Positions 1 through 64,000 of a stretch of 64,000 nt of DNA are shown piece by piece. The stretch covers positions 1 to 64,000 of the forward strand of contig JAYZAS010000001.1 of assembly GCA_036339585.1 (NCBI GenBank). Direction: 5' to 3'. A model generated the notes under the pieces. That model saw nothing but the letters and a program-made list of their open reading frames with translations. It was not told where the DNA came from and made no database searches. The position numbers and the translations under genes were made by a program. Each line of letters opens with the position of its first letter. Positions within the stretch are counted from its first letter, which is position 1. Origin of the DNA: Pseudomonadota bacterium. GTDB taxonomy: Bacteria; Pseudomonadota; Alphaproteobacteria; UBA8366.

Positions 1-1
1 A

Positions 2-745
2 CACCTAAATACTGGAGCGCTCGATGAATTAACAATCACAACAAATGGTAGCCAATTGGAAAAACATGCCGCCGGTCTAGCCACAGCTGGCGTGAAACGA
101 ATCAATGTATCCTTAGATACACTTCAAAAAGATAAATTTTCGCATATCACTCGCTGGGGGAACTTCGACAAAGTGATGAGAGGCATTGATGCCGCAGTAT
201 CCGCCGGCTTGGATATCAAAATTAACTGTGTTGCTCTTAAGGATTTTAATGATGATGAAATTCACGATATTATCATTTGGTGCGGTGATAGGGGGTTTGA
301 TCTTACCTTCATAGAAGTGATGCCTATGGGAGATATAGGCAATGAAACCCGCCTTGATCAATACTGGCCTCTCTCTATGGTACGAGCGGATTTACGGAGA
401 CGTTGGACGCTCACAGAAACGGATTTCCGCACCGGCGGGCCCGCCCGCTACTGGCGTATTGAAGAAACGGGTGGGCGCATCGGCTTCATTACCCCACTTA
501 CTCATAATTTCTGTGAGTCCTGCAATAGGGTTCGTCTCACTTGCACAGGCACGCTTTATATGTGTCTTGGTCAACATGATCATGCCGACCTGCGCACCGC
601 TCTTAGGGATAACGCCTTTCCGTCCCGACTCGAGGCAGCAATACGTGAGGCCATTAGCCGGAAACCGAAGGGCCATGATTTCTCCATCGATAGAAGGACA
701 GAAGTAAAGCCAATTGACCGGCATATGAGCGTTACTGGCGGGTGA
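2..745 (+). CDS. moaA: GTP 3',8-cyclase MoaA, 5'-truncated by window edge
   Basis: MoaA is a radical SAM enzyme that rearranges GTP in the first step of molybdenum cofactor synthesis. The reading frame is open from base 2, so the gene begins outside the window; the N-terminal CxxxCxxC cluster is not visible. What remains shows the family signatures: [10 protein letters not shown] at the start, [11 protein letters not shown], the long [11 protein letters not shown] stretch, and the C-terminal second-cluster cysteines in [19 protein letters not shown]. It ends in the usual RHMSVTGG tail, so the 3' end is intact. An internal TTG at base 56 could be mistaken for a start, but the upstream residues are also MoaA-like. 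No other molybdopterin synthesis gene follows directly. Confidence 0.96.
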
Positions 746-753
746 TACAAGAT

Positions 754-1158
754 CTAATTTACAGACTGGGACAACTCATTTTGCTTTGATGGCCTGCCAC
801 TAGTTGGCGCTGCTTGGTGATGCATTATTCTCCAAGAATCCCCCTGCTTTATAAAAACATTTGTTGCAGCTAGGAAAATTCCATCAATGTCTTCAAAGCA
901 AACCACCGTAGCGTAATCATTCCTAAGGAATAAGTGGGGTTCTCTGCATATAATTGACGGGAAACCTCCCTCAGAAACGATATCAGCCCAACTGCTGAGA
1001 ACCGCCTCTCGACCGAATAAGGGCTCCCACCCGGGATGAATAACGCTCACATCATCTGTTTCTGCCCAAAGACAAGACATTGCTGCAATATCCCCACAAG
1101 AAAATGCAGCGTAAAAAGCCTCATTGGTAAATAAAATAGCCTCTTGGTCATTCATCAT
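754..1158 (-). CDS. SnoaL-like / NTF2-fold protein
   Basis: About 134 residues with the SnoaL/DUF4440 pattern: an N-terminal helix EAFYAAFSCGDIAAMSCLWAE, then DDVSVIHPGWEP, LFGREAVLSSWADI, and a final strand GDSWRIMHHQAAPT. Such cone-shaped proteins bind small ligands or act as isomerases or hydrolases; the substrate is not predictable. The frame is open 50 codons further upstream, but that extension is basic and low-complexity and does not look like the fold, so the tandem ATGs at 1153-1158 are preferred. There is no strong ribosome binding site, so the start is uncertain. It is convergent with moaA, with only a few bases between the stops. Confidence 0.75.
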   Translation of the reverse strand: MMNDQEAILFTNEAFYAAFSCGDIAAMSCLWAETDDVSVIHPGWEPLFGREAVLSSWADIVSEGGFPSIICREPHLFLRNDYATVVCFEDIDGIFLAATNVFIKQGDSWRIMHHQAAPTSGRPSKQNELSQSVN

Positions 1159-1519
1159 TATATATTCTTTTTTTGAACAATAGGTCTTAGAGGACCTTTT
1201 AACGTGGGGACTAACTTCGGTTGAGGTGAATCTATATTTTTTGATTTGCTGAAATTTGCATTTAGTATCTCTCCACCTTCTTTGAGCGGGGTGCAAATTG
1301 CCGAGCATTTAAGTGATTACTGTCGAAGCGTGACAATAATGCTCTGCTTATCTCCTCGCAATATGTAAAAATTACACTTCAACTTTATCAGAACTGGTTT
1401 AATGGTATAGCTCTGCTGCATGGAATGGTCTACATCAGCATTGTTACAAGCTCCTTGCCTATGACTACTGCCTGACTTTATGCTATTTTCATCAATCGAT
1501 TTTTAAGTTTTGGATTTTA
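1159..1519. other. Intergenic region between divergent genes
   Basis: About 360 bases between a minus-strand SnoaL-like gene and the plus-strand NAD kinase. It presumably carries both promoters. The minus frame stays open to 1308, but the encoded residues look non-coding. No RNA gene, repeat or clear hairpin terminator was seen. Confidence 0.5.
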
Positions 1520-2287
1520 ATGAAAAAAAAGAAAATATCATTTGTGGCTGCCGAAATTCTTGAGGCGCAGGAAGTTCTCAAAACACTCGAGAAGCAGTAC
1601 GCAAATGTTCCGCCCGAGAATGCTGATGTAATTGTTGCTCTTGGTGGTGATGGTTTTATGCTTCGAATGCTGCATAAGTATAAAGCACGAAAAATACCAA
1701 TTTACGGGATGAATTGCGGCTCGGTTGGTTTTTTAATGAATACAAGAAGCGTTATAAATCTGGACCAACGTATATCTCAAGCTGAGTCAGTCGAAGTTCG
1801 CCCATTGGTCATGGAGACAGTCCTCGCAGATGGTTCCATAAAAAAATCACACGCCATAAACGAGGTCGCTGTTCTGAGGCAGACGCAACAAGCCGCAAAA
1901 ATCAGGGTGGTAGTTGATGAAATTGAACGTATTCCAGAATTGGTCTGCGACGGTGTCCTAGTAGCCACACCTGCCGGCAGCACCGCATACAATCTTTCAG
2001 CTCACGGCCCGATTCTTCCACTAAATGCAAACGTTTTGTGCCTTACACCCATCAGCGCTTTTCGTCCTCGACGTTGGCGAGGAGCTATAGTGCCCTGTCA
2101 GGCGAAAATTCGCTTTGAAATTCTTGAATCATCGAAGAGGCCAGTTTGCGCAAGTGCCGATGACTTTGAGGTGCGGCAAATAGTAAGTGTGAGCATTGAG
2201 CAAGCCCAGACTGTATCTATGACTTTATTGTTTGATCCCGAACATAATCTTGAGACGCGTATCCTTAAGGAGCAGTTCACCTTGTAA
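1520..2287 (+). CDS. nadK: NAD kinase
   Basis: Phosphorylates NAD to NADP in the cytoplasm. The 255-residue product matches the short alphaproteobacterial form. Diagnostic motifs are present: the GGDG loop at residues 42-45 with catalytic Asp44, GMNCGSVGFLMN, the INE motif at Asn114-Glu115, and the glycine-rich VATPAGSTAYNLSAHGPIL segment near residues 158-176. The C-terminal part contains ASADDFEVR, a variant of the family's usual conserved D-G strand. It is a single gene, convergent with the following amidohydrolase, with five bases between the stops. Confidence 0.95.
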   Translation: MKKKKISFVAAEILEAQEVLKTLEKQYANVPPENADVIVALGGDGFMLRMLHKYKARKIPIYGMNCGSVGFLMNTRSVINLDQRISQAESVEVRPLVMETVLADGSIKKSHAINEVAVLRQTQQAAKIRVVVDEIERIPELVCDGVLVATPAGSTAYNLSAHGPILPLNANVLCLTPISAFRPRRWRGAIVPCQAKIRFEILESSKRPVCASADDFEVRQIVSVSIEQAQTVSMTLLFDPEHNLETRILKEQFTL

Positions 2288-2292
2288 CTTTA

Positions 2293-3207
2293 TTATTCTG
2301 CAGCCACCGAGATCCGCTGATTTGAAAACCTGGCTAGTTCGTACAAGAGTTGGTTTATGTTAGCTTTTAGTGTTTCAAAACCTGCGAGGCGTTCCAGACT
2401 GCGTTCATTCATATAAATGGCGCGATTAATTTCTATCTGTATGGAGTGCCGGGCACTTGCTGGGTCTGAATGAGCCCGAATAAGTTCAACTCCTTTATAT
2501 GGATCATTTACAGCAACCACGTAGCCCATGTCTTCAAGAGTTTTTGAAATCACTTGACGTAACCTTAAGTCACAGGTGGTTCCGTCTCGATCTCCCAGCA
2601 CGAAATCCGCAGGCACTCTTCCACTGCGGGTAATAACACTTGGGGCACTTCCGCTTGGCATAGAGTGACAATTAATATGCCACGTCTCACCGAACTGTTT
2701 GTGCAGCATGTTAATTGCTTCAGAGAGACATTGATGATAGGGCTGCCAGTATTTTTCAATCCTATGACGGACTTTTGCCTCCGTCAAACGATGGCGGTAC
2801 ATAGGCATTTCCGGTGGGCACAATCGCCAAATTAATCCATGACCTGATCGGGCTTTCTCGCTCATAAATAATGGTGACGGCCAATCATTTTCCAACAGAT
2901 CCGGATCAAGGTCGTCAAGTGATCGATTTGGATCAATGTAGCTTCGCGGGAAAAGTGCTTCTATAAAAGTGGCTCCGTGCCGAGGCGCATCACCAAATAA
3001 TTCACCGACATAACTATCCTCGGCTCGGCGCAACATAATATTTGGAACCAAACAGTCAAAGTCGGCAGGATAATTGGTACCACTATGAGGCGAGTCTACG
3101 ACAATGGGCACTGCTGATGTCTCAGGAGCTGCTCTTTTTAAGACCATAGGTATTGATAAAGAGTGGAATCCTTCTGCAAATTCATAGTGACAATTTTTAT
3201 TGATCAT
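2293..3207 (-). CDS. N-formylglutamate amidohydrolase family protein
   Basis: A 304-residue FGase-family hydrolase (PF05013 type) that cleaves N-formyl-L-glutamate or related N-acyl amino acids with bound zinc. Visible family motifs include VDSPHSGTNYP near residue 38, RRAEDSYVGELF, the FPRSYIDPNRS core (about 86-96), NCHSMPSGSAP with a likely metal or catalytic His, and a late QIEINRAIYM strand. There is no histidine-utilisation operon around it, so a role in Hut is not supported; it may serve another N-acyl substrate. Translation from ATG at 3207 gives a full-length protein. Confidence 0.88.
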   Translation of the reverse strand: MINKNCHYEFAEGFHSLSIPMVLKRAAPETSAVPIVVDSPHSGTNYPADFDCLVPNIMLRRAEDSYVGELFGDAPRHGATFIEALFPRSYIDPNRSLDDLDPDLLENDWPSPLFMSEKARSGHGLIWRLCPPEMPMYRHRLTEAKVRHRIEKYWQPYHQCLSEAINMLHKQFGETWHINCHSMPSGSAPSVITRSGRVPADFVLGDRDGTTCDLRLRQVISKTLEDMGYVVAVNDPYKGVELIRAHSDPASARHSIQIEINRAIYMNERSLERLAGFETLKANINQLLYELARFSNQRISVAAE

Positions 3208-3337
3208 TTTTGTGTCGCTTTTACTACTGCAAATATCTAGAAGCAGTGACCGGATTGAATATTGTTTTTTGTCAGTACCATACTACTTGCCACGGCAATA
3301 ATGAAAGTAGCAAAGTTGATAACTCGAAACTTATTTC

Positions 3338-4474
3338 TCAGAGCTTTAATGCTCCCGCTATCGTATCAACCGCTTTCAGTCCACTGCCTGTTAATATAAG
3401 GACCACCTTTTCATTATGACCAATAGACCCATCTTCAAACAATATTTGTAGGCCCGCCGCCCCCGCCGCTGTTGTGGGTTCCACAAAAAGCCCTTTCTGG
3501 CAAAGCGCTTTCAATGAGGCCTCAATTTCGTCCTCGGTAACTGCTACGATATCGCCATCGGTTTCACGCAAAGCCATAAATACCTCGCGAAGTCTTATTG
3601 GCCTAGAAGAGGCTATTCCGTCCGCTATAGTATGGCTAGCGTCAATTGCTATCGGTGTAGCGGAGTCAACGGACCATGCAGCGTAATAAGGCGCTGCATT
3701 AACTGCTTGTACGGCATAAAGCCGGGGCAGCCGATCAATCACACCAGCACGTTTTAGTTCAGAAAACCCTATGTGGCATCCCATAACATTGGCGCCCTGC
3801 CCCATAGGTATAACAATCACATCTGGCAGATCAAAATTGAGTTGTTCCCATATTTCGAAAGCAAGTGTTTTGGTGCCTTCCAAAAAATATGGCTGTAAAT
3901 TGTGACAGGCATAAAAGATTTTTTCAGCATCTTTTAATGCTGCAGCTGAAACATCATCTCTACTACCCTTCACAGCAACAACATCAGCACCCACGGCGGC
4001 CATTTGCCGTCGTTTAGCAACTGGAGCATTTGCAGGTACAAATATACGGCTTTTAAGGCCCAAAAAAGCACCATAAGTTGCTATTGAAGATCCAGCATTC
4101 CCAGAAGAGTCCTCAAGTACAAAGTCTATCCCTACCTGTTTTAGGTAATTCATCATTACCGCAGAGCCTCTATCTTTGTAGGAACCCGAGGGCATCATGT
4201 ACTCCATTTTAAATATCACTTCATGACCGGCCCATTGACTGTATACGATAGGGGTCCAGCCTTCGCCCAAAGAAACTATATTTTCGTTAGGGAGCCTAAT
4301 AGCCTTGCGATAGCGCCATAGTGAGTTTAAGCCGACATCAATAGCATCTTTGGTTAACCCTTCACCATCGGTTAGGTTAACGTAACCTCCATCATCTGGC
4401 GCACGCCAAAGCGCAGTCTTTACTTGCCAAACCGAATCAGTCCGCGGATTTATATATTTTGGAAGCTTTGACAA
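3338..4474 (-). CDS. Threonine synthase-like PLP-dependent enzyme
   Basis: 378 residues of the tryptophan-synthase-beta fold type II PLP family. SLGEGWTP (about 68-75) and SGSYKDRG with the Schiff-base Lys100 are typical of threonine synthases and related lyases; EDSSGNAGSS is the substrate-loop SGN motif, and GQGAN near residue 226 is phosphate binding. The C-terminal LILTGSGLK is also conserved. No thrA or thrB neighbour is present, so it may be a genuine threonine synthase, a cysteate-synthase-like or diaminopropionate-type enzyme; the sequence does not decide. The start at 4474 precedes a conserved N-terminal region. Confidence 0.85.
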   Translation of the reverse strand: MSKLPKYINPRTDSVWQVKTALWRAPDDGGYVNLTDGEGLTKDAIDVGLNSLWRYRKAIRLPNENIVSLGEGWTPIVYSQWAGHEVIFKMEYMMPSGSYKDRGSAVMMNYLKQVGIDFVLEDSSGNAGSSIATYGAFLGLKSRIFVPANAPVAKRRQMAAVGADVVAVKGSRDDVSAAALKDAEKIFYACHNLQPYFLEGTKTLAFEIWEQLNFDLPDVIVIPMGQGANVMGCHIGFSELKRAGVIDRLPRLYAVQAVNAAPYYAAWSVDSATPIAIDASHTIADGIASSRPIRLREVFMALRETDGDIVAVTEDEIEASLKALCQKGLFVEPTTAAGAAGLQILFEDGSIGHNEKVVLILTGSGLKAVDTIAGALKL

Positions 4475-4612
4475 ACCAATTCTACCCTTACAATCACTGA
4501 ATTATTAGATGTTCAACCAAACACCATTGTTATTCAACCTACAAATTTATTATGATCTAGGATATGTAGATTACGGTTACATAGTATAAAATAAATGTAT
4601 TTGGGGAAAATC

Positions 4613-5224
4613 ATGTTTCAGCACTGCCCGCGCATTTGCATCGTGCTTTTGTTAATCGGTGTTTTTTCAACAGCCCAAGCCCAAACATCGCCAGATGGAG
4701 CGGCCGAGTTTCTGCGTAAGGTTGGTGATGAAACGATAGTTTTACTAAAAGACAGATCGCGCCCAAAAATAGAAAAAGAGGCGGAACTCAGGAAAATTCT
4801 AAACAAAAGCATTGACATGAAAACTATTGGTCGATTCGCACTAGGTAAAACTTGGCGTGAAATTAATGATGAACAGAAAGCTCGATATTTAACGTTATTT
4901 CGGGACTATGTCTTATACTCGTATTCTAAACGCCTTTTAACTTATGCCGGGGAAACGTTCAATGTTGTAAAATCTAGGCCAATCCGGCGTGATGCACTAG
5001 TTTACACATTAATAAATCAAGCCTCGGGTCAACCGCTCGAGACTTATTGGCGAATACGCCGGCAAAATAACCATTATTATGTTATCGATGTCATAGTTGA
5101 GGGCATCAGCATGGCTGTAACACAGCGCTCAGAATTTCGAACCGTGATTCGGCAACGAGGGGTAGAAGGATTTTTCGACAGCTTGAGCAAGATTATAGGT
5201 AAAATGCGAAAGTCCACTGGTTGA
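4613..5224 (+). CDS. MlaC/Ttg2D-family periplasmic phospholipid-binding protein
   Basis: About 203 residues: a signal peptide (CIVLLLIGVFSTAQAQ) followed by the MlaC domain, with MKTIGRFALGKTWREI, QKARYLTLFRDYVLYSYSKRL and the late YYVIDVIVEGISM segment. MlaC proteins ferry phospholipid between the outer-membrane Mla complex and the inner-membrane MlaFEDB transporter; here there is no mlaFED nearby, so the cargo (phospholipid or hopanoid-like lipid) is open. ATG 4613 is chosen because it follows a GGGGAAA element and begins a clean signal peptide; an in-frame ATG at 4595 has no such site. Confidence 0.88.
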   Translation: MFQHCPRICIVLLLIGVFSTAQAQTSPDGAAEFLRKVGDETIVLLKDRSRPKIEKEAELRKILNKSIDMKTIGRFALGKTWREINDEQKARYLTLFRDYVLYSYSKRLLTYAGETFNVVKSRPIRRDALVYTLINQASGQPLETYWRIRRQNNHYYVIDVIVEGISMAVTQRSEFRTVIRQRGVEGFFDSLSKIIGKMRKSTG

Positions 5225-5254
5225 TTTTTTTAAAGTTAGTTACAAGGTAGTCTG

Positions 5255-6427
5255 ATGGAAAGTTCGATGTCTGCTGTAGACCTAATGAAGATGCTGGTTT
5301 CTTTTGATACTACAAGCAGAAACTCTAATCTTGAACTCATAAGCTTTATTCAAAGTTATCTGGCAAATTTAAATGTTGAAAGTGAATTGGTCTACGATGA
5401 GACTGGGCAAAAAGCGAACTTATATGCAACGTTGGGCCCACTAGACCGTCCCGGCATAATGCTGTCTGGCCACACAGATGTAGTTCCTGTTGACGGACAG
5501 GTGTGGTCCACAGACCCTTTTGAAGTTGTAGAGAAAGATCAAAAGCTATATGGGCGTGGGACATGTGATATGAAGGGATTCGTCTCGATTGTCCTCGCAC
5601 ATGTACCCAACTTTTTGAGCCGAAGCCTCAAAACCCCTATTCACTTGGCTTTTTCATATGATGAGGAAGTAGGTTGCATTGGTGTTCAGCGCCTAATCGC
5701 TGCTATAAATAATATGAAAGTTAAACCAAAGCTCTGCATTGTAGGCGAACCAACCGAGATGAAGGTAGTAATCGCTCACAAAGGCAAAACGAGCTTCCAT
5801 TGTCGGGTCAAAGGCTCTGAGGCTCATTCAAGTCTGGCACCGGAGGCTGTAAATGCAGTCGAATTTGCCGCTGAGTTGATATCACACATAAAATCAATAG
5901 CACGTCGAATAAGAACGGAAGGCCCTTTCGACCCGCTTTTTGATATTCCCCACACAACAATCCATACTGGTAACATTAGGGGTGGAACGGCGTTAAATAT
6001 TGTCCCAAAGGAATGTGCCTTCGAATTCGAAATACGACACCTTCCTGAGGAAGATTCCGATATTTATATGAATGAGATTAGAGACTTCATCAATCAAAAG
6101 TTGGAGCCCGAAATGAAGTCTTTGAGTGCAGAGGCTGGATTTGAGTTTAGCATTAAATCTTCGATGCCTGGACTTCACACTGATCCTGACGACGGCGTGG
6201 TAAATTTTGCGAAGTCCCTTACTGGCAAGAACGATCATGCCAAAGTATCATTCGGGACTGAGGCCGGGCCTTTTCAGCAAACCGCTGGAATTCCCACGGT
6301 AGTGTGTGGCCCCGGAAGTATTGTACAGGCACATAAGCCTGACGAATTTATTGCTCTCGAACAAATAGCCAAATGCAGCACTTTCATGGGTCGCCTCGCA
6401 GAGAGTGCATGTGTTGAGACGCAATAA
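5255..6427 (+). CDS. argE: Acetylornithine deacetylase / M20 peptidase family
   Basis: 390 residues of the M20 di-zinc deacylase family, ArgE branch. Metal ligands and catalytic residues are seen in SGHTDVVPVDG (about 72-82), GRGTCDMKGF, the catalytic-base SYDEEVGCIG (about 134-143) and VGEPTEM; the dimerisation domain follows, and FGTEAGPFQ plus the late HKPDEF supply the remaining ligands. ArgE hydrolyses N2-acetylornithine to ornithine and acetate. It lies 30 bases after the MlaC-like gene and just ahead of the rhomboid, so these three may share a transcript without a shared function. Confidence 0.88.
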   Translation: MESSMSAVDLMKMLVSFDTTSRNSNLELISFIQSYLANLNVESELVYDETGQKANLYATLGPLDRPGIMLSGHTDVVPVDGQVWSTDPFEVVEKDQKLYGRGTCDMKGFVSIVLAHVPNFLSRSLKTPIHLAFSYDEEVGCIGVQRLIAAINNMKVKPKLCIVGEPTEMKVVIAHKGKTSFHCRVKGSEAHSSLAPEAVNAVEFAAELISHIKSIARRIRTEGPFDPLFDIPHTTIHTGNIRGGTALNIVPKECAFEFEIRHLPEEDSDIYMNEIRDFINQKLEPEMKSLSAEAGFEFSIKSSMPGLHTDPDDGVVNFAKSLTGKNDHAKVSFGTEAGPFQQTAGIPTVVCGPGSIVQAHKPDEFIALEQIAKCSTFMGRLAESACVETQ

Positions 6428-6462
6428 AGAGAGATCCTGCAGGTCGAAATGGGCAGAGAACC

Positions 6463-7158
6463 ATGCCCCCTAAAAGCACAATCCATCGGCCAGTTCTGAG
6501 GATACCTAATATAATTCGGTTAATTGCCGCACTATCAATACTTGCACATTTTCACGGAATACTTTTAACCGGAGTTCAAGAAAATTTCGTTCTACGCTAC
6601 TTTGCTTTTATTCCAGAAAGATTTCAGAGCCCTGAACTATGGCATAGTGAGAGTATTACACTCGCACTATCTCCGGTGACTTACGCATACATTCATTCAG
6701 ATACGTACCATTTGCTTTTAAATGTTTTCTTCCTTCTCGCATTTGGTACAGCCGTAGCGCGCCGAATGTCCTTAATTCAATTTTTGCTGTTGTACATATC
6801 GAGTGGAATCTTTTCTGCTTTTTTCTGGATGGGCTTCAACCCTCACGAGATTGCGCCATTAATTGGCTCTTCAGGAGCACTTTCAGGCCTCCTAGGCGCT
6901 TTAGTTCACATATCAATCGCTCCAAAGTTTCAGACAGATCCGTGTCACCCAATTATGCCAAAAAGTGTAGCGGTATTGGTTGCGATTTTTTGGATTGGAA
7001 CAAATTTAATATTTTGGTTATTTGAAGTTATGATCTCAAGTGAGTTGGGAAATATTGCATGGGAGGCACATATTGGTGGTTTCATTTTTGGGTTTTTAGT
7101 TGGCCGAACTTTTGATGGCCGAGGATTGCCCAACACTCCAATGCCACCAGGTCCTTAG
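6463..7158 (+). CDS. Rhomboid-family intramembrane serine protease
   Basis: A 231-residue polytopic membrane protein with about six hydrophobic segments. The catalytic dyad can be read: GSSG at 135-138 with nucleophile Ser137, and His203 in the EAHIGGFIFG helix; an HxxxN-like oxyanion element (YHLLLN, about 82-87) lies in the second segment. Rhomboids cleave transmembrane helices of client proteins within the bilayer; the client is unknown. A short basic N-terminus is expected to face the cytoplasm. It follows argE by about 36 bases in the same direction. Confidence 0.93.
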   Translation: MPPKSTIHRPVLRIPNIIRLIAALSILAHFHGILLTGVQENFVLRYFAFIPERFQSPELWHSESITLALSPVTYAYIHSDTYHLLLNVFFLLAFGTAVARRMSLIQFLLLYISSGIFSAFFWMGFNPHEIAPLIGSSGALSGLLGALVHISIAPKFQTDPCHPIMPKSVAVLVAIFWIGTNLIFWLFEVMISSELGNIAWEAHIGGFIFGFLVGRTFDGRGLPNTPMPPGP

Positions 7159-7192
7159 GATTGAAGTTTGCAGATGAGGTGAGAACTATAAT

Positions 7193-7792
7193 ATGGATGC
7201 TATGGAACTTTTATTGGGTCGCAATTCTGTGCCCGCGCGAAAACTGTCAGACCCCGCTCCGGACGGTGAAGAGCTATTGGAAATACTTGAGACGGGGATG
7301 CGTGCACCGGATCACGCAGGGCTTAAACCATGGAGATTTTTACTTATTCGGGGGGAAGCCCGACACAGACTTGGGGAAGTAATGGCGCAAAGCATGGCAC
7401 GCCGAGATAAAAATACAAGCAAAGAAAGGTTGGAGTCACAGCGACAAAAACCGCTTCGGTCGCCCCTCATCATCACCATATACGCAGAAATAACTAAAGA
7501 CCATCCAAAGGCTCCTGAAGTCGAGCAAATAATAACTGTCGGGGCTGCGGCGCAAAATATTATCAATGCTGCCTACGTCAAAGGATACGGTGGCATTATG
7601 CTCACGGGGCCAGCTGCCTATGACCCTCACGTAAAGGCGGCACTGGGGCTGAAAGAAAAAGATCAGATCATATGCTTCTTATACCTTGGTACACCAACCG
7701 ATGAGCCACGTAAAAAAATCAGGCCTTCTGCCGCAGATTACGTGAGCGAGTGGACTTCGGACGTTACAGAGGTAACATCTAACGATCCCTAA
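7193..7792 (+). CDS. Nitroreductase-family FMN oxidoreductase (YdjA-like)
   Basis: 199 residues resembling the small YdjA type of nitroreductase. The N-terminal R-N-S-V-P-A-R segment and GMRAPDHAGLKPWRF (about 45-59) form the FMN phosphate site, and GAAAQNIINAAYVKGYGGIML is the conserved second helix. These enzymes use NAD(P)H to reduce nitro compounds, quinones or unsaturated substrates. A GAGGTGAG element precedes the ATG at 7193. Its stop overlaps by four bases the stop of the convergent methyltransferase gene. Confidence 0.9.
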   Translation: MDAMELLLGRNSVPARKLSDPAPDGEELLEILETGMRAPDHAGLKPWRFLLIRGEARHRLGEVMAQSMARRDKNTSKERLESQRQKPLRSPLIITIYAEITKDHPKAPEVEQIITVGAAAQNIINAAYVKGYGGIMLTGPAAYDPHVKAALGLKEKDQIICFLYLGTPTDEPRKKIRPSAADYVSEWTSDVTEVTSNDP

Positions 7793-8490
7793 ACCTTTTC
7801 TTTTTTCTTATTAATGATAGGCTTCTTAATACCGGTCAGGAGCTGGAACAATTTTCCATCAACCTCGCCCGGATGCTTATGAACCCCACAAAATGCTACT
7901 TCCTCTTGCGGTCGCTTGCGAACAACAAATTCGATGCCTGCTTCAGCCACCGGGGTTAAGGTCTGGTCAAATCTTGGTAAAACATAGCGGTAGGAGTGGT
8001 TTAGTAGCTCTACTTTGACAACCTCTGCTGCCTCACCGAGAGCTGGTAGTAGGTCAAAAATATTTATTGAATTTTTACTCCACGACTCCTTTTTACTTAT
8101 GGTGAATGTACATTTATGGTCGGCATTGAAGGTGCTTGGGAAAACACCTTGTTCATAAAGGTCCTCATCAGGGACCGTGACAATCAAATATCCATGTGGC
8201 TTGAGAATACGAAACCAGTTCTTTAGACCAACCTCAGGATTTTTTAAGTGTTCCAAACAATGACTGGAATGGACAAAATCATAAGAATTGTCCCCCACAC
8301 CTTCCATAAAGGTGGCATCTCCATCCCCTAGATCCCAAGTCCTTACTTCGCCGATCTTTGGAAATAATTCTGAGTACAGAAATAATGGGTCAGGAGCTCC
8401 ACCTATATCGATTCCATTTCCCGAAAAATACCGATTCATAAAATTTGAATCAGCCATACGTCGATTGATCGATTTACTGCATTCTTTCAT
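7789..8490 (-). CDS. Class I SAM-dependent methyltransferase
   Basis: About 222-233 residues. The SAM-binding glycine motif GIDIGGAPDP, an acidic WDLGDGDA strand, YDFVHSSHCLEHLKNP and the post-motif LKPHGYLIVTVPDEDLYE identify a type-11-like methyltransferase. The C-terminal domain (HKCTFTISKKES, then YRYVLPRFDQT) resembles enzymes acting on surface sugars or lipids, but no glycan cluster is adjacent and the substrate is unknown. An alternative start at Met12 (8457) also leaves the fold intact; neither start has a clear ribosome binding site. It is convergent with the nitroreductase gene. Confidence 0.85.
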   Translation of the reverse strand: MKECSKSINRRMADSNFMNRYFSGNGIDIGGAPDPLFLYSELFPKIGEVRTWDLGDGDATFMEGVGDNSYDFVHSSHCLEHLKNPEVGLKNWFRILKPHGYLIVTVPDEDLYEQGVFPSTFNADHKCTFTISKKESWSKNSINIFDLLPALGEAAEVVKVELLNHSYRYVLPRFDQTLTPVAEAGIEFVVRKRPQEEVAFCGVHKHPGEVDGKLFQLLTGIKKPIINKKKEKV

Positions 8491-8592
8491 GTCGGCAGGA
8501 GGTCCAAAATTTCAAATTTAACTCATATGACAATGTGTATCTTATTTGAATAACGACAAACATAACAGCAGATTGGTTTCCTTGTAATAGAC

Positions 8593-9756
8593 CTACGGCA
8601 CAACATCAGGAGCTCTTACCCGAATTATATATCCACTGTTTATTTTTTTTTCAGTGCTCAAGCGATTTGCCATATTTACGGCTTCTTCACGTTTTTCAAC
8701 GTACCCAACTCGAAGGAAATAGAGTGCTTGCCCTGATTGATTCATACCTTTATCGATTCGGGCAGTGGGCACAAAGCCCTCAAGCTCTTTCATCATCTGA
8801 GATGCATTAATTTTTGATGAAAATGCAGCCAGCTGCAATGAGTAACCAAAGTTGCCCGAATAAGCGCTTTCATGAGGCATTTCTTGTTGAATAGGCGATG
8901 CTGCCGTATTTACGCCGGTCTCTTTGGCGACCGGTGCCTGTCTTTTACCATTATTATCTAAACTTTGATTTGCTTTTTCATTCTTTGGAGGTGCGGACTG
9001 CGTGACAAAATCAGACACGCTATCGCTATTACTAGGAGCCGTTAATAAGCGTTCAGGTTTACTTTTAGGAACTACAAAGTCACCAGATCTCTTGCGATTA
9101 CCGGGTATTTTCGTTATCGATACTCCATCTGGTTCTTGTTCTAATTCCTCGGAATTTGACAATTGGTTAGTGTCCTTTTCGCGAACAGATTGTGGGTATA
9201 TTGATGTTTTGCCTAAGGATCCACGCATTTTGCCAGCGCTGGGCTCAGGGGCTACTACCGCCTTCCCACCAGAAGTTTCTGGCGACATAACCACTTCGAG
9301 AGGACGATGTGTAGCCTTTAGACTTTCCGGCTCCTCAGATTGATCAATTTTGTGGTTCTTCTCAAACTCAGGCGATGGCTTGACTTTCGCAATCAAAACA
9401 TTGCCCGGATTTCTCGATTTATAAACGACGTATGCAGTCACATAACCACCTAAAAAAAGTAATGCCGCAGCCACTAATATTCCAGCTATACTTGCAATGA
9501 CTCCACCCCTGCTCAAAGAAAACCGGAAAGACCCAATGGATCGTGTTTGGGAATATTCCGCCTGGTTTAAAGACGTATTAGTCGATGCCTGCGGAACAGG
9601 TATAGACGGTGACGGCTCTGCTGTTATTTTAGAGGTTAAAGACCTTGCACCCACTACTGAACGATCGCCCCCTAGCTCGGGTAGAGAATTGGAGGGCCTT
9701 TGACGCCTCCTCCCTGCATTAGCCGAGAGTTTATCGAATTCGTCAAATAAGGACAT
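8593..9756 (-). CDS. Single-pass membrane protein with C-terminal SPOR domain
   Basis: 387 residues in three parts: a cytoplasmic N-terminus rich in Ser, Pro and Arg (1-84), a transmembrane helix around 85-112 (VIASIAGILVAAALLFLGGY), and a long, charged, low-complexity periplasmic linker ending in a SPOR domain (about 305-385; GYSLQLAAFSSKINA, then LYFLRVGYVEKREEA). SPOR domains bind denuded septal peptidoglycan, so a role at the division septum, in the style of FtsN or DedD, is plausible. The linker has no obvious repeats. It is transcribed alone, facing a long AT-rich spacer upstream. Confidence 0.9.
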   Translation of the reverse strand: MSLFDEFDKLSANAGRRRQRPSNSLPELGGDRSVVGARSLTSKITAEPSPSIPVPQASTNTSLNQAEYSQTRSIGSFRFSLSRGGVIASIAGILVAAALLFLGGYVTAYVVYKSRNPGNVLIAKVKPSPEFEKNHKIDQSEEPESLKATHRPLEVVMSPETSGGKAVVAPEPSAGKMRGSLGKTSIYPQSVREKDTNQLSNSEELEQEPDGVSITKIPGNRKRSGDFVVPKSKPERLLTAPSNSDSVSDFVTQSAPPKNEKANQSLDNNGKRQAPVAKETGVNTAASPIQQEMPHESAYSGNFGYSLQLAAFSSKINASQMMKELEGFVPTARIDKGMNQSGQALYFLRVGYVEKREEAVNMANRLSTEKKINSGYIIRVRAPDVVP

Positions 9757-10221
9757 TGATTCCCATCAGTTCAATAAAAGAATATATACATGGACAAAAG
9801 AACACTAATTGTAAATATATACAAATCTAAAAACAAAGTAAATTACAAATTAATTTGTTTAAATCAGAATAAATATTTAATTTATAATAGGATTTATAAG
9901 TATTAAAATAATCATTTGAAAAATTATCTCAATTTAACCGGATTTTTCACGTCTCTGATTTGTGTTTTTTTTATTCCATTTAAATTCGTTTCAAAAGACT
10001 TTAACCCTTTCGGACAAATAACATGGCCTCTGCACAATTTTTTTTCGTTGAAACAATCTTTTTTGCTAACTTGCTGCTAGCGATACAGACAGTGGAGCCA
10101 TATCTGACATATAATTCTCTTCAGCACCTAAACAGATAACTAAATACGCTCAAAGGGGCCGCGATTGATCTCAAAACCGGCATTCCCGATCAAATGATTA
10201 GTTGCCATCCAAATTTACTTT
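9757..10221. other. Long AT-rich intergenic region
   Basis: About 465 bases upstream of the SPOR gene and downstream of the VOC gene. The part near 9780-9930 is very AT-rich and probably carries the SPOR promoter; the rest has no convincing open frame, RNA gene or repeat. Confidence 0.5.
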
Positions 10222-10635
10222 TTACCCTTTTAGTTCGATCATATTTCCCTCCGGATCATAAAGGTAAAGTGACGGACCCATTCCGTTTGAACCATAACGC
10301 GTCCCAAATTCGCCTAATCGCACTCCGGCCGAACTGAGATGACTCATTACCTGTTCTTTGTCAAACCCCTCTATTCTCAGACAGAAATGATCCATACTTC
10401 CCACTTCGGGGCCAGATGACGTAGTTAACCCACCTCTACGTCCAAGTTTCCCCGCGCAATCAATTAAATCAATCAAACTCGTCCCCGCACGCAGCTGCAC
10501 AAGTCCTAAATCCGCGACCTCACGTTCTTGGATACAACCGAGGATATCGCAATAAAAAGTTATCATTACCTCTATATTTTGCACACGAAGTACTAAATGA
10601 TCCAAACCAATAATTCTAAACGGGATTTCGTGCAT
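10222..10635 (-). CDS. VOC-superfamily (glyoxalase-like) protein
   Basis: About 137 residues with the paired beta-alpha-beta-beta-beta units of the vicinal oxygen chelate fold: GLDHLVLRVQNIEVMITFY at the start, LGCIQEREV, SMDHFCLRIEGF in the middle and GPSLYLYDPEGNMIELKG at the end. Candidate metal ligands are the two His residues of the DH motifs and the final Glu. It could be a lyase, isomerase, dioxygenase or resistance protein. ATG 10635 is chosen because GGAGAAC lies just upstream; the open frame reaches 10695 but that extension lacks the fold. Confidence 0.88.
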   Translation of the reverse strand: MHEIPFRIIGLDHLVLRVQNIEVMITFYCDILGCIQEREVADLGLVQLRAGTSLIDLIDCAGKLGRRGGLTTSSGPEVGSMDHFCLRIEGFDKEQVMSHLSSAGVRLGEFGTRYGSNGMGPSLYLYDPEGNMIELKG

Positions 10636-10835
10636 TTTAAGTTCTCCAGCTATAAAAATGCTGTACATCCTTTCAGTTAAAAGAAATAAATACATCGCAT
10701 TTTTAGTATAATACTTGTATTAATTTAATATTTGAAATATAATTTTCCAATATTCCAACAATTGTATAAAAATTTAGACAAAATTATTATAAACTTATTT
10801 TATCGGTTGAATAGTTTCATAGGAATTAAATAGCG

Positions 10836-11615
10836 ATGAGTTGGCATGCTGCCGTCGATTATAGAAAAGCAAAAGCAGAACCCCCCTCTCTTTTGCCTGC
10901 GCTAGATTACGGAGAAGTTCACAAAGTCGGTGAAGATGTAATAATAGCAGCACTTTCTGATGATATTGGAGAGATTATCCATCCTCACAACTTAACAAGA
11001 GTTGCAGTAAAAGAGGCTATTACAAATCTTTTAGAGGACAGTCATTACTTGGCAAAACTTGTTGATTGCCCAGAAGTAGACATAGCAACTCCCTTATTTC
11101 AAAAACTTTGTGAGAGTGTTAGGTCAGCGCTGATGAGGCAACTCATCAACGAAAGTAATGCTTCGCTTGCTGTATCCCCTACTCTAATCGTCATAGTAGC
11201 TAGTCCGGCTGGGACAATCGCAATGCGTGTTGGAGACGGCTCTATTGTCTATCGGCAGAGTGGCAGGAGCTACGTATCAATGTTCCAACTAGACCCTGAA
11301 AATACAGCTCCAACTTCAATTGTTGCCCCAAATGCGCTGGAGAAAATGGAAATTGCTTTTCAACCCGGAGTTGCAGAATTTATCTGCGCCTCTACCGGTG
11401 GCCTTATTCCACTATCTATACAAAAAACTGAACACCGGCCACGCGCTCCTTTTTTCCGTCCACTTGATCAATGTGCCGCTATGGCGGAAACAGATGACGA
11501 CATCCACCGCGGGCTTCGGGCCTTCCTTCGATCAGCACCCTTCATCGATCATCTTAAAAAAGATTGCACGCTCATGCTCGGAGGCTACCGCTCCAACGGA
11601 TACTGCGCTGCATAA
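10836..11615 (+). CDS. Diverged PP2C-like (PPM-fold) protein
   Basis: 259 residues not recognised at family level, but with a degenerate PP2C layout. VIIAALSDDIGEI (about 34-46) occupies the place of the metal-binding ADGxG motif with the Gly changed to Asp; MRVGDGSIVYR (about 130-140) matches the internal VGD strand; KKDCTLML near the C-terminus matches the final DD-T strand with one Asp replaced by Lys. It may be a Ser/Thr phosphatase with altered metal site or an inactive regulator. It sits alone, about 100 bases upstream of an SDR gene in the same direction, with no partner kinase in the window. Confidence 0.6.
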   Translation: MSWHAAVDYRKAKAEPPSLLPALDYGEVHKVGEDVIIAALSDDIGEIIHPHNLTRVAVKEAITNLLEDSHYLAKLVDCPEVDIATPLFQKLCESVRSALMRQLINESNASLAVSPTLIVIVASPAGTIAMRVGDGSIVYRQSGRSYVSMFQLDPENTAPTSIVAPNALEKMEIAFQPGVAEFICASTGGLIPLSIQKTEHRPRAPFFRPLDQCAAMAETDDDIHRGLRAFLRSAPFIDHLKKDCTLMLGGYRSNGYCAA

Positions 11616-11718
11616 CTTTCTAATTTCACTAAGCCGTAAATAAAAATGGTACCAATACTTTCCATTGGATCCTGCATGTGCGATTTATTGTTCAGCAAGA
11701 ACATCAAGGGAGAACGAC

Positions 11719-12546
11719 ATGCGTGGCCGACTGGAAGGAAAGGTAGCTTTAATATCTGGTGCTGGATCATGCGGCCCCGGTTGGGGTAACGGGCGAGCTA
11801 CCGCTACTCTGTTTGCTCGAGAGGGAGCAAAAGTATTTGCTGTCGATCTTAATCAGGAAGCTGTTGAGGAAACTGCCAAAACGATTCAAGACGAAGGTAA
11901 CGAATGCATTACTTATTGTTGTGACGTGACAAATGCCGAATCGGTCAATGAGATGGTTACATCATGCGTCGACCGTTTTGGTCGTGTAGATGTGCTTCAA
12001 AATAATGTTGGTGGATCGGCCGCGGGCGGAGCAATGGACATGGAGGAAGAGGTTTGGGACAAACAAATGGATCATAACCTTAAGCATGTCTTCCTGGTTA
12101 CAAAAGCAGTTCTTCCAATAATGGTTAAAAATAAAACCGGATCAATAATAAACATGTCGTCAACTTCTGGGCTTACCTATGGCGGTGCTTTCCAAATTGC
12201 ATATTGCACTACCAAAGCTGCAATCAGGCGTTTTAGCGAAGCGGTGGCAATTGAATTTGCGGGTCGTGGAGTTCGATGCAATACAATAATTCCAGGCCAG
12301 CTACACACCCCGATGGTTGAAACACGGCTTGCCAATCAACGAACTGGCGGGGATATTAAAAAATTAATCGCAACACGAAATGCGCGTATCCCTCTTGGTC
12401 AGATGGGCGACGGTTTTGACGTTGCATATGCCGCAGTCTACCTTGGATCAGATGAGTCTAAATTTGTCACGGGAAGTGAGATTAAGCTTGATGGCGCAAT
12501 GACATTAAAATGCACCAACCTGCCGGATGACTACCCCACTGATTAA
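11719..12546 (+). CDS. Short-chain dehydrogenase/reductase
   Basis: 275 residues of the classical SDR family. The cofactor loop is longer than usual (ISGAGSCGPGWGNGRATA), followed by the acidic VDLN that favours NAD(H), then NNVGG in place of NNAG, the catalytic Ser in MSSTSG, and Y-C-T-T-K as the YxxxK pair. Substrate is unknown. ATG 11719 has AGGGAGA eight or so bases upstream; the frame extends to 11665 without SDR similarity. The extended glycine loop occurs in SDRs near CoA-ester catabolic genes, which fits the island that begins 3 kb downstream, but no direct link is visible. Confidence 0.92.
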   Translation: MRGRLEGKVALISGAGSCGPGWGNGRATATLFAREGAKVFAVDLNQEAVEETAKTIQDEGNECITYCCDVTNAESVNEMVTSCVDRFGRVDVLQNNVGGSAAGGAMDMEEEVWDKQMDHNLKHVFLVTKAVLPIMVKNKTGSIINMSSTSGLTYGGAFQIAYCTTKAAIRRFSEAVAIEFAGRGVRCNTIIPGQLHTPMVETRLANQRTGGDIKKLIATRNARIPLGQMGDGFDVAYAAVYLGSDESKFVTGSEIKLDGAMTLKCTNLPDDYPTD

Positions 12547-12701
12547 AGAAAACCTTGAATACCACCGAAAAAGTCGGGAATTTTCAAAAAAACAGGATTG
12601 TACGTTAATCAATATTTTTGTCTGCCCCGAGCGAAAATTGTTAGTGATTACCGAGACGAAACATCAGGTACTCTTTATTGAGAAATTTCGAGTACCTACA
12701 A

Positions 12702-14171
12702 CTACTTTGCACGAAATAATTTAATGATAAATTGCAGATCTTGTTTCAATATTTGATTGTACCGTTCGTTTTGCTTCTTTCTCCATGATCTCGAGCGTTT
12801 TGCGAGATCATCTTTCAACATCCACTCATGGGGGTAAAAACGACCATTGAGTTGATGAACCGCTTCTAAACGTTCCGGGCTAACTAGTCCACGGTTAAGC
12901 TTTGCAAAAAATTTCTTATCAATCAAAATTGGGGTGCGTCGAGAAAAGTCCATTATTTTCTCTCGATCCCGCGCACTGTATTTCCCGATCTTCATCAAGG
13001 CTTGGTCCAACGCTACCGCATTATCATATCGCTCGCCTCTGATTGGCCCTAGCGCCGATTGGGACACTCCTGCCTTTGCAAGTCGATCAAGAGCATCGTT
13101 ACTAAGAAAATAGGGTACATCACGAAAGACTTGTTGATTAAAAACATTCTGCAAAAAGAAAAGACCTACAAAACAAATTGCACACGCGATTACCGGCGTC
13201 GCCATCCAGCCCATACTTATCGAACCGAAAACTTCCCACCTAAATCCCTGTCCACCTTGAACAAGAGCGATGCCTAAAACCGCTCCAACAACAGCCTGTG
13301 AACTCGAAACGGGCACCAATGGTATAGACGGCAGCCCACTGCTTTCTAATGCATACTTCAGTCCTTCCGAAGCGAATAAAAAAAGAACAATAGAATGCGA
13401 GATCACAGCAACCCAGGCACCCACAGGTGAAAGAGGCAGTAAGTCGTTCCCAACGGTCATCATTACCCGCTTTGAATATGTAAAAACGCCAACCGCTATA
13501 GCGATAGCACCTATTAAAAATAACTGCTGCATCGAGGACAAAGTAAAAAAGCCACCAATAGATATAGCATCAAATGGTGATGCAGGGATGAAGACACCCA
13601 TAACATTGGCAATGTTATTTGCCCCTAAACTATATGATCCAAATGCCCCAGCTATTAGTAACCCTAAGCGGGTATAGGCGTCGACCCTTATCAAATGTAC
13701 CTTGGCAAATCTCATTGCCTTGACTGTAACTATAAATATTGCTGCTCCAAAAATAGCAGCAAGTAGTGGACAAAGAACCCATGTGCTTATTATTTTTGTC
13801 AGCGTAGTAAAGTCAGTGAGCGTGCCACTAAATAAGTTCCAACCTATGATACCTCCGACAATCGCTTGACTAGTAGAAACCGGCAGACCTGCTTTTGTCA
13901 TCAGATAAACTGATAACGCGGCAGAAAAAGCAGCCATGAAGGCGCCAGGCAATGCATTTACTGCACCCAGTTTACCAAGGGTACTAGCGGCACCGGCACC
14001 ACTCCAAACAGCTCCTATAATAACAAAAATTGAACAGATGATGGCTGCCGTGGAAAATTTCACCATCCTAGTCCCCACAGCCGTACCAAATACATTGGCT
14101 GCATCGTTGGCACCCAATGCCCAACCTAAAAATAGGCCACTACTTAAAAAAATGAGAACACTGGCGTCCAC
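12702..14171 (-). CDS. PiT-family inorganic phosphate transporter
   Basis: 489 residues with about ten to twelve membrane helices. The two inverted PiT signature repeats are visible: GWALGANDAANVFGTAVG near residues 16-33 and SLGANNIANVMGVF near 180-193, each with the GANxxAN phosphate/cation site; both halves also carry a PVS(T/S)SQA(I/V)VG motif. It imports phosphate with a cation. The C-terminal 120 residues are hydrophilic and extend further than in short PiT proteins. Seven bases separate it from the upstream DUF47 gene, the usual partner order. Confidence 0.95.
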   Translation of the reverse strand: MDASVLIFLSSGLFLGWALGANDAANVFGTAVGTRMVKFSTAAIICSIFVIIGAVWSGAGAASTLGKLGAVNALPGAFMAAFSAALSVYLMTKAGLPVSTSQAIVGGIIGWNLFSGTLTDFTTLTKIISTWVLCPLLAAIFGAAIFIVTVKAMRFAKVHLIRVDAYTRLGLLIAGAFGSYSLGANNIANVMGVFIPASPFDAISIGGFFTLSSMQQLFLIGAIAIAVGVFTYSKRVMMTVGNDLLPLSPVGAWVAVISHSIVLFLFASEGLKYALESSGLPSIPLVPVSSSQAVVGAVLGIALVQGGQGFRWEVFGSISMGWMATPVIACAICFVGLFFLQNVFNQQVFRDVPYFLSNDALDRLAKAGVSQSALGPIRGERYDNAVALDQALMKIGKYSARDREKIMDFSRRTPILIDKKFFAKLNRGLVSPERLEAVHQLNGRFYPHEWMLKDDLAKRSRSWRKKQNERYNQILKQDLQFIIKLFRAK

Positions 14172-14177
14172 TGTATA

Positions 14178-14840
14178 TTAAACCGAACGCTTCAGAGCGT
14201 AAATTGCCAAACGATCAGCTACATCCTCTGACCAATCAGCAATATTATCAATACTTTCGACGAAATATCGCAGATGCATTTTGTGAGCAAGATCTAGTTT
14301 CGACTCAAATATCTGCCGCTTTAATTTCGTAGAAACTTTGTCGGCCTCGGTTTCGTAAAACATTACTTTATGATTGTGATAAGACACTCTATCAAAATCG
14401 CGAAAGAAAGCGCGCGACGATCGGGCCAACGCCTCCACAGATTGTACAACCATTTCGGTCAGTTCCTTGAAAAGAGCATGGAGCTCATCCGGGATTTTTG
14501 GCTTTTCTATGTCAAAGGCCCAAAGTGAGCTCTCGCAGAGATTGAGCACATCATCCAATGTCTCGATAAGACCTAAAACATCCCCTCGACTTTCAGGAAT
14601 TAATGTTTGCGAATATAGCTGCGATTCGATTTCACGACGCAATTCATCAGCTGCGCTCTCATTGTCATTAACGTCCTTGCGCTTCGCAGCAAAATCTTCG
14701 CTAAAACCGTCCAAAAGATAGGATTTGATCGCTAAATCAAACAACAAAGCAGATTCGGATAACCTATCGAGAAATTCATCGATTTTATGTTCTAAGGCTT
14801 TTGATTTGCCAAACATAAGCACATTCTTTGGTAAAGCCAT
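14178..14840 (-). CDS. DUF47/PhoU-like phosphate transport regulator
   Basis: About 220 residues of helical DUF47 (TIGR00153-like) protein. The start MALPKNVLMFGKSKALEHKI is typical, followed by E/D-rich helices that bind metal in related PhoU-fold proteins (ESESL-type heptads, FYETEADKVSTKLKRQIFESKLDLAHKM). DUF47 proteins are encoded beside PiT transporters and are believed to modulate them. The frame is open back to 14918, but the homologous N-terminus starts at ATG 14840, which has AGGT nearby. It is the first gene of a two-gene operon with the PiT transporter. Confidence 0.92.
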   Translation of the reverse strand: MALPKNVLMFGKSKALEHKIDEFLDRLSESALLFDLAIKSYLLDGFSEDFAAKRKDVNDNESAADELRREIESQLYSQTLIPESRGDVLGLIETLDDVLNLCESSLWAFDIEKPKIPDELHALFKELTEMVVQSVEALARSSRAFFRDFDRVSYHNHKVMFYETEADKVSTKLKRQIFESKLDLAHKMHLRYFVESIDNIADWSEDVADRLAIYALKRSV

Positions 14841-15215
14841 GACATACCTATTAAAAATGTTATTCGCCAAGTTGAATCGTAATCCTTGAACATAGCACAA
14901 TAATGTATTCGGCCTCAATAAATTTAGTTATAAGTAATAATTATTTTGATTAAAACATAATTCAAATAAATTATATTATTTAAAAAATTTTTTGTGCTTT
15001 TTTGTGAAAAATTAAAATTAATTATTATATTTTTATTATTAAAAAAGTATTTTTTGTGTTTTTTTAAAAATATTTTCACAGAATAATTTAAGAGAATCAC
15101 GAATTTCTATCTAAGTTGTTACGGTTCGGCTAAACCGCGTTCCCGCCGACTAGACAAGTTTCGATTTCCAAGTTAATCCAAGTTAAAACTCAGTAACAAT
15201 AATCAGGGGACATCA
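14841..15215. other. Extremely AT-rich divergent promoter region
   Basis: Between DUF47 (minus) and the crotonase gene (plus). The stretch 14930-15090 is almost pure A/T with runs of five to seven A or T, then the sequence returns to ordinary composition around 15110. It must hold both promoters; TTGTG-rich T tracts recur. No open frame, RNA gene or clear dyad was recognised. Bent DNA and nucleoid-protein binding would be expected from such composition. Confidence 0.55.
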
Positions 15216-16007
15216 ATGACTGACCACCTCCAATATAAGGTTGAGGATAGTATTGCCACTTTGACGCTTCATCGGCCCGATGTGCGTAATGCCCTTTCAC
15301 CAGAAATGCTTGACGCAATGGTGGAGCAGCTCAACGCAATACAGGCCGATACTGAAATTAAAGTTGTTGTTCTAACCGGGCACGGCGATTCTTTCTGCGC
15401 TGGTGGGGATATCAAAGCGATGAAAGAGGCGGTTGAGAAGAAAAGTCCGATGATCGCAAAATACAGTCTGTATGACGGCATTCAGAGGATCCCACGCTTA
15501 TTAGTAGATTTCGACAAACCAATTATAGCAGCCATAAACGGACCTGCCACAGGAGCAGGCCTCGATATTGCTTGTCACTGTGACTTTCGACTAGCATCAG
15601 ATGAGGCACGGTTTGCTGAAAGCTACGTGAATATGGGCCTCGTTCCTGGCGCTGGAGGTTGTTGGGTTTTGCCGCGTGTCGTCGGCTTGCCCATGGCTTT
15701 GGAACTGGCTTTTTCAGCCAATTTAATCGACGCAGATGAGGCACTTCGCATTGGATTGGTAAACCATGTTTACCCGAAAAAAGATTTGATGGAGGAAACC
15801 TACAAACTTGCGCGTAAAATTTCTCGAAAAGCTCCTATTTCAGTGCGACTAATTAAACGCGCCATGTATCAGGGAATGAATATGGATATAAGAGCACATC
15901 TTGACCAAATATCGTCGCATATGACATTGGCGCGGGCCAGTGAAGATCATTCTGAAGCTGTAAATGCTTTCCTCGAAAAGCGCTATCCCGAATTTAAGGG
16001 CGAGTAA
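15216..16007 (+). CDS. Crotonase-superfamily protein (enoyl-CoA hydratase-like)
   Basis: 263 residues with the crotonase oxyanion-hole motifs: SFCAGGDIKAM (about 59-69) and NGPATGAGLDIAC (108-120). The two glutamates used by true hydratases (Glu144 and Glu164 in rat enzyme) align with Asp117 and Tyr137, so plain enoyl-CoA hydration is doubtful; isomerase, lyase, dehalogenase or thioesterase-type chemistry is possible. The C-terminal EAVNAFLEKRYPEFKG is standard. It starts 30 bases after the end of the AT-rich zone and leads an operon with an FMN hydroxyacid dehydrogenase and a CoA transferase. Confidence 0.9.
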   Translation: MTDHLQYKVEDSIATLTLHRPDVRNALSPEMLDAMVEQLNAIQADTEIKVVVLTGHGDSFCAGGDIKAMKEAVEKKSPMIAKYSLYDGIQRIPRLLVDFDKPIIAAINGPATGAGLDIACHCDFRLASDEARFAESYVNMGLVPGAGGCWVLPRVVGLPMALELAFSANLIDADEALRIGLVNHVYPKKDLMEETYKLARKISRKAPISVRLIKRAMYQGMNMDIRAHLDQISSHMTLARASEDHSEAVNAFLEKRYPEFKGE

Positions 16008-16029
16008 ACTTAAACTAAGGAGAATGTTA

Positions 16030-17178
16030 ATGAGCAAACAAGAAAAAAAACAGGTTACGGACGCGGATATGGCCAACCAGGCTGACCTGAGTTACCGCTT
16101 CGCAACAATCCACGAACTGATCCATGCCGCTCATAAAACTTGCAGCCAAGGGACCTGGGATTACCTCGCAGGCGGCTCTGACAGTGAAACCACACTCAGA
16201 CGTAATCGCCATGGCTACGATAAATTAGCACTTCGTCCACGAGCTATGGTAGATGTCAGCACATTTGATCCATCGGTTGAATTCATGGGCAAAAAGATAA
16301 GGCTGCCCCTTATCCTTGCACCGGTAGGCTCAATTGAAACCTTTGCAGAAGGAGGGGGCATTGTAACTGCCCAAGCTGCTGAACGTTTCAATGTCTTCGA
16401 TATGCTTAGCTCCCGCTGCACACCAGGCTTAGAGGCCGTGGCACAGGCCGCCGATAATCCTAGGATTTTCCAACTTTACGTCCGTGGTGGCGATGAATTC
16501 GTAGATGACCATGCAAAACGTGCCATTGACTCAGGTTATGATGCATTTGCAGTTACAGTTGACTCGGCAACCTACAGCCGTCGCGAACGCGATCTTGCTA
16601 ATCGATACCTCAAGAAATGGCGATCTAACGTTACCACGGATGAGAATACCTGGCAGGCCCAATGGACTTGGGATAACGTGAAGCGTTTCAAAGATAAATG
16701 GGACATTCCACTAATTCTGAAAGGAATTGGCGATGTTGATGATGCGGGTCGGGCTTGCGAGGAAGGGGTAGACGGCGTCTATATCTCGAATCATGGAGGC
16801 CGGGCGCTTGATCATGGCAGGGGAAGCATTGAGGTCCTTCCCGAGGTAGTCGCGGAGTGTAAGGGCAAAACAAAGATCATTGTAGACGGCGGGATACAGC
16901 GCGCCACGGATATCGTAAAAGCGAAAGCACTCGGTGCAGATATGGTCGGTATAGGCCGGCTTCAATGCATTGGATGCGCGGCTGCAGGTGTAGATGGTCT
17001 CGTCCGCGTTTTAGAAATCCTTGAAGAAGAATTAAGTATAGCATTTGGGCTCATGGGAGTAACGAACTGGGCTCAGATTGGTGAAGATAATCTTCGCGCT
17101 GCTGATCCAGTCCACGAGCCCAGCGTCTGGTCAAGCCATATAATGACGCAGTTGCCGGCACATCCGTACGGGGGCTAG
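16030..17178 (+). CDS. FMN-dependent alpha-hydroxyacid dehydrogenase/oxidase
   Basis: 382 residues of the glycolate oxidase/L-lactate dehydrogenase family, oxidising L-2-hydroxyacids to 2-oxoacids. Seen motifs: PLILAPVGSIETFAEGG near the FMN, the ILKGIGDVDDA segment with the conserved Lys, the catalytic SNHGGRALDHGRG carrying His and two substrate-binding Arg, and DGGIQRATDIVKAKALGAD for FMN phosphate. ATG 16030 is preferred because AAGGAG stands seven bases upstream; longer readings overlap the crotonase gene. Membrane or soluble acceptor cannot be judged. Five bases separate it from the CoA transferase gene. Confidence 0.92.
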   Translation: MSKQEKKQVTDADMANQADLSYRFATIHELIHAAHKTCSQGTWDYLAGGSDSETTLRRNRHGYDKLALRPRAMVDVSTFDPSVEFMGKKIRLPLILAPVGSIETFAEGGGIVTAQAAERFNVFDMLSSRCTPGLEAVAQAADNPRIFQLYVRGGDEFVDDHAKRAIDSGYDAFAVTVDSATYSRRERDLANRYLKKWRSNVTTDENTWQAQWTWDNVKRFKDKWDIPLILKGIGDVDDAGRACEEGVDGVYISNHGGRALDHGRGSIEVLPEVVAECKGKTKIIVDGGIQRATDIVKAKALGADMVGIGRLQCIGCAAAGVDGLVRVLEILEEELSIAFGLMGVTNWAQIGEDNLRAADPVHEPSVWSSHIMTQLPAHPYGG

Positions 17179-17183
17179 CTGAA

Positions 17184-18374
17184 ATGGACACAGGCGAAGA
17201 ACCGCCGCTAGAGGGCTTAAACGTCTTTGATGCATCACAAGGTGTTGCGGGGCCTAGTTGCGCATTTCTACTTGCACAGTACGGGGCCAACGTCATTAAA
17301 GTCGAACCCCCTCGTGGTGATTGGGTTCGCCAGGCCGGGAAAAAGTATGGCGACTTGGCAGCCGGGTATGTGAATTTTAATCGCGGCAAACGAGCACTAT
17401 GCATTAATTTCAAAACCAAAGGCGGACTAGAAATTGGCAAAAGATTAGTGTCGCAATCGGACATAGTTATAGAGAGTTTTCGACCCGGCGTCATGGGTCG
17501 TTTCGGACTTGATTACGGAACGGTAAAGAAAACGAACCCAAAAGTTATCTATTGCTCGATATCAGGCTTTGGGACCAAAGGACCTTATAAAGACAAACCA
17601 GTAACAGATGTCGTAGCACAAAGTTTTACCGGCTGGATGACCCTCAATAAAGGAAATGACGGTATCCCACATAAAGTCGGGATGACGGCCATGGATGTAA
17701 TCACCGGGCTTTATGCGTATCAAGCCGTCGCAACAGCACTTTATCGTCGTGCCGTAAAAGGCAATGGTAAGTTAATTGAAATGAACATGATGCAAGCTGC
17801 TGCCGCCTTTATGGGCCAAAAGATTATTGAACATGTGAAGCAAGAGGGAAAAATAACGGTATTGGGCGCGCCAACTGGCACTTTTCCCACCAAAGATGGT
17901 TCAATAAACTTAAGTGCGAGAGAACCGGATAAATTTCACGCATTATGCCAACTTCTAGAGAAGCCCGAATTAGAGCAGGACCCCCGCTTCAATGAGTGGG
18001 ATAAGCGAATAGCAAATGTCGATGAGTTGACTGCGATCATTTCCGAGACAACAAGCACTAAGTCAAATGCCTATTGGATAAAAGAACTCGACAAACTCGA
18101 TATAATTAACAGTCCCACCGCTACGTTTGATGATTTTCTTAATCATCCCCAAACAAAGGCTTCTGATTATATCAATTGGGTCAACCACGAATCTCTTGGC
18201 AATATTCCTATGGCGACCATACCGGGCCATCCACCATTCACAGACGGGACCCAGGCGCACGCGCCGCATCTTGGAGAACATTCTAAGCAAATACTTTCTG
18301 AGTATGGCTATAGTACAAATGAAATCGAAGGCTTCTTGAAAGCGGGTAGTGCTATACAATACGCAGAAAGATAA
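17184..18374 (+). CDS. CaiB/BaiF family (class III) CoA transferase
   Basis: 396 residues of the family III CoA transferases, which exchange CoA between acyl-CoA and a free acid through an aspartyl-CoA intermediate. The N-terminus (LEGLNVFDASQGVAGPSC, AQYGANVIKVEPPRGDWVR) and NRGKRALCINFKTKGG are standard; ISGFGTKGPYKDKPVTDVVAQ holds the catalytic Asp. C-terminal helix HTEQILSEYGYS-like (HSKQILSEYGYSTNEIE) is present. As third gene of the crotonase/hydroxyacid dehydrogenase operon it probably activates the substrate as CoA ester; the acid is unknown. Confidence 0.93.
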   Translation: MDTGEEPPLEGLNVFDASQGVAGPSCAFLLAQYGANVIKVEPPRGDWVRQAGKKYGDLAAGYVNFNRGKRALCINFKTKGGLEIGKRLVSQSDIVIESFRPGVMGRFGLDYGTVKKTNPKVIYCSISGFGTKGPYKDKPVTDVVAQSFTGWMTLNKGNDGIPHKVGMTAMDVITGLYAYQAVATALYRRAVKGNGKLIEMNMMQAAAAFMGQKIIEHVKQEGKITVLGAPTGTFPTKDGSINLSAREPDKFHALCQLLEKPELEQDPRFNEWDKRIANVDELTAIISETTSTKSNAYWIKELDKLDIINSPTATFDDFLNHPQTKASDYINWVNHESLGNIPMATIPGHPPFTDGTQAHAPHLGEHSKQILSEYGYSTNEIEGFLKAGSAIQYAER

Positions 18375-18473
18375 TCGAACCCGAGAACAAAGCAAGACAA
18401 TAAAAACACTTAAACGCGCATGCGCTGCATAGTTAGGGCTATACAGTCCAGTCACGCAACCATTAAGTTAACA

Positions 18474-19979
18474 CTAATTCGATGTGCCTGCATGCACTGC
18501 AGCCTCACGACCGGCAATGCGTCCGAATGTGGCCCCAGCCATCAATCCTGTGCCAGATGCATACCCATGAAAATATAGTCCTCCGACCATTTCACCAGCT
18601 GCGTATAAACCCTTTATCACAGAACCGTCAGCCCTCTCGACCTCTGTTCGGCCAGAAACCTTAACACCACCAAAAGTAAATGTAACACCCGCAGTGACAG
18701 CATATGCATCAAATGGCGGTTCATCTATCGGATTAGCCCAGTTGCTTTTGTCAATGGAAAGCCCCTCGGTGCATCTGCCATCATGAACGTTTGGATCAAA
18801 AGGAATATCGGTACGGCATGCTGCGTTAAACTCTTCAATCGTTTTGACCATTCGAGCCGCGTCCATGCCTTCTATCTTACCTGCTAGTTCCTCAATAGAA
18901 TCAGCAGAATATTTGGTTAAGAACCGACAACGGTATTCTGAGCGGAGAAGATGCTGGACTTTGGCATCAAAAATTTGGAAGGCACACATTCCGGGCTGCT
19001 TCAGTATTTCACCACCGTAACGTGCATAAACATAAGAGTGAAAATCTTCTCCCTCATCACGAAAGCGTTCCCCCTTCGAATTAAGCACTACGGCAAAAGG
19101 CACGTTATGTTTCTGAAATTGGTCCCCAATAGTTATATCCCCGTAAGGGGGTGCGTTCAGATCCCACGCCACCGCGTGGGCACCTGAAAAATGACCGTAA
19201 GGCATAGCTCCTAGATCAAGTGCCATCTGAAGTCCCGCGCCGTTGTTGTAAGCTGTGCCTCGAACCTTTGCTAAATCCCATCCCGGCCCAAGATAACGAG
19301 CTCTCATTTCTGCGTTACTCTCGAAACTACCACAAGCTAAAATAACGGACTTCGCCGCAATATCATGTTCCTGACCCTGATAACGAACACGCACCCCATG
19401 GACACCCTTACCCTCGTCATGGAGAAGCCCTATTGCTGTGCACTCATATAAAACATCGACACCGATCTTACTCATTTGTTCGTGCCAATTTTTCACTAAT
19501 TGCTCGCCACCACCATTAATGCGTAAAGCTAACCCCCCCCAAAACCGAAATTTTCCATCCACCTTAAAAGCCTGGCGTCCCATAGCAGGTATTAGGTCTA
19601 CGCCATAAGTGGTCATCCACTTGGCTGTCTCGTAAGAATTTGTAACCAAAATTTCACACATATCACCGTCAGCGCGATACTGTGTCATGCGGAAGATATC
19701 GTCATAGTACTGTTCATGTGTGTACGTGCCAAAATCTATGTTTTCAAGATCTTCATCCGCAAGACTAGGACATAAATCCATTAAATCATCCACACCATTA
19801 TGGGAAAAACGAAAGGCACCACCGGTAAAGGCAGAATTTCCACCTCGCATGTCCTCAGGAGCAGTCTCAATCATCACCACACTGGAACCGTTTTCCACCG
19901 CCGACGCTGCTGACGCACAGGCAGCATTTCCCGCCCCCACCACTATAACGTCGACATTAGATCTAATAATATTAGCCAT
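18474..19979 (-). CDS. FAD-dependent fumarate reductase/tricarballylate dehydrogenase-type flavoprotein
   Basis: 501 residues of the FAD_binding_2 family. The Rossmann motif VDVIVVGAGNAACASAASA opens the protein, RGGNSAFTGGAFRF is the FAD-contacting loop, and the C-terminal GLYAAGEMVGGLYFHGYASGTGL plus GRIAGREAAVHA closes the flavin site. Relatives include fumarate reductase, tricarballylate dehydrogenase TcuA and 3-ketosteroid dehydrogenase, so a double-bond oxidation or reduction is likely. A run of eight G residues (19533-19540) lies in the coding sequence. AGGAGTG precedes ATG 19979. It is downstream of, and co-directional with, a 2-hydroxyacid dehydrogenase gene. Confidence 0.9.
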   Translation of the reverse strand: MANIIRSNVDVIVVGAGNAACASAASAVENGSSVVMIETAPEDMRGGNSAFTGGAFRFSHNGVDDLMDLCPSLADEDLENIDFGTYTHEQYYDDIFRMTQYRADGDMCEILVTNSYETAKWMTTYGVDLIPAMGRQAFKVDGKFRFWGGLALRINGGGEQLVKNWHEQMSKIGVDVLYECTAIGLLHDEGKGVHGVRVRYQGQEHDIAAKSVILACGSFESNAEMRARYLGPGWDLAKVRGTAYNNGAGLQMALDLGAMPYGHFSGAHAVAWDLNAPPYGDITIGDQFQKHNVPFAVVLNSKGERFRDEGEDFHSYVYARYGGEILKQPGMCAFQIFDAKVQHLLRSEYRCRFLTKYSADSIEELAGKIEGMDAARMVKTIEEFNAACRTDIPFDPNVHDGRCTEGLSIDKSNWANPIDEPPFDAYAVTAGVTFTFGGVKVSGRTEVERADGSVIKGLYAAGEMVGGLYFHGYASGTGLMAGATFGRIAGREAAVHAGTSN

Positions 19980-20066
19980 TTAAAACACTCCTGCGCTTTG
20001 ACGAAATTAGCATTAAATTACACATATTAAGAAACTTAAATAATCAATTTGGTCGAGATAAGCTCG

Positions 20067-21131
20067 TTAATCGCACGTTCGTTCCCCGAATAATGATTCG
20101 TACCGATCACAAAATTTATCCCATGCTTCAGGATTAATTAGGCGCTCAGGTTTCTTACCACTTAGTGTTTTTACAACTTGGTCAGCATTCCAAAACGCCA
20201 TATTTTCTCGTGACTCAAAAGTTACACCGGCAGTGTGATAAGTGGCGATAAGATTGTCAAACTGCAAGAGCGGATGATCTAATGGGGGCGGCTCTTGATC
20301 CCAAACGTCGAGACCAATACCGCGAATTTGCTTGTCCTCTAATGCTTCGATCATTGCGGCCTCATTAGCAATACCACCACGGGCGCAATTTACAAGAAAC
20401 GCAGAGGGTTGCATTAATGCTAATTCTGCACGACTTATCAGATCCTTTGTTTCAGAATTAAAAGGACAATTAATTGATATAAAATCGGCCTGTGCTAGTA
20501 ATTCCTCTAGCTCTGTTTCAATAGCCCCGTGGTCTGTAAAGTCAGCGTTTGTAATGTAAGGGTCGTAAGCAAGCACACGCATATTGAGGCCGTTCTTACA
20601 TATGCGCGCCACCCTGCTTCCGGTATTACCAAGTCCTACTATGCCAACGGTTTTGCCCTCCATGTTCCAGCCTTTGAATGTTTCACGCTCCACACCTCGC
20701 TCCCTACGAAGCGACTTGTCGGTTTGCGGAATGTTTTTGGAGAGAGACAGCATCATCCCAACGGCATGCTCAGCAACAGCCTCCGCATTAGCACCTGCTT
20801 GATTAACAACCAAAACACCGCGCTCGGTACACGCTGCCACATCAATAGGGTCGTAACCAGCGCCAGAAGATGACAGAACTAATAGTTTTTTACACCGATC
20901 GAGCAGCTCTCCATTTCCTTTGTATTGATCAAGTACCTCGTCACGAGCTGCCGTAATGCAGTAGGCATGACAACTCTCCATTATTTCCCAATTTTCATCC
21001 TGAGGAGTATCAAAATAAAGCTTATATGCCTGTACGGCATCTACCTTTGATAAAGCGTCATATACGTTCGGTGTCTTGTTGTCATTAAACCAGAAAACGC
21101 GACGTGCATCATCTCTTGATTTATTGGGCAT
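20067..21131 (-). CDS. D-isomer-specific 2-hydroxyacid dehydrogenase
   Basis: 354 residues of the NAD-dependent D-2-hydroxyacid dehydrogenase family (SerA/GhrA/LdhA-like). The NAD-binding loop VGIVGLGNTGSRVA, the substrate/catalytic Arg in NCARGGIANE, the Glu in GLDVWDQEPPP and the catalytic His in ATYHTAGVT are all seen. No ACT domain follows, so this is not full-length SerA. AGG-rich GGGAGG occurs just before ATG 21131. The gene is about 90 bases upstream of the flavoprotein gene in the same direction and could work with it on one hydroxyacid. Confidence 0.93.
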   Translation of the reverse strand: MPNKSRDDARRVFWFNDNKTPNVYDALSKVDAVQAYKLYFDTPQDENWEIMESCHAYCITAARDEVLDQYKGNGELLDRCKKLLVLSSSGAGYDPIDVAACTERGVLVVNQAGANAEAVAEHAVGMMLSLSKNIPQTDKSLRRERGVERETFKGWNMEGKTVGIVGLGNTGSRVARICKNGLNMRVLAYDPYITNADFTDHGAIETELEELLAQADFISINCPFNSETKDLISRAELALMQPSAFLVNCARGGIANEAAMIEALEDKQIRGIGLDVWDQEPPPLDHPLLQFDNLIATYHTAGVTFESRENMAFWNADQVVKTLSGKKPERLINPEAWDKFCDRYESLFGERTCD

Positions 21132-21234
21132 AAAACCTCCCTTTAGTTCGATGCCTTTAGTTACTGCGCACAGTTAAACATATCTATAGTTTGACTTGAC
21201 GGAATTCGCAATTCACGCGATGTGTTTGCGTACT

Positions 21235-21663
21235 ATGACAAAAACAACTGAAAATCGAAATAAAAACATTACAAATTATAATCAAGTCCTAGGCTACGAA
21301 GTGCTGGAGTGGATTGATGGACATGCTTTGTTAGCAACTCCTATTCAGAAAAAGCACCGAAATAGGGGAAGATCTATACATGGCGGCGTAATAGCATCTC
21401 TTGTAAACGTTGCTGGCAAAATGGCAGGAAATTGGACATCCAACGGAGAGCGCAAAACAAAGACAATCAACCTCAATATAAACTTCATTTCGGGGACAAG
21501 CGCCGACTTGGTACATGTAAGAGGCGTCCGTTCCCATGCAACTAAAGGCACGTTATTTTCTAACGTAGAGATTTTCCTCCCGGATACCGGCACCGTGATC
21601 GCCAGCGGCCAAGGTGTGTTTAAGCTTCTACGCTCAGAAGTAACACCTATCCGTACCACTTAA
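21235..21663 (+). CDS. PaaI-like hotdog-fold thioesterase, copy 1
   Basis: About 142 residues of the hotdog PaaI/YbgC-like acyl-CoA thioesterase fold. HRNRGRSIHGGVIASLVNVAGK carries the central helix with the HGG signature; TKTINLNINFISGTSADLVHVRG and the GTVIASGQGVFKLL strands complete the fold. The start at ATG 21235 is chosen because it aligns exactly, length included, with the next gene, its paralogue; an upstream TTG is also open. It lacks an evident ribosome binding site. Expected role: hydrolysis of an acyl- or aryl-CoA made in the neighbouring CoA pathway. Confidence 0.85.
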   Translation: MTKTTENRNKNITNYNQVLGYEVLEWIDGHALLATPIQKKHRNRGRSIHGGVIASLVNVAGKMAGNWTSNGERKTKTINLNINFISGTSADLVHVRGVRSHATKGTLFSNVEIFLPDTGTVIASGQGVFKLLRSEVTPIRTT

Positions 21664-21683
21664 TAAAGAAAGACATCAGACGA

Positions 21684-22121
21684 ATGTTGACCTCTGTATA
21701 TGAGCGCGAAGACATTAAAGGTACGTTTCACGAAGTGCTCGACTATAAAGTGATTGAGTGGCGAGATGGCCATGTCTTGATGGAACTTGAGGTAAAACCA
21801 GAGCATCGTGATCACGAAAATTTTATTCACGATGGGATTTTATCATCACTCATAGATATCGCAGGCTTTCTTGGTGGTGACTGGTCTCCAAATGGCCCCG
21901 GACGTTCAGTGACGATCAATCTGAATATTAGCTTCATTAATGATAGTAAAGCCGAAACGATCATTGCTATAGGGAAGCGCACCCAAAACATTAAAAAACT
22001 ACAATTTACTAAAGTAGATGTTCTAGAAAAAGGGACAAAAAAATTGCTTGCCTCTGGCCAGTGCACCTATAAGATCCTCTGCCCTAACACGAAAGATAGC
22101 CCTGGAGTGACCGGACGCTAA
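21684..22121 (+). CDS. PaaI-like hotdog-fold thioesterase, copy 2
   Basis: 145 residues, a clear but diverged paralogue of the preceding gene: both show V-L-x-Y-x-V-x-E-W-x-D-G-H at the same position and the T-I-N-L-N-I-(N/S)-F-I strand. The helix motif reads FIHDGILSSLIDIAG, with HDG in place of the HGG of copy 1, so the active-site residue (Asp or Gly in this family) differs between the two. They may form a heteromeric hotdog enzyme or act on different CoA esters. AGAC-A-G-A spacing gives only a weak ribosome binding site. Convergent with the MmgE/PrpD gene. Confidence 0.85.
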   Translation: MLTSVYEREDIKGTFHEVLDYKVIEWRDGHVLMELEVKPEHRDHENFIHDGILSSLIDIAGFLGGDWSPNGPGRSVTINLNISFINDSKAETIIAIGKRTQNIKKLQFTKVDVLEKGTKKLLASGQCTYKILCPNTKDSPGVTGR

Positions 22122-22132
22122 ATGAAGCTTTC

Positions 22133-23557
22133 TTATGATAAGCTAATTACTGAATCAAATTCATCAAGGTCAGCTTGGTCTTCAATGCTTAAAATTATGG
22201 ACCGAATTTCCTCAGCCCGACCAGTTGAAACCGCACTAGTAGCATTTTTCATAAATTTATCGAGGACCTGTTCCTCGCTGATAGGGTGTTCATCCGTACC
22301 AAGATTATGCTCTTGAGCGTGCTTCAGCTCGCGTCCATCTTTTGTTCGAACAACTACTGTACCCGAGAAATAGTCGGGATATAGGGTATCAGTCGTAGTG
22401 TTGTAATGAATTTTATCGCAGAGACTAAGTATCTCGGGATCACCAAACGCGTCTGGCTCTATTTCAGCCAACGTAAACTGCCCCCGACATATTGCAGCTG
22501 CTGTCGCATAATGCACACTAAATTGTGCCTGGTAAGAACTCTGGGGGCGACGCTTGGCCTCCTCAGGAATACAAACTGCCGTTTGATTGGGGTGTGCTAG
22601 TACAATTATTGACTCAATTTGGTCAGGCTTCAATTCATACTCTTGCCGAAGCTTTATACCAGTTTCTATAAACGCGTGTAACCAATGACATGCTGGATAT
22701 GGTTTGTAAGCAACATTTGACAATTCCCATACATTTCCGAGCCCATTTGTCACAACATCTAAGTCAATCTCCTGCCCATGAGCATAGCACCCGTAAAGAC
22801 CTTGCTCATATTCATAGATAGTTTCCGGCCCGGTGAAACCGTGGCGCGCCCACATAGCGGCATTAATGCCGTTAACGGCCGCAATTCCAGTATGCATACG
22901 CTTTGCCCAAGCACCATTCGCATGGTAGGCACGAGTGGGCCCACCGAAGCTCGCTACAAGACCCTGAGCATGAGTTAGCTGACTAACAGTAAGATCGCAA
23001 AGTTTGCCAGCAACCATCGCACAGCCATACGCGCCTATTATTCCAGTCGTATGAAAACCATTTGCATGAATACCCCCAGCAGCCGCCTTTGCGAGGCGTG
23101 ATCCAGTCTCAACTCCTATCAAATACGCTTCCAATGCCTCGTACCCAGTCTTTGCATTCGCCATCGCCAAAATAAATGCAGTGGGCACAGTACTCCCTGA
23201 GATATGAATAACACCGGTTGTATGAGTATCATCAAAATCAAGCCCGTGCACTAATACCCCATTTACCATCACCGCATCACGAAGCGGCAAACGATGTGCA
23301 AGCCCAACCACAGGAAAGTCTCCTTCTCCACCAAGGTCTAGCCCAGCGCTTGCTGCTTTGTGACCGTAATCTTTCGTGGATGACGCAAGCGCGATACCAA
23401 AACTATCTAAAACATGGAGTTTTGCTAAATTAATGATCTCCTTTGGCACGTTCGTAAGGGAGAACTTTTCAACAAATTCTGCAACCTGTTGAGAAACTGT
23501 TACGGATTTTTCAATTTTAGATTGCTGAAACTCAGAGGGTGTTACGACGTTGCTCAT
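22133..23557 (-). CDS. MmgE/PrpD family protein
   Basis: 474 residues of the MmgE/PrpD family (2-methylcitrate dehydratase, cis-aconitate decarboxylase, iminodisuccinate epimerase). Family motifs: LHVLDSFGIALASS, VNGVLVHGLDFDDTH (about 98-112), GSTVPTAFILA, HANGFHTTGIIGAYG (about 163-177) with conserved His, LVASFGGPTRAYHANGAW, and YKPYPACHWLH. No prpB/prpC are nearby, so a methylcitrate cycle role is not supported; it may dehydrate or isomerise another tricarboxylate. It is 130 bases upstream of the selenoprotein candidate gene, same strand, so they could be cotranscribed with the latter first. Confidence 0.93.
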   Translation of the reverse strand: MSNVVTPSEFQQSKIEKSVTVSQQVAEFVEKFSLTNVPKEIINLAKLHVLDSFGIALASSTKDYGHKAASAGLDLGGEGDFPVVGLAHRLPLRDAVMVNGVLVHGLDFDDTHTTGVIHISGSTVPTAFILAMANAKTGYEALEAYLIGVETGSRLAKAAAGGIHANGFHTTGIIGAYGCAMVAGKLCDLTVSQLTHAQGLVASFGGPTRAYHANGAWAKRMHTGIAAVNGINAAMWARHGFTGPETIYEYEQGLYGCYAHGQEIDLDVVTNGLGNVWELSNVAYKPYPACHWLHAFIETGIKLRQEYELKPDQIESIIVLAHPNQTAVCIPEEAKRRPQSSYQAQFSVHYATAAAICRGQFTLAEIEPDAFGDPEILSLCDKIHYNTTTDTLYPDYFSGTVVVRTKDGRELKHAQEHNLGTDEHPISEEQVLDKFMKNATSAVSTGRAEEIRSIILSIEDQADLDEFDSVISLS

Positions 23558-23687
23558 AAAAAAAACTCCCGGTTAGGATCTAAACACAACTTTGTCAGAT
23601 CGACGCCTAATTAAAATTAATCAACTTGTTTTGATATTTTGGAGGCAGTCTCAAAAAATCTCTGCGAGACCATTATTTTAGTGCTCC

Positions 23688-24491
23688 CTACTGTGCTGCT
23701 TGCATGGTTTCGTTATCCTCACTCATCGGTTCATCATCCCAAATTTTTTTCGGCATTGGTAACCCGTTGAATACATCTTCATCAATAGGTTTTGAGGGAG
23801 GATTACCTCTATTTTCTAGATACATCTTAAGCTGTCGAATATGTTGCCCAGGGTGCCAAGTTACCCGTTCAAGAAGTTCCCTCAATGTAACGTCACCCCA
23901 ATAAGCATTAGCAGGCTCGGTGCCGTCTCCTGAATAAACCGAATGCCAGCCTTTAAAGCGCTTCAGCACAGCACGACCGTAAACTGCGAGATCAGCACCA
24001 GTATTAATGTCTTTAGGGTGATCTATATCCGCGATGGTCGTGTGATATTCCTCCGCTTCTCCATCCATAAGTTCGCAAAATGCCTCGACGATTCGGTAGA
24101 TGTGGTAACAAAGTTGCCGAATTTTACGATCCCGGTTAGGGAGCTTAGGCTCGAGGTCTTCGTCCTTCATCTCTTCCATGTAAGATATGGCTGCCAACAA
24201 AATAATATCCATCTTGGCTGCCAACTCATCTACACTAAACTCTTGAATGTCTCCAAGAGGAATGCCAACAAAGTCACATACGTCTTTTAATTTTTGCCCC
24301 ATAACATAGCTCATACCGCGCGAAATAGCAGGAATACGCTTAATACCAATGCGTTGGAGCCTAGCCATTCCTTCTGAATTGCCATGAACATTTACCGATT
24401 CGTAGACGACCCCACGGGCCGTAAGAAACTCTTTGAGTCTCAGGCAACTAGTTCATCCTGGCTGCCAATAGACGTATAGTGGTTCTGTCAT
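23688..24491 (-). CDS. Probable selenoprotein: glutaredoxin-like UxxC domain fused to DinB-like domain
   Basis: A 267-residue protein if the TGA at 24453-24455 is read as selenocysteine. ATG 24491 follows a perfect AAGGAGG nine bases upstream. Residues 1-12 (MTEPLYVYWQPG) lead into U13-T-S-C16, aligning with the CxxC of glutaredoxins; then CLRLKEFLTARGVVYESVNV, the cis-Pro motif RIPAISRG and KLKDVCDFVGIPL complete the thioredoxin fold. From about residue 95 a DinB-like four-helix domain follows, with candidate metal His in the KGWHSVYSG and WHPGQHIRQLKMYL segments. DinB relatives include thiol-dependent transferases (mycothiol-dependent isomerase, bacillithiol transferase), suggesting a glutathione-linked reaction. 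Without recoding, translation would stop at codon 13. A TGC/TGT-to-TGA error or decay is the alternative. Confidence 0.8.
24406..24441 (-). promoter_or_regulatory. Candidate bacterial SECIS hairpins downstream of UGA
   Basis: Two adjacent stem-loops follow the in-frame UGA on the minus strand. The first, 24425-24441, has a 7-bp stem (one G-U) closing an AAA loop that begins 18 nt after UGA. The second, 24406-24422, has a 7-bp stem (one G-U) closing a GUG loop that begins 37 nt after UGA. Bacterial SECIS elements lie in about this window and usually carry a G, often G-U, in the loop, which favours the second, though its distance is at the upper limit. Both are inside the coding sequence, as expected for bacteria. 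Confidence 0.5.
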
Positions 24492-24514
24492 AACTGTGAG
24501 CCTCCTTACCTTAA

Positions 24515-24558
24515 TACAGTATAGAATGTGACCGTACTACAGTATGGAATGCGACTGT
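24515..24558. promoter_or_regulatory. Tandem 21-bp repeat, likely operator of the glutaredoxin-DinB gene
   Basis: Two copies, at 24515-24535 and 24538-24558, match at 18 of 21 positions with a 23-bp period, close to two helical turns. The distal copy is itself a dyad (ACAGT, ten bases, ACTGT); the proximal copy has one mismatch in the right arm. They end about 24 bases before the ATG of the candidate selenoprotein, so they overlap its expected promoter. This suggests cooperative binding of a dimeric regulator; the regulator is not identified. Confidence 0.55.
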
Positions 24559-24859
24559 CGAGAAGGCAAGTATCTGTAGGCCATTAGCTCTCGCATCCTA
24601 GAAACAGTTACTGCACTATGCCAACTCAAATTTTACAAAATAATTTACCCGACTTAAATGTTACTTTAGTAAATGATAGAGAGTGTACTTCTCTGGACAC
24701 CATTGACTTTGAAACCTTAAAATAGTGTGAGTGTGTAGTTGAAAACTATTGGCATACACTGAAGGAACGTCCTGACAAACCCTTGAGCAGATCAAACGGA
24801 CTGACAAAACTAGCCGAATACACAAAAACATCTCTTTTCTTAATTTGGGAGGATCGAAA
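24559..24859. other. Divergent intergenic region
   Basis: About 300 bases between the tandem repeat and the plus-strand flavoprotein gene. A 36-codon frame begins at ATG 24619 and ends in TAG at 24724-24726; it has no ribosome binding site and no recognisable similarity. No RNA gene was recognised. Confidence 0.4.
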
Positions 24860-26413
24860 ATGGCATCAACAAATATTCCACCACAACATGTGAATAGCTT
24901 TGATGAGGAATTCGACGTCGTAGTAGTTGGCTTCGGCTACGCGGGCGGTGCTGCTGCCATTGCCGCATGCGACGGGGGGGCAAAAACACTTTTGATTGAA
25001 AAGATGCCAATGCCAGGCGGCATTTCGATTTGTGCTGGGGGTGGGGTGAGACTGGCCCTAGAACGAGATCCAGTTGTTGAACATCTATACGAAACAAATG
25101 ACGGCACAACATCACGAAATATTATTGAAGCATTCGTAGATGAAATGATGCTACTAGATGACTACTTGGAAGACCTCTGTAAAGTGAATAATGCAAGCAC
25201 CATTACTATAGAAGGACGAGGAGCGAACTATCCTTTTACAGGCTTTGATCAAATGAGATTTGTAGAAGTAGATGACATTCCGGGTGTTGACGTTCTTAAA
25301 GTTTACCCACATGCTCGATCCCATCGTAACGGGACTAAACTTTTCAAAGTTGTTCATGATAATGTGAATTCACGTGGCATTGAAGTTCGTCTGAACACCC
25401 CAGCTCTAAGATTAATCACTCAGAATACCAATGAGGTAAGGGGTATATGGATCGACGGGCCAGACGGCCGCAAAGCCATAAAGTGTAACAAGGGTGTCAT
25501 TCTTGCCTGTGGCGGGCTAGAGGCGGCACCGGACATGCAACGTCAGTATTGGCAAATAAATCCGGTCCTCTCCGCCGCCCATCGAGGAAATACTGGAGAT
25601 GGAATAAAGATGGCAACAGATGTGGGGGCAGATCTATGGCACATGTGGCATTACCACGGCACCTACGGTTTTCGACATCCTGACCCAAGTTATCCCTTTG
25701 GAATTCGCATGAAACGCCATCCCGACTGGGTTCCAACAAAGAAAGAAGCTGAAATTCCTATGGCATGGATTCTAGCTGATAAAAAAGGCAATCGTTTTAT
25801 GAATGAGTATCAGCCCTACACTCAGGATACGGGTCACAGGGCCCTTGATGTATATGATACTGGCAGAATGGAATTTCCTTATGTCCCCTGCTTTATGATT
25901 GCAGATGAGGATGGTCGCGAGCGTTATCGTTTCGGCGCTACAATATACAATGACAGCACAATAGAGCCGTATGAGTGGAGTGAAGACAACCTAAAAGAAG
26001 TACAAAACGGAATTCTTAAAAAGGCCAACACAATCGAAGAATTAGCGGGGTTTATTGGCTGTGATCCCGTAAATTTGAAAAAAACTATTGAGGAATATAA
26101 TTCAGCCACCGATTGCGGCTTGGAGGATAAATTTGGCCGCCCACCCAAAACACGTCTCAAGATCGAGCGCCCCCCATTTTACCTTGGAGAAATTTGGCCG
26201 GTTGTTTCCAATACTCAAGGTGGTCCGCGACACAACGAGAAGTATCAAATTTGCAACGCTTTTAACGAGCCAATACCCCGTCTTTATGCAGCAGGCGAAT
26301 GCGGTGGTATCTGGGGTTTCTTGTACCTGGCAGGCGGTAATCTAACCGAGTGCTTCGTCGGAGGACGTGTTTCCGGCAGAGAGGCTAGCGCTTTAAAGGA
26401 TTGGAATACTTGA
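24860..26413 (+). CDS. FAD-dependent fumarate reductase-type flavoprotein, second copy
   Basis: 517 residues of the same FAD_binding_2 family as the gene at 18.5 kb. FDVVVVGFGYAGGAAAIAAC is the Rossmann loop, IEKMPMPGGISICAGGGVR the next FAD contact, and YAAGECGGIWGFLYLAGGN plus GGRVSGREAS the C-terminal flavin site. The capping domain differs enough from the 18.5-kb protein to suggest another substrate, for example an unsaturated or ketosteroid-like ring compound. ATG 24860 is preferred over an in-frame TTG at 24845 because GGGAGG lies eight bases before it. A run of seven G falls in codons for residues near 40. Confidence 0.9.
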   Translation: MASTNIPPQHVNSFDEEFDVVVVGFGYAGGAAAIAACDGGAKTLLIEKMPMPGGISICAGGGVRLALERDPVVEHLYETNDGTTSRNIIEAFVDEMMLLDDYLEDLCKVNNASTITIEGRGANYPFTGFDQMRFVEVDDIPGVDVLKVYPHARSHRNGTKLFKVVHDNVNSRGIEVRLNTPALRLITQNTNEVRGIWIDGPDGRKAIKCNKGVILACGGLEAAPDMQRQYWQINPVLSAAHRGNTGDGIKMATDVGADLWHMWHYHGTYGFRHPDPSYPFGIRMKRHPDWVPTKKEAEIPMAWILADKKGNRFMNEYQPYTQDTGHRALDVYDTGRMEFPYVPCFMIADEDGRERYRFGATIYNDSTIEPYEWSEDNLKEVQNGILKKANTIEELAGFIGCDPVNLKKTIEEYNSATDCGLEDKFGRPPKTRLKIERPPFYLGEIWPVVSNTQGGPRHNEKYQICNAFNEPIPRLYAAGECGGIWGFLYLAGGNLTECFVGGRVSGREASALKDWNT

Positions 26414-26529
26414 TCATACCCAATTCAAATACGGTAGCTCTGGCTTGTGGGCTTGAGGAAAACTTAGAGGATGGGATCTGCCTTTTCCGTTTGTAAATAG
26501 ACCTACTTGGTGTTGCTATCACCTAGTCT

Positions 26530-27828
26530 CTAAATTCGGAAACGGTCCTGCAGGTTTTTAAGCGCCACCATTGGTGCCAAGAACCACGGGTTGCCCGAAT
26601 ATATCGGATGTGTAGGGTGCTCACTGTCAAATATGGTATTTCCATTTTTTTTTCCCAAAACCTTGAGGCCTGTTTTGTGCCCCAAATAATTGGCGTTCAC
26701 TACACCTGAGCCGCAAAAACCAGCAACATAAAAAATATCTTCATTTTGTGCTATGTGAAGCATGTGGTCTAACGTGTAGGCGATAAAGCCACCCCAACTA
26801 TGGGTTATTTTTGTTCCTTCAAGCGACGGAAAAATTCGTAGCAACCGCTTATAAAGCATTCGCCCGCTCCTACGACGGTCTCTGATTTCTGCTGCTCCAG
26901 CTCTGCCACCAAACAAAATACGATCATGATCAGGTGACCCTCTAAAATAGTAATGTAACCGACAAGTGTCCCCCAATTGGCGATTACCAGGTACTAAATC
27001 AGCCATGATGTTGGAGCCTAATGGCTCTGTTGCGATTATTTGGCTCTGCATTGGTAGAACACGACGACGCAACCAAGGCGACTCATAGCCGGTATACCCG
27101 TTTGTAGCGATTACTATTTGCCGAGCTCGTAGAGTAGAGGATCTGCACAAAAGTTTAAAGCCGTTCGCTTCCCTTGTTATTTCTTCGACTGGAGCACGAC
27201 CGACTACGGGGACACCCTCGGCACAAACTAGCTCCAACAAGCCCTGATGTAGCCTACCAGGATGAAGGTTTCCATCTTCTGCCAAAAAACGACCGCCGAA
27301 ATATGCCGTTGACCCTATAAACTTATGTTGCGCGTCAGCAGTAACCATTTCACCCTCAACCCCAAGGTGTTTTGATTGCAGGTCAAGATCATAGCCAAGT
27401 GTCTCATAATCATTTTTCCTGTGACAACCAATGAACCTACCAACCGGGTGTAGGTCACAGTCAATATTCTCTTTTAAAATAAAATTCTTTAGCCAGTCAC
27501 GCCCTTCCCGCGCTTCACGATAAAACTGCAGTGCTGTTTCCAAGCCATGCATTTTAATTAATTTTGTAAGTGAGTGTCGGAGCGTGGCTCCAATTGCTCC
27601 TCCGTTACGAGAGCTCGCTCCCTCGCCCGGACGACCAGCCTCTAACACGACAACACTTCTCCCACCACGAGCAATCGTGAGCGCTGCTGACAGACCGGCA
27701 TAGCCGGCTCCAACAACAGCAACATCGATTTTTTGGGGTAGGTTACTTATGTTGGCTTCAGGCCTTGGTGCAGCCAACCACCAGTACGGTGTAAATGCAA
27801 CGTCGGAAGAGAAAATGTCACGTTTCAT
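26530..27828 (-). CDS. FAD-dependent DAO-family amine/amino-acid oxidoreductase
   Basis: About 432 residues of the DAO family, close to gamma-glutamylputrescine oxidase PuuB and similar. The Rossmann motif VAVVGAGYAGLSAALTIA is at about 34-51, EAGRPGEGASSRNGGAIG contains the SxRNGG flavin contact of PuuB-like oxidases, IVIATNGYTG is the second motif and a GFCGSGV segment near the C-terminus completes the FAD site. Oxidative removal of an amine or methylamine is expected. ATG 27828 has AGGAGG at good spacing, better than the ATG two codons upstream. Divergent from an amidase gene only about 60 bases away. Confidence 0.9.
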   Translation of the reverse strand: MKRDIFSSDVAFTPYWWLAAPRPEANISNLPQKIDVAVVGAGYAGLSAALTIARGGRSVVVLEAGRPGEGASSRNGGAIGATLRHSLTKLIKMHGLETALQFYREAREGRDWLKNFILKENIDCDLHPVGRFIGCHRKNDYETLGYDLDLQSKHLGVEGEMVTADAQHKFIGSTAYFGGRFLAEDGNLHPGRLHQGLLELVCAEGVPVVGRAPVEEITREANGFKLLCRSSTLRARQIVIATNGYTGYESPWLRRRVLPMQSQIIATEPLGSNIMADLVPGNRQLGDTCRLHYYFRGSPDHDRILFGGRAGAAEIRDRRRSGRMLYKRLLRIFPSLEGTKITHSWGGFIAYTLDHMLHIAQNEDIFYVAGFCGSGVVNANYLGHKTGLKVLGKKNGNTIFDSEHPTHPIYSGNPWFLAPMVALKNLQDRFRI

Positions 27829-27886
27829 GTTCATTACCTCCTGTTGCCGTTCTCAATCGCGTGCTACAAATTAACCCCAATGCAGC

Positions 27887-29203
27887 ATGAATGGAAGAAA
27901 AGGTATTTCAGTGGATAAATATCCTAATAAATTATCATTGAGCGAAGCCGCTTCGGCTATTGCGGTAGGAAGTCTTTCATCAGAAGAACTAGTGCAATCT
28001 TGCATAGATCGAATAGAGGAGCGAGAGAATGCGGTTCAAGCATGGGCATATTTCGACCCTGAACTTGCGCTAGATCAAGCGAGGAGGCGAGATAACGCAA
28101 AGCCTGATGGACCACTACACGGTGTGCCGATCGGGGTGAAGGATATTATCGACACCATGGATATGCCCACCGAATATAACTCACCTATTTACAAAAACCA
28201 CAGACCATCTATTGATGCAGCATGTGTCGCCAGACTGCGTCAAGCCGGCGCAATAATTATGGGTAAAACCGTGACTACGGAGTTCGCCTCGAGCTACCCA
28301 GGACCAACCCGTAATCCTATCAATACAGCCCATACCCCCGGCGGTTCCTCCCAAGGATCTGCTGCTGCAGTGGCTGACTTTATGGTGCAAGGTGCATTAG
28401 GCACACAAACCGGCGGTTCGGTAATTCGCCCCAATGCCTATTGTGGCACAGTCGGTTACAAGCCACCTTACAATACTTACGATAAAGCCGGGGTCAAACC
28501 TCTCGCTCCCATTATGGACACAGTCGGCTTGATGGTTCGTAGCATTTTGGATGTCGGAATACTCTCCAGCGCTCTTTCTGGATTGAAACCAGCAAAGTTA
28601 ATAACCGATAATGCGCCGAATTTGCTTTTACATCGAACAGGCCAATGGGATGCTGCAGAAGACTATATCAAGGTACTGATTGAAGATTGTGCCAAAATTT
28701 TTTCTTCTGCTGGCGCACAGGTTCGTGATCACGCTTTTGTTCAACCCTATGATAACCTACAAGCCGCTCAGAGAGTAGTTATGGCAGTAGAAGCCTGTCG
28801 GGAGTTCAAGGAAGAATGGATGAACCATCAAGACTTGTTGAGCAAACCATTTCAGGATTTGATGCTACGCGGTTTCGAGACAACTCCTGAGGAGCGAGGG
28901 GAAGCTGAGGGTTTACTCAAATATGGACGAGGGAACTTGTCTGAAATATTTACAGAAGGTGAAATTTTACTTACTCCAGGTGCGCCTGGCGAGGCACCGA
29001 AAGGTATAGGATCCACAGGTGATTCAATTTTTAACAGGGCTTGGACTTTTTTAGGCGTAGCATGTCTCTATTTGCCGGTTACCAATGGTCCGAATGGTCT
29101 GCCAATTGGGATACAATTGATAGACCCTCACAACAACGAAGCTCGTTTACTTTCCGCTGGGGTTTGGTGTGCTAAGAAACTTGGGCTAGATGCAATTATT
29201 TGA
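27887..29203 (+). CDS. Amidase signature enzyme, copy 1
   Basis: 438 residues with the amidase-signature Ser-cisSer-Lys triad: Lys in PIGVKDIIDTMD (about 82-93), the cis-Ser in TPGGSSQGSAAAV and the nucleophile in TQTGGSVIRPNAYCG. It is the close paralogue of the amidase at 34.9-36.2 kb, sharing the TQTGGSVIRP version of the motif. Substrate may be a small amide, carbamoyl or N-acyl compound. It is divergent from the DAO oxidase, so an amine generated from an amide could pass to that enzyme. Its stop lies three bases before the start of the FolM-like gene. Confidence 0.92.
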   Translation: MNGRKGISVDKYPNKLSLSEAASAIAVGSLSSEELVQSCIDRIEERENAVQAWAYFDPELALDQARRRDNAKPDGPLHGVPIGVKDIIDTMDMPTEYNSPIYKNHRPSIDAACVARLRQAGAIIMGKTVTTEFASSYPGPTRNPINTAHTPGGSSQGSAAAVADFMVQGALGTQTGGSVIRPNAYCGTVGYKPPYNTYDKAGVKPLAPIMDTVGLMVRSILDVGILSSALSGLKPAKLITDNAPNLLLHRTGQWDAAEDYIKVLIEDCAKIFSSAGAQVRDHAFVQPYDNLQAAQRVVMAVEACREFKEEWMNHQDLLSKPFQDLMLRGFETTPEERGEAEGLLKYGRGNLSEIFTEGEILLTPGAPGEAPKGIGSTGDSIFNRAWTFLGVACLYLPVTNGPNGLPIGIQLIDPHNNEARLLSAGVWCAKKLGLDAII

Positions 29204-29205
29204 TT

Positions 29206-29976
29206 ATGACAAAAACCCTGCCCATGGCCAAAAATATGCTCATAACGGGAGCTGCACAGCGTATCGGTGCCGCCCTCGCAGGGGAAATGGCCGCCGAGGG
29301 GTGGCACGTGTGCATTCATTACAACACATCGCAAGCTAAAGCAGAGAAGGTAGCAGATGCTATCATTTCAAAAGGCGGAAAAGCCAGTCTATATCATGCC
29401 GATCTCGCCACAACAGAAGGACCGGAGGACTTGATTGCTCGATGTCACGATGAGATTGGGCCACTAAGTTGCCTTATCAATAATGCATCTATTTTCGAAT
29501 ATGATGATCTTGATAGTTTAAACGGAGAGATGCTTGATCTACATCACGCAGTAAATGCGCGCGCACCGCTTCTTTTATCACAAGCCTTTTCAAAAAGAAT
29601 TCCAAAAAAGGCAAAGGGCAACATAGTAAACATTCTCGATAACAAGGTCATGGCACCAAATCCGGATTACATGTCTTATACCATCAGCAAATTTGCCCTG
29701 AAGGCTGCGACTGAAATACTAGCAATGGCCATGGCACCTCAGATAAGAGTGAATGGTATCGCGCCTGGCATCACACTTTTGTCCGGCAAACAGTCAGAAT
29801 CCCGGTTCAACAAAGCTCACAAAACTAACCCGCTAAAACAAGGCTGTACCCCCGGACAAATTGCCGCTGCTTTAAAGCTTATACTTGACTGCCCTTCGAT
29901 GACCGGCGAAATCATTGTGCTAGATGGAGGTCAAAGATTACAAAGCCTACCACGCGACATCGCCTTTCTTACATAA
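29206..29976 (+). CDS. folM: SDR of pteridine reductase/dihydromonapterin reductase (FolM) type
   Basis: About 256 residues. TGAAQRIGAALAGEMAAEGW with a following IHYNTSQAKAE (NADP-type, RH-like region) and LINNASIFEYDDLDSL are characteristic of FolM/PTR1-like reductases; Y-T-I-S-K gives the YxxxK pair. These NADPH enzymes reduce dihydro- to tetrahydropterins or folates. The next gene is a FolB/FolX-family aldolase or epimerase, which supports a pterin role. ATG 29206 follows the amidase stop at once; ATG 29224 is an alternative that trims six residues. Confidence 0.83.
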   Translation: MTKTLPMAKNMLITGAAQRIGAALAGEMAAEGWHVCIHYNTSQAKAEKVADAIISKGGKASLYHADLATTEGPEDLIARCHDEIGPLSCLINNASIFEYDDLDSLNGEMLDLHHAVNARAPLLLSQAFSKRIPKKAKGNIVNILDNKVMAPNPDYMSYTISKFALKAATEILAMAMAPQIRVNGIAPGITLLSGKQSESRFNKAHKTNPLKQGCTPGQIAAALKLILDCPSMTGEIIVLDGGQRLQSLPRDIAFLT

Positions 29977-29995
29977 TTTACGAAAGTATTTTGTT

Positions 29996-30358
29996 ATGCC
30001 AATTTCCGCCTCGAAGTTTTTTCTCAAGGACTATGCTGTACCCGTATCCATAGGCATACACGACTTTGAAAAGGCTCGCCGCCAGACTGTTGTAATTAAT
30101 ATCGAGATGTATCTTGAAAATACCGACGTTGATCGCAACGATAGTATCGAAAACACTATAAATTATGACTTTCTAAGATCAGAAATAGAAATTCTCGTAA
30201 AAGATCGCCATTTTAATCTTCAAGAAACACTTTGTAATGAAATAGTAAATATATGCAAAGGAAAAAATTTATTCAGTAAAATTATTGTTTCTACAAGTAA
30301 ACCAGACATTTATAAAGACTGTAAAAGCGTTGGTTTTGAAATGATATTTGAAAAATAG
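29996..30358 (+). CDS. folB: FolB/FolX-family dihydroneopterin aldolase or epimerase
   Basis: 120 residues of the T-fold FolB family: FFLKDYAVPVSIGIHDFEKARRQTVVINI at the start with the pterin-loop Tyr replaced, an INYDFLRSEIEIL helix, NLQETLCNEIVNICKG with the conserved Glu, and KIIVSTSKPDIYKDCKSVG-type strand at the end. Family members either release glycolaldehyde from dihydroneopterin or epimerise dihydroneopterin triphosphate. It is 20 bases after the FolM-like gene, so the pair probably makes tetrahydromonapterin or a folate precursor. The A/T-rich codons near the 3' end differ from those of the neighbours. Confidence 0.85.
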   Translation: MPISASKFFLKDYAVPVSIGIHDFEKARRQTVVINIEMYLENTDVDRNDSIENTINYDFLRSEIEILVKDRHFNLQETLCNEIVNICKGKNLFSKIIVSTSKPDIYKDCKSVGFEMIFEK

Positions 30359-30716
30359 GAAATATATTATACTTTATGCATAATTACCCGATTAATATTA
30401 GCGTATAGAAAAACCACGACGATTGAGTAGAAAACATTTTTTAGATATGGGTCGTCTTGCATCGCCTGACTAATCTATGCCGATCACTATTTTAGGTTCT
30501 TAAAAGTAGTATTAGCGAAGCCAAAACCAGTAAGCTGTTGCATCATATATTCCCCAAAAAGGCTCCTTATATGGTCATAAAAATTGAGCTATCCGCGTTA
30601 AGTATTACGAGCCTCCTATCAGCTATTTAAATAAACATCTTTAATAGTCGATTATCTATCCTGACAGATAGTCAAGCCGTGCTAACATAATGAAAACTTT
30701 TACCGGGGATATGATA
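30359..30716. other. Intergenic region with possible dyad
   Basis: About 360 bases without a convincing frame. A short dyad, CTATC-six bases-GATAG, near 30655-30672 stands about 50 bases upstream of the first sulfatase gene and may be an operator. No terminator was clear after folB. Confidence 0.4.
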
Positions 30717-32159
30717 ATGGCTAAAAATGTTTTGTTTATAATGTCAGATGAACATCAACAAAAAGCAAGTGGATGCTATGGGCATCCGTTTGTGAAAACA
30801 CCCACCATTGATAAGCTCGCTGCAAGCGGAACACGCTTTACAAATGCGTATACCAATTCGCCAATTTGCGTTCCAGCCCGCGCTAGCTTCGCTACGGGTC
30901 AGTATGTACACGATATTGGTTATTGGGATAATGCCCATGCATACGAGGGACGCGTTGAAGGATGGGGGCATGCCCTGCAGAAGGCAGGAATGCATTGCCT
31001 ATCCATCGGGAAACTGCACTATCGCAGTGAAGAAGACCCCACAGGCTTCAACGAGCAAATCGTGCCATTACACATTGTCGATGGTAAAGGAAGTATCGGT
31101 GGTAGTGTGAAACAGCCTCTGGCCCCTCCGATTACGAAAAGTAAACTTGCAACTAACATTGGTCCAGGCGACTCCGGCTACATTCAATATGATAAAACGA
31201 TAATGGAAAAAACTGTAGAATGGCTAGAGACTGAAGCCACACGCCTTACAGATAAACCATGGGCTCTATTTTGTTCCTTTGTTTGTCCACATTTTCCCCT
31301 AATTGCGCCGCAAGATTTCTATGACCTTTACCCCCACGACATGCTTCCTCATCCGAAAGGAAACGATCCAGATTATCCCCTTCATCCTTGGATTGATAAA
31401 TTTCAGAAGGTGCAATGCCACGACGATTTTTTCACTGAAGAGAGCCGTAAAGTAGCCATGGCCTCTTACTACGGTCTGTGCTCCTATCTAGATTCCAATA
31501 TCAGCAAAGTGCTCATAGCACTTGAAAAGGCGGGACTTCGTGACGACACTTTAATTGTGTACACAGCAGATCATGGCGAAAACCTTGCAACGCGGCGTCT
31601 TTGGGGTAAGTCAAACATGTATGAGGAGGCTGCTGCTATTCCAATGATACTGTCGGGGCCCGGCATACCATCCGGCAAAGTCGTAAACACACCAGTTACA
31701 TTAGCTGATGGATCTGCAACAATTCTCGACGCGTTGGGACTTTCCAACATCTCAGTAGGTGAAACACGTTCGTTATGCAAGATAGCTAATGAGGGTGATG
31801 ATTTAGAACGTGTTGCATTCAGCGAATATCACGCAACGGGGGCCGACACTGCCGCATTTATGATTCGAAAAGGTAACTTCAAATACATTCATTATGTAGA
31901 TTACGAATCAGAACTTTTTGATCAGGTTAATGATCCGGAAGAGGAGGAAAATGTGGTTAATAACCCTGATTTTTCAGATATTTTAGCGGATCTTCAGGAA
32001 GAGCTTTATGCGAGGGTTGACCCACATGCTGTGAATGAGGCCGCACAGAAATCACAAGCTGCGCTGGTAAATGCAGAGGGAGGGCGCGAGGCCGTCCTTG
32101 CCAAAGGTTCGTTTCAAGGAACACCAGCGCCAGGAGAAAAAGCAGAGTATATCCAATAA
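30717..32159 (+). CDS. Cys-type sulfatase, copy 1
   Basis: 480 residues of the alkaline-phosphatase-fold sulfatase family. The formylglycine site is C51-V-P-A-R, preceded by metal ligands Asp10 and Glu/His in SDEHQQ; late motifs TADHGENLATRRLW and KSNMYEEAAAIPMI supply further metal and sulfate contacts. The Cys must be oxidised to formylglycine by a sulfatase-modifying enzyme not present here. There is no signal peptide, so the enzyme is cytoplasmic and acts on an imported sulfate ester, choline sulfatase-like. ATG 30717 is chosen by comparison with copy 2; ATGs just upstream are possible. Confidence 0.9.
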   Translation: MAKNVLFIMSDEHQQKASGCYGHPFVKTPTIDKLAASGTRFTNAYTNSPICVPARASFATGQYVHDIGYWDNAHAYEGRVEGWGHALQKAGMHCLSIGKLHYRSEEDPTGFNEQIVPLHIVDGKGSIGGSVKQPLAPPITKSKLATNIGPGDSGYIQYDKTIMEKTVEWLETEATRLTDKPWALFCSFVCPHFPLIAPQDFYDLYPHDMLPHPKGNDPDYPLHPWIDKFQKVQCHDDFFTEESRKVAMASYYGLCSYLDSNISKVLIALEKAGLRDDTLIVYTADHGENLATRRLWGKSNMYEEAAAIPMILSGPGIPSGKVVNTPVTLADGSATILDALGLSNISVGETRSLCKIANEGDDLERVAFSEYHATGADTAAFMIRKGNFKYIHYVDYESELFDQVNDPEEEENVVNNPDFSDILADLQEELYARVDPHAVNEAAQKSQAALVNAEGGREAVLAKGSFQGTPAPGEKAEYIQ

Positions 32160-32181
32160 AAAATATTTTGGAGATTTTGTA

Positions 32182-33636
32182 ATGGAAAAGATGAACGTAC
32201 TAATTATCATGTCCGACCAACACCAAGGAAAAGCATCTGGTTGTTATGGACACGATTTCGTTCAAACTCCAAACATTGATTATCTTGCTTCCTTAGGAAC
32301 CCGGTTCACCAATTCTTACACAGACTCGGCAATTTGCGTTCCAGCTCGCGCTGCTATAGCTACCGGCAGATATGTCCATCAAACAGAATACTGGGACAAT
32401 GGGCATCCCTACGAGGGCCGAGTCAAAGCATGGCATCACATGCTCAAAGAGAATGGGTCTTCCGCCACATCAATAGGTAAGCTTCATTTTCGTAATGAAT
32501 CGGATAACACGGGATTTGAGGAACAGATCATTCCAATGCACGTGGTTGAAGGCAAAGGTGACGCCCGAAGCTGCATTAAACGACCCATGACTCCACCTAT
32601 GACACAAAGCAAAACTATGACCGATATAGGAGCCGGCCAGACTTCATACCAGCAATATGACAACGACATAGCAACCAGAGCGTGTGAGTGGCTTCGTACT
32701 AAAGCTGCGGATCCGAATACTGACCCATTCTGCGCATTTATTTCCTTCGTATGCCCTCACCCCCCTTATAAGGCACCTGCAGAATTCTACGACCTTTACA
32801 GCAAAATAGAAATGCCAGAACCGAAACTGCGCGATCGAGATGTGGAGTACCACCCCTGGATAAAATTAAGTCAATCGCAGCGTAATTTCGATGATTTTGT
32901 TACAGAGGACTCTTTGCCGGTTCTCTTGAGATCCTACTATGGATCTATATCCTACCTGGACAGAAATATAGGCAGAGTGGTCAAAGTCCTTGAAGAAACT
33001 GGCCTGCGCGATAACACGATTATCATTTACACATCTGACCATGGCGAAAATCTCGGCACACGGCGGCTTTGGCAGAAGTCTAATATGTATGAGGAAGCAT
33101 CCTTCATACCAATGATCCTTTCGGGCCCAGGAATACCGGAAGGAAAAGTTTCAAGCACACCCGTTACGCTAATCGATATTGCTCCAACCATTTTAGACTC
33201 TCAAGGCCTACTCGACGTGAGCAAGTCTCATGGACTCCCAGGAAGCTCATTGCTCAATCTCGTGCAAGCAGAAAATGATGTTAATAGGATAGCCTTTACC
33301 GAATACCATGCTGCTGCGGCTGATCGATCGGCATTTATGATTCGAAAAGGAAGATACAAGTACATTCATTACGTATCTTATGAGCCAGAATTGTTTGACC
33401 TCGAAAACGACCCAGATGAACTCAATAGTTTGCACAACGATCCAAACCACTACGCCACCCTGGAACGGTTGGAGGCGGACTTACGATCAATCTGCGACCC
33501 TGAATTCGTTGATGAACAGGCATACATTTCTCAATGCGCCAAAGTCCAGGCAGCAGGAGGAAGGGACGCTGTTATGGCACGGGGGAAATATCAGGGAACT
33601 CCGATACCTGGACAGAATCCAGAGTTTTTGATTTAA
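32182..33636 (+). CDS. Cys-type sulfatase, copy 2
   Basis: 484 residues, evidently a tandem duplicate of the preceding gene: the same SDQHQGKASGCYGHDF opening, C52-V-P-A-R formylglycine site, IYTSDHGENLGTRRLWQKSN motif and C-terminal GKYQGTPIPGQNPEFL tail. The mid-region insert differs, suggesting different sulfate esters or phosphonates. ATG 32182 has GGAG eight bases upstream and matches the N-terminus of copy 1; the frame is open back to 32071 inside copy 1. No signal peptide. Two bases separate its stop from the aldolase gene. Confidence 0.9.
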   Translation: MEKMNVLIIMSDQHQGKASGCYGHDFVQTPNIDYLASLGTRFTNSYTDSAICVPARAAIATGRYVHQTEYWDNGHPYEGRVKAWHHMLKENGSSATSIGKLHFRNESDNTGFEEQIIPMHVVEGKGDARSCIKRPMTPPMTQSKTMTDIGAGQTSYQQYDNDIATRACEWLRTKAADPNTDPFCAFISFVCPHPPYKAPAEFYDLYSKIEMPEPKLRDRDVEYHPWIKLSQSQRNFDDFVTEDSLPVLLRSYYGSISYLDRNIGRVVKVLEETGLRDNTIIIYTSDHGENLGTRRLWQKSNMYEEASFIPMILSGPGIPEGKVSSTPVTLIDIAPTILDSQGLLDVSKSHGLPGSSLLNLVQAENDVNRIAFTEYHAAAADRSAFMIRKGRYKYIHYVSYEPELFDLENDPDELNSLHNDPNHYATLERLEADLRSICDPEFVDEQAYISQCAKVQAAGGRDAVMARGKYQGTPIPGQNPEFLI

Positions 33637-33638
33637 CC

Positions 33639-34763
33639 ATGCCCTCCTTTCAACCAGCAATACCAAATATTAGTCTAAACGAGGTTGAGACGCCGGCACT
33701 ATTACTGGACATGGACATCTTTGAGAAAAACCTTAACACCATGAAGAATGCATTGGCAGGTTCAGGTGTTAGGCTTCGTGCCCACGTTAAGGCCCATAAA
33801 TGCAGCGAAATTGCTAAACGACAAATCGCCGCTGGTGCCATTGGTATATGCTGCCAGAAAGTATCAGAAGCTGTTACGATGGCGGCAGCCGGTATCAAAA
33901 ATATTTTGGTTACCAACCAGGTTGTTGACCCGGTGAAACTTCAGCGGCTGTGCTCACTCGGCGGAACGGCTGAGATTGCTGTTTTGTGTGACTCCACGGA
34001 GGTAATACCGCTGCTAAGCGAAGCGGCAACCGCTAATGGAACAACGCTTAAAATACTTATAGAAGTCAATGTTGGAGCGAACAGGTGCGGCGTAGACGCT
34101 GGCGATCCAGTCGCTTTGCTTGCTTCGGAGGTTGACAACGCGCCCGGCTTAGATTTTGTGGGCTTACAAGCTTATCACGGTAGCGCACAACACCTAGTGT
34201 CGGCAAGCGATCGTCGAGCAAAAATTTCAAACACTATCGCAAAGGTTAAACGCACCAAAGCTTCTCTTGCTGCCGTAGGTCTCGATAGAAAATGGGTGAC
34301 AGGCGCCGGCACAGGCACTTTCACTTTTGAACGCGACAGCGGCGTTTACACAGAAGTACAAGCTGGTTCTTATGCATTCATGGATGGCGACTATGCCAAG
34401 ATTAAAGGTGATGATGGGCATCCCTTCACAATCTTTTCACATTCACTCTTTTTGTGGTCGAGCGTAATAAGTAATCCTCGCCCTGATCAGGCATTCCTTG
34501 ATATTGGGCATAAGGGACATAGTATGGATGCAGGGTTAGCCACCGTATTCGACCTTGATGGTATAGAGGTGGCAGGGCAGTCCGACGAGCATACCGCATT
34601 GGAGATCGGGCATAATGCAAAAGCACTTAATATCGGTCAAAAATTAAAGCTAGTACCAGGCCATGTAGATCCAACTTTTAATCTTCATGACTGGGTTGTT
34701 TGCATAAGAAAAAACAAGGTAGAGGACATTTGGCCCATTGATGCCCGCGGCCCAGGCTTTTGA
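33639..34763 (+). CDS. D-threonine aldolase-like PLP enzyme (DSD1 family)
   Basis: 374 residues of the alanine-racemase-fold family that includes D-threonine aldolase and 3-hydroxy-D-aspartate aldolase. Lys51 in RAHVKAHK is the PLP Schiff base; LQAYHGSAQH and VTGAGTGTFTFE are family-specific; QAGSYAFMDGDY is near the metal site, and PGHVDPTFN gives the His and Asp that bind the divalent metal. It cleaves a beta-hydroxy-D-amino acid to glycine and an aldehyde. In operon with the two sulfatases, it could use an O-sulfated hydroxyamino acid product, which is only inferred. Confidence 0.9.
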   Translation: MPSFQPAIPNISLNEVETPALLLDMDIFEKNLNTMKNALAGSGVRLRAHVKAHKCSEIAKRQIAAGAIGICCQKVSEAVTMAAAGIKNILVTNQVVDPVKLQRLCSLGGTAEIAVLCDSTEVIPLLSEAATANGTTLKILIEVNVGANRCGVDAGDPVALLASEVDNAPGLDFVGLQAYHGSAQHLVSASDRRAKISNTIAKVKRTKASLAAVGLDRKWVTGAGTGTFTFERDSGVYTEVQAGSYAFMDGDYAKIKGDDGHPFTIFSHSLFLWSSVISNPRPDQAFLDIGHKGHSMDAGLATVFDLDGIEVAGQSDEHTALEIGHNAKALNIGQKLKLVPGHVDPTFNLHDWVVCIRKNKVEDIWPIDARGPGF

Positions 34764-34911
34764 GTCCAACAACCTGCATTGATTTTCTTGTTGTCAGCAT
34801 TCAATTTCAGAATTCTTTTTTCAACTAACCTAAAGTGAGCCGTGCACAACGAACATTAAAATATGGATCCTGAAAGGTATTTTTTTGTTTAAACGTCCAA
34901 AACGAAACTAA

Positions 34912-36198
34912 TTAAAGATTTCTTAGTTTTGTAGATATAGATTGCGCGACGTCGAATAATTTTCGGTCGCTATTCCGGCCAGAAACGAGTTGTATCCCCA
35001 TTGGAAGACCCTGAGGGCCTGACTGAACCGGAAGGGTTACAGATGGAACACCTAACATAGTCCACAACCCGTTAAAGATAGCGCTGCCAGTAAAAGCATG
35101 ACCTTTGAGCGCCTCACCTGGTGCAGAGGGACATAAAACTGCATCATAGTCAGCAAGTATTGCATCTACCTTGAGTTTGAGAACTTCGAGGTCCGCAGTT
35201 GCTTTGCGGTATTGATCGTAGGACGTATCTACCCCATTCTGCATGCGTCCATCGCGCAAATCATCACTAAGCTGATCGTGCCGGTTTAACCGCTCCCATG
35301 CTACAGTTCGGGCAAATTCCCACCCAGCTATAGTTTTGTGTAGCCGATCAAAATCATTCTCTGACGGTAAATTCAGTTCCGTTATATTTGCACCAGCATC
35401 TATTAGAGCGGCCGAAGCGCTTTCGAGCATTTCATGAGTCGCTCTGTCGGCCTTTTCCCAATTCGGCGTTGGATAAAAAGCCAACTTCAGATTAGTTACG
35501 TCAGCTGGTAAAACCGGATGTAGCCCCTCCTCTAAAACCACCGATCTAAAAAGGGCAAGGTCATCGACGGATCGAGCTATAATTCCTACGGTGTCGAAGC
35601 TTGGCGAATTAGGCAACACGCCATTACGATTGATATCCTGAAATGTGGGCTTGTACCCAACGGTTCCACAATACGCTGCCGGCCTTATAACTGAGCCGCC
35701 CGTCTGTGTTCCGAAGGCCATCGGAACCATTCTGTCACCCACTGCAGCAGCAGAACCGGAAGAAGAGCCGCCAGGTGTAAAGGCCGGATTAAAAGGATTT
35801 TTAGTTTTGCCTGGGAACCGATGGCCAAATTCAGTAGTTACTGTTTTTCCAACGAGTATAGCTCCGGCTGCACGAGTTATTGCTATGCAGCCAGCATCGC
35901 GGCCGGGCTGGAAACCCTGATGTATTTGTGAGCCATAACTAGTTGGCATGTCGTGTGTATCGATAATATCTTTGGCGCCAAAAGGTACACCTGCAGCGAG
36001 ACTTGCCGCTCCCAGTTTATCAACTTTACGGGCCTTTTCTAATGCGCCATCGCGATCAATATACTCCCAAGCGAGAACCTCTCCTTCTCGGTCAGAAATT
36101 CTCTCCAGGCAGCTCCCCATCCATGCTTCCGCGGTTAGGTTTCCTGCCTCAATTTCCTTGAGTCCTTCAGTTGCAGTTAGTTCATAGGCTTCAGCCAT
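34912..36198 (-). CDS. Amidase signature enzyme, copy 2
   Basis: 428 residues, first of the amidase trio read in the direction of transcription from 39.3 to 34.9 kb, and the last in that run. Triad residues: Lys in PFGAKDIIDTHD, cis-Ser in TPGGSSSGSAAAV, nucleophile in TQTGGSVIRPAAYCG. Closest visible relative is the 27.9-kb amidase, with the same motif version. The Gly of the usual GVKD is replaced (GAKD). Twenty-five bases separate it from the upstream amidase gene. Confidence 0.92.
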   Translation of the reverse strand: MAEAYELTATEGLKEIEAGNLTAEAWMGSCLERISDREGEVLAWEYIDRDGALEKARKVDKLGAASLAAGVPFGAKDIIDTHDMPTSYGSQIHQGFQPGRDAGCIAITRAAGAILVGKTVTTEFGHRFPGKTKNPFNPAFTPGGSSSGSAAAVGDRMVPMAFGTQTGGSVIRPAAYCGTVGYKPTFQDINRNGVLPNSPSFDTVGIIARSVDDLALFRSVVLEEGLHPVLPADVTNLKLAFYPTPNWEKADRATHEMLESASAALIDAGANITELNLPSENDFDRLHKTIAGWEFARTVAWERLNRHDQLSDDLRDGRMQNGVDTSYDQYRKATADLEVLKLKVDAILADYDAVLCPSAPGEALKGHAFTGSAIFNGLWTMLGVPSVTLPVQSGPQGLPMGIQLVSGRNSDRKLFDVAQSISTKLRNL

Positions 36199-36223
36199 TG
36201 GATTTTTTCCTCATTCATTTTTA

Positions 36224-37642
36224 TTAAACTTTATCGATCAAACATTCGCGATTACGAAGGTCTGGAGTTACTTCTTCATAAGCATGGCCTATACGGAATG
36301 CTTCTGCTTCTTCACCTGGAAGCGTTGTTATCTGTAAACTCATTGGCAATCCAAACACCGGATCATACCCAGTTGGCATGGTAAGCCCAGGGAAGCCCAC
36401 AAAATTCTGAAGGCCGACCAAATTTCTACCCAAACCAACGAAATCTACCTCTTTACCATTCACAGAAGCCATTTCGGTATTTATTGGTGCTGCTAAACAA
36501 GGATAGCCCGGCGTTAGGAGTGCGGAATACCCCTCCAAGAGGTCGACCATCAGCCGCCTCAAAGACCTGCGCCGTTCAACCGCCTTGATATATGTTCTAA
36601 GCGTTGTGCTTCGAGCATTCTCCAAACGATCTTGAAGTCGTTTGCCAAATCCAGATGAGTTTTCACCATACCGATCGCAATGAACACTGAAAAACTCTGC
36701 ATCAGCAATTGCACGTCGATGAGGATTTATTTCCGCAGCAAAGCTGCATGGAATTGTGTCAATCGTTGCCCCAAGGTCACGGAAAACTTCAACTGCTTTA
36801 TCAAAAGCATCGATAATCGGTTTGTCTACCTCTACGTCAATAAGGTCGGGGCAAACCGCTAGTTTTGCACCTTTTATACCCATATCAAGTTTCGCGCTAA
36901 AATCAGGCACAGGCAGGTCTATGCAAAAAGGATCAGCACGATCGAACCCCGCAATAGCTTGCAACAAAATGGCATTATCTTGAACCGTTCGCGTCAAGGG
37001 ACCCACATGGTCCAAGCTCGTAGCATTTGGAAAGACGCCACGGACGCTGACACGACCGTATGTGGGCTTAAGCCCGACCGTGCCACAAATAGCTGCTGGC
37101 CCTCTCACCGAACCACCAGTGTCGGTGCCAAGAGCACCTGGCACCATCTTAGCGGCAACCGCAGCACCAGAACCACCACTTGAACCTGAAGGAACACGGC
37201 TTGTATCCCACGGATTTCTGCATGCTCCATAGTGCGGATTGTTGGTGCAAGACTCCGCCGCGAATTCAGCGGTATTACATTTACCTATCATTATTGCGCC
37301 AGCATCCTGCAACCGCCTAACGCACTCTGCGTCGGCTGTAGGAACATTGTTGCTATAGAAACTCGATCCATGAGTAGTTAAAATTCCCTCACTATCAATA
37401 ATGTCCTTCACACCAATGGGTATTCCATGGAGTGGCCCTCTGCAATTTCCTAATGCTAGCTCATCCTCTGCGCGCTGCGCCTCAGAGCGAGCACGTTCAC
37501 TCGCAACGGTTATAAAAGCATTTAAAATAGGGTTGAGCCCATTAATTTGCTCTAAGAAAATTTCAGTCACCTCGACTGGTGATATTTCCCTCGAGGAAAT
37601 TTTTTCACTTAATTCGGCAATAGTTAAATTGAAAATCTCCAT
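36224..37642 (-). CDS. Amidase signature enzyme, copy 3
   Basis: 472 residues. Lys79 in IPIGVKDIIDSEG, the cis-Ser in GSSGGSGAAVAAK and the nucleophile in TDTGGSVRGPAAICG define the triad. This SVRGPA version is the GatA/allophanate-hydrolase-like class, unlike the SVIRP version of copies 1 and 2. No gatB or gatC lies nearby, so a tRNA amidotransferase is excluded and a catabolic amidase is likely. Its start is 26 bases after the stop of copy 4, in the same operon. Confidence 0.92.
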   Translation of the reverse strand: MEIFNLTIAELSEKISSREISPVEVTEIFLEQINGLNPILNAFITVASERARSEAQRAEDELALGNCRGPLHGIPIGVKDIIDSEGILTTHGSSFYSNNVPTADAECVRRLQDAGAIMIGKCNTAEFAAESCTNNPHYGACRNPWDTSRVPSGSSGGSGAAVAAKMVPGALGTDTGGSVRGPAAICGTVGLKPTYGRVSVRGVFPNATSLDHVGPLTRTVQDNAILLQAIAGFDRADPFCIDLPVPDFSAKLDMGIKGAKLAVCPDLIDVEVDKPIIDAFDKAVEVFRDLGATIDTIPCSFAAEINPHRRAIADAEFFSVHCDRYGENSSGFGKRLQDRLENARSTTLRTYIKAVERRRSLRRLMVDLLEGYSALLTPGYPCLAAPINTEMASVNGKEVDFVGLGRNLVGLQNFVGFPGLTMPTGYDPVFGLPMSLQITTLPGEEAEAFRIGHAYEEVTPDLRNRECLIDKV

Positions 37643-37668
37643 AACGCTGCAATGTCAACTTACCTTAT

Positions 37669-39312
37669 TTAGTCATTTGCTGGTTGAGCTACCATGATAG
37701 ATGCCGGCTCAGCATCACGTGTTAAATCCTTTCGCAGACGCTCTGTCATATCATAGATATAGGGTGCCGCCTCGTAAACCTCGTCCATCATTAAATCATC
37801 CAGCTCTAGTCCTGCACTTTCCACTGCAGCGGCGGCACGGACTTTTGTTCGTTCACCAACAGACGAAACATCCGGCTTCACTGGTATTACGCCTGTCGGT
37901 GGTTTTTTCATGCCCGGTTCGAGCTGAGGACGTGTGTTGCGCCAAGATGTGGATTTCTCAATGGCATAAGCAGCATTTAGCACAGTAGTTTCTGCAAATG
38001 GACGACCTGAAATCATTAGCGATACTGGCAAACCGTTGGGGTCAAAACCATTGCATATCGAAATAGACGGGCCACAAACAACATTGAATTGCACAGAGGC
38101 CTTTCCTCCAGTCCAATTGCTAATTGACCTATAAGCTGGAAACTCAGGTGCCGGACCTTGGCCCGCAGTTATCAAGACATCATATTTTTTATAAATGTCC
38201 TCCATCTCAGCTATCATGACCCGACGCAGCCGGCTTGCTTGCATGTAGTCAACTCCCGAAATAAGACACGCAGGAATAGTGCGACTTCGAAAGTCATGCC
38301 CGAAATCACCAGGCCGCTTTATTAAATCCGGATAATTGACAGAGAATATCTCGGATTCTCCCATTATCAGTTTTGTGATACGATATTCTTGTAGAGGCCT
38401 TACACGCACGTCAGACACGTTCGCACCTAAACTTTTAAAAACAGCAATACTCTCGTTCATTGCTTTAATTACTGTTTCCGGAAATTTATTTTCTTCCTCA
38501 TAAAATTGCCTTATCACGCCAACTCGCAAACCTTTTATATCGCCAGTCAATGCTGAACGGTAATCCGGGTAGGCTATTTTTACGCTAGCCGGATCCCCTA
38601 AGGGGTCGTAACTGACCATTCCCTGAAGTCCAATAGCTGCATCCTCAACATTCCATGCCATTGGTCCGGCGTGATCATAAGAATAAGAATTGGGTATAAT
38701 GCCTGACCGGCTTATTAATCCGTATGTTGGTTTTAAACCGACTATTCCGCAAAGCCCTGCGGGTCCTCTTATCGATCCACCGGTATCCGAACCGGTGGCG
38801 AGCGGGAACAGTCCGGCCGCTACACCACACCCCGATCCAGTTGAAGATCCGCCAGTAAACCGAGCGAGATCCCAAGGGTTGCGTGCGGGCGGCCAGGGTA
38901 AGTCCAATGAAGGACCACCATGTGCAAATTCGTGCGTCGCCAATTTACCAAGCAAAATACCGCCCGCTTGTTTCAAGTTGGCTACGGAGGTAGCATCTTT
39001 ATCCGGCACATTATTGATAAGTATTTTAGAGTGCGCTGTAGTTAAAATTCCCTTTGTGTCGTAAATATCTTTGAGGGCAAACGGAATACCGTGGAGCGGA
39101 CCTTTATATCGACCTGCAGTGATTTCTGTTTCGGCCACCTTTGCTTCGGCTCTCGCCTGATCACCGGTCACAAGAAGAAAGGCGTCTAAAATAGGGTTAA
39201 GACTCTCGATACGTGCCAGAAGGGCGTCCACGTATTCGACAGGCGATAATTTCTTCTCCTCAATTAATCGGCTGGCTTCACCTATGGATAGAAAGTGTAT
39301 TTCGTCAGACAT
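37669..39312 (-). CDS. Amidase signature enzyme, copy 4
   Basis: 547 residues, longer than the other copies because of a C-terminal extension of about 80 residues after the amidase fold (rich in helix, ending MTERLRKDLTRDAEP). Triad: Lys in IPFALKDIYDTKG, cis-Ser in FTGGSSTGSGCGV, nucleophile in SDTGGSIRGPAGLCG. It is the first gene of the three-amidase operon and is divergent from the gamma-glutamyltransferase gene about 100 bases away. A link to glutathione or gamma-glutamylamide breakdown is suggested by that neighbour only. Confidence 0.92.
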   Translation of the reverse strand: MSDEIHFLSIGEASRLIEEKKLSPVEYVDALLARIESLNPILDAFLLVTGDQARAEAKVAETEITAGRYKGPLHGIPFALKDIYDTKGILTTAHSKILINNVPDKDATSVANLKQAGGILLGKLATHEFAHGGPSLDLPWPPARNPWDLARFTGGSSTGSGCGVAAGLFPLATGSDTGGSIRGPAGLCGIVGLKPTYGLISRSGIIPNSYSYDHAGPMAWNVEDAAIGLQGMVSYDPLGDPASVKIAYPDYRSALTGDIKGLRVGVIRQFYEEENKFPETVIKAMNESIAVFKSLGANVSDVRVRPLQEYRITKLIMGESEIFSVNYPDLIKRPGDFGHDFRSRTIPACLISGVDYMQASRLRRVMIAEMEDIYKKYDVLITAGQGPAPEFPAYRSISNWTGGKASVQFNVVCGPSISICNGFDPNGLPVSLMISGRPFAETTVLNAAYAIEKSTSWRNTRPQLEPGMKKPPTGVIPVKPDVSSVGERTKVRAAAAVESAGLELDDLMMDEVYEAAPYIYDMTERLRKDLTRDAEPASIMVAQPAND

Positions 39313-39410
39313 ACAACGCTACTCCCTTAATATACATTTCTGTAATATTATCTCATTATTTCTAATTTCACCATCCAGTGTAACGATAAGAATCTAATCA
39401 GGAGGTTTTT

Positions 39411-41018
39411 ATGAAAGGTGTTGTTGTGTGCCCTCAACCGCGAGCTGCCGACGTGGGAGCAACGGTTTTGAGTGATGGAGGCACGGCATTCGATGCCGCA
39501 CTTGCGGCCGCATTTGCTCAAATGATTTGTGACCCGTTTATGTGCGGTATTGGTGGGATGGGAACATTACAATATTTCCGTGCCGCTACAGGTCAAAGTG
39601 GGATGATTGATTTTCACTCCACCGCAGGAGCTAACGTAACGTCGGACATGTGGATGAAAGATGTTAAAGGCCGTACAGAAGTATCTGGCTATTCACTATT
39701 TGATGATTTTCGATCTGAACTTGGTTATACGGCCATCATGACGCCGGGGACTCCAGCAGGGTTTGGCGTCTTTCATAAAAAATTATGTTCTCGCCCTTGG
39801 GCTGAGCTCCTTCAGCCCGCCATAGACTACGCCCGCAATGGACTTGTAATGACACCCTACACGAGGCGGGTATGGACCCGCTATCGAATGGAAGGAATTC
39901 CAGACGGCACCACCCGAATAAAAGCGACAGATGAATGTGCCCGCGTGTATCTTCATCCAGAAGGACGTCTTTATAATGAAGGTGAGCTTTTTAAACAACC
40001 TGACTATGCCGATACCTTAACGAGATTAGCAGAAGCAGGATACAAGGATTTTTATTCAGGGGACTTGGCCAAGGTTATTGCCGATGATCTAGAGAAAAAT
40101 GGTTCTTTTGTTACCCGTAACGATCTCGAAGGTTACTCACCATCTGTGTGTGAGCCACTTACGGGAACCTATAGAGGACTTACTGTTCGGTCCAATCCTC
40201 CGCCAGGAAGTGGTGCAACCATTATAGAAATGCTCCATATCCTTGATCATATTCCGCTCGCTAAGTACCCCCATACTAGCGCTCATCATTTAGATTTTAT
40301 CGCAAGAGCTATGGCCGCGGCACATCATGATCGCAACAACCACCTTGGTGATCCAATATTCACGGAAACACCTACCGACATGCTAATTTCCAAAAAGCGT
40401 GCAAAGCAATGGGTAGAAGAGTTAAAAAATGGGGTTAACCCTCAAACAGGCATGGAAGAACCACCATCTTGCACAACTCATCTCTGCGTTTATGACGCAG
40501 ATGGAAATGCAGTTGCTGTTACTCATACGCTTGGCACCAGTTCTGGTGTAACAACACCGGGCTTAGGCTTCACCTATAATAATTCCATGAAGTTATTCGA
40601 CCCCATGCCGGGAAATAGAAATTCAATTGCGCCAGGAAAAGCAAGAACCACGGGTATGGTGCCAACAATGATATTTAAAGATGGGAGGCCTATTCTAATT
40701 GCGGGTGCTCCAGGAGGCAGCGTAATAATTAGTGCAGTTCTTCAATCGATTATAAATGTTATAGATTTCAATATGTCTCCGGTAGAGGCAGTAACGGTGC
40801 CTCGTATCCATTGTGAGGGTAATGGCATACATGCAGAGGCGACCATTCCGACATTTGTAATTTCGGAGCTTGAGAGGATGGGCCATTCTGTGACCCACAA
40901 ACCAGAAAGTTTCGCTATGGATATGTCAATGGCACATGTAATTAGTATCGATGAAAACGGCAGGGCAAGAGGTGGTGCTGATCCACGAGCTGGCGGTGGC
41001 GTTGCATACGCATTTTAA
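39411..41018 (+). CDS. Gamma-glutamyltransferase-like N-terminal nucleophile hydrolase
   Basis: 535 residues of the GGT family. The autocleavage site and catalytic Thr lie at SCTTHLCVYDADG (Thr355 by alignment to TTH of GGT), splitting the chain into large and small subunits. GIGGMGTLQYF and RSNPPPGSGAT (about 260-270) are standard; GAPGGSVIISAVLQ near the C-terminus binds substrate. No signal peptide is present, unlike periplasmic GGT, so it should act in the cytoplasm; related enzymes include cephalosporin acylases and OpgA-like proteins. SD AGGAGG precedes ATG 39411. Confidence 0.9.
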   Translation: MKGVVVCPQPRAADVGATVLSDGGTAFDAALAAAFAQMICDPFMCGIGGMGTLQYFRAATGQSGMIDFHSTAGANVTSDMWMKDVKGRTEVSGYSLFDDFRSELGYTAIMTPGTPAGFGVFHKKLCSRPWAELLQPAIDYARNGLVMTPYTRRVWTRYRMEGIPDGTTRIKATDECARVYLHPEGRLYNEGELFKQPDYADTLTRLAEAGYKDFYSGDLAKVIADDLEKNGSFVTRNDLEGYSPSVCEPLTGTYRGLTVRSNPPPGSGATIIEMLHILDHIPLAKYPHTSAHHLDFIARAMAAAHHDRNNHLGDPIFTETPTDMLISKKRAKQWVEELKNGVNPQTGMEEPPSCTTHLCVYDADGNAVAVTHTLGTSSGVTTPGLGFTYNNSMKLFDPMPGNRNSIAPGKARTTGMVPTMIFKDGRPILIAGAPGGSVIISAVLQSIINVIDFNMSPVEAVTVPRIHCEGNGIHAEATIPTFVISELERMGHSVTHKPESFAMDMSMAHVISIDENGRARGGADPRAGGGVAYAF

Positions 41019-41022
41019 AATG

Positions 41023-41050
41023 AAGTCCCGATGACTTCGGTTTTGTTTTC
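41023..41050 (+). terminator. Intrinsic terminator after gamma-glutamyltransferase gene
   Basis: A 6-bp stem (41023-41028 with 41034-41039) closing a 5-base loop, then GGTTTTGTTTT. It starts four bases past the stop codon and fits a factor-independent terminator. Confidence 0.65.
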
Positions 41051-41198
41051 GATTTATCTACAATTGAAATTCTTGCTATTTATAAAGTAATGTACGAAGT
41101 TTTTTTGACAGATAAATAAGCTTTTTTTTCACTAAACCATTTGAGTTTGATTTAAATGCGCCGGAATTCTGCGTTCCAGTTATTAATCATCTGTGGCG

Positions 41199-41936
41199 TT
41201 AATTACCTTTAAGCTCGGGAAGGGTTTGAAAAGCATCACGCAGTGCCAGAGACCAGCTGTTTGTAATATTTAGAAAATTTGAATCATCGACATCGATTCT
41301 CCTATGATGGGTAAAAGCCAAGGTGTCACCTCTGACTACAGCTATATCTAATGGCATACCGACAGATAAATTACTCCTCAACGTAGAGTCCATTGAGACC
41401 ATTGCAGCCTTGATAGCATCCTTCAAAGGTGTGTTAATGGTCAGCACTCGATCCAAAATTGGTTTGCCATATTTGTGCTCGCCAATCTGAAAATATGGAG
41501 TATCAGGGGTAGCTTCAATAAAGTTTCCAGCCGAATAAATTTGAAAAAGCCGATGCCGACCACCTAACCGCTGACCGCCCACTATTAATGTCGCACTGGA
41601 AGCCTCACCATGCGCCTCAAGGTCCTCACTATGACTTTGTTGAATACCTTTCATTTCTTTACCCACAAGTTGAGCGACCCTAAACATAGTGTCTGCATTA
41701 AGAATGCACTCAACATCATCAGTTTGTGAACGTTGAATATTTTGATTTAATCGAGTTATGACACCTTGTGTAATTGATAGGTTACCCGAGGCCATTATCG
41801 CAATTGCGCGTTTTCCCCTGATAGACCAAGTAAACATCTTCCGAAACCGTGCAATATTATCGACACCGGCATTGGTTCGCGTGTCCGATAGAAATACCAA
41901 ACCATCTGAAATTTTTATGCCGACGCAATACGTCAT
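41199..41936 (-). CDS. Anbu-type proteasome-like peptidase
   Basis: 245 residues of the Anbu (HslV-related) family. The N-terminal MTYCVGIKISDGLVFLSDTR places Thr2 as the nucleophile after Met removal, and Lys33 in ARFRKMFTW is the matching active-site base; ASSATLIVGGQRLGG and KAAMVSMDSTLRSN are further family segments. Anbu forms a self-compartmentalised ring whose substrate is debated. It is the last gene of the conserved four-gene set here (ATP-grasp, alpha-E, transglutaminase-like, Anbu), in that transcriptional order. Confidence 0.95.
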   Translation of the reverse strand: MTYCVGIKISDGLVFLSDTRTNAGVDNIARFRKMFTWSIRGKRAIAIMASGNLSITQGVITRLNQNIQRSQTDDVECILNADTMFRVAQLVGKEMKGIQQSHSEDLEAHGEASSATLIVGGQRLGGRHRLFQIYSAGNFIEATPDTPYFQIGEHKYGKPILDRVLTINTPLKDAIKAAMVSMDSTLRSNLSVGMPLDIAVVRGDTLAFTHHRRIDVDDSNFLNITNSWSLALRDAFQTLPELKGN

Positions 41937-41951
41937 ATCTTACCACCTGTT

Positions 41952-42758
41952 TTATTGGGATACGCAGTCAACACTAACTTCCACATCCATAGTCTCTGTA
42001 CAATTGCCCACCAATATTCCGCTTATTGGTGCTGCATCATTTGCGTCAAACCCTGATGTCAAACGTACATAATGATCGGTCGGGCACACTTGATTGGATG
42101 GGTCGAAGCCAACCCAACCAAGCCCATCTATTTGTAATTCTGCCCATGCATGGGTTTCCCTTGACTCATCCTTTCTATCGGGTTCAAACAAATAACCAAC
42201 CACATAACGAGCAGGAACGCCAATTTCCCTCGCTATACTTATCATTAAATGAGTGTGGTCCTGGCAGACCCCCGCCCCATTTTTGAGCACATCAGCCGCC
42301 GTGGTCGCCGTGTCAGTTTTGCCAGGCAAATATAGTATTCTGTCGGAAATTATATTGGATAATGCATGGGCCATTTCTAGCGAAGCCTTTGACGGCAATC
42401 CTAGCGCCAATTTGCGAATGGCCTCATCAGGCTGTGTCAAGTGAGTTTGGCGAAGAAAAATTTCGCTAGGTACTTTTCTTTCTGAAACACAAACGACACC
42501 AGAATTGTCCTTTACCTCAAAAATACCCTCCGCGGTTAGCTCAAGGGGTGTCTCAGGCTCATAAACAAGCCAAATAGCCTCGCCTTCGCCGAAAGCGTTT
42601 TCAAATTGCTTATTGATGACCTCCCCATTTACTTTGATAGCCCAATGTTGAACTTTCTGTGCAGGCAGATTTCTCGGAAACATCTTCAGTCGCAACCCGA
42701 CCCTGTAAGGGTCAACCTCATATTCATATGTTGTTCGATGTTTAATAGTTAACAGCAT
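41952..42758 (-). CDS. Transglutaminase-like cysteine protein of the Anbu operon
   Basis: 268 residues: an N-terminal bacterial transglutaminase-like N domain (TIKHRTTYEYEVDPYRVGLRLKM-type opening) followed by the papain-like transglutaminase core. The catalytic triad can be read as Cys in GAGVCQDHTHLM, His in ETHAWAELQ and Asp in VGFDPSN. It overlaps the alpha-E gene by 17 bases. In this operon it is thought to process or make a peptide substrate connected to Anbu and ATP-grasp; the exact reaction is unproven. Confidence 0.93.
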   Translation of the reverse strand: MLLTIKHRTTYEYEVDPYRVGLRLKMFPRNLPAQKVQHWAIKVNGEVINKQFENAFGEGEAIWLVYEPETPLELTAEGIFEVKDNSGVVCVSERKVPSEIFLRQTHLTQPDEAIRKLALGLPSKASLEMAHALSNIISDRILYLPGKTDTATTAADVLKNGAGVCQDHTHLMISIAREIGVPARYVVGYLFEPDRKDESRETHAWAELQIDGLGWVGFDPSNQVCPTDHYVRLTSGFDANDAAPISGILVGNCTETMDVEVSVDCVSQ

Positions 42759-43695
42759 GGGAGGGTTCGAAATAATATGAATGTGAGATTGCAGAATTCA
42801 AACGATCAGTGTGTGCAATTGCATCGACTATAAATTCGTGCAGTCCATCTCGGAAGATTTCCCCCATCCCCACTTCTGCCATTTTTGAAATCATCTCCTG
42901 CGCAATATCATAACAATGGTCTGAGTAACCTGAGCCATTATGCAATAACGACAAGAAATGCCCCAATTGTTGATAACAAAAATTAACTGACCTAGGGAAA
43001 GAACGATTCAATACGAGAAAATCCGCTATCCGCCATGGACTGAAATCACCACGATAGACCCACTGATATGCCCGCGTTGCCGACAATGCATGCAAGATAC
43101 TTGTCCATTGGTGGTGATCACGGCCACCGCCTATCTTGTCAATTTCTGGCAAAAGGACGTAATACTTTATGTCCAAAAGCCTCAATGTCATATCAGCACG
43201 CTCTAAGGCGCCACCGATCCTTAAAAAATTGTACCCATCATCGCGTATCATACCGGTTTCCGCAGCTCCTCTAAATACAGATGAATGTTGCTTGACCCAA
43301 TCGAGGAGACTTGGAAGATCTCTTTGAACGGAGACCCCATCTATGTTTGACAGACGCCCCCACCCATCATTGAGTGCCTCCCACATTTCTTGAGTAATTG
43401 CTGACCTGACATTTCGACCATTATTGCGCGCACTCTTCAAGCAGCTTGCGATGGATGAAGGATTTTCAAGATTCAGCATCAACTCATTAATAACTTCAGC
43501 CTCATTAACACGACGATCTGATAAATGGTATCTATGCGCTTGTGCCGCTATCAAAATAGAACGCCACTCCTCTCGACCAGCAAATGTTGGTAGCATTGCC
43601 ATGCGGCAACCCATTTCAATGAGACGAGCCATAGACTCTGCTCTCTCTATGTATCGAGCAATCCAAAATAAATTCTCTGCTGTTCTGCTAAGCAT
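42742..43695 (-). CDS. Alpha-E domain protein of the Anbu operon
   Basis: 317 residues, almost all helix. MLSRTAENLFWIARYIERAE is the family opening, and RAYQWVYRGDFSPWRIADFLVLN with NRSFPRSVNFCY the conserved central signature. Alpha-E domain proteins are encoded next to circularly permuted ATP-grasp enzymes and probably assist a peptide ligase. Its gene begins six bases after the ATP-grasp stop and overlaps the transglutaminase-like gene. Confidence 0.93.
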   Translation of the reverse strand: MLSRTAENLFWIARYIERAESMARLIEMGCRMAMLPTFAGREEWRSILIAAQAHRYHLSDRRVNEAEVINELMLNLENPSSIASCLKSARNNGRNVRSAITQEMWEALNDGWGRLSNIDGVSVQRDLPSLLDWVKQHSSVFRGAAETGMIRDDGYNFLRIGGALERADMTLRLLDIKYYVLLPEIDKIGGGRDHHQWTSILHALSATRAYQWVYRGDFSPWRIADFLVLNRSFPRSVNFCYQQLGHFLSLLHNGSGYSDHCYDIAQEMISKMAEVGMGEIFRDGLHEFIVDAIAHTDRLNSAISHSYYFEPSHAVNY

Positions 43696-43701
43696 TGTTC
43701 C

Positions 43702-45126
43702 TTACCGAAAGCCAAATTTATTGTCAGCCAAAACCCATGTGTCCTTAACTCCACCACCCTGACTCGAATTTACCACTAATGAGCCCTCCGTAAGAGCAAC
43801 CCGAGTCAACCCACCAGCCACAAGCCTTTCTTTTTCCCCAATAAGACAAAACGGGCGAAAATCTACGTGGCGACCTGAAAGGGCGTCGCCACAAAGTGTG
43901 CCCAGAGTTGATAATGCAAGTGTTGGCTGCGCAATAAAATTGGATGGGTTGTCACGAATACGTGCAGAATAATCTGCTAATGCGGCCTTAGTCGCTGCAG
44001 GACCAATCAACATTCCATATCCACCGGAAGCATGCACTTCCTTAACCACAAGTTCACTCAGGTTATCAAGAACAAAGGCGCAATCGTCTGCCACTCCACA
44101 TAGCCAGGTCTTCACATTTTTCAGAATTGGTTTCTGGCCAAGATAAAACTCAATCATTTTTGGAACGAAAGCGTAAACGGCTTTATCATCAGCAACTCCA
44201 GCGCCTGGTGCCGAACAAAGAGTTACATTTCCATGCCGGTAAGCGTCAAAAAGCCCAATTACTCCTAAAAGACTATCGGGTCGAAAAAACAATGGATCTA
44301 AAAACCTATCGTCTACGCGACGATATATAACGTCAACCCTCTTTGGACCTAAGGTTGTTCGCATCCAAACCACTCGGTCCTCGACAAATAGATCCTGTGC
44401 CTCAACTAGGTCAATACCCATTTGGTCTGCTAAATAAGAATGCTCATAAAAAGCGGAATTATGCATCCCGGGCGTTAATATTACTACATTTGGGTCCTCC
44501 GAAGCATTACTCGGCGCGAGCTCAAGCAAGGTTTTCCTCAATCCATCAGGATATTGGTCTACGGGTTCGATGCTTATTTTTGAAAAGAGATCGGGAAACA
44601 TTCGCATCATAATTTCGCGATTGTCCATCATATAGCTAACGCCAGAAGGAATGCGACAGTTATCTTCTAACACATAAAAGTCGTTTACACCTGTTCGAAC
44701 CAAATCAATTCCAGTTATTGGGCTGTAAATGCCGTGTGGCGGATCTACTGATACCATTTCTGGAATGAAACTTTCATTTTGATAGACCAATCTCGTAGGG
44801 ACCACACCAGCGCGTAAAATTTCACCACGATGATAGATATCAAATAGAAAAGCGTTTAGGGCTCGAGAACGCTGGATAATCCCGGCAGATAGAAATCTCC
44901 ACTCCTCGGCATCATAAATACGCGGTATGACGTCAAAGGGGATCAAGCGCTCGGGATCTCCACCATCAGAATAGACAGAAAATGTGACCCCTAACCTCTG
45001 AAAAATAGTTTCGGCTTCCTCACTGCGCTGTCGTAAAAAATCTATGCCAACTTTTTCAATCCACTTTGATAGGACCTTGTAAGGAGGTCTGACAACACCC
45101 TTGTCGGTGGACATCTCATCAAACAA
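43702..45126 (-). CDS. Circularly permuted ATP-grasp type 2 protein of the Anbu operon
   Basis: 474 residues of the CP_ATPgrasp_2 family. Indicative segments are EAEWRFLSAGIIQRSRALNAFLFDIY-like (read in parts), the DNCRIPSGVSYMMDNREIM signature around 155-173, VILTPGMHNSAFYEHSYLADQ, and KEVHASGGYGMLIGP carrying the ATP-grasp nucleotide loop. It should ligate a carboxylate to an amine, making a peptide-like product. First gene of the operon. The three bases preceding ATG 45126 lack a strong ribosome binding site; ATG 45114 is an alternative. Confidence 0.93.
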   Translation of the reverse strand: MFDEMSTDKGVVRPPYKVLSKWIEKVGIDFLRQRSEEAETIFQRLGVTFSVYSDGGDPERLIPFDVIPRIYDAEEWRFLSAGIIQRSRALNAFLFDIYHRGEILRAGVVPTRLVYQNESFIPEMVSVDPPHGIYSPITGIDLVRTGVNDFYVLEDNCRIPSGVSYMMDNREIMMRMFPDLFSKISIEPVDQYPDGLRKTLLELAPSNASEDPNVVILTPGMHNSAFYEHSYLADQMGIDLVEAQDLFVEDRVVWMRTTLGPKRVDVIYRRVDDRFLDPLFFRPDSLLGVIGLFDAYRHGNVTLCSAPGAGVADDKAVYAFVPKMIEFYLGQKPILKNVKTWLCGVADDCAFVLDNLSELVVKEVHASGGYGMLIGPAATKAALADYSARIRDNPSNFIAQPTLALSTLGTLCGDALSGRHVDFRPFCLIGEKERLVAGGLTRVALTEGSLVVNSSQGGGVKDTWVLADNKFGFR

Positions 45127-45593
45127 TTGAGGCCCCTATTCTTACGCTTGAATCAAAAATCTCAGTAAACCACGCTTTGCCAAGTGCACTATCTATGCCG
45201 TTTGCTAACCCTCTGTAGAATATAACCTATTTAAAGGGAAAGAACTATTCAACGCCTATATTTTGTGCTCTGCCAAAATTTTGTGACTATTTATGATGCA
45301 GTCTATGTTACAGTTACAACTCGATGGGCAGCCCTAAACCGCAGTCAAGGCTCTACACATAAATTGCTTTTGAAGGATACAGATCTGCTGCAGACAGTCA
45401 ATTGCAAGTAACAGGCTCAACCGATACGAACCAGTGGGCAACAACGATACACAGCAGCAAAAAGTGAAGTTAGTGCGATAAGCTTGATGGTTATCTAAAT
45501 CGGGTTTTCCCCACCCACGTTTTTATTTACGGAACTAGCGGCAAATGGCTCACACACTCCGGTAGATGCACAAATGAAACAGACTAGTAATTT
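45127..45593. other. Intergenic region between Anbu operon and DUF3604 gene
   Basis: About 467 bases upstream of the Anbu operon and downstream of DUF3604. It must hold the Anbu promoter. No open frame, RNA gene or hairpin of note was recognised. Confidence 0.5.
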
Positions 45594-47927
45594 TTACCTG
45601 TAAATGTAGATCGGACTTGTCCACGCTAGCGTGCCATCTTCCTGAGTTAACCGAATAAAAATACTGTTATCACCGCTATTTCTAAGTTTGAGATCCCGGG
45701 AAAATTTTATTGATGTATGCCGGTTTTTATTAGGCATACGGAAGACTTTCAAATATCTAGGTAGAACACCGCTCTCATCAAAAACTTCGTCCTCAAAGCC
45801 AATTTCTTCTAGCGGGATACCACATTTAACTAGTGGTGTTTCAAGCTTAAGGGTGCCCCCGTAGGGGTCCCCCACCCAAACATCAAATCCCCCAATATTG
45901 CCGGTGGTCAATGCTCTCCATTGCAATCCAGTTGTGCCTAACCGGTTAAGTGCCTTATCACGATTGAAAAAGTTTATTGGGGAAGCATCAATAATCTGAT
46001 TATCGGAAAACTGTGCTTCCCCATCCCAAATTACCTGTCGAAAGCGACCTCTATATTCCGCTCCCTCCCAAATCACACGAATACGATTTCCAAGCTCCTC
46101 TTGGGTATATGGACGAATAGTTTCTATATGCTCCAGTCCATTAAAGATATCTACCCGCTCGATTGGAGCTGCGCCCACAATATCCACACAAAGTTCCGCA
46201 TTACCGTCAGGCAAATGGACTATATCACCGATTACAGCAGAACCTGCGGCGAAGCCATCGGTGGGCCCCAGCTTCGGGTCATCATGATAAAGCGTGCCTT
46301 GATGTTCAAAGGTGACAGCTACATCTATAAACATTCGCCCGCCGTGGCCGCCAGTCGTGGCGTAATGTCTTCGCTTACGCATACAATCAAGTAACGCGGA
46401 CCGGGTCAATTCAGGCATTAAAAAACAGGTTAGGCCGCCCACAGCGCCAAATAATGAAGCCCCTGGGTAACTAGCACCAGGTCTACCTTTATGACCGTCG
46501 GAGTTAGCAACAATTCCACAACGATAACCCATTTCAAAAGCGTCTTTCACTAACCACTCGAAAGTACCCCACGATGAGTGCACTTCCATCGATTTTTCAA
46601 AATGACCATCATGTGCTAGCTTCACATCAGCATAACGCCCACCGCAGTGAGCATAAGTGACAACGTCAAATTCTTCACTTACCGTCAATGCCCCAAAAAG
46701 TTCGGCTGCGCTGTTACAATCTGTATCAATATCACTCTGATCTTCCACTAGCGCATGCGATGAACGCCGGATTTGCCTACCTTCTTCAGAGAAATAAACA
46801 TTCCGATCTCCACCCAGACCTGTATTGCCAGACCATTCATAGCCCGGTAGTACAACAAATTCACCGTCGGAATTAAACTCCGCAGACAAATGGTCAAGCT
46901 CTGCCCAAAAGTCATTTGTAATTTGAAAATCGTTAGCTTGGTGCCCAGTCGCATCTAAGAAGGCTTTGTCACGAGCGAAAGTGAAATATTGCCGCGCACT
47001 ATTGGTTCCAATAGATTCTTCTGACTGACCATGAAGGTCGCCCCACCAGTGCAATAAATCCGACTTCTCTAAAATACGAAGGGGGTTACTGCGCGTAACG
47101 GCTTTCCCTTTTTGATCAATCAACTCCACAACCACATCACCCAACTCTTTAACCATGAGCCCTTCAATAGTAACAGAATCAATCCCCGGCTTGAGTGTTA
47201 TGGTTTCTGGTAGCCCAATAATATCCAAATTCGCTTTTAAACCTAAAGTAAGATCACATTGGTCGGAGGGATTTCCCCACCTATCTTCACCCTTAATCCT
47301 AAGCACAAATAATTGCCCAGCAGTTCTCAACGTTGGTAACACAGCCACGTAATCTACAGGTGGGCCAGCTACAATACTAATAAACGGTTGCAGTGGTAAC
47401 GGTTGGTAATTGTATGTAGCAATCGGATCTACTAACGTGTGAAACTCAAAGGTATCTTCCAAAAATGTTTGCAGACGCATTCCCGGAGACCCGTGCCTCG
47501 TTTCACCAAATGTAATGGTTATGGTGTCTCCTTCACGAAGGAAACCTTTAACTACCTTTATATAAAGTGTGCGATCCCAAGGACGTACATTCCCTTTGGG
47601 ATCATAATGATACTCAAGAACGGCATCATTGCTTGCCTTTATGGTCGTATAATTATCCCACTTTGGATCTTCAAATTGTGGCCTTGTCTGATCGGAAGCA
47701 AATCGGAAACACACACGCATTGAACCCGAATCATCTATGCCGAATTTCCCTGCCGTGTATACAAGTTGAAAAGTCTGGTATGAGCCAGCCTCAAATTCAC
47801 CTGTTGGCGTCAATGCAACGCTTCCCAATTCCTCTTGTCTTATAGGTGCTCTTATAGGACTACTCGCCTCACCACCTTGCGGACCAACAGCAGAGTCGTC
47901 AGGACTTCCCATTGGCCTTTCAATCAT
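45594..47927 (-). CDS. DUF3604 protein with PHP-like metal-binding domain
   Basis: 777 residues of the DUF3604 family (PF12228). An N-terminal beta-rich region to about 310 (DYVAVLPTLRTAGQLFVLRIKG) precedes the metallohydrolase-like domain: WGDLHGQSEESIGTN is the PHP-type HxH-like entry, then LPGYEWSGNTGLGGDRNVYF, VTYAHCGGRYADVK, MEVHSSWGTFEW and IVANSDGHKGRPGASYPG carry the remaining His/Asp ligands. Function of the family is not established. ATG 47927 is preferred since GGGGGGAG stands three bases before it; the frame runs back to 47975. Lies between the Anbu operon and xsc. Confidence 0.88.
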   Translation of the reverse strand: MIERPMGSPDDSAVGPQGGEASSPIRAPIRQEELGSVALTPTGEFEAGSYQTFQLVYTAGKFGIDDSGSMRVCFRFASDQTRPQFEDPKWDNYTTIKASNDAVLEYHYDPKGNVRPWDRTLYIKVVKGFLREGDTITITFGETRHGSPGMRLQTFLEDTFEFHTLVDPIATYNYQPLPLQPFISIVAGPPVDYVAVLPTLRTAGQLFVLRIKGEDRWGNPSDQCDLTLGLKANLDIIGLPETITLKPGIDSVTIEGLMVKELGDVVVELIDQKGKAVTRSNPLRILEKSDLLHWWGDLHGQSEESIGTNSARQYFTFARDKAFLDATGHQANDFQITNDFWAELDHLSAEFNSDGEFVVLPGYEWSGNTGLGGDRNVYFSEEGRQIRRSSHALVEDQSDIDTDCNSAAELFGALTVSEEFDVVTYAHCGGRYADVKLAHDGHFEKSMEVHSSWGTFEWLVKDAFEMGYRCGIVANSDGHKGRPGASYPGASLFGAVGGLTCFLMPELTRSALLDCMRKRRHYATTGGHGGRMFIDVAVTFEHQGTLYHDDPKLGPTDGFAAGSAVIGDIVHLPDGNAELCVDIVGAAPIERVDIFNGLEHIETIRPYTQEELGNRIRVIWEGAEYRGRFRQVIWDGEAQFSDNQIIDASPINFFNRDKALNRLGTTGLQWRALTTGNIGGFDVWVGDPYGGTLKLETPLVKCGIPLEEIGFEDEVFDESGVLPRYLKVFRMPNKNRHTSIKFSRDLKLRNSGDNSIFIRLTQEDGTLAWTSPIYIYR

Positions 47928-48113
47928 TTTCTCCCCCCGATAAAGCAAATTATTGACACCATAACCTATGTTCAACCGCAGTGTATCTCCCTTGTGAAAG
48001 TTTGGAAATTTTATCTCAAGCTAGGCTGAACTTGTACAAACCACTCTAGAAAACATATCGTTTAGATAAATTTACCCCTCAAACGGCATTCTTCGTTAGC
48101 AGTCTTAGTTGAA

Positions 48114-48137
48114 GGCCCGCCAATCCTGTGGCGGGCC
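48114..48137 (-). terminator. Strong hairpin downstream of xsc
   Basis: Perfect 9-bp GC-rich inverted repeat (48114-48122 with 48129-48137) and a 6-base loop, about 25 bases past the xsc stop on the minus strand. The T-tract on that strand is weak, so it may be a rho-aided or bidirectional barrier. Confidence 0.55.
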
Positions 48138-48162
48138 CATTTTATAATGGATGTGCCATTTT

Positions 48163-49935
48163 TTATTGCGGCCGCATGTCTGCAGGATCTATATCGGCAA
48201 CGATAGTAGGATTCTTCATTGCATCTCGACGGAAAGGTTCCCCTAACTCTTGGTTTAATAATACTTCGATAAAAGTCGTTTTGTTATCATTCATCTGAGC
48301 GTCCACGGCCTTTGCCAACTCATCGGTTAGCTCATCCATAGTGCCAACTTGAACACCGTGTACACCGCACGCCTTTGCAATTTCCGCATATTTTACATCA
48401 AGATCAAGCTCAGTGCCGACGAAATTATCGTCGAACCATAGCGTGGTATTGCGTTTTTCAGCACCCCATTGGTAGTTGCGGAAAATTACCATGGTTATCG
48501 GCGGCCACGGATCTCGCCCACATGCGGTCATCTCATTCATCGAAATACCAAACGCACCATCGCCAGCGAACCCTACAACAGGGGTATCAGGACAGGCTAT
48601 CTTCGCACCTAGTATTGCAGGAAAACCATATCCGCAGGGGCCGAATAAGCCTGGCGCTAAATACTTCCTACCAGTCTCAAAAGTAGGGTAGGCATTTCCT
48701 ATCGCACAATTGTTGCCAATGTCTGAAGAAATTATGGCTTCTTCTGGTAATGACGCTTGGATTGCTCTCCATGCCATCCGTGCTGACATTCTATTAGGCT
48801 CGCGATCACGCGCGCGCTCATTCCAAGTCGTGCCAGGATCATCATCTTCGTGATCCATGGATGAGAGCTTCTGTAACCAAGCCGATTTGGTTTGTTGGAT
48901 AAGTGCAAGCCTACCTTCTCGCCCGTTATCACCGGCAGTCGGCTCTAATGCTTCTGTAAGCTGTTCCGCAACCATTTTTGCATCGCCCTGAATTGCTACG
49001 CTGACTTTTTTGGTCAGACCAATGCGGTCGGGATTAATATCTACTTGAATTACCTTAGCTTTCGCAGGCCAATAATCAACCCCGTAACCTGGCAATGTTG
49101 AAAAAGGATTTAATCGGGTCCCAAGTGCTAAGACCACATCAGCTTTCGCGATTAGCTCCATAGCTGCTTTGGATCCATTATAGCCAAGCGGACCAACAGA
49201 TAATGGATGTGTTCCTGGAAATGCGTCATTGTGCTGATAACCACAACAAACTGGTGCACTTAATTTTTCTGCCAGCACTGCAGAAGCTGAAATTGCATCG
49301 GATAACACTACTCCAGCTCCATTCAACATGACTGGAAACTTCGCATTTGAAAGCAGCTCTGCCGCTCGAGCAATCCCGGAACGGCCTCCCGATGGCTTCT
49401 CAATGTCAATCACTTCCGGTAATTCAATATCAATGACTTGTGTCCAAAAATCTCTTGGTACGTTTATCTGCGCAGGAGCACTCCCCCTCCAAGCTTGCGC
49501 TATCACTCGATTGAGTACTTCAGCGACACGCGATGGATCGAGCACTTCTTCTTGATAACAGACCATATCCTCAAAAACAGCCATTTGGGGAATTTCCTGG
49601 AAACCCCCTTGCCCCATTGTTTTATTGGCAGCCTGTGGAGTTACTAACAGGAGCGGTGTGTGGTTCCAGTAAGCGGTTTTAACCGGCGTTACAAAATTTG
49701 TTATGCCGGGGCCATTTTGAGCAATCATCATACTCATCTTGCCACTTGCGCGAGTAAAGCCATCAGCCATCATTCCGGCATTGCACTCATGGGCGCAATC
49801 CCAGAAAGAAATACCTGCTTTCGGGAACAAATCTGATATAGGCATCATCGCTGAACCTATTATACCAAAAGCATGTTCAATGCCTTGGCGTTGTAATACT
49901 TTAACAAAGGCTTCCTCGGTAGTCATCTGAGCCAT
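48163..49935 (-). CDS. xsc: Sulfoacetaldehyde acetyltransferase Xsc
   Basis: 590 residues of the ThDP-dependent enzyme that converts sulfoacetaldehyde and phosphate to acetyl phosphate and sulfite. The N-terminus is close to known Xsc: FGIIGSAMMPISDLFPKAGI, WDCAHECNAGMMADGFTRA with the cofactor Glu, MMIAQNGPGITNFVTPVKTA and LLLVTPQAANKTMGQGG. The ThDP/Mg loop reads VVGFAGDGAFGISMNE then IFRNYQWGAEKRNT. ATG 49935 follows AAGGAGG at eight bases and is preferred to an upstream ATG at 49968. It is divergent from the SauS-like gene, with about 290 bases between. Confidence 0.95.
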   Translation of the reverse strand: MAQMTTEEAFVKVLQRQGIEHAFGIIGSAMMPISDLFPKAGISFWDCAHECNAGMMADGFTRASGKMSMMIAQNGPGITNFVTPVKTAYWNHTPLLLVTPQAANKTMGQGGFQEIPQMAVFEDMVCYQEEVLDPSRVAEVLNRVIAQAWRGSAPAQINVPRDFWTQVIDIELPEVIDIEKPSGGRSGIARAAELLSNAKFPVMLNGAGVVLSDAISASAVLAEKLSAPVCCGYQHNDAFPGTHPLSVGPLGYNGSKAAMELIAKADVVLALGTRLNPFSTLPGYGVDYWPAKAKVIQVDINPDRIGLTKKVSVAIQGDAKMVAEQLTEALEPTAGDNGREGRLALIQQTKSAWLQKLSSMDHEDDDPGTTWNERARDREPNRMSARMAWRAIQASLPEEAIISSDIGNNCAIGNAYPTFETGRKYLAPGLFGPCGYGFPAILGAKIACPDTPVVGFAGDGAFGISMNEMTACGRDPWPPITMVIFRNYQWGAEKRNTTLWFDDNFVGTELDLDVKYAEIAKACGVHGVQVGTMDELTDELAKAVDAQMNDNKTTFIEVLLNQELGEPFRRDAMKNPTIVADIDPADMRPQ

Positions 49936-50222
49936 TTGTTGAGCCTCCTTGGTAATGTTCATTTGCACATTTATTTAACGGATGAAGCAGCCATTGTCGC
50001 CTCTTATGTCCAAATTTGAAAAATCTACCGTAAAAAAATTGCATTGCTCTTTTACGATCTAAACTTCAATAATTTTGCATAAAGGTACTGTTTTTTGAGA
50101 CTACGCTTTTTACCGGCTCAATTACAGAACGAAATGCCATATTTTGAAACAAGGATTGTAAAAGTGCTATCCATTTCTGGCCTTTAACTTATAGAATTAA
50201 CCGGTATTGCAGGAGAGACATA
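49936..50222. promoter_or_regulatory. Divergent promoter region between xsc and the SauS-like gene
   Basis: About 287 bases separate the two starts. The region is AT-rich near 50020-50100. No dyad strong enough to name as an operator was seen; the shared spacer suggests coordinated control. Confidence 0.45.
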
Positions 50223-51647
50223 ATGCAAAAGGCCCAAAATATTCATGCTAACCAAGATGATTTGGCCGTCATTGACAAATTAATTGCTAATGCGAAACAA
50301 GCAATGGCACAGATCCTCTCCGCCAATCAAGATCGTGTTGATGAAGCTGTAACAGCTTTATGCTGGGCAATCTACAAACCAGAAAATGCTCGTGAAACAG
50401 CTAAACTTGCAGTAGCTGGAACGGGGTTGGGAAATGTTGAAGACAAAATTATAAAAAATCAACGCAAGAATTTTGGCACGCTTAGGGACCTACTTCGGGT
50501 TAAAACAGTCGGCATTATAGAAAAGTTGCCGGAAAGGGGATTGGTCAAATACGCCAAACCTGTTGGAGTTGTTGGCGCAGTAGTACCGTCCACAAATCCC
50601 TGTGCTACCCCGGTTAATAAAGCAATGATGGCAATAAAGGGCCGTAATGCAGTCATAATAGCTCCATCACCAGCTGGCCTGCAGGCAACTGGACGCACGG
50701 TTGAGCTGATGCGAAGCGAACTTGAGAAAATAGGATTGCCTGCAAATCTTGTACAAATACTACCTGGTCCAATTTCTAAAAATTTGACTAACACGCTAAT
50801 GCAAGAATGTGACCTTGTGGTTGTAACCGGCTCACAAAACAATGTTCGCAATGCTTACAAAAGCGGCACGCCCGCAATAGGTGTAGGAGCGGGTAACGTG
50901 CCGGTGATTATTGATGCAAGTGCAGACTTAAATGATGCCGCAAGAAAGATAATGGCATCAAAATGCTTTGATAATGCAACCTCGTGTTCGTCGGAGAATT
51001 CAGTAACTATTCAGGATAGTATTTATGAAGAAGCTATCGATGCACTCACGAGGGTCGGCGGATACATGTGTACCAACGATGATAAACAGAAGATTCTTGA
51101 CCATCTCTGGGTGGATGGTCATCTAAACAGACATGCATTAGCCAAAGACCCTGATGTCTTTGCTGATGTTTGTGGTCTACCCGTAGCCGCGAAACAAGCA
51201 AAATTCTTTATGATCGAAGATACTGGGGCCGGCCCTGAGAAACCTCTCTCAGGTGAAAAACTCTCACTAGCACTTACCATATATCGCGTTCCAGATATTG
51301 AAGCAGCCATTAGCCAAGTAAAAGATGTTCTTAAATATCAGGGTATGGGTCATTCTGTGGGTATACACACCAAGACCATTAAAAATGCTGAATTATTAGC
51401 CGAACGCCTTGACGTCGTTCGCGTGCTCGTGAACCAGGCTCATACCTTTGGAAATGGCGGAAGTTTTGACAACGGGCTAGGATTCACACTGACGATGGGT
51501 TGTGGAACTTGGGCTGGTAATTCAATAAGTGAGAATCTCGCATATCACCATTTCATCAACGTGACACATCTGGTTGAGACAATCCCGGAAGATAAGCCGA
51601 GCGAGGAGGAATTATTCGGCACCTATTGGGGTAAATACGGCAAATAG
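50223..51647 (+). CDS. sauS: CoA-acylating aldehyde dehydrogenase, SauS-like
   Basis: 474 residues of the acylating aldehyde dehydrogenase family (EutE/SauS branch). The nucleotide motifs VVGAVVPSTNPCATPVNKA and VVVTGSQNNVRNAYKSG, GVGAGNVPVIID, and the catalytic Cys in FDNATSCSSENSVT are conserved, the last being the version found in sulfoacetaldehyde dehydrogenase. In reverse of EutE it would reduce sulfoacetyl-CoA to sulfoacetaldehyde for Xsc. A microcompartment context is not seen. Followed by the two-subunit CoA ligase genes after 31 bases. Without biochemistry, propionaldehyde or acetaldehyde type activity remains possible. Confidence 0.8.
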   Translation: MQKAQNIHANQDDLAVIDKLIANAKQAMAQILSANQDRVDEAVTALCWAIYKPENARETAKLAVAGTGLGNVEDKIIKNQRKNFGTLRDLLRVKTVGIIEKLPERGLVKYAKPVGVVGAVVPSTNPCATPVNKAMMAIKGRNAVIIAPSPAGLQATGRTVELMRSELEKIGLPANLVQILPGPISKNLTNTLMQECDLVVVTGSQNNVRNAYKSGTPAIGVGAGNVPVIIDASADLNDAARKIMASKCFDNATSCSSENSVTIQDSIYEEAIDALTRVGGYMCTNDDKQKILDHLWVDGHLNRHALAKDPDVFADVCGLPVAAKQAKFFMIEDTGAGPEKPLSGEKLSLALTIYRVPDIEAAISQVKDVLKYQGMGHSVGIHTKTIKNAELLAERLDVVRVLVNQAHTFGNGGSFDNGLGFTLTMGCGTWAGNSISENLAYHHFINVTHLVETIPEDKPSEEELFGTYWGKYGK

Positions 51648-51678
51648 ATACAATCAGCTAAAAACGATCGGACGTGAG

Positions 51679-52836
51679 ATGAATTTTGAAGAAAGTACAG
51701 CCAAGCTACTACTCGAGGAGGAAGGAATCGCCATACCACACGGCAAGGTAGTGACAACTTTGCAGCAAGCAAGCAAGGTTGCCGATGAAATAGGTCCGTG
51801 TGTAGTAAAGGCGCAGGTGCCCAGCGGCAAACGTGGCAAAGCTGGGGGCATCAAACTGGCCAAAACCCCACAAGAGACAGCGGCAGCAGCCGGCGACATC
51901 CTTGGCATGCAGATTGGTGGCTATAAAGTAAAAAAATTACTGGTTGAAGAACAAAAAGATATAGAGCGTGAACTCTACCTAGCGATCATAAACGATTCAG
52001 AGACCCGCAGCCCTACCCTCCTATTTTCAACACTTGGTGGTATGGATATTGAGACTGCTGCCATTCAAGATCCGAAACAGGTGTACCGTATGGCAATAAA
52101 CATTTCTGCGGGGCTTAAAACAAGCTGCATCATAAATTTTCTACAACAATCGAACTTAGGAGATGAAAAAGCCAACATTGCTGATATATCTTTAAAACTT
52201 TATTCTTTGTACCGTCGATACGACGCCGAATTATTGGAGATCAATCCCCTTGTATTGACTAAGACTAATGAAATTATTGCACTCGATTGCAAATTTTCAA
52301 TGGATGACTCGGCTATTCAGCGTCATGCTGAATTAGCTCTAAATGGATGCCCTGAAAAGGTTACAAAACTTGAGGCGGATGCGAAGGCCTTGGGCCTGAA
52401 ATATATCGAACTCGATGGCTCGGTAGGCATTTTGGCAAATGGCGCCGGCTTAACCATGACGACCATGGATGTCGTAAAATTCTATGGTGGCAAACCGGCA
52501 AACTTTATGGAAATTGGTGGCGAGGCATACACTAAAGGAAAGCCAGCGCTCGAATTGGTCTTGGCAAATAAAAAAGTGAAAAGCTTAGTTATCAACTTTT
52601 GTGGAGCTTTTGCTCGTTGTGACGTTATGGCAGAAGGCATCATTGCAGCATGGGAAGAAATTCATCCAACATTGCCGGTTTTCTTTTCAGTTCATGGGAC
52701 AGGTGATGAGGACGCCCGACAAATGCTGAAGCAGAGGCTTGGCATCTCCCCCTACGATACGATGGACCAAGCTTGTGAAGCTGCAGTAAAAGCAGCGCAA
52801 GCGGCTGAGAGAGGGGGGGGAATTGATTGTTCGTAA
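51679..52836 (+). CDS. ADP-forming acyl-CoA synthetase beta (SucC-like), SauP/Q-like subunit
   Basis: 385 residues of the ATP-grasp, succinyl-CoA-synthetase-beta-like subunit. ESTAKLLLEEEGIAIPHG opens the ATP-grasp domain; PSGKRGKAGGIKLAKTPQE, LVEEQKDIERELYLAI, and LEINPLVLTKTNEIIALDCKF are family motifs, and the CoA-ligase domain has GSVGILANGAGLTMTTMDVV and NFMEIGGEA. It partners the next gene; the pair could charge sulfoacetate with CoA at the cost of ATP to ADP. True sucCD would be expected beside sucAB or mdh, which are absent. Its final codons run through eight G before the stop. Confidence 0.8.
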   Translation: MNFEESTAKLLLEEEGIAIPHGKVVTTLQQASKVADEIGPCVVKAQVPSGKRGKAGGIKLAKTPQETAAAAGDILGMQIGGYKVKKLLVEEQKDIERELYLAIINDSETRSPTLLFSTLGGMDIETAAIQDPKQVYRMAINISAGLKTSCIINFLQQSNLGDEKANIADISLKLYSLYRRYDAELLEINPLVLTKTNEIIALDCKFSMDDSAIQRHAELALNGCPEKVTKLEADAKALGLKYIELDGSVGILANGAGLTMTTMDVVKFYGGKPANFMEIGGEAYTKGKPALELVLANKKVKSLVINFCGAFARCDVMAEGIIAAWEEIHPTLPVFFSVHGTGDEDARQMLKQRLGISPYDTMDQACEAAVKAAQAAERGGGIDCS

Positions 52837-53698
52837 ACATGAGCGAGTTATGATCCAGGGTATTACTGGCAAACAAGGAACGTTTTGGACCAAACATATG
52901 CAACACTATGGGACTAATGTTGTTGGTGGAATCGTGCCAAAAAAGGGGGGGCACAATCACCTAGGCGTACCGGTTTTTGATAATGCTTATGATGCCATGA
53001 GGGAGGTACCATTCGATGTGGCCGGACTCTTTGTACCACCATATTTTGCAAAAGTCGGAGCAATTGATGCGATAGAGGCCGGTGTAAAAAAATTAGTCAT
53101 ACTCACCGAACATATTCCAGTACATGATGTAATGGAGATTGTTGCCGCCGGCAAGGCAAACAAGACACAGATTATTGGACCAAATACCACCGGAGTTGCC
53201 ACACCGGGGGAATGTTTCATCGGGTTTATGCCCGCGTTTAATAAAAATATTATGACTGCCGGAAACGTTGGGATTATTTCAAGGAGTGGTAGCCTTGGTA
53301 CATTAATATCTCTAAACATTACACAGGCTGGCCTTGGGCAATCGGCATTCATAGGAATAGGTGGTGATCCAGTGATAGGAACAACGACCTTGGCTGCGCT
53401 CAAATGTCTAGATAAGGATGACAGAACGAAGGCCGTTTTCATTCTTGGTGAGATAGGCGGGACTATGGAAGAATTAGCAGCGGAGTATGCGAGTACCATG
53501 CAAAAACCAGTGGTCGCATTTATAGCTGGCGGTGCAGCGCCGAAGGGAAAGAAAATGGGTCACGCGGGTGCAATAGTTTCTGGAAATAAAGGTACCTATA
53601 ATTCAAAGCGCTACGCTTTAATGGAGGCTGGCGTCCATGTCATCGATACACCCTCCGATGCGGGATCAGCAATGGTGGCTGCCCTAAAAACTATGTAA
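52823..53698 (+). CDS. ADP-forming acyl-CoA synthetase alpha (SucD-like), SauP/Q-like subunit
   Basis: 291 residues of the succinyl-CoA-synthetase alpha type. The CoA-binding RVMIQGITGKQGTFW loop, GPNTTGVATPGECFIGFMP, ISRSGSLGTLI and the active-site phosphohistidine in KKMGHAGAIVSGNKGTYNSK are all present. TTG 52823 is taken as start because the conserved N-terminus begins there and G8-AA sits right before it; the gene overlaps its partner by 14 bases, suggesting translational coupling. Partner, neighbours and lack of a citric-acid operon favour a sulfoacetate-CoA ligase role over SucD. Confidence 0.8.
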   Translation: MIVRKHERVMIQGITGKQGTFWTKHMQHYGTNVVGGIVPKKGGHNHLGVPVFDNAYDAMREVPFDVAGLFVPPYFAKVGAIDAIEAGVKKLVILTEHIPVHDVMEIVAAGKANKTQIIGPNTTGVATPGECFIGFMPAFNKNIMTAGNVGIISRSGSLGTLISLNITQAGLGQSAFIGIGGDPVIGTTTLAALKCLDKDDRTKAVFILGEIGGTMEELAAEYASTMQKPVVAFIAGGAAPKGKKMGHAGAIVSGNKGTYNSKRYALMEAGVHVIDTPSDAGSAMVAALKTM

Positions 53699-54123
53699 GC
53701 GTTTTTTCTTTTTTTAATGTTGTCAATTTTTTTAGGATTCCCGTTCAAATCATGACCAAAATTGAACGCCTAGTGTTGACGTACGCTCACTTTACTAAAA
53801 GCATCTTTTATCCCAACACGTGCCAATTACGCCTTCCGCGGGGCATGACGAATGCACCACCCGAGCACTTGATCTGCCGTCTTAGCCAATCGAGGCCCAA
53901 TGCCAAAGCGCCTGTACCGTGGTTCACGTGCAAGAAACCTGTGCTCCTCCAGCTGCCTTAATGTTCAGTGGATAGTTAGTTTTGGCCGCCCACCCAGCTA
54001 GCTGCTTCAAAGAGCCCATGTGTCGGCCTTGTCTCAGTGAGAGGTCAACGGCTTGGCGAGCTTTAACAGCAATGGAGTCGGGTTCAGATGCCATCAACTG
54101 AGCCGTATTTTCTTTGATTATGT
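53699..54123. other. Intergenic region with a possible decayed short gene
   Basis: On the minus strand a frame runs from within the tRNA to 53924 and its non-tRNA part encodes QAVDLSLRQGRHMGSLKQLA and nearby residues with ordinary protein composition; a second frame shifted by one base continues with RFLAREPRYRRFGIGPRLAK to about 53850. The join suggests a frameshifted remnant of about 85 codons, unrecognised. No other feature was seen. Confidence 0.3.
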
Positions 54124-54208
54124 TGGTGCGGGCGGAGGGACTCGAACCCTCAACCCCGAAAGGAACGGATTTTAAGTCCGTCGCGTATGCCAATTCCGCC
54201 ACGCCCGC
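54124..54208 (-). tRNA. tRNA-Leu (UAA)
   Basis: A type II tRNA of 85 bases including an encoded CCA (54124-54126). The acceptor arms GCGGGCG and CGCCCGC pair fully, the D-arm GGCGGAATTGGCA and T-arm GGTTCGAGTCC are standard, a variable arm of about 12-15 bases is present, and the anticodon loop CTTAAAA gives UAA. It stands alone, read toward the sulfoacetate operon. Confidence 0.96.
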
Positions 54209-54294
54209 ACTACTTTTATTTTAAAGGAGGGTTGGCTCGGGGACAATTGCTGTTTCGATTTCTTGAAAAATTTGCAGCAAAAAATCCGTACCAA

Positions 54295-55782
54295 TTAACA
54301 AGCACTTTCTTCCACCCAACAAGAGTTGATATATTGTGTTCCATTGACATGGCTTTTGTTTAGGATCGTCCTACGCCCTGAAGGTTCAATAACTATAACC
54401 TCCTCATCTTTAACTGCAGGCGGGGGACAATCGATCATTTCATTCAGTGCCTCCAGCAACACCCTCCCCTGCACATGACTTGGAACGTCTATTCCAAGTA
54501 AAAATAGAATAGTTGGCAAGAGATCAACATTACCAGCGGGAATATCAATAGTTTGCTTCGATTTAAACATACTTCCGCTAGCCACCAACCAATTGTTTAG
54601 TTCTGATTTATGCAGCCCACCATGAATCCCTCCGCCTGTTGGATAAGTTGAGTCTTGGAAGGTATGCCCCACATAACCATAATCATTTTTCCTATCGTCC
54701 GCTTTCAAGATCAGACCAATGTCGGGTGCCCTACTATGATTCCACATAAGATCTGAATGCTTAAGTGTGCCATCTCCATCCCTAGTTGAAACTGGCCCAC
54801 ACCAATTCTCTCTCTGGATCCAATCTACAATGGCCCTGATAAGGTTTGGATCGCTATCGCGAACGTATAGACCACCTGCACTAGAAAGGGCCAAAGCAAC
54901 ATCTGCTCCACCTTCCAGTGTCTCATCCACGCTGAAACCGGCTGCCTTCAGCTTACAAGAAAGATTGAGTTTTTGTGAAGCGACAGTAATTTGGCCGTGA
55001 TCGGATAGTGTAATTATTTGTAAATCAGATGATGATCCTATATCACGATTTGCCAATACTTGGCCGAACAATTGATCAACACATTGAGCGGCAGCAAGAC
55101 TTTCGTCTGACCCAATACCTTTTTCATGATAACTTGTGTCTGGTTCACTTAACCAAAGAATAGCAACATCTGGCCTCAACTTTGGCTCCACATAGTCGAG
55201 ATAAACTCTTGTTGCATACGCATTCCAGTCAAGTGCCGGTATTTCATGTTTTGGGATGGGTCCGAAAGCTTTTTCAATATACTCAACCTCGCAACGCTGC
55301 CCCGGCGGCGCTAATCCGACCGTCGCTTCAGGGGCATGCAGCGCCATTCGAAAGCCACCCAATTCCTCGGCCTTATGATTAAGCATCCTTCCCCCGCCAG
55401 GGGTACCAGCACTAATTGTTGCAAAGCTTTTGTTAGCCGACTGTAGAAGTTCCCCAAGACTTGGCACCCCGAGTAATTTTCCGCCCAAACGTTTGTCACC
55501 CTCGCGCAACTGTGATTCGATACCGGTGTCAAATAACCTTCCTGGAGCCGCAACCGGATCAACAAAACGATTGCCCACAATTCCATGGCGCTCCGGGTAA
55601 CAACCAGTAATTACAGCTGTCTGGTTAACCCTTGTCTCAGTCGGAAATGTCGAATGCATTTTGGGCCAAAAAACACCTTTTTCACGGAAACGGCAAAGAT
55701 TAGGCATGAGCTGTGGCGTCACCATATCCGGGCGTAAAGCATCAAAGGTAATTATAAGAATACGTTTGTCATTGATTATCAA
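54295..55782 (-). CDS. Alkaline-phosphatase-fold phosphodiesterase/pyrophosphatase
   Basis: 495 residues of the type I phosphodiesterase/nucleotide pyrophosphatase family. ILIITFDALRPDMVTP gives the first metal Asp, HSTFPTETRVNQTAVITG the catalytic Thr nucleophile, LWLSEPDTSYHEKG and TLSDHGQITV the other metal ligands, and GGGIHGGLHKSELNNWLV the last His. No signal peptide; cytoplasmic phosphate diester or monoester hydrolysis is expected, possibly of a phosphonate. The start is TTG 55782 with GAAG upstream and overlaps the end of the CinA-like gene by 14 bases. Confidence 0.9.
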   Translation of the reverse strand: MIINDKRILIITFDALRPDMVTPQLMPNLCRFREKGVFWPKMHSTFPTETRVNQTAVITGCYPERHGIVGNRFVDPVAAPGRLFDTGIESQLREGDKRLGGKLLGVPSLGELLQSANKSFATISAGTPGGGRMLNHKAEELGGFRMALHAPEATVGLAPPGQRCEVEYIEKAFGPIPKHEIPALDWNAYATRVYLDYVEPKLRPDVAILWLSEPDTSYHEKGIGSDESLAAAQCVDQLFGQVLANRDIGSSSDLQIITLSDHGQITVASQKLNLSCKLKAAGFSVDETLEGGADVALALSSAGGLYVRDSDPNLIRAIVDWIQRENWCGPVSTRDGDGTLKHSDLMWNHSRAPDIGLILKADDRKNDYGYVGHTFQDSTYPTGGGIHGGLHKSELNNWLVASGSMFKSKQTIDIPAGNVDLLPTILFLLGIDVPSHVQGRVLLEALNEMIDCPPPAVKDEEVIVIEPSGRRTILNKSHVNGTQYINSCWVEESAC

Positions 55783-56554
55783 GTTCTTCGCCCCGAATTG
55801 GATCCCCCCCCAGATCGCTTATCATTCTGTGAACCGCTTCCTGCACATCTTGCAATTGTTGATCGTCAAAACCTCTAATAACTAACGAAAGACGGTAGTT
55901 TGCCCTAGCATAATGAGGATAGGAGCCAATATCGATGTCAGGATGTTTGTCTTGAATATCTTTTAAACCTTTAGCAATGCTGCCTTCACCCAAATTACAA
56001 AGAATGCTGCGAGAAAGTTTTTGCGCTCCCCCCTGCAGGGTAGGAATAATATTATCCAACATGGCTTGCATTATCTTTGGAACACCCGCCATCACGTAAA
56101 CATTTTCCACTTTAAAGCCCGGCGCTGTGGAGATTGGATTTCTTATCAACTCGGCGCCATCTGGTGTATTGGCCATGCTTAGGCGTGCTTCATTTATTTC
56201 TGTGCCGTTATACTTGTAGTGCTCTTCCAGCAACCGACGGGCCTCCTGATTTTGAATTAATTTTCGGCCAACAGCTTCTGAAACAGACTCCGCAGTTATA
56301 TCGTCATGGGTTGGCCCAATGCCCCCGGTAGTAAACAAATAATCAAACCGCCCACGCAATGCATTCACTGCGTCAACTATTTCTTGCTTTATGTCAGGAA
56401 CGACACGGACCTCCGCGAGTTGCACCCCTACATTATTCAATTTTTGAGCTATATGAGGCAGATTCTTATCATGGGTCTGACCCGAAAGAATCTCGTCACC
56501 GATTATCAGTAATGCTGCTTGAACTCGCTTTCTGTCAGTTTGGCTGTAGTTCAC
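55769..56554 (-). CDS. CinA-type molybdopterin-binding (MoaB/MogA-like) domain protein
   Basis: About 261 residues with the MoCF_biosynth domain of CinA: ALLIIGDEILSGQTHDKN, VVPDIKQEIVDAVNAL, LFTTGGIGPTHDDITAESV and NPISTAPGFKVENVYVMAGVP. The C-terminal amidohydrolase domain of full CinA is absent, as in eukaryote-like and many alphaproteobacterial short forms. FAD/ADP-ribose pyrophosphatase activity is known for this domain in some relatives. GTG 56554 follows AAGGAGG at five bases, better than the GTG two codons upstream. A run of eight C (plus strand, 55804-55811) lies in its 3' part. Confidence 0.88.
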   Translation of the reverse strand: MNYSQTDRKRVQAALLIIGDEILSGQTHDKNLPHIAQKLNNVGVQLAEVRVVPDIKQEIVDAVNALRGRFDYLFTTGGIGPTHDDITAESVSEAVGRKLIQNQEARRLLEEHYKYNGTEINEARLSMANTPDGAELIRNPISTAPGFKVENVYVMAGVPKIMQAMLDNIIPTLQGGAQKLSRSILCNLGEGSIAKGLKDIQDKHPDIDIGSYPHYARANYRLSLVIRGFDDQQLQDVQEAVHRMISDLGGDPIRGEELDNQ

Positions 56555-56699
56555 TTCCACCTCCTTTTACGTTGAGGACCGAGTGTACTTAAGCCAACGG
56601 CAAACGGAAATCAAAAATCCTCGCCGGAAAGGCATCTCATCAAATAATTCCGAAACAGCTAGCCCCGATAATCAATCGACAAAGAGATTACACAAGCTA

Positions 56700-57452
56700 T
56701 CACTCTGCGTATGTTGGATCCATACGGTCTAGACGTCGCAAGTGCCCCGGCCAACCTCGATCCGCAAGCTCTGTGCCTCTATTTTTGAACTGCCCATTTG
56801 TATGGTCGGAAACAGCCTCAGGGACTAGATGCAGCTCGGCTCCAGTTGACATTGCATCAACTTGTGCCTGGCAAGATTTTTCAAGCCGCATGAGGGTATA
56901 GAACGCGTCTGGAACACTTACCCCAGCAGTAAGTAAGCCATGGTTCTTTAGCATCATTGCCTTATTGTTAGGCCCTAAATCTCGTTGCAGCATCTCGCGC
57001 TCATCAAGGTTAACCGCGACCCCCTCATAATCATGATAAGATACAGATTTATGAAAATGCATCGAGTGTTGGCTCATCGGCAACAAGCCGCATTCCATGG
57101 AGGAAACAGCAATACCGGCGCGTGTATGGGTATGCATAACGGCATCAAGATCATCCCGACCCGATAAAACAGCACTGTGAATAGTGTAACCGGCAGAATT
57201 TACGCCGAGGCCGAGATGGTCCTCAAGCACGTCACCATCCAAGCTTAATTTGACCAAACTTGATGCGGTCACTTCCTCGAAATACAAACCGTAGGGATTA
57301 AGAAGAAAATTATTCGCCTCACCTGGCACCCGAGCCGAGAGATGGGTTCCAGTTAGATCTGTCATATCATAGAATTCACAAAGCCGATAAGCTGCCGCCA
57401 GATCGACTCGCATCTGCCATTCCTCGGATGATACTTTGTTTTTTAACGACAT
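56700..57452 (-). CDS. Class II aldolase/adducin family protein, copy 1
   Basis: 250 residues of the class II aldolase fold (fuculose-phosphate aldolase type). HTHTRAGIAVSSMECGLLPM carries the HxH zinc ligands, LKNHGLLTAGVSVPDA the third His, and TGTHLSARVPGEANNFLLNP the substrate phosphate region. Closely related to the next upstream gene; both end in GWPGHLRRLDRMDP. Activities of such non-phosphate relatives include decarboxylation and retro-aldol cleavage; here the substrate is not clear. GGGAGAG stands just before ATG 57452. Confidence 0.9.
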   Translation of the reverse strand: MSLKNKVSSEEWQMRVDLAAAYRLCEFYDMTDLTGTHLSARVPGEANNFLLNPYGLYFEEVTASSLVKLSLDGDVLEDHLGLGVNSAGYTIHSAVLSGRDDLDAVMHTHTRAGIAVSSMECGLLPMSQHSMHFHKSVSYHDYEGVAVNLDEREMLQRDLGPNNKAMMLKNHGLLTAGVSVPDAFYTLMRLEKSCQAQVDAMSTGAELHLVPEAVSDHTNGQFKNRGTELADRGWPGHLRRLDRMDPTYAE

Positions 57453-57474
57453 CGCTCTCTCCCTTTTATTTTAC

Positions 57475-58257
57475 TCAATTCTTGTAACTAGGGTCCATAC
57501 GATCGAGCCGACGTAAATGCCCTGGCCAACCGAGATCACCTCCAGCACTTTTCTTTTTAGCGAATAATTCTTTTGTACTTTCTTGTACCCCTCTATCTAT
57601 TTCAATCACTTTTGTACCTGCCGCCATGCCATCTATCTGCGCCTGACAAGCTCGCTCCAATTTGTAGATCAACCAAAAAGCATGGCCAATATTGAAACCG
57701 CAAGTAAGTAGCCCGTGATTTCGTAAAATAAGGGAAAGATAATTACCTAGGTCGCGCTGCAAACGTTCTCGTTCATCATGATCATGTGCTACGCCTTCGT
57801 AGTCATGGTAACCAATGTTATCTATAAAACGAGCCGAATGCTGCGACATCGGCAAAAGGCCACATTTAAGTGCAGAAACAGCTATGCCAGCTCGGGTATG
57901 AGTGTGCAAAGCGCAATTAATATCGGGACGGCCCATCATCACTGCGCTATGTATAGTAAAACCGGCTTTGTTGAGGTCGAATGGTGTTTCAGTCAAGACA
58001 TTACCGTCATAATCGACTTTGATTAGGCTAGACGCCGTAATCTCATCAAAATACATCCCGTAAGGATTGAGCAAAAATGTATTTTTCTCTCCAGGCACTC
58101 GCGCAGAAATATGTGTCCCTAACAAATCCGACATATCGTAATAGTCAACCAACCGGTAGCAGGCGGCGAGGTCGACTCGTGTCTGCCATTCTTCATCCGA
58201 TACTTGACCACGCACACTACATAAGTTGTCTGGGTGGGCGCTCGCTAAAACTGCCAT
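57475..58257 (-). CDS. Class II aldolase/adducin family protein, copy 2
   Basis: 260 residues, paralogue of copy 1 with the same layout: LGTHISARVPGEKNTFLLNP, HTHTRAGIAVSALKCGLLPM for zinc, LRNHGLLTCGFNIGHAF, and the closing GWPGHLRRLDRMDP. ATG 58257 follows GGGAGGAAAAT and is preferred to the open frame back to 58314. The 22-base gap to copy 1 indicates one transcript. The pair may form a hetero-oligomer or handle two stereoisomers. Confidence 0.9.
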   Translation of the reverse strand: MAVLASAHPDNLCSVRGQVSDEEWQTRVDLAACYRLVDYYDMSDLLGTHISARVPGEKNTFLLNPYGMYFDEITASSLIKVDYDGNVLTETPFDLNKAGFTIHSAVMMGRPDINCALHTHTRAGIAVSALKCGLLPMSQHSARFIDNIGYHDYEGVAHDHDERERLQRDLGNYLSLILRNHGLLTCGFNIGHAFWLIYKLERACQAQIDGMAAGTKVIEIDRGVQESTKELFAKKKSAGGDLGWPGHLRRLDRMDPSYKN

Positions 58258-58433
58258 ATTTTCCTCCCTAATAAATCTGAAAATCGGCTCAGACTGCCGA
58301 AAAGAAAATATCACAATTTCCTTACAAATGACCAGACACCTAATGAATTATCAGCAACTTTTATTTTACAGGTATTGTAGCAGTTGGGGGGATGCCTTAT
58401 AGCCAATCCATAAAACGGTTACAGGAGGAATAC

Positions 58434-59480
58434 ATGCGCGTTTACACAGTTTTACCGCAAGATAATCTCAGTCATGCAGCAACCGCAGCTGCGAAAGCAG
58501 AGGCTGATGGTTATGATGGACTTGCTAGCATGGAGAATCAACATGCACCATTCTTGCCTCATGCTGCTGCAATTACAACAACTTCCAAAATAAAGCTAAT
58601 GACCGGGATCGCCATTGCATTTGCACGCAGTCCAATGGTGGTAGCTGGTGAATGTTTTGACTTGCAAGCCAGCTCCGGCGGACGTTTTATTCTTGGTATT
58701 GGCAGTCAGGTTCGAGCACATAATGTGCGCCGTTTCAGCGTGCCGTGGAGCCCCCCTGTTCCCCGCATGCGAGAATATATTGAATCGCTCAGGGCAATCT
58801 GGTCCTGCTTTGAGAATGATACAGAACTGAGATATGAGGGTGAACATTATCAATTTACCCTAATGACACCTAATTTTAAGCCACCCGCTTCGAAGCAATC
58901 AATGGTTCCTATTACTATCGCAGCCGTTGGACCAGCCATGCTGCGCTTGGCGGGCCAAGTCTGCGATGGCGTTCGCCTTCATCCATTCTGTACCCGTAAA
59001 TATATCGACAACGTCGTGATGAAGGAAATTGGGACTGGAATGGCTCGGTCTGGACGTAAAAGAGAGCATTTCGAAATAGTGGGCGGCGGTTATATTGTTA
59101 CGGGACCAGATGAGGAAACAGTCGCTAAAAACCTCGAGTGGGTTCGCTATCGTGTTGCGTTTTACGGATCAACACCAAGCTATTTTCCGGTTTGGGAAAT
59201 ACATGGGCTCGAGGACCTTGGAAAAAAACTGCATCAAATGTCTCGTGAAAAATTGTGGGACAAAATGCCGAAGGAAATTGATGACGATGTTGTTCGTCTA
59301 TTTGCAGCAGTTGGAACCTATGAACACATAGCAAAACAAGTTAAAATTCGGTTTGGTGGCGCCTCCGACGCCATTTCTAGCGGTATTCGAGAAATAGATG
59401 ACCCGGGTATACCCTCCGATCTCATCAAAGATTTACAAAAAATTGAAAGCCCTTTCTCTAAATATAAAACTGCATGGTAA
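58434..59480 (+). CDS. Luciferase-like (LLM) F420- or flavin-dependent monooxygenase family protein
   Basis: 348 residues of the LLM TIM-barrel family. KAEADGYDGLASMENQHAP (about 27-45), LMTGIAIAFARSPMVVAGE, SGGRFILGIGSQVRAHNVRR, and PITIAAVGPAMLRLAGQVCDG are its typical segments; an F420 or FMNH2 cofactor cannot be told apart from sequence. AGGAGG lies five or so bases before ATG 58434; an upstream ATG at 58392 is discounted. Divergent from the two aldolase genes with about 180 bases between, suggesting common control. Confidence 0.88.
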   Translation: MRVYTVLPQDNLSHAATAAAKAEADGYDGLASMENQHAPFLPHAAAITTTSKIKLMTGIAIAFARSPMVVAGECFDLQASSGGRFILGIGSQVRAHNVRRFSVPWSPPVPRMREYIESLRAIWSCFENDTELRYEGEHYQFTLMTPNFKPPASKQSMVPITIAAVGPAMLRLAGQVCDGVRLHPFCTRKYIDNVVMKEIGTGMARSGRKREHFEIVGGGYIVTGPDEETVAKNLEWVRYRVAFYGSTPSYFPVWEIHGLEDLGKKLHQMSREKLWDKMPKEIDDDVVRLFAAVGTYEHIAKQVKIRFGGASDAISSGIREIDDPGIPSDLIKDLQKIESPFSKYKTAW

Positions 59481-59543
59481 TGGAAACTTCTATCACACGT
59501 TAGACTAAACTTGCACCACGACGTTAAAAAGATACAATTAAGT

Positions 59544-61103
59544 ATGAATAACATGAAAATAATTATCTTTTTCGTAGCAGCTTCATTATTGGCAGGTTGC
59601 CAAAGTTTTTTGTTAGGAGATCTTCCCCCACAACAAAAGCTCGAGGAAGAGAGAATCGCAAAACCTTTGCGGAGTGCATCATCTCGTGCTGTGGACAAAT
59701 CAATAGTCATCCGATCAAGAAATGATGAACCGGAAAAAAAATTTACTGGCGATGAAAAAGCCATACCTTCAGACGAAGCAGCAAACTTAGAATCGGAAGA
59801 CACTAATTTTCAACGCGACGCCCTTGACGAATTAGGGGATTTTTTCTCGCAGTTGTTTAGCAAAAAAGTGAATGATCCATCTTTGACGGTCAGCGGTGGG
59901 GTAGAGGAGGGTTCGAAGTCAAGACAATCAAACTCAGCCGACGAAAATTCTTTGGTAAGAGGGAAAGTAGAACGACGGTATTCTGCAGCGTACGGCGTTT
60001 ATTATCCTTTGGCCAAAAAAGGGCATGCTTTCGCGCAGTACGAAATGGCTTTGATGCATCTCCACGGTTATGGAGTAAATTCTGATCTTAAAAAGGCAGA
60101 AAGCTGGTTTAGAAAAGCTGCTTCGCAAGGGCATCCTGATGCTAAGACTGAATTGCGACGGCTAATTTCTGGTGAAAAAAAAGCTCCGAATAAATTAACC
60201 AGTACCGCATTAAGAAAACCCTCAGTTGAGGCTCCTTCAACCCTCGTGATCTCCTCGGGCTCAGTGAAAACGATCAAGGCTGTCGCTGAAAATAACACCG
60301 GGTCCACCTATGAAAGCACACCACAGCAGAATGAAGTCCCATCTGTCTCGTATGATCAGGAAAAAGGTCTACGGAAAAAAATTGACTGGGGCTCCGTCAC
60401 CCCCGGCAGTAATGCTATAGATAGTGAAAGTACGGATAAGAAGACCTCGCAAGGTTATGGCGATGGCGCGATACCTAACTTCAGTTCTATTCGCAGAGTG
60501 AAGCCATCAACCCCCTCATCTTCAACAAAAAAAGTCATTGACTCTGAAAATAAGATTGTGGATAGCACCAACCAGTTGGCAAAGACAAAAGATAACGGAA
60601 TATCAAAAACAAACTTTCCAAAGAAACTAACCCCGACAAAGACATCCATAAAAGAAAATGACCCAATACAGGATACTGAGTTAAATTTAGCAAAGCTAGT
60701 TCCAGAGAATGATGCCGGCGGCACTATTGTAGAGCAAGACAACGCAAGTTTCAGCCAGGGGCTACTGGCATACAAGAAGGGTGATTTCAAAACGTCTTTT
60801 AGTCATTGGTACCCGCTTGCACAAAGGGGCAATGCAGAAAGCCAGAACCGCCTTGGATTTCTGTATGAGAATGGAAAGGGAGTGAAGCTAAATTATAAAA
60901 AAGCCGTAGAATGGTACCTAAAAGCTGCAGAAAAAGGTGAACCAGCCGCTCAATTTAATCTTGGAGTAATGTATCGTAAAGGCCGAGGGGTTCAGAAAAA
61001 CGATAAGATTGCACGTAATTGGTATGAAAAAGCTGCTAAGCAGGGACACCCTATTGCTGAACGAGTGGTCGAAGTTATGAGAGCCTACAAAATTGGAGAA
61101 TAA
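59544..61103 (+). CDS. Lipoprotein with Sel1-like repeats at both ends of a disordered linker
   Basis: 519 residues. A lipoprotein signal (FFVAASLLAGC, lipid Cys at about 18) leads to a charged linker, a first Sel1 block (AAYGVYYPLAKKGHAFAQYE, LHGYGVNSDLKKAESWFRKAA; about 145-203), a Ser/Thr/Lys-rich linker to about 390, and a second Sel1 block with three repeats (GNAESQNRLGFLYENGKGV, KAVEWYLKAAEKGEPAAQFN, GRGVQKNDKIARNWYEKAA). Sel1 repeats are protein-binding solenoids; an outer-membrane or periplasmic scaffold is inferred. ATG 59544 is chosen since it begins the signal; ATG 59553 nearby is possible. Confidence 0.9.
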   Translation: MNNMKIIIFFVAASLLAGCQSFLLGDLPPQQKLEEERIAKPLRSASSRAVDKSIVIRSRNDEPEKKFTGDEKAIPSDEAANLESEDTNFQRDALDELGDFFSQLFSKKVNDPSLTVSGGVEEGSKSRQSNSADENSLVRGKVERRYSAAYGVYYPLAKKGHAFAQYEMALMHLHGYGVNSDLKKAESWFRKAASQGHPDAKTELRRLISGEKKAPNKLTSTALRKPSVEAPSTLVISSGSVKTIKAVAENNTGSTYESTPQQNEVPSVSYDQEKGLRKKIDWGSVTPGSNAIDSESTDKKTSQGYGDGAIPNFSSIRRVKPSTPSSSTKKVIDSENKIVDSTNQLAKTKDNGISKTNFPKKLTPTKTSIKENDPIQDTELNLAKLVPENDAGGTIVEQDNASFSQGLLAYKKGDFKTSFSHWYPLAQRGNAESQNRLGFLYENGKGVKLNYKKAVEWYLKAAEKGEPAAQFNLGVMYRKGRGVQKNDKIARNWYEKAAKQGHPIAERVVEVMRAYKIGE

Positions 61104-61137
61104 TCTCATTTAGCATTTCATACGTCCAAATCACACT

Positions 61138-61647
61138 TCATTCAGCTAATGTAATCATACCCTCGTCCTCAAGCAGTGGATAAAGTCCGCCCGCGTTAAG
61201 AATGCGCAGCAAGGACTTTGGAACCTCGCGCCCTCGTAAGCTTTCGCCGGTATCAACATTTCTTATCGTAAAATCTTGGAAAGAAACGTCCGCGACTTGG
61301 CCCTCTTCAAACATATCTGAGACGCCACAGCACTCCATTGCCGGAAGGCCAAAGTTAACGGAATTCCGGTAAAAAAGACCATTTATATTGTCTGCGACCA
61401 AACAACCAACTCCGAGTAATGCAAGATTCCGAGCGGCCGGCCGTGATGAACCCATACCAAAGTTTCGTTTTGCAATGATGATGTCCCCATTCTTCATCTC
61501 GTCGACCCAACCAGGCCGCATGGCATCAAAAATAAAAGGTAACTGTTCTTCCGGTGACAAATAATACGCACGGTTGGGAATTATTTGATCAGTGTTTACA
61601 TTTTCTGGGAACTTCCAGACACGTGCCCTTACGTTTAATTCATGCAT
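61138..61647 (-). CDS. LeuD-type small subunit of a hydro-lyase
   Basis: 169 residues, the short archaeal-type LeuD/DmdB family. VNTDQIIPNRAYYLSPEE, the active-site loop NFGMGSSRPAARNLAL and INGLFYRNSVNFGLPAM are standard for the swivelling domain. Alone it could be isopropylmalate isomerase, homoaconitase or 2,3-dimethylmalate dehydratase. It is co-directional with the large subunit (10 bases apart) and an isocitrate-lyase-type gene, with no leuA or leuB, which argues against leucine synthesis. Confidence 0.9.
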   Translation of the reverse strand: MHELNVRARVWKFPENVNTDQIIPNRAYYLSPEEQLPFIFDAMRPGWVDEMKNGDIIIAKRNFGMGSSRPAARNLALLGVGCLVADNINGLFYRNSVNFGLPAMECCGVSDMFEEGQVADVSFQDFTIRNVDTGESLRGREVPKSLLRILNAGGLYPLLEDEGMITLAE

Positions 61648-61656
61648 CTTCCAGCC

Positions 61657-62907
61657 CTAACTCAGGTAAGGAGTGGGATCCGCGATTGCGCCCTCAACTG
61701 CAGAGGCAGCTACCGTAGCCGAGGAACCCATATATATCTTGGCGGTAGGGTCCCCCATGCGACCCTTGAAATTTCGAGTTGACGCCGTAATGACTGTATC
61801 TCCAGCACCTACAATACCCATATGACCTCCACCACATGCACCACAGGTAGAATTAGTCACCACTGCTCCGGCATCCATCAAAATTTCGATAATGCCGGCC
61901 TTTAGAGCACGGCGGTATATGCTTTGGCTGCCGGGCGTTATAATAAAGCGAGTCCCGCGGGCGACTTTCCGACCGGCAAGTACCTGAGCAACGCTAGATA
62001 AATCATCGAATGTGCCATTTGCACAGGAACCAACAAAGCATTGATCAAGCCTAGTGCCAGCAACATCTTGCACATTCGCAGAATTGTTAACGACACTATC
62101 GGGTAGCGCCACTAACGGCCTTACTTCACTCAAATTTATTTCCCGTTTATCAAGATAATCAGCGTCAGGATCAGGCATTTGAGGCTCGAAAGGGATATTT
62201 GTCCGCCCTTTGACGTAATCAATAAGAATGTCGTCCGGTTCAAACGTGGCAAATTCTGCAGATAACTCTGCTCCCATTGTTGCCATGGTTCTACGCGCGT
62301 CAATTGGCAGGGTCCCAAGCGCCGGGCCGCCAAATTCTACGTTCTGAGATACGTGTCCACCATATTCACCAGCTATCTTGAAAAATACATCTTTCATAAA
62401 TGCATAGTGGGGAAGTTGACCGATTAATTCATACCTTATGGTTTCGCCTACACGAAACCAAGTTTCTCCTTTGCAGACTGCATAGAACATGTCCGGCGAA
62501 CCGACACCACGCGCAGCGCAGTTCAAAGCACCAGCACTACAAGTATGAGAGTCGCTACAGAGAAGAACTGCACCCGGCCTAGCATAACCATGCTCGGCCA
62601 TGAGCACATGGCAAATACCCTGATCGTATCCAATATCGTGAAAATGCTTGATGCCAAATTTCTCAACAAAGGCCCGGGCTGTAGCATGCGCCTGCGCGCT
62701 CCCCACGTGAGCCGCCGGTGCGCGATGGTCGATAACAACGACTACTTTGGAAGGATCGTCCACATGCAAAATATCACGCCAGACACTAGCCATAAAATTA
62801 TTATCAAATAAGCAAGCAATATCGACCTTTACGGTAGCAAGGTCACCAGGCTTAACCGGAACACCTCCCGCCTTCGTAAGTATTTTTTCAATAATGGTCA
62901 TTCCCAT
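61657..62907 (-). CDS. LeuC-type large subunit (aconitase superfamily)
   Basis: About 416 residues of the archaeal-type LeuC/homoaconitase/DmdA family. The [4Fe-4S] ligands are the Cys residues in FVGSCANGTFDDL and STCGACGGGHMG (two Cys), with DSHTCSAGALNCAARG earlier. It should interconvert a substituted malate and an unsaturated acid by dehydration and rehydration. ATG 62907 follows GGGAG at eight bases and is preferred over TTG 62910. Its place between LeuD and an isocitrate-lyase-type gene matches the 2,3-dimethylmalate dehydratase/lyase arrangement. Confidence 0.9.
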   Translation of the reverse strand: MGMTIIEKILTKAGGVPVKPGDLATVKVDIACLFDNNFMASVWRDILHVDDPSKVVVVIDHRAPAAHVGSAQAHATARAFVEKFGIKHFHDIGYDQGICHVLMAEHGYARPGAVLLCSDSHTCSAGALNCAARGVGSPDMFYAVCKGETWFRVGETIRYELIGQLPHYAFMKDVFFKIAGEYGGHVSQNVEFGGPALGTLPIDARRTMATMGAELSAEFATFEPDDILIDYVKGRTNIPFEPQMPDPDADYLDKREINLSEVRPLVALPDSVVNNSANVQDVAGTRLDQCFVGSCANGTFDDLSSVAQVLAGRKVARGTRFIITPGSQSIYRRALKAGIIEILMDAGAVVTNSTCGACGGGHMGIVGAGDTVITASTRNFKGRMGDPTAKIYMGSSATVAASAVEGAIADPTPYLS

Positions 62908-62921
62908 CAAAAGATCTCCCG

Positions 62922-63836
62922 TCAGACGGCTTTTTCAGGTCCGACTGCATACCTCTCTTCGAGTTCATCGAGGAATTCAACTTCCATCATACTGTTGAGT
63001 TCTTCAAAGTTGACACATAGATCTTCTCGGTCTGAAGGTTCATTTTTCTGCACCATTTCCTCGAACGCATCAAAACCATTAATCATTCCGCGTACGGCAG
63101 ATGTCGTCAGTAAACGTGGATAGGAAACTGCAGAAACACCCAAGTCCTCTAATTTTTTTGGTGGTATTAACGGTGTTGTTGACCGCGCTCTTATACCGAG
63201 TCCCATATTGACTGTTAATGGCTTATCAACATTAGCAGCAACAGTTCGAATATCCTCCTCAGATAATAATGCGTCTGCAAACAATAAGTCAGCACCAGCC
63301 TCTGCATAAAGATTTAGCCGCCGTATAGCCTCATCAAGACCTAAGGGACCTCGTGCATCAGTTCGGGCTTTGATAACGAAATCCGGATCTTTTTTGGCAT
63401 CGCAGGCTGCGTGTATCTTTTCAATCATTTCTTCAGCAGCGATAACTGATTTTCCAACCATATGACCACAACGTTTAGGCCATGTCTGATCTTCAAACAT
63501 AACTGCCGCTACTCCTGATTTCTCAAAAGCCTGCGTGACGAAGAAAACATTTACTGCGTTCCCGTAACCCGTATCTGCGTCAGCATGGAGCAATAGATTG
63601 CTACAATCAGCAATCTTACGGCAACACGAAAGGTTTTCATCTAGACCCATTAAGCCTCGATCGGGGTAGCCTAAGTGACATTCAGAAAGGCCTGCACCTG
63701 ATATTGCTCCGCTCTTGTAGCCGCGACTTTCAACCAACCGCGCACTATACCCGTCAAAAATGCCTGGCGAAATTAAAATCTCAGGCGCCTCAATGAGGTC
63801 TTTCAATAAACGGCCTTTGCTTTTTGCTTCTCTCAT
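62922..63836 (-). CDS. Isocitrate lyase/PEP mutase-superfamily C-C lyase
   Basis: 304 residues of the ICL/PEPM superfamily. SRGYKSGAISGAGLSECHLG, LLHADADTGYGNAVNVFFVT with Mg-binding Asp, VMFEDQTWPKRCGHM with the catalytic Cys loop, and VIKARTDARGPLGLDEAIRR match 2-methylisocitrate lyase and 2,3-dimethylmalate lyase; the final GADLLFADALLS strand is usual. Likely product is pyruvate plus a second acid. First gene of the three-gene unit, with 14 bases to LeuC. Its ATG follows a ten-G run after two A. Confidence 0.9.
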   Translation of the reverse strand: MREAKSKGRLLKDLIEAPEILISPGIFDGYSARLVESRGYKSGAISGAGLSECHLGYPDRGLMGLDENLSCCRKIADCSNLLLHADADTGYGNAVNVFFVTQAFEKSGVAAVMFEDQTWPKRCGHMVGKSVIAAEEMIEKIHAACDAKKDPDFVIKARTDARGPLGLDEAIRRLNLYAEAGADLLFADALLSEEDIRTVAANVDKPLTVNMGLGIRARSTTPLIPPKKLEDLGVSAVSYPRLLTTSAVRGMINGFDAFEEMVQKNEPSDREDLCVNFEELNSMMEVEFLDELEERYAVGPEKAV

Positions 63837-63838
63837 TT

Positions 63839-63848
63839 CCCCCCCCCC
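63839..63848 (-). repeat. Ten-base poly-G tract before a start codon
   Basis: On the minus strand the ATG at 63836 is preceded by AA and then G10, so the tract covers the Shine-Dalgarno position of the lyase gene. The remaining 152 bases to the window end contain no gene. Confidence 0.6.
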
Positions 63849-64000
63849 GTCTGGATATTGTTTGTATCAAGGCATAAACACAAGCAATTTTGCGATAAAT
63901 TTCTGAACATGGTAATATGAATTCTTGACCATTAACATAAGTATTTCATAGCACTCTTGCCAAATGCCCTTCTGCATTAATTAATTAAAATAGGGTTCAT

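Follow-up and report, generated by a model that had tools for sequence, protein, structure and literature searches.

The 64,000-nucleotide stretch of DNA from a marine alphaproteobacterium analyzed in this study (hereafter, the window) carries a gene for a 267-residue fusion of a glutaredoxin with a DinB/YfiT domain (Grx-DinB), in which an in-frame UGA at codon 13 is almost certainly decoded as selenocysteine (Sec). The joint reading, namely that the product is a selenoprotein, that it has the Grx-DinB make-up, and that it performs thiol-redox or thiol-transfer chemistry in general, is given a probability of about 0.72.

An In-Frame TGA in a Glutaredoxin-DinB Gene

The gene and its parts, all located on the reverse strand of the window, are as follows:

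23688..24491 (-), selenoprotein gene encoding the 267-residue glutaredoxin-DinB fusion, stop codon included; one TGA in an otherwise open frame, with 52 homologues aligned over the full length
24501..24507 (-), Shine-Dalgarno-like AAGGAGG, 9 bases upstream of the ATG; read from the sequence and kept in L046 and L047, both 90%-identical relatives
24453..24455 (-), in-frame TGA at codon 13, predicted selenocysteine of a U-T-S-C motif; based on homologue codons and the genomic sel machinery
24425..24441 (-), candidate bacterial SECIS hairpin GAGACUC-AAA-GAGUUUC, following the UGA after an 11-nt spacer
24258..24488 (-), glutaredoxin/NrdH-like domain, approximately residues 2-78; Pfam PF00462 and structure matches to 3zit and 7c10
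23775..24248 (-), DinB/YfiT (S-transferase-like) domain, approximately residues 82-239; structure matches to 6iz2, 3di5, and 8f5v, with His130, His213, and His217 invariant

The TGA (24455-24453) lies in the context W-Q-P-G-TGA-T-S-C, at the place where the first cysteine of a glutaredoxin CxxC motif is expected. The preliminary description of this DNA had claimed a 267-residue frame with a TGA at codon 13 (PG-U-TSC) as its sole interruption and with AAGGAGG located nine bases upstream of the ATG; re-reading of the sequence bore out both statements. Its further prediction, that an automatic caller would truncate the protein to 226 residues starting at 24368, agrees with the standard ORF list, in which only the 226-aa remnant at 23688-24368 appears. 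By starting at this position, an automatic caller loses the redox motif together with half of the thioredoxin fold.

Domain Architecture, Active Sites, and Gene Neighborhood

The N-terminal part of the protein was recognized by the Pfam model Glutaredoxin (PF00462; residues 7-56, 31.5 bits at a cut-off of 22.9), and the model DinB_2 covered residues 103-221 with a score slightly below its cut-off (23.9 vs. 24.8). An AlphaFold model based on an alignment of 28 members reached a pLDDT of 90.6 and a pTM of 0.88. Residues 2-78 of this model gave thioredoxin-like/glutaredoxin matches, namely to 3zit (Z 12.0, rmsd 1.8, 77 aligned) and 7c10 (Z 10.7, rmsd 1.7, 75 aligned). The best values for residues 82-239 were obtained with the DinB/YfiT structure 6iz2 (Z 15.1, rmsd 2.6, 144 aligned), accompanied by the zinc-containing mycothiol S-transferase 8f5v (Z 13.2, rmsd 3.2, 140 aligned) and the mycothiol-dependent maleylpyruvate isomerase 2nsg (Z 12.9, rmsd 3.4, 161 aligned), values to be read in light of the fact that helical bundles may reach approximately Z 13 through their arrangement alone. 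The predicted DinB fold is clear despite the Pfam score below the cut-off, the top structure matches being mostly DinB/YfiT proteins and Pfam pointing to the same fold. The proposed fusion of a glutaredoxin to a DinB-like domain was thus confirmed, for the first domain by a PF00462 score above the cut-off and for the second by structure. Furthermore, His130, His213, and His217 are invariant across the 28 aligned members and correspond in order to the metal-binding H67, H160, and H164 of Bacillus subtilis BstA (PMC5815605), the last two also in their HxxxH spacing.

Catabolic genes are abundant around the Grx-DinB gene in the window (18474-23557 on the reverse strand and 24845-32159), comprising FAD_binding_2 and DAO oxidoreductases, a D-2-hydroxyacid dehydrogenase, MmgE/PrpD, an amidase, an SDR, and a sulfatase. 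The Grx-DinB gene of close relatives precedes an MmgE/PrpD gene and has genes for 2-hydroxyacid dehydrogenase and FAD oxidoreductases nearby. Cys forms encoded on plasmids have amidase genes, a CoA transferase gene, and genes for tripartite tricarboxylate transporter proteins in their vicinity. A comparison of 42 regions yielded neighbors common to close relatives only, and no partner that is constant across the family. Judged by these neighbors, a role of Grx-DinB in catabolism or detoxification is plausible.

Such variation of the gene neighborhood between lineages would also suit another reading, according to which the protein is a real selenoprotein with a DinB domain that is not a thiol transferase, but rather a substrate or metal binder or a hydrolase feeding a Sec glutaredoxin that acts alone, the delivered substrate being a peroxide, a disulfide, a metal, or a metalloid. 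DinB/YfiT proteins are very diverse, several of the solved members are labelled putative hydrolases, and metal binding has been suggested for the glutaredoxin-like UXX-star selenoproteins (PMC13188914). However, all eight Bacillus subtilis members of the S-transferase-like (STL) superfamily that were tested are metal-dependent thiol transferases (PMC5815605), the same three histidines are invariant here, and the fusion with a glutaredoxin points to thiol chemistry, so that a DinB domain merely supplying its partner is considered rather unlikely. Preference is given to thiol chemistry in both domains. Since both glutathione synthesis genes, gshA and gshB, are present in the window's genome, glutathione is the likely thiol, and together with the DinB fold and the histidine triad these genes are consistent with a DinB domain that performs glutathione-linked thiol chemistry, for which the odds are put at roughly even.

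Selenocysteine Machinery and Its Co-Occurrence with the TGA Form

The genome to which the window belongs (2.79 Mb, 25 contigs, listed as 100% complete) encodes the whole machinery that the proposed Sec insertion presupposes, all four components scoring above curated cut-offs: selA, selB, and a canonical tRNA-Sec (anticodon TCA) adjoin one another on contig 10, and selD resides on contig 18. The selD sequence (L057, G000:C18:8500-11500) lies at the C-terminal end of a long open frame, the N-terminal part of which resembles an FAD-dependent NADH dehydrogenase. The active-site residue of this SelD is Cys rather than Sec (MRCGGCGAKVG). Downstream of selA, selB, and tRNA-Sec on contig 10, a gene for a selenoprotein of the UGSC family was found (L053:11315-11800), which exceeded the cut-off of the NCBI (seleno)protein model NF041046 (136 vs. 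125 bits) and features a TGA at codon 102 within the U-G-S-C motif. In addition to Grx-DinB, this gene brings the number of selenoproteins in the window's genome to at least two.

Across genomes, with the window's own genome left out of the tally, selB was detected above its cut-off in 17 out of 18 Sec-bearing genomes compared to 3 out of 13 genomes with the Cys form only (Fisher p = 6e-5; p = 0.003 with one vote per genus). The sole Sec-bearing genome without selB, G011, is 77% complete.

UGA-recoding tRNA variants are known in nature, and the corresponding column holds Cys in the remaining homologues; accordingly, it might be supposed that a suppressor tRNA, rather than the Sec system, mediates readthrough of the codon as Cys or another amino acid. 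This is highly improbable, given that the canonical tRNA-Sec, SelA, SelB, and SelD are all encoded in the genome and that the TGA form tracks selB across genomes. An altered genetic code was likewise rejected, because TGA also functions as a regular stop codon, terminating 8 out of 43 long ORFs of the window, and the Sec machinery is complete.

Homologues with TGA or Cysteine at Codon 13

Homologues were collected from 385 genomes belonging to the class as well as from 39 near relatives, genome contigs, and plasmids, resulting in a set of 52 distinct full-length proteins. Codon 13 is TGA in 33 and TGC or TGT in 19 of them, so that each homologue has either TGA or Cys in this column, as anticipated for a selenoprotein with Cys counterparts. 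Stops scattered elsewhere in the homologues, which would have been a sign of a pseudogene, are absent (0 out of 52 with another internal stop). The TGA-containing homologues span 19 genus codes, including the window's own genus, a recurrence well beyond what chance would produce. The window protein is 75-90% identical to its closest relatives, and its identity to the other aligned members amounts to only 34-44%; the TGA is accordingly old. Mapped onto a maximum-likelihood tree, the Sec label requires three changes, compared to a mean of 15.6 for shuffled labels. A single origin of Sec followed by two reversions to Cys would fit this unrooted tree.

The short region upstream of the TGA shows the signature of a translated sequence. 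Codons 1-12 differ from those of the 90%-identical species by two synonymous and no non-synonymous substitutions and from those of the 75% relatives by seven synonymous and two non-synonymous ones, and constraint was also detected on the stretch between the TGA and the internal ATG. A reading of the gene as a pseudogene, or of the TGA as either misread or a genuine stop, with the 226-residue piece from 24368 as the working protein, matches the exact output of standard ORF calling, but is refuted for practical purposes, since the TGA recurs in independent assemblies and many genera without any further stop, the codons upstream of it are constrained, and the piece would begin within the thioredoxin fold. 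A sequencing error at the TGA in particular is practically excluded, as closely related species, assembled separately, have TGA at this place too.

Genome G306 encodes the Grx-DinB fusion in both forms, with Sec and with Cys, on different contigs (L056 and L028). One relative's gene (L061:1501-2295) contains unread bases in the assembly, appearing as X in the translation, and this copy is accordingly of lower quality. Among 398 genomes drawn from the phylum, one match apart from that in the window's own genome was obtained, and no relative was found in the viral contigs searched. Taking the phylum sample together with the plasmid matches, the family appears to belong mainly to Alphaproteobacteria, some members being from Burkholderiales.

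Overall, the Sec residue that had been claimed for codon 13 is supported by the homologue column, the sel genes, and the absence of further stops.

Candidate SECIS Element

The hairpin following the UGA in the window's gene is more stable than expected from synonymous recodings (z -3.1, p 0.014). Beyond this gene, the statistical signal is weak: the comparison of hairpin stability between the Sec group as a whole and the Cys group yielded only p = 0.08. The comparison of a 45-nt stretch with dinucleotide shuffles gave z = -0.94. RNAalifold, applied to 18 Sec sequences, returned neither a common hairpin nor a SECIS consensus or covariation. By eye, the register of the stem shifts slightly between groups. 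At several positions 3' of the UGA, Sec forms vary less than Cys forms, which would fit a constraint at the RNA level; shared descent could also account for this uniformity.

Proposed Mechanism

In the mechanism proposed here, SelB and tRNA-Sec would insert Sec at UGA codon 13, probably with the help of the hairpin just 3' of it. The product would consist of an N-terminal glutaredoxin with a U-T-S-C active site and a DinB/YfiT domain with a putative three-histidine metal site. The frame and its conservation, the full Sec machinery, the exchange between Sec and Cys, both folds, and the histidine triad are computational results; the chemistry that follows is inferred. In the DinB domain, the metal may activate glutathione for S-transfer to, or isomerization of, a catabolic intermediate or a toxic electrophile. 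In the glutaredoxin domain, Sec would be the attacking residue, acting on either the product or the enzyme by reduction or deglutathionylation, and Cys16 would resolve the intermediate.

Direct cooperation of the Sec site with the DinB metal site is conceivable, although we rate it at somewhat below even odds. The more specific scheme of one enzyme, with the DinB site forming or rearranging a glutathione conjugate and the Sec site then releasing it by reduction, is more tentative still. To our knowledge, such a combination of conjugate formation and Sec-dependent release has no counterpart among described selenoproteins.

Comparison with Known Protein Families and Significance

Sec-containing glutaredoxins with a UxxC motif have been reported from marine metagenomes since 2005 (Sargasso Sea, PMC1088965; GOS 2008, PMC2398784), and a review of 2026 lists Sec-glutaredoxin among 119 prokaryotic selenoprotein families and subfamilies (PMC13188914). 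These proteins share with Grx-DinB the glutaredoxin fold (PF00462), Sec as the first residue of UxxC, and an occurrence in marine bacteria. They are, however, entered as COG0695/PF00462 with no DinB domain mentioned, whereas Grx-DinB comprises two domains. Older marine reads designated 'Grx' or 'Grx-like' may in some cases be fragments of the Grx-DinB family.

The second group to be considered is the DinB/YfiT STL superfamily, represented by the bacillithiol transferases BstA-H, the mycothiol S-transferase (8f5v), and the mycothiol-dependent maleylpyruvate isomerase (2nsf). Grx-DinB shares its helical-bundle fold with these proteins, as well as the three-histidine site (H...HxxxH); it differs in being fused to a Sec- or Cys-containing glutaredoxin and in residing in a host with glutathione synthesis genes. 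The UXX-star proteins, including HUGP/GUXX-star, also possess a glutaredoxin-like domain in which Sec opens the active-site motif, and one of them is a fusion as well. In contrast to these, Grx-DinB retains the second Cys (UxxC), has DinB as the partner domain, and scores far below the cut-offs of the respective models: 25.5 bits vs. 66 for Uxx-star (NF041212), the nearest Sec-related NCBIfam model, and 19.4 bits vs. 325 for the HUGP/GUXX-star fusion (NF045501). No NCBIfam model was passed by the Grx-DinB protein.

A further group is formed by the Cys-containing Grx-DinB proteins, which possess both domains, have the same length, and are homologous throughout (30-40% identical). They differ in that TGC or TGT replaces TGA and in that selB is absent from most of their genomes. 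Their annotation reads 'DinB family protein' or 'glutaredoxin domain-containing protein'.

No DinB entry exists among the 119 families and subfamilies of the 2026 catalogue (PMC13188914), and a full-text literature search combining selenoprotein or selenocysteine with glutaredoxin and DinB, which covered few subscription papers, returned nothing relevant. The preliminary description had regarded the protein as undescribed; as far as could be found, this holds for the Grx-DinB fusion, but not for the Sec glutaredoxin itself. Because the latter is known and the DinB fusion was found neither in the catalogue nor in NCBIfam or the papers, the novelty is placed in the two-domain enzyme: what is new is a Sec-glutaredoxin within a Grx-DinB enzyme that is widespread in Alphaproteobacteria.

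As Sec and Cys forms of the same enzyme coexist, even within genome G306, the worth of Sec in this enzyme can be tested directly. If the interpretation given here is true, one more family would join the 119 entries of the 2026 catalogue of prokaryotic selenoproteins. Selenium would also be tied to the DinB thiol-transferase fold, a connection for which no earlier case was found, and a common alphaproteobacterial selenoprotein would be shown to be reduced by standard ORF calling to a fragment starting within the thioredoxin fold.
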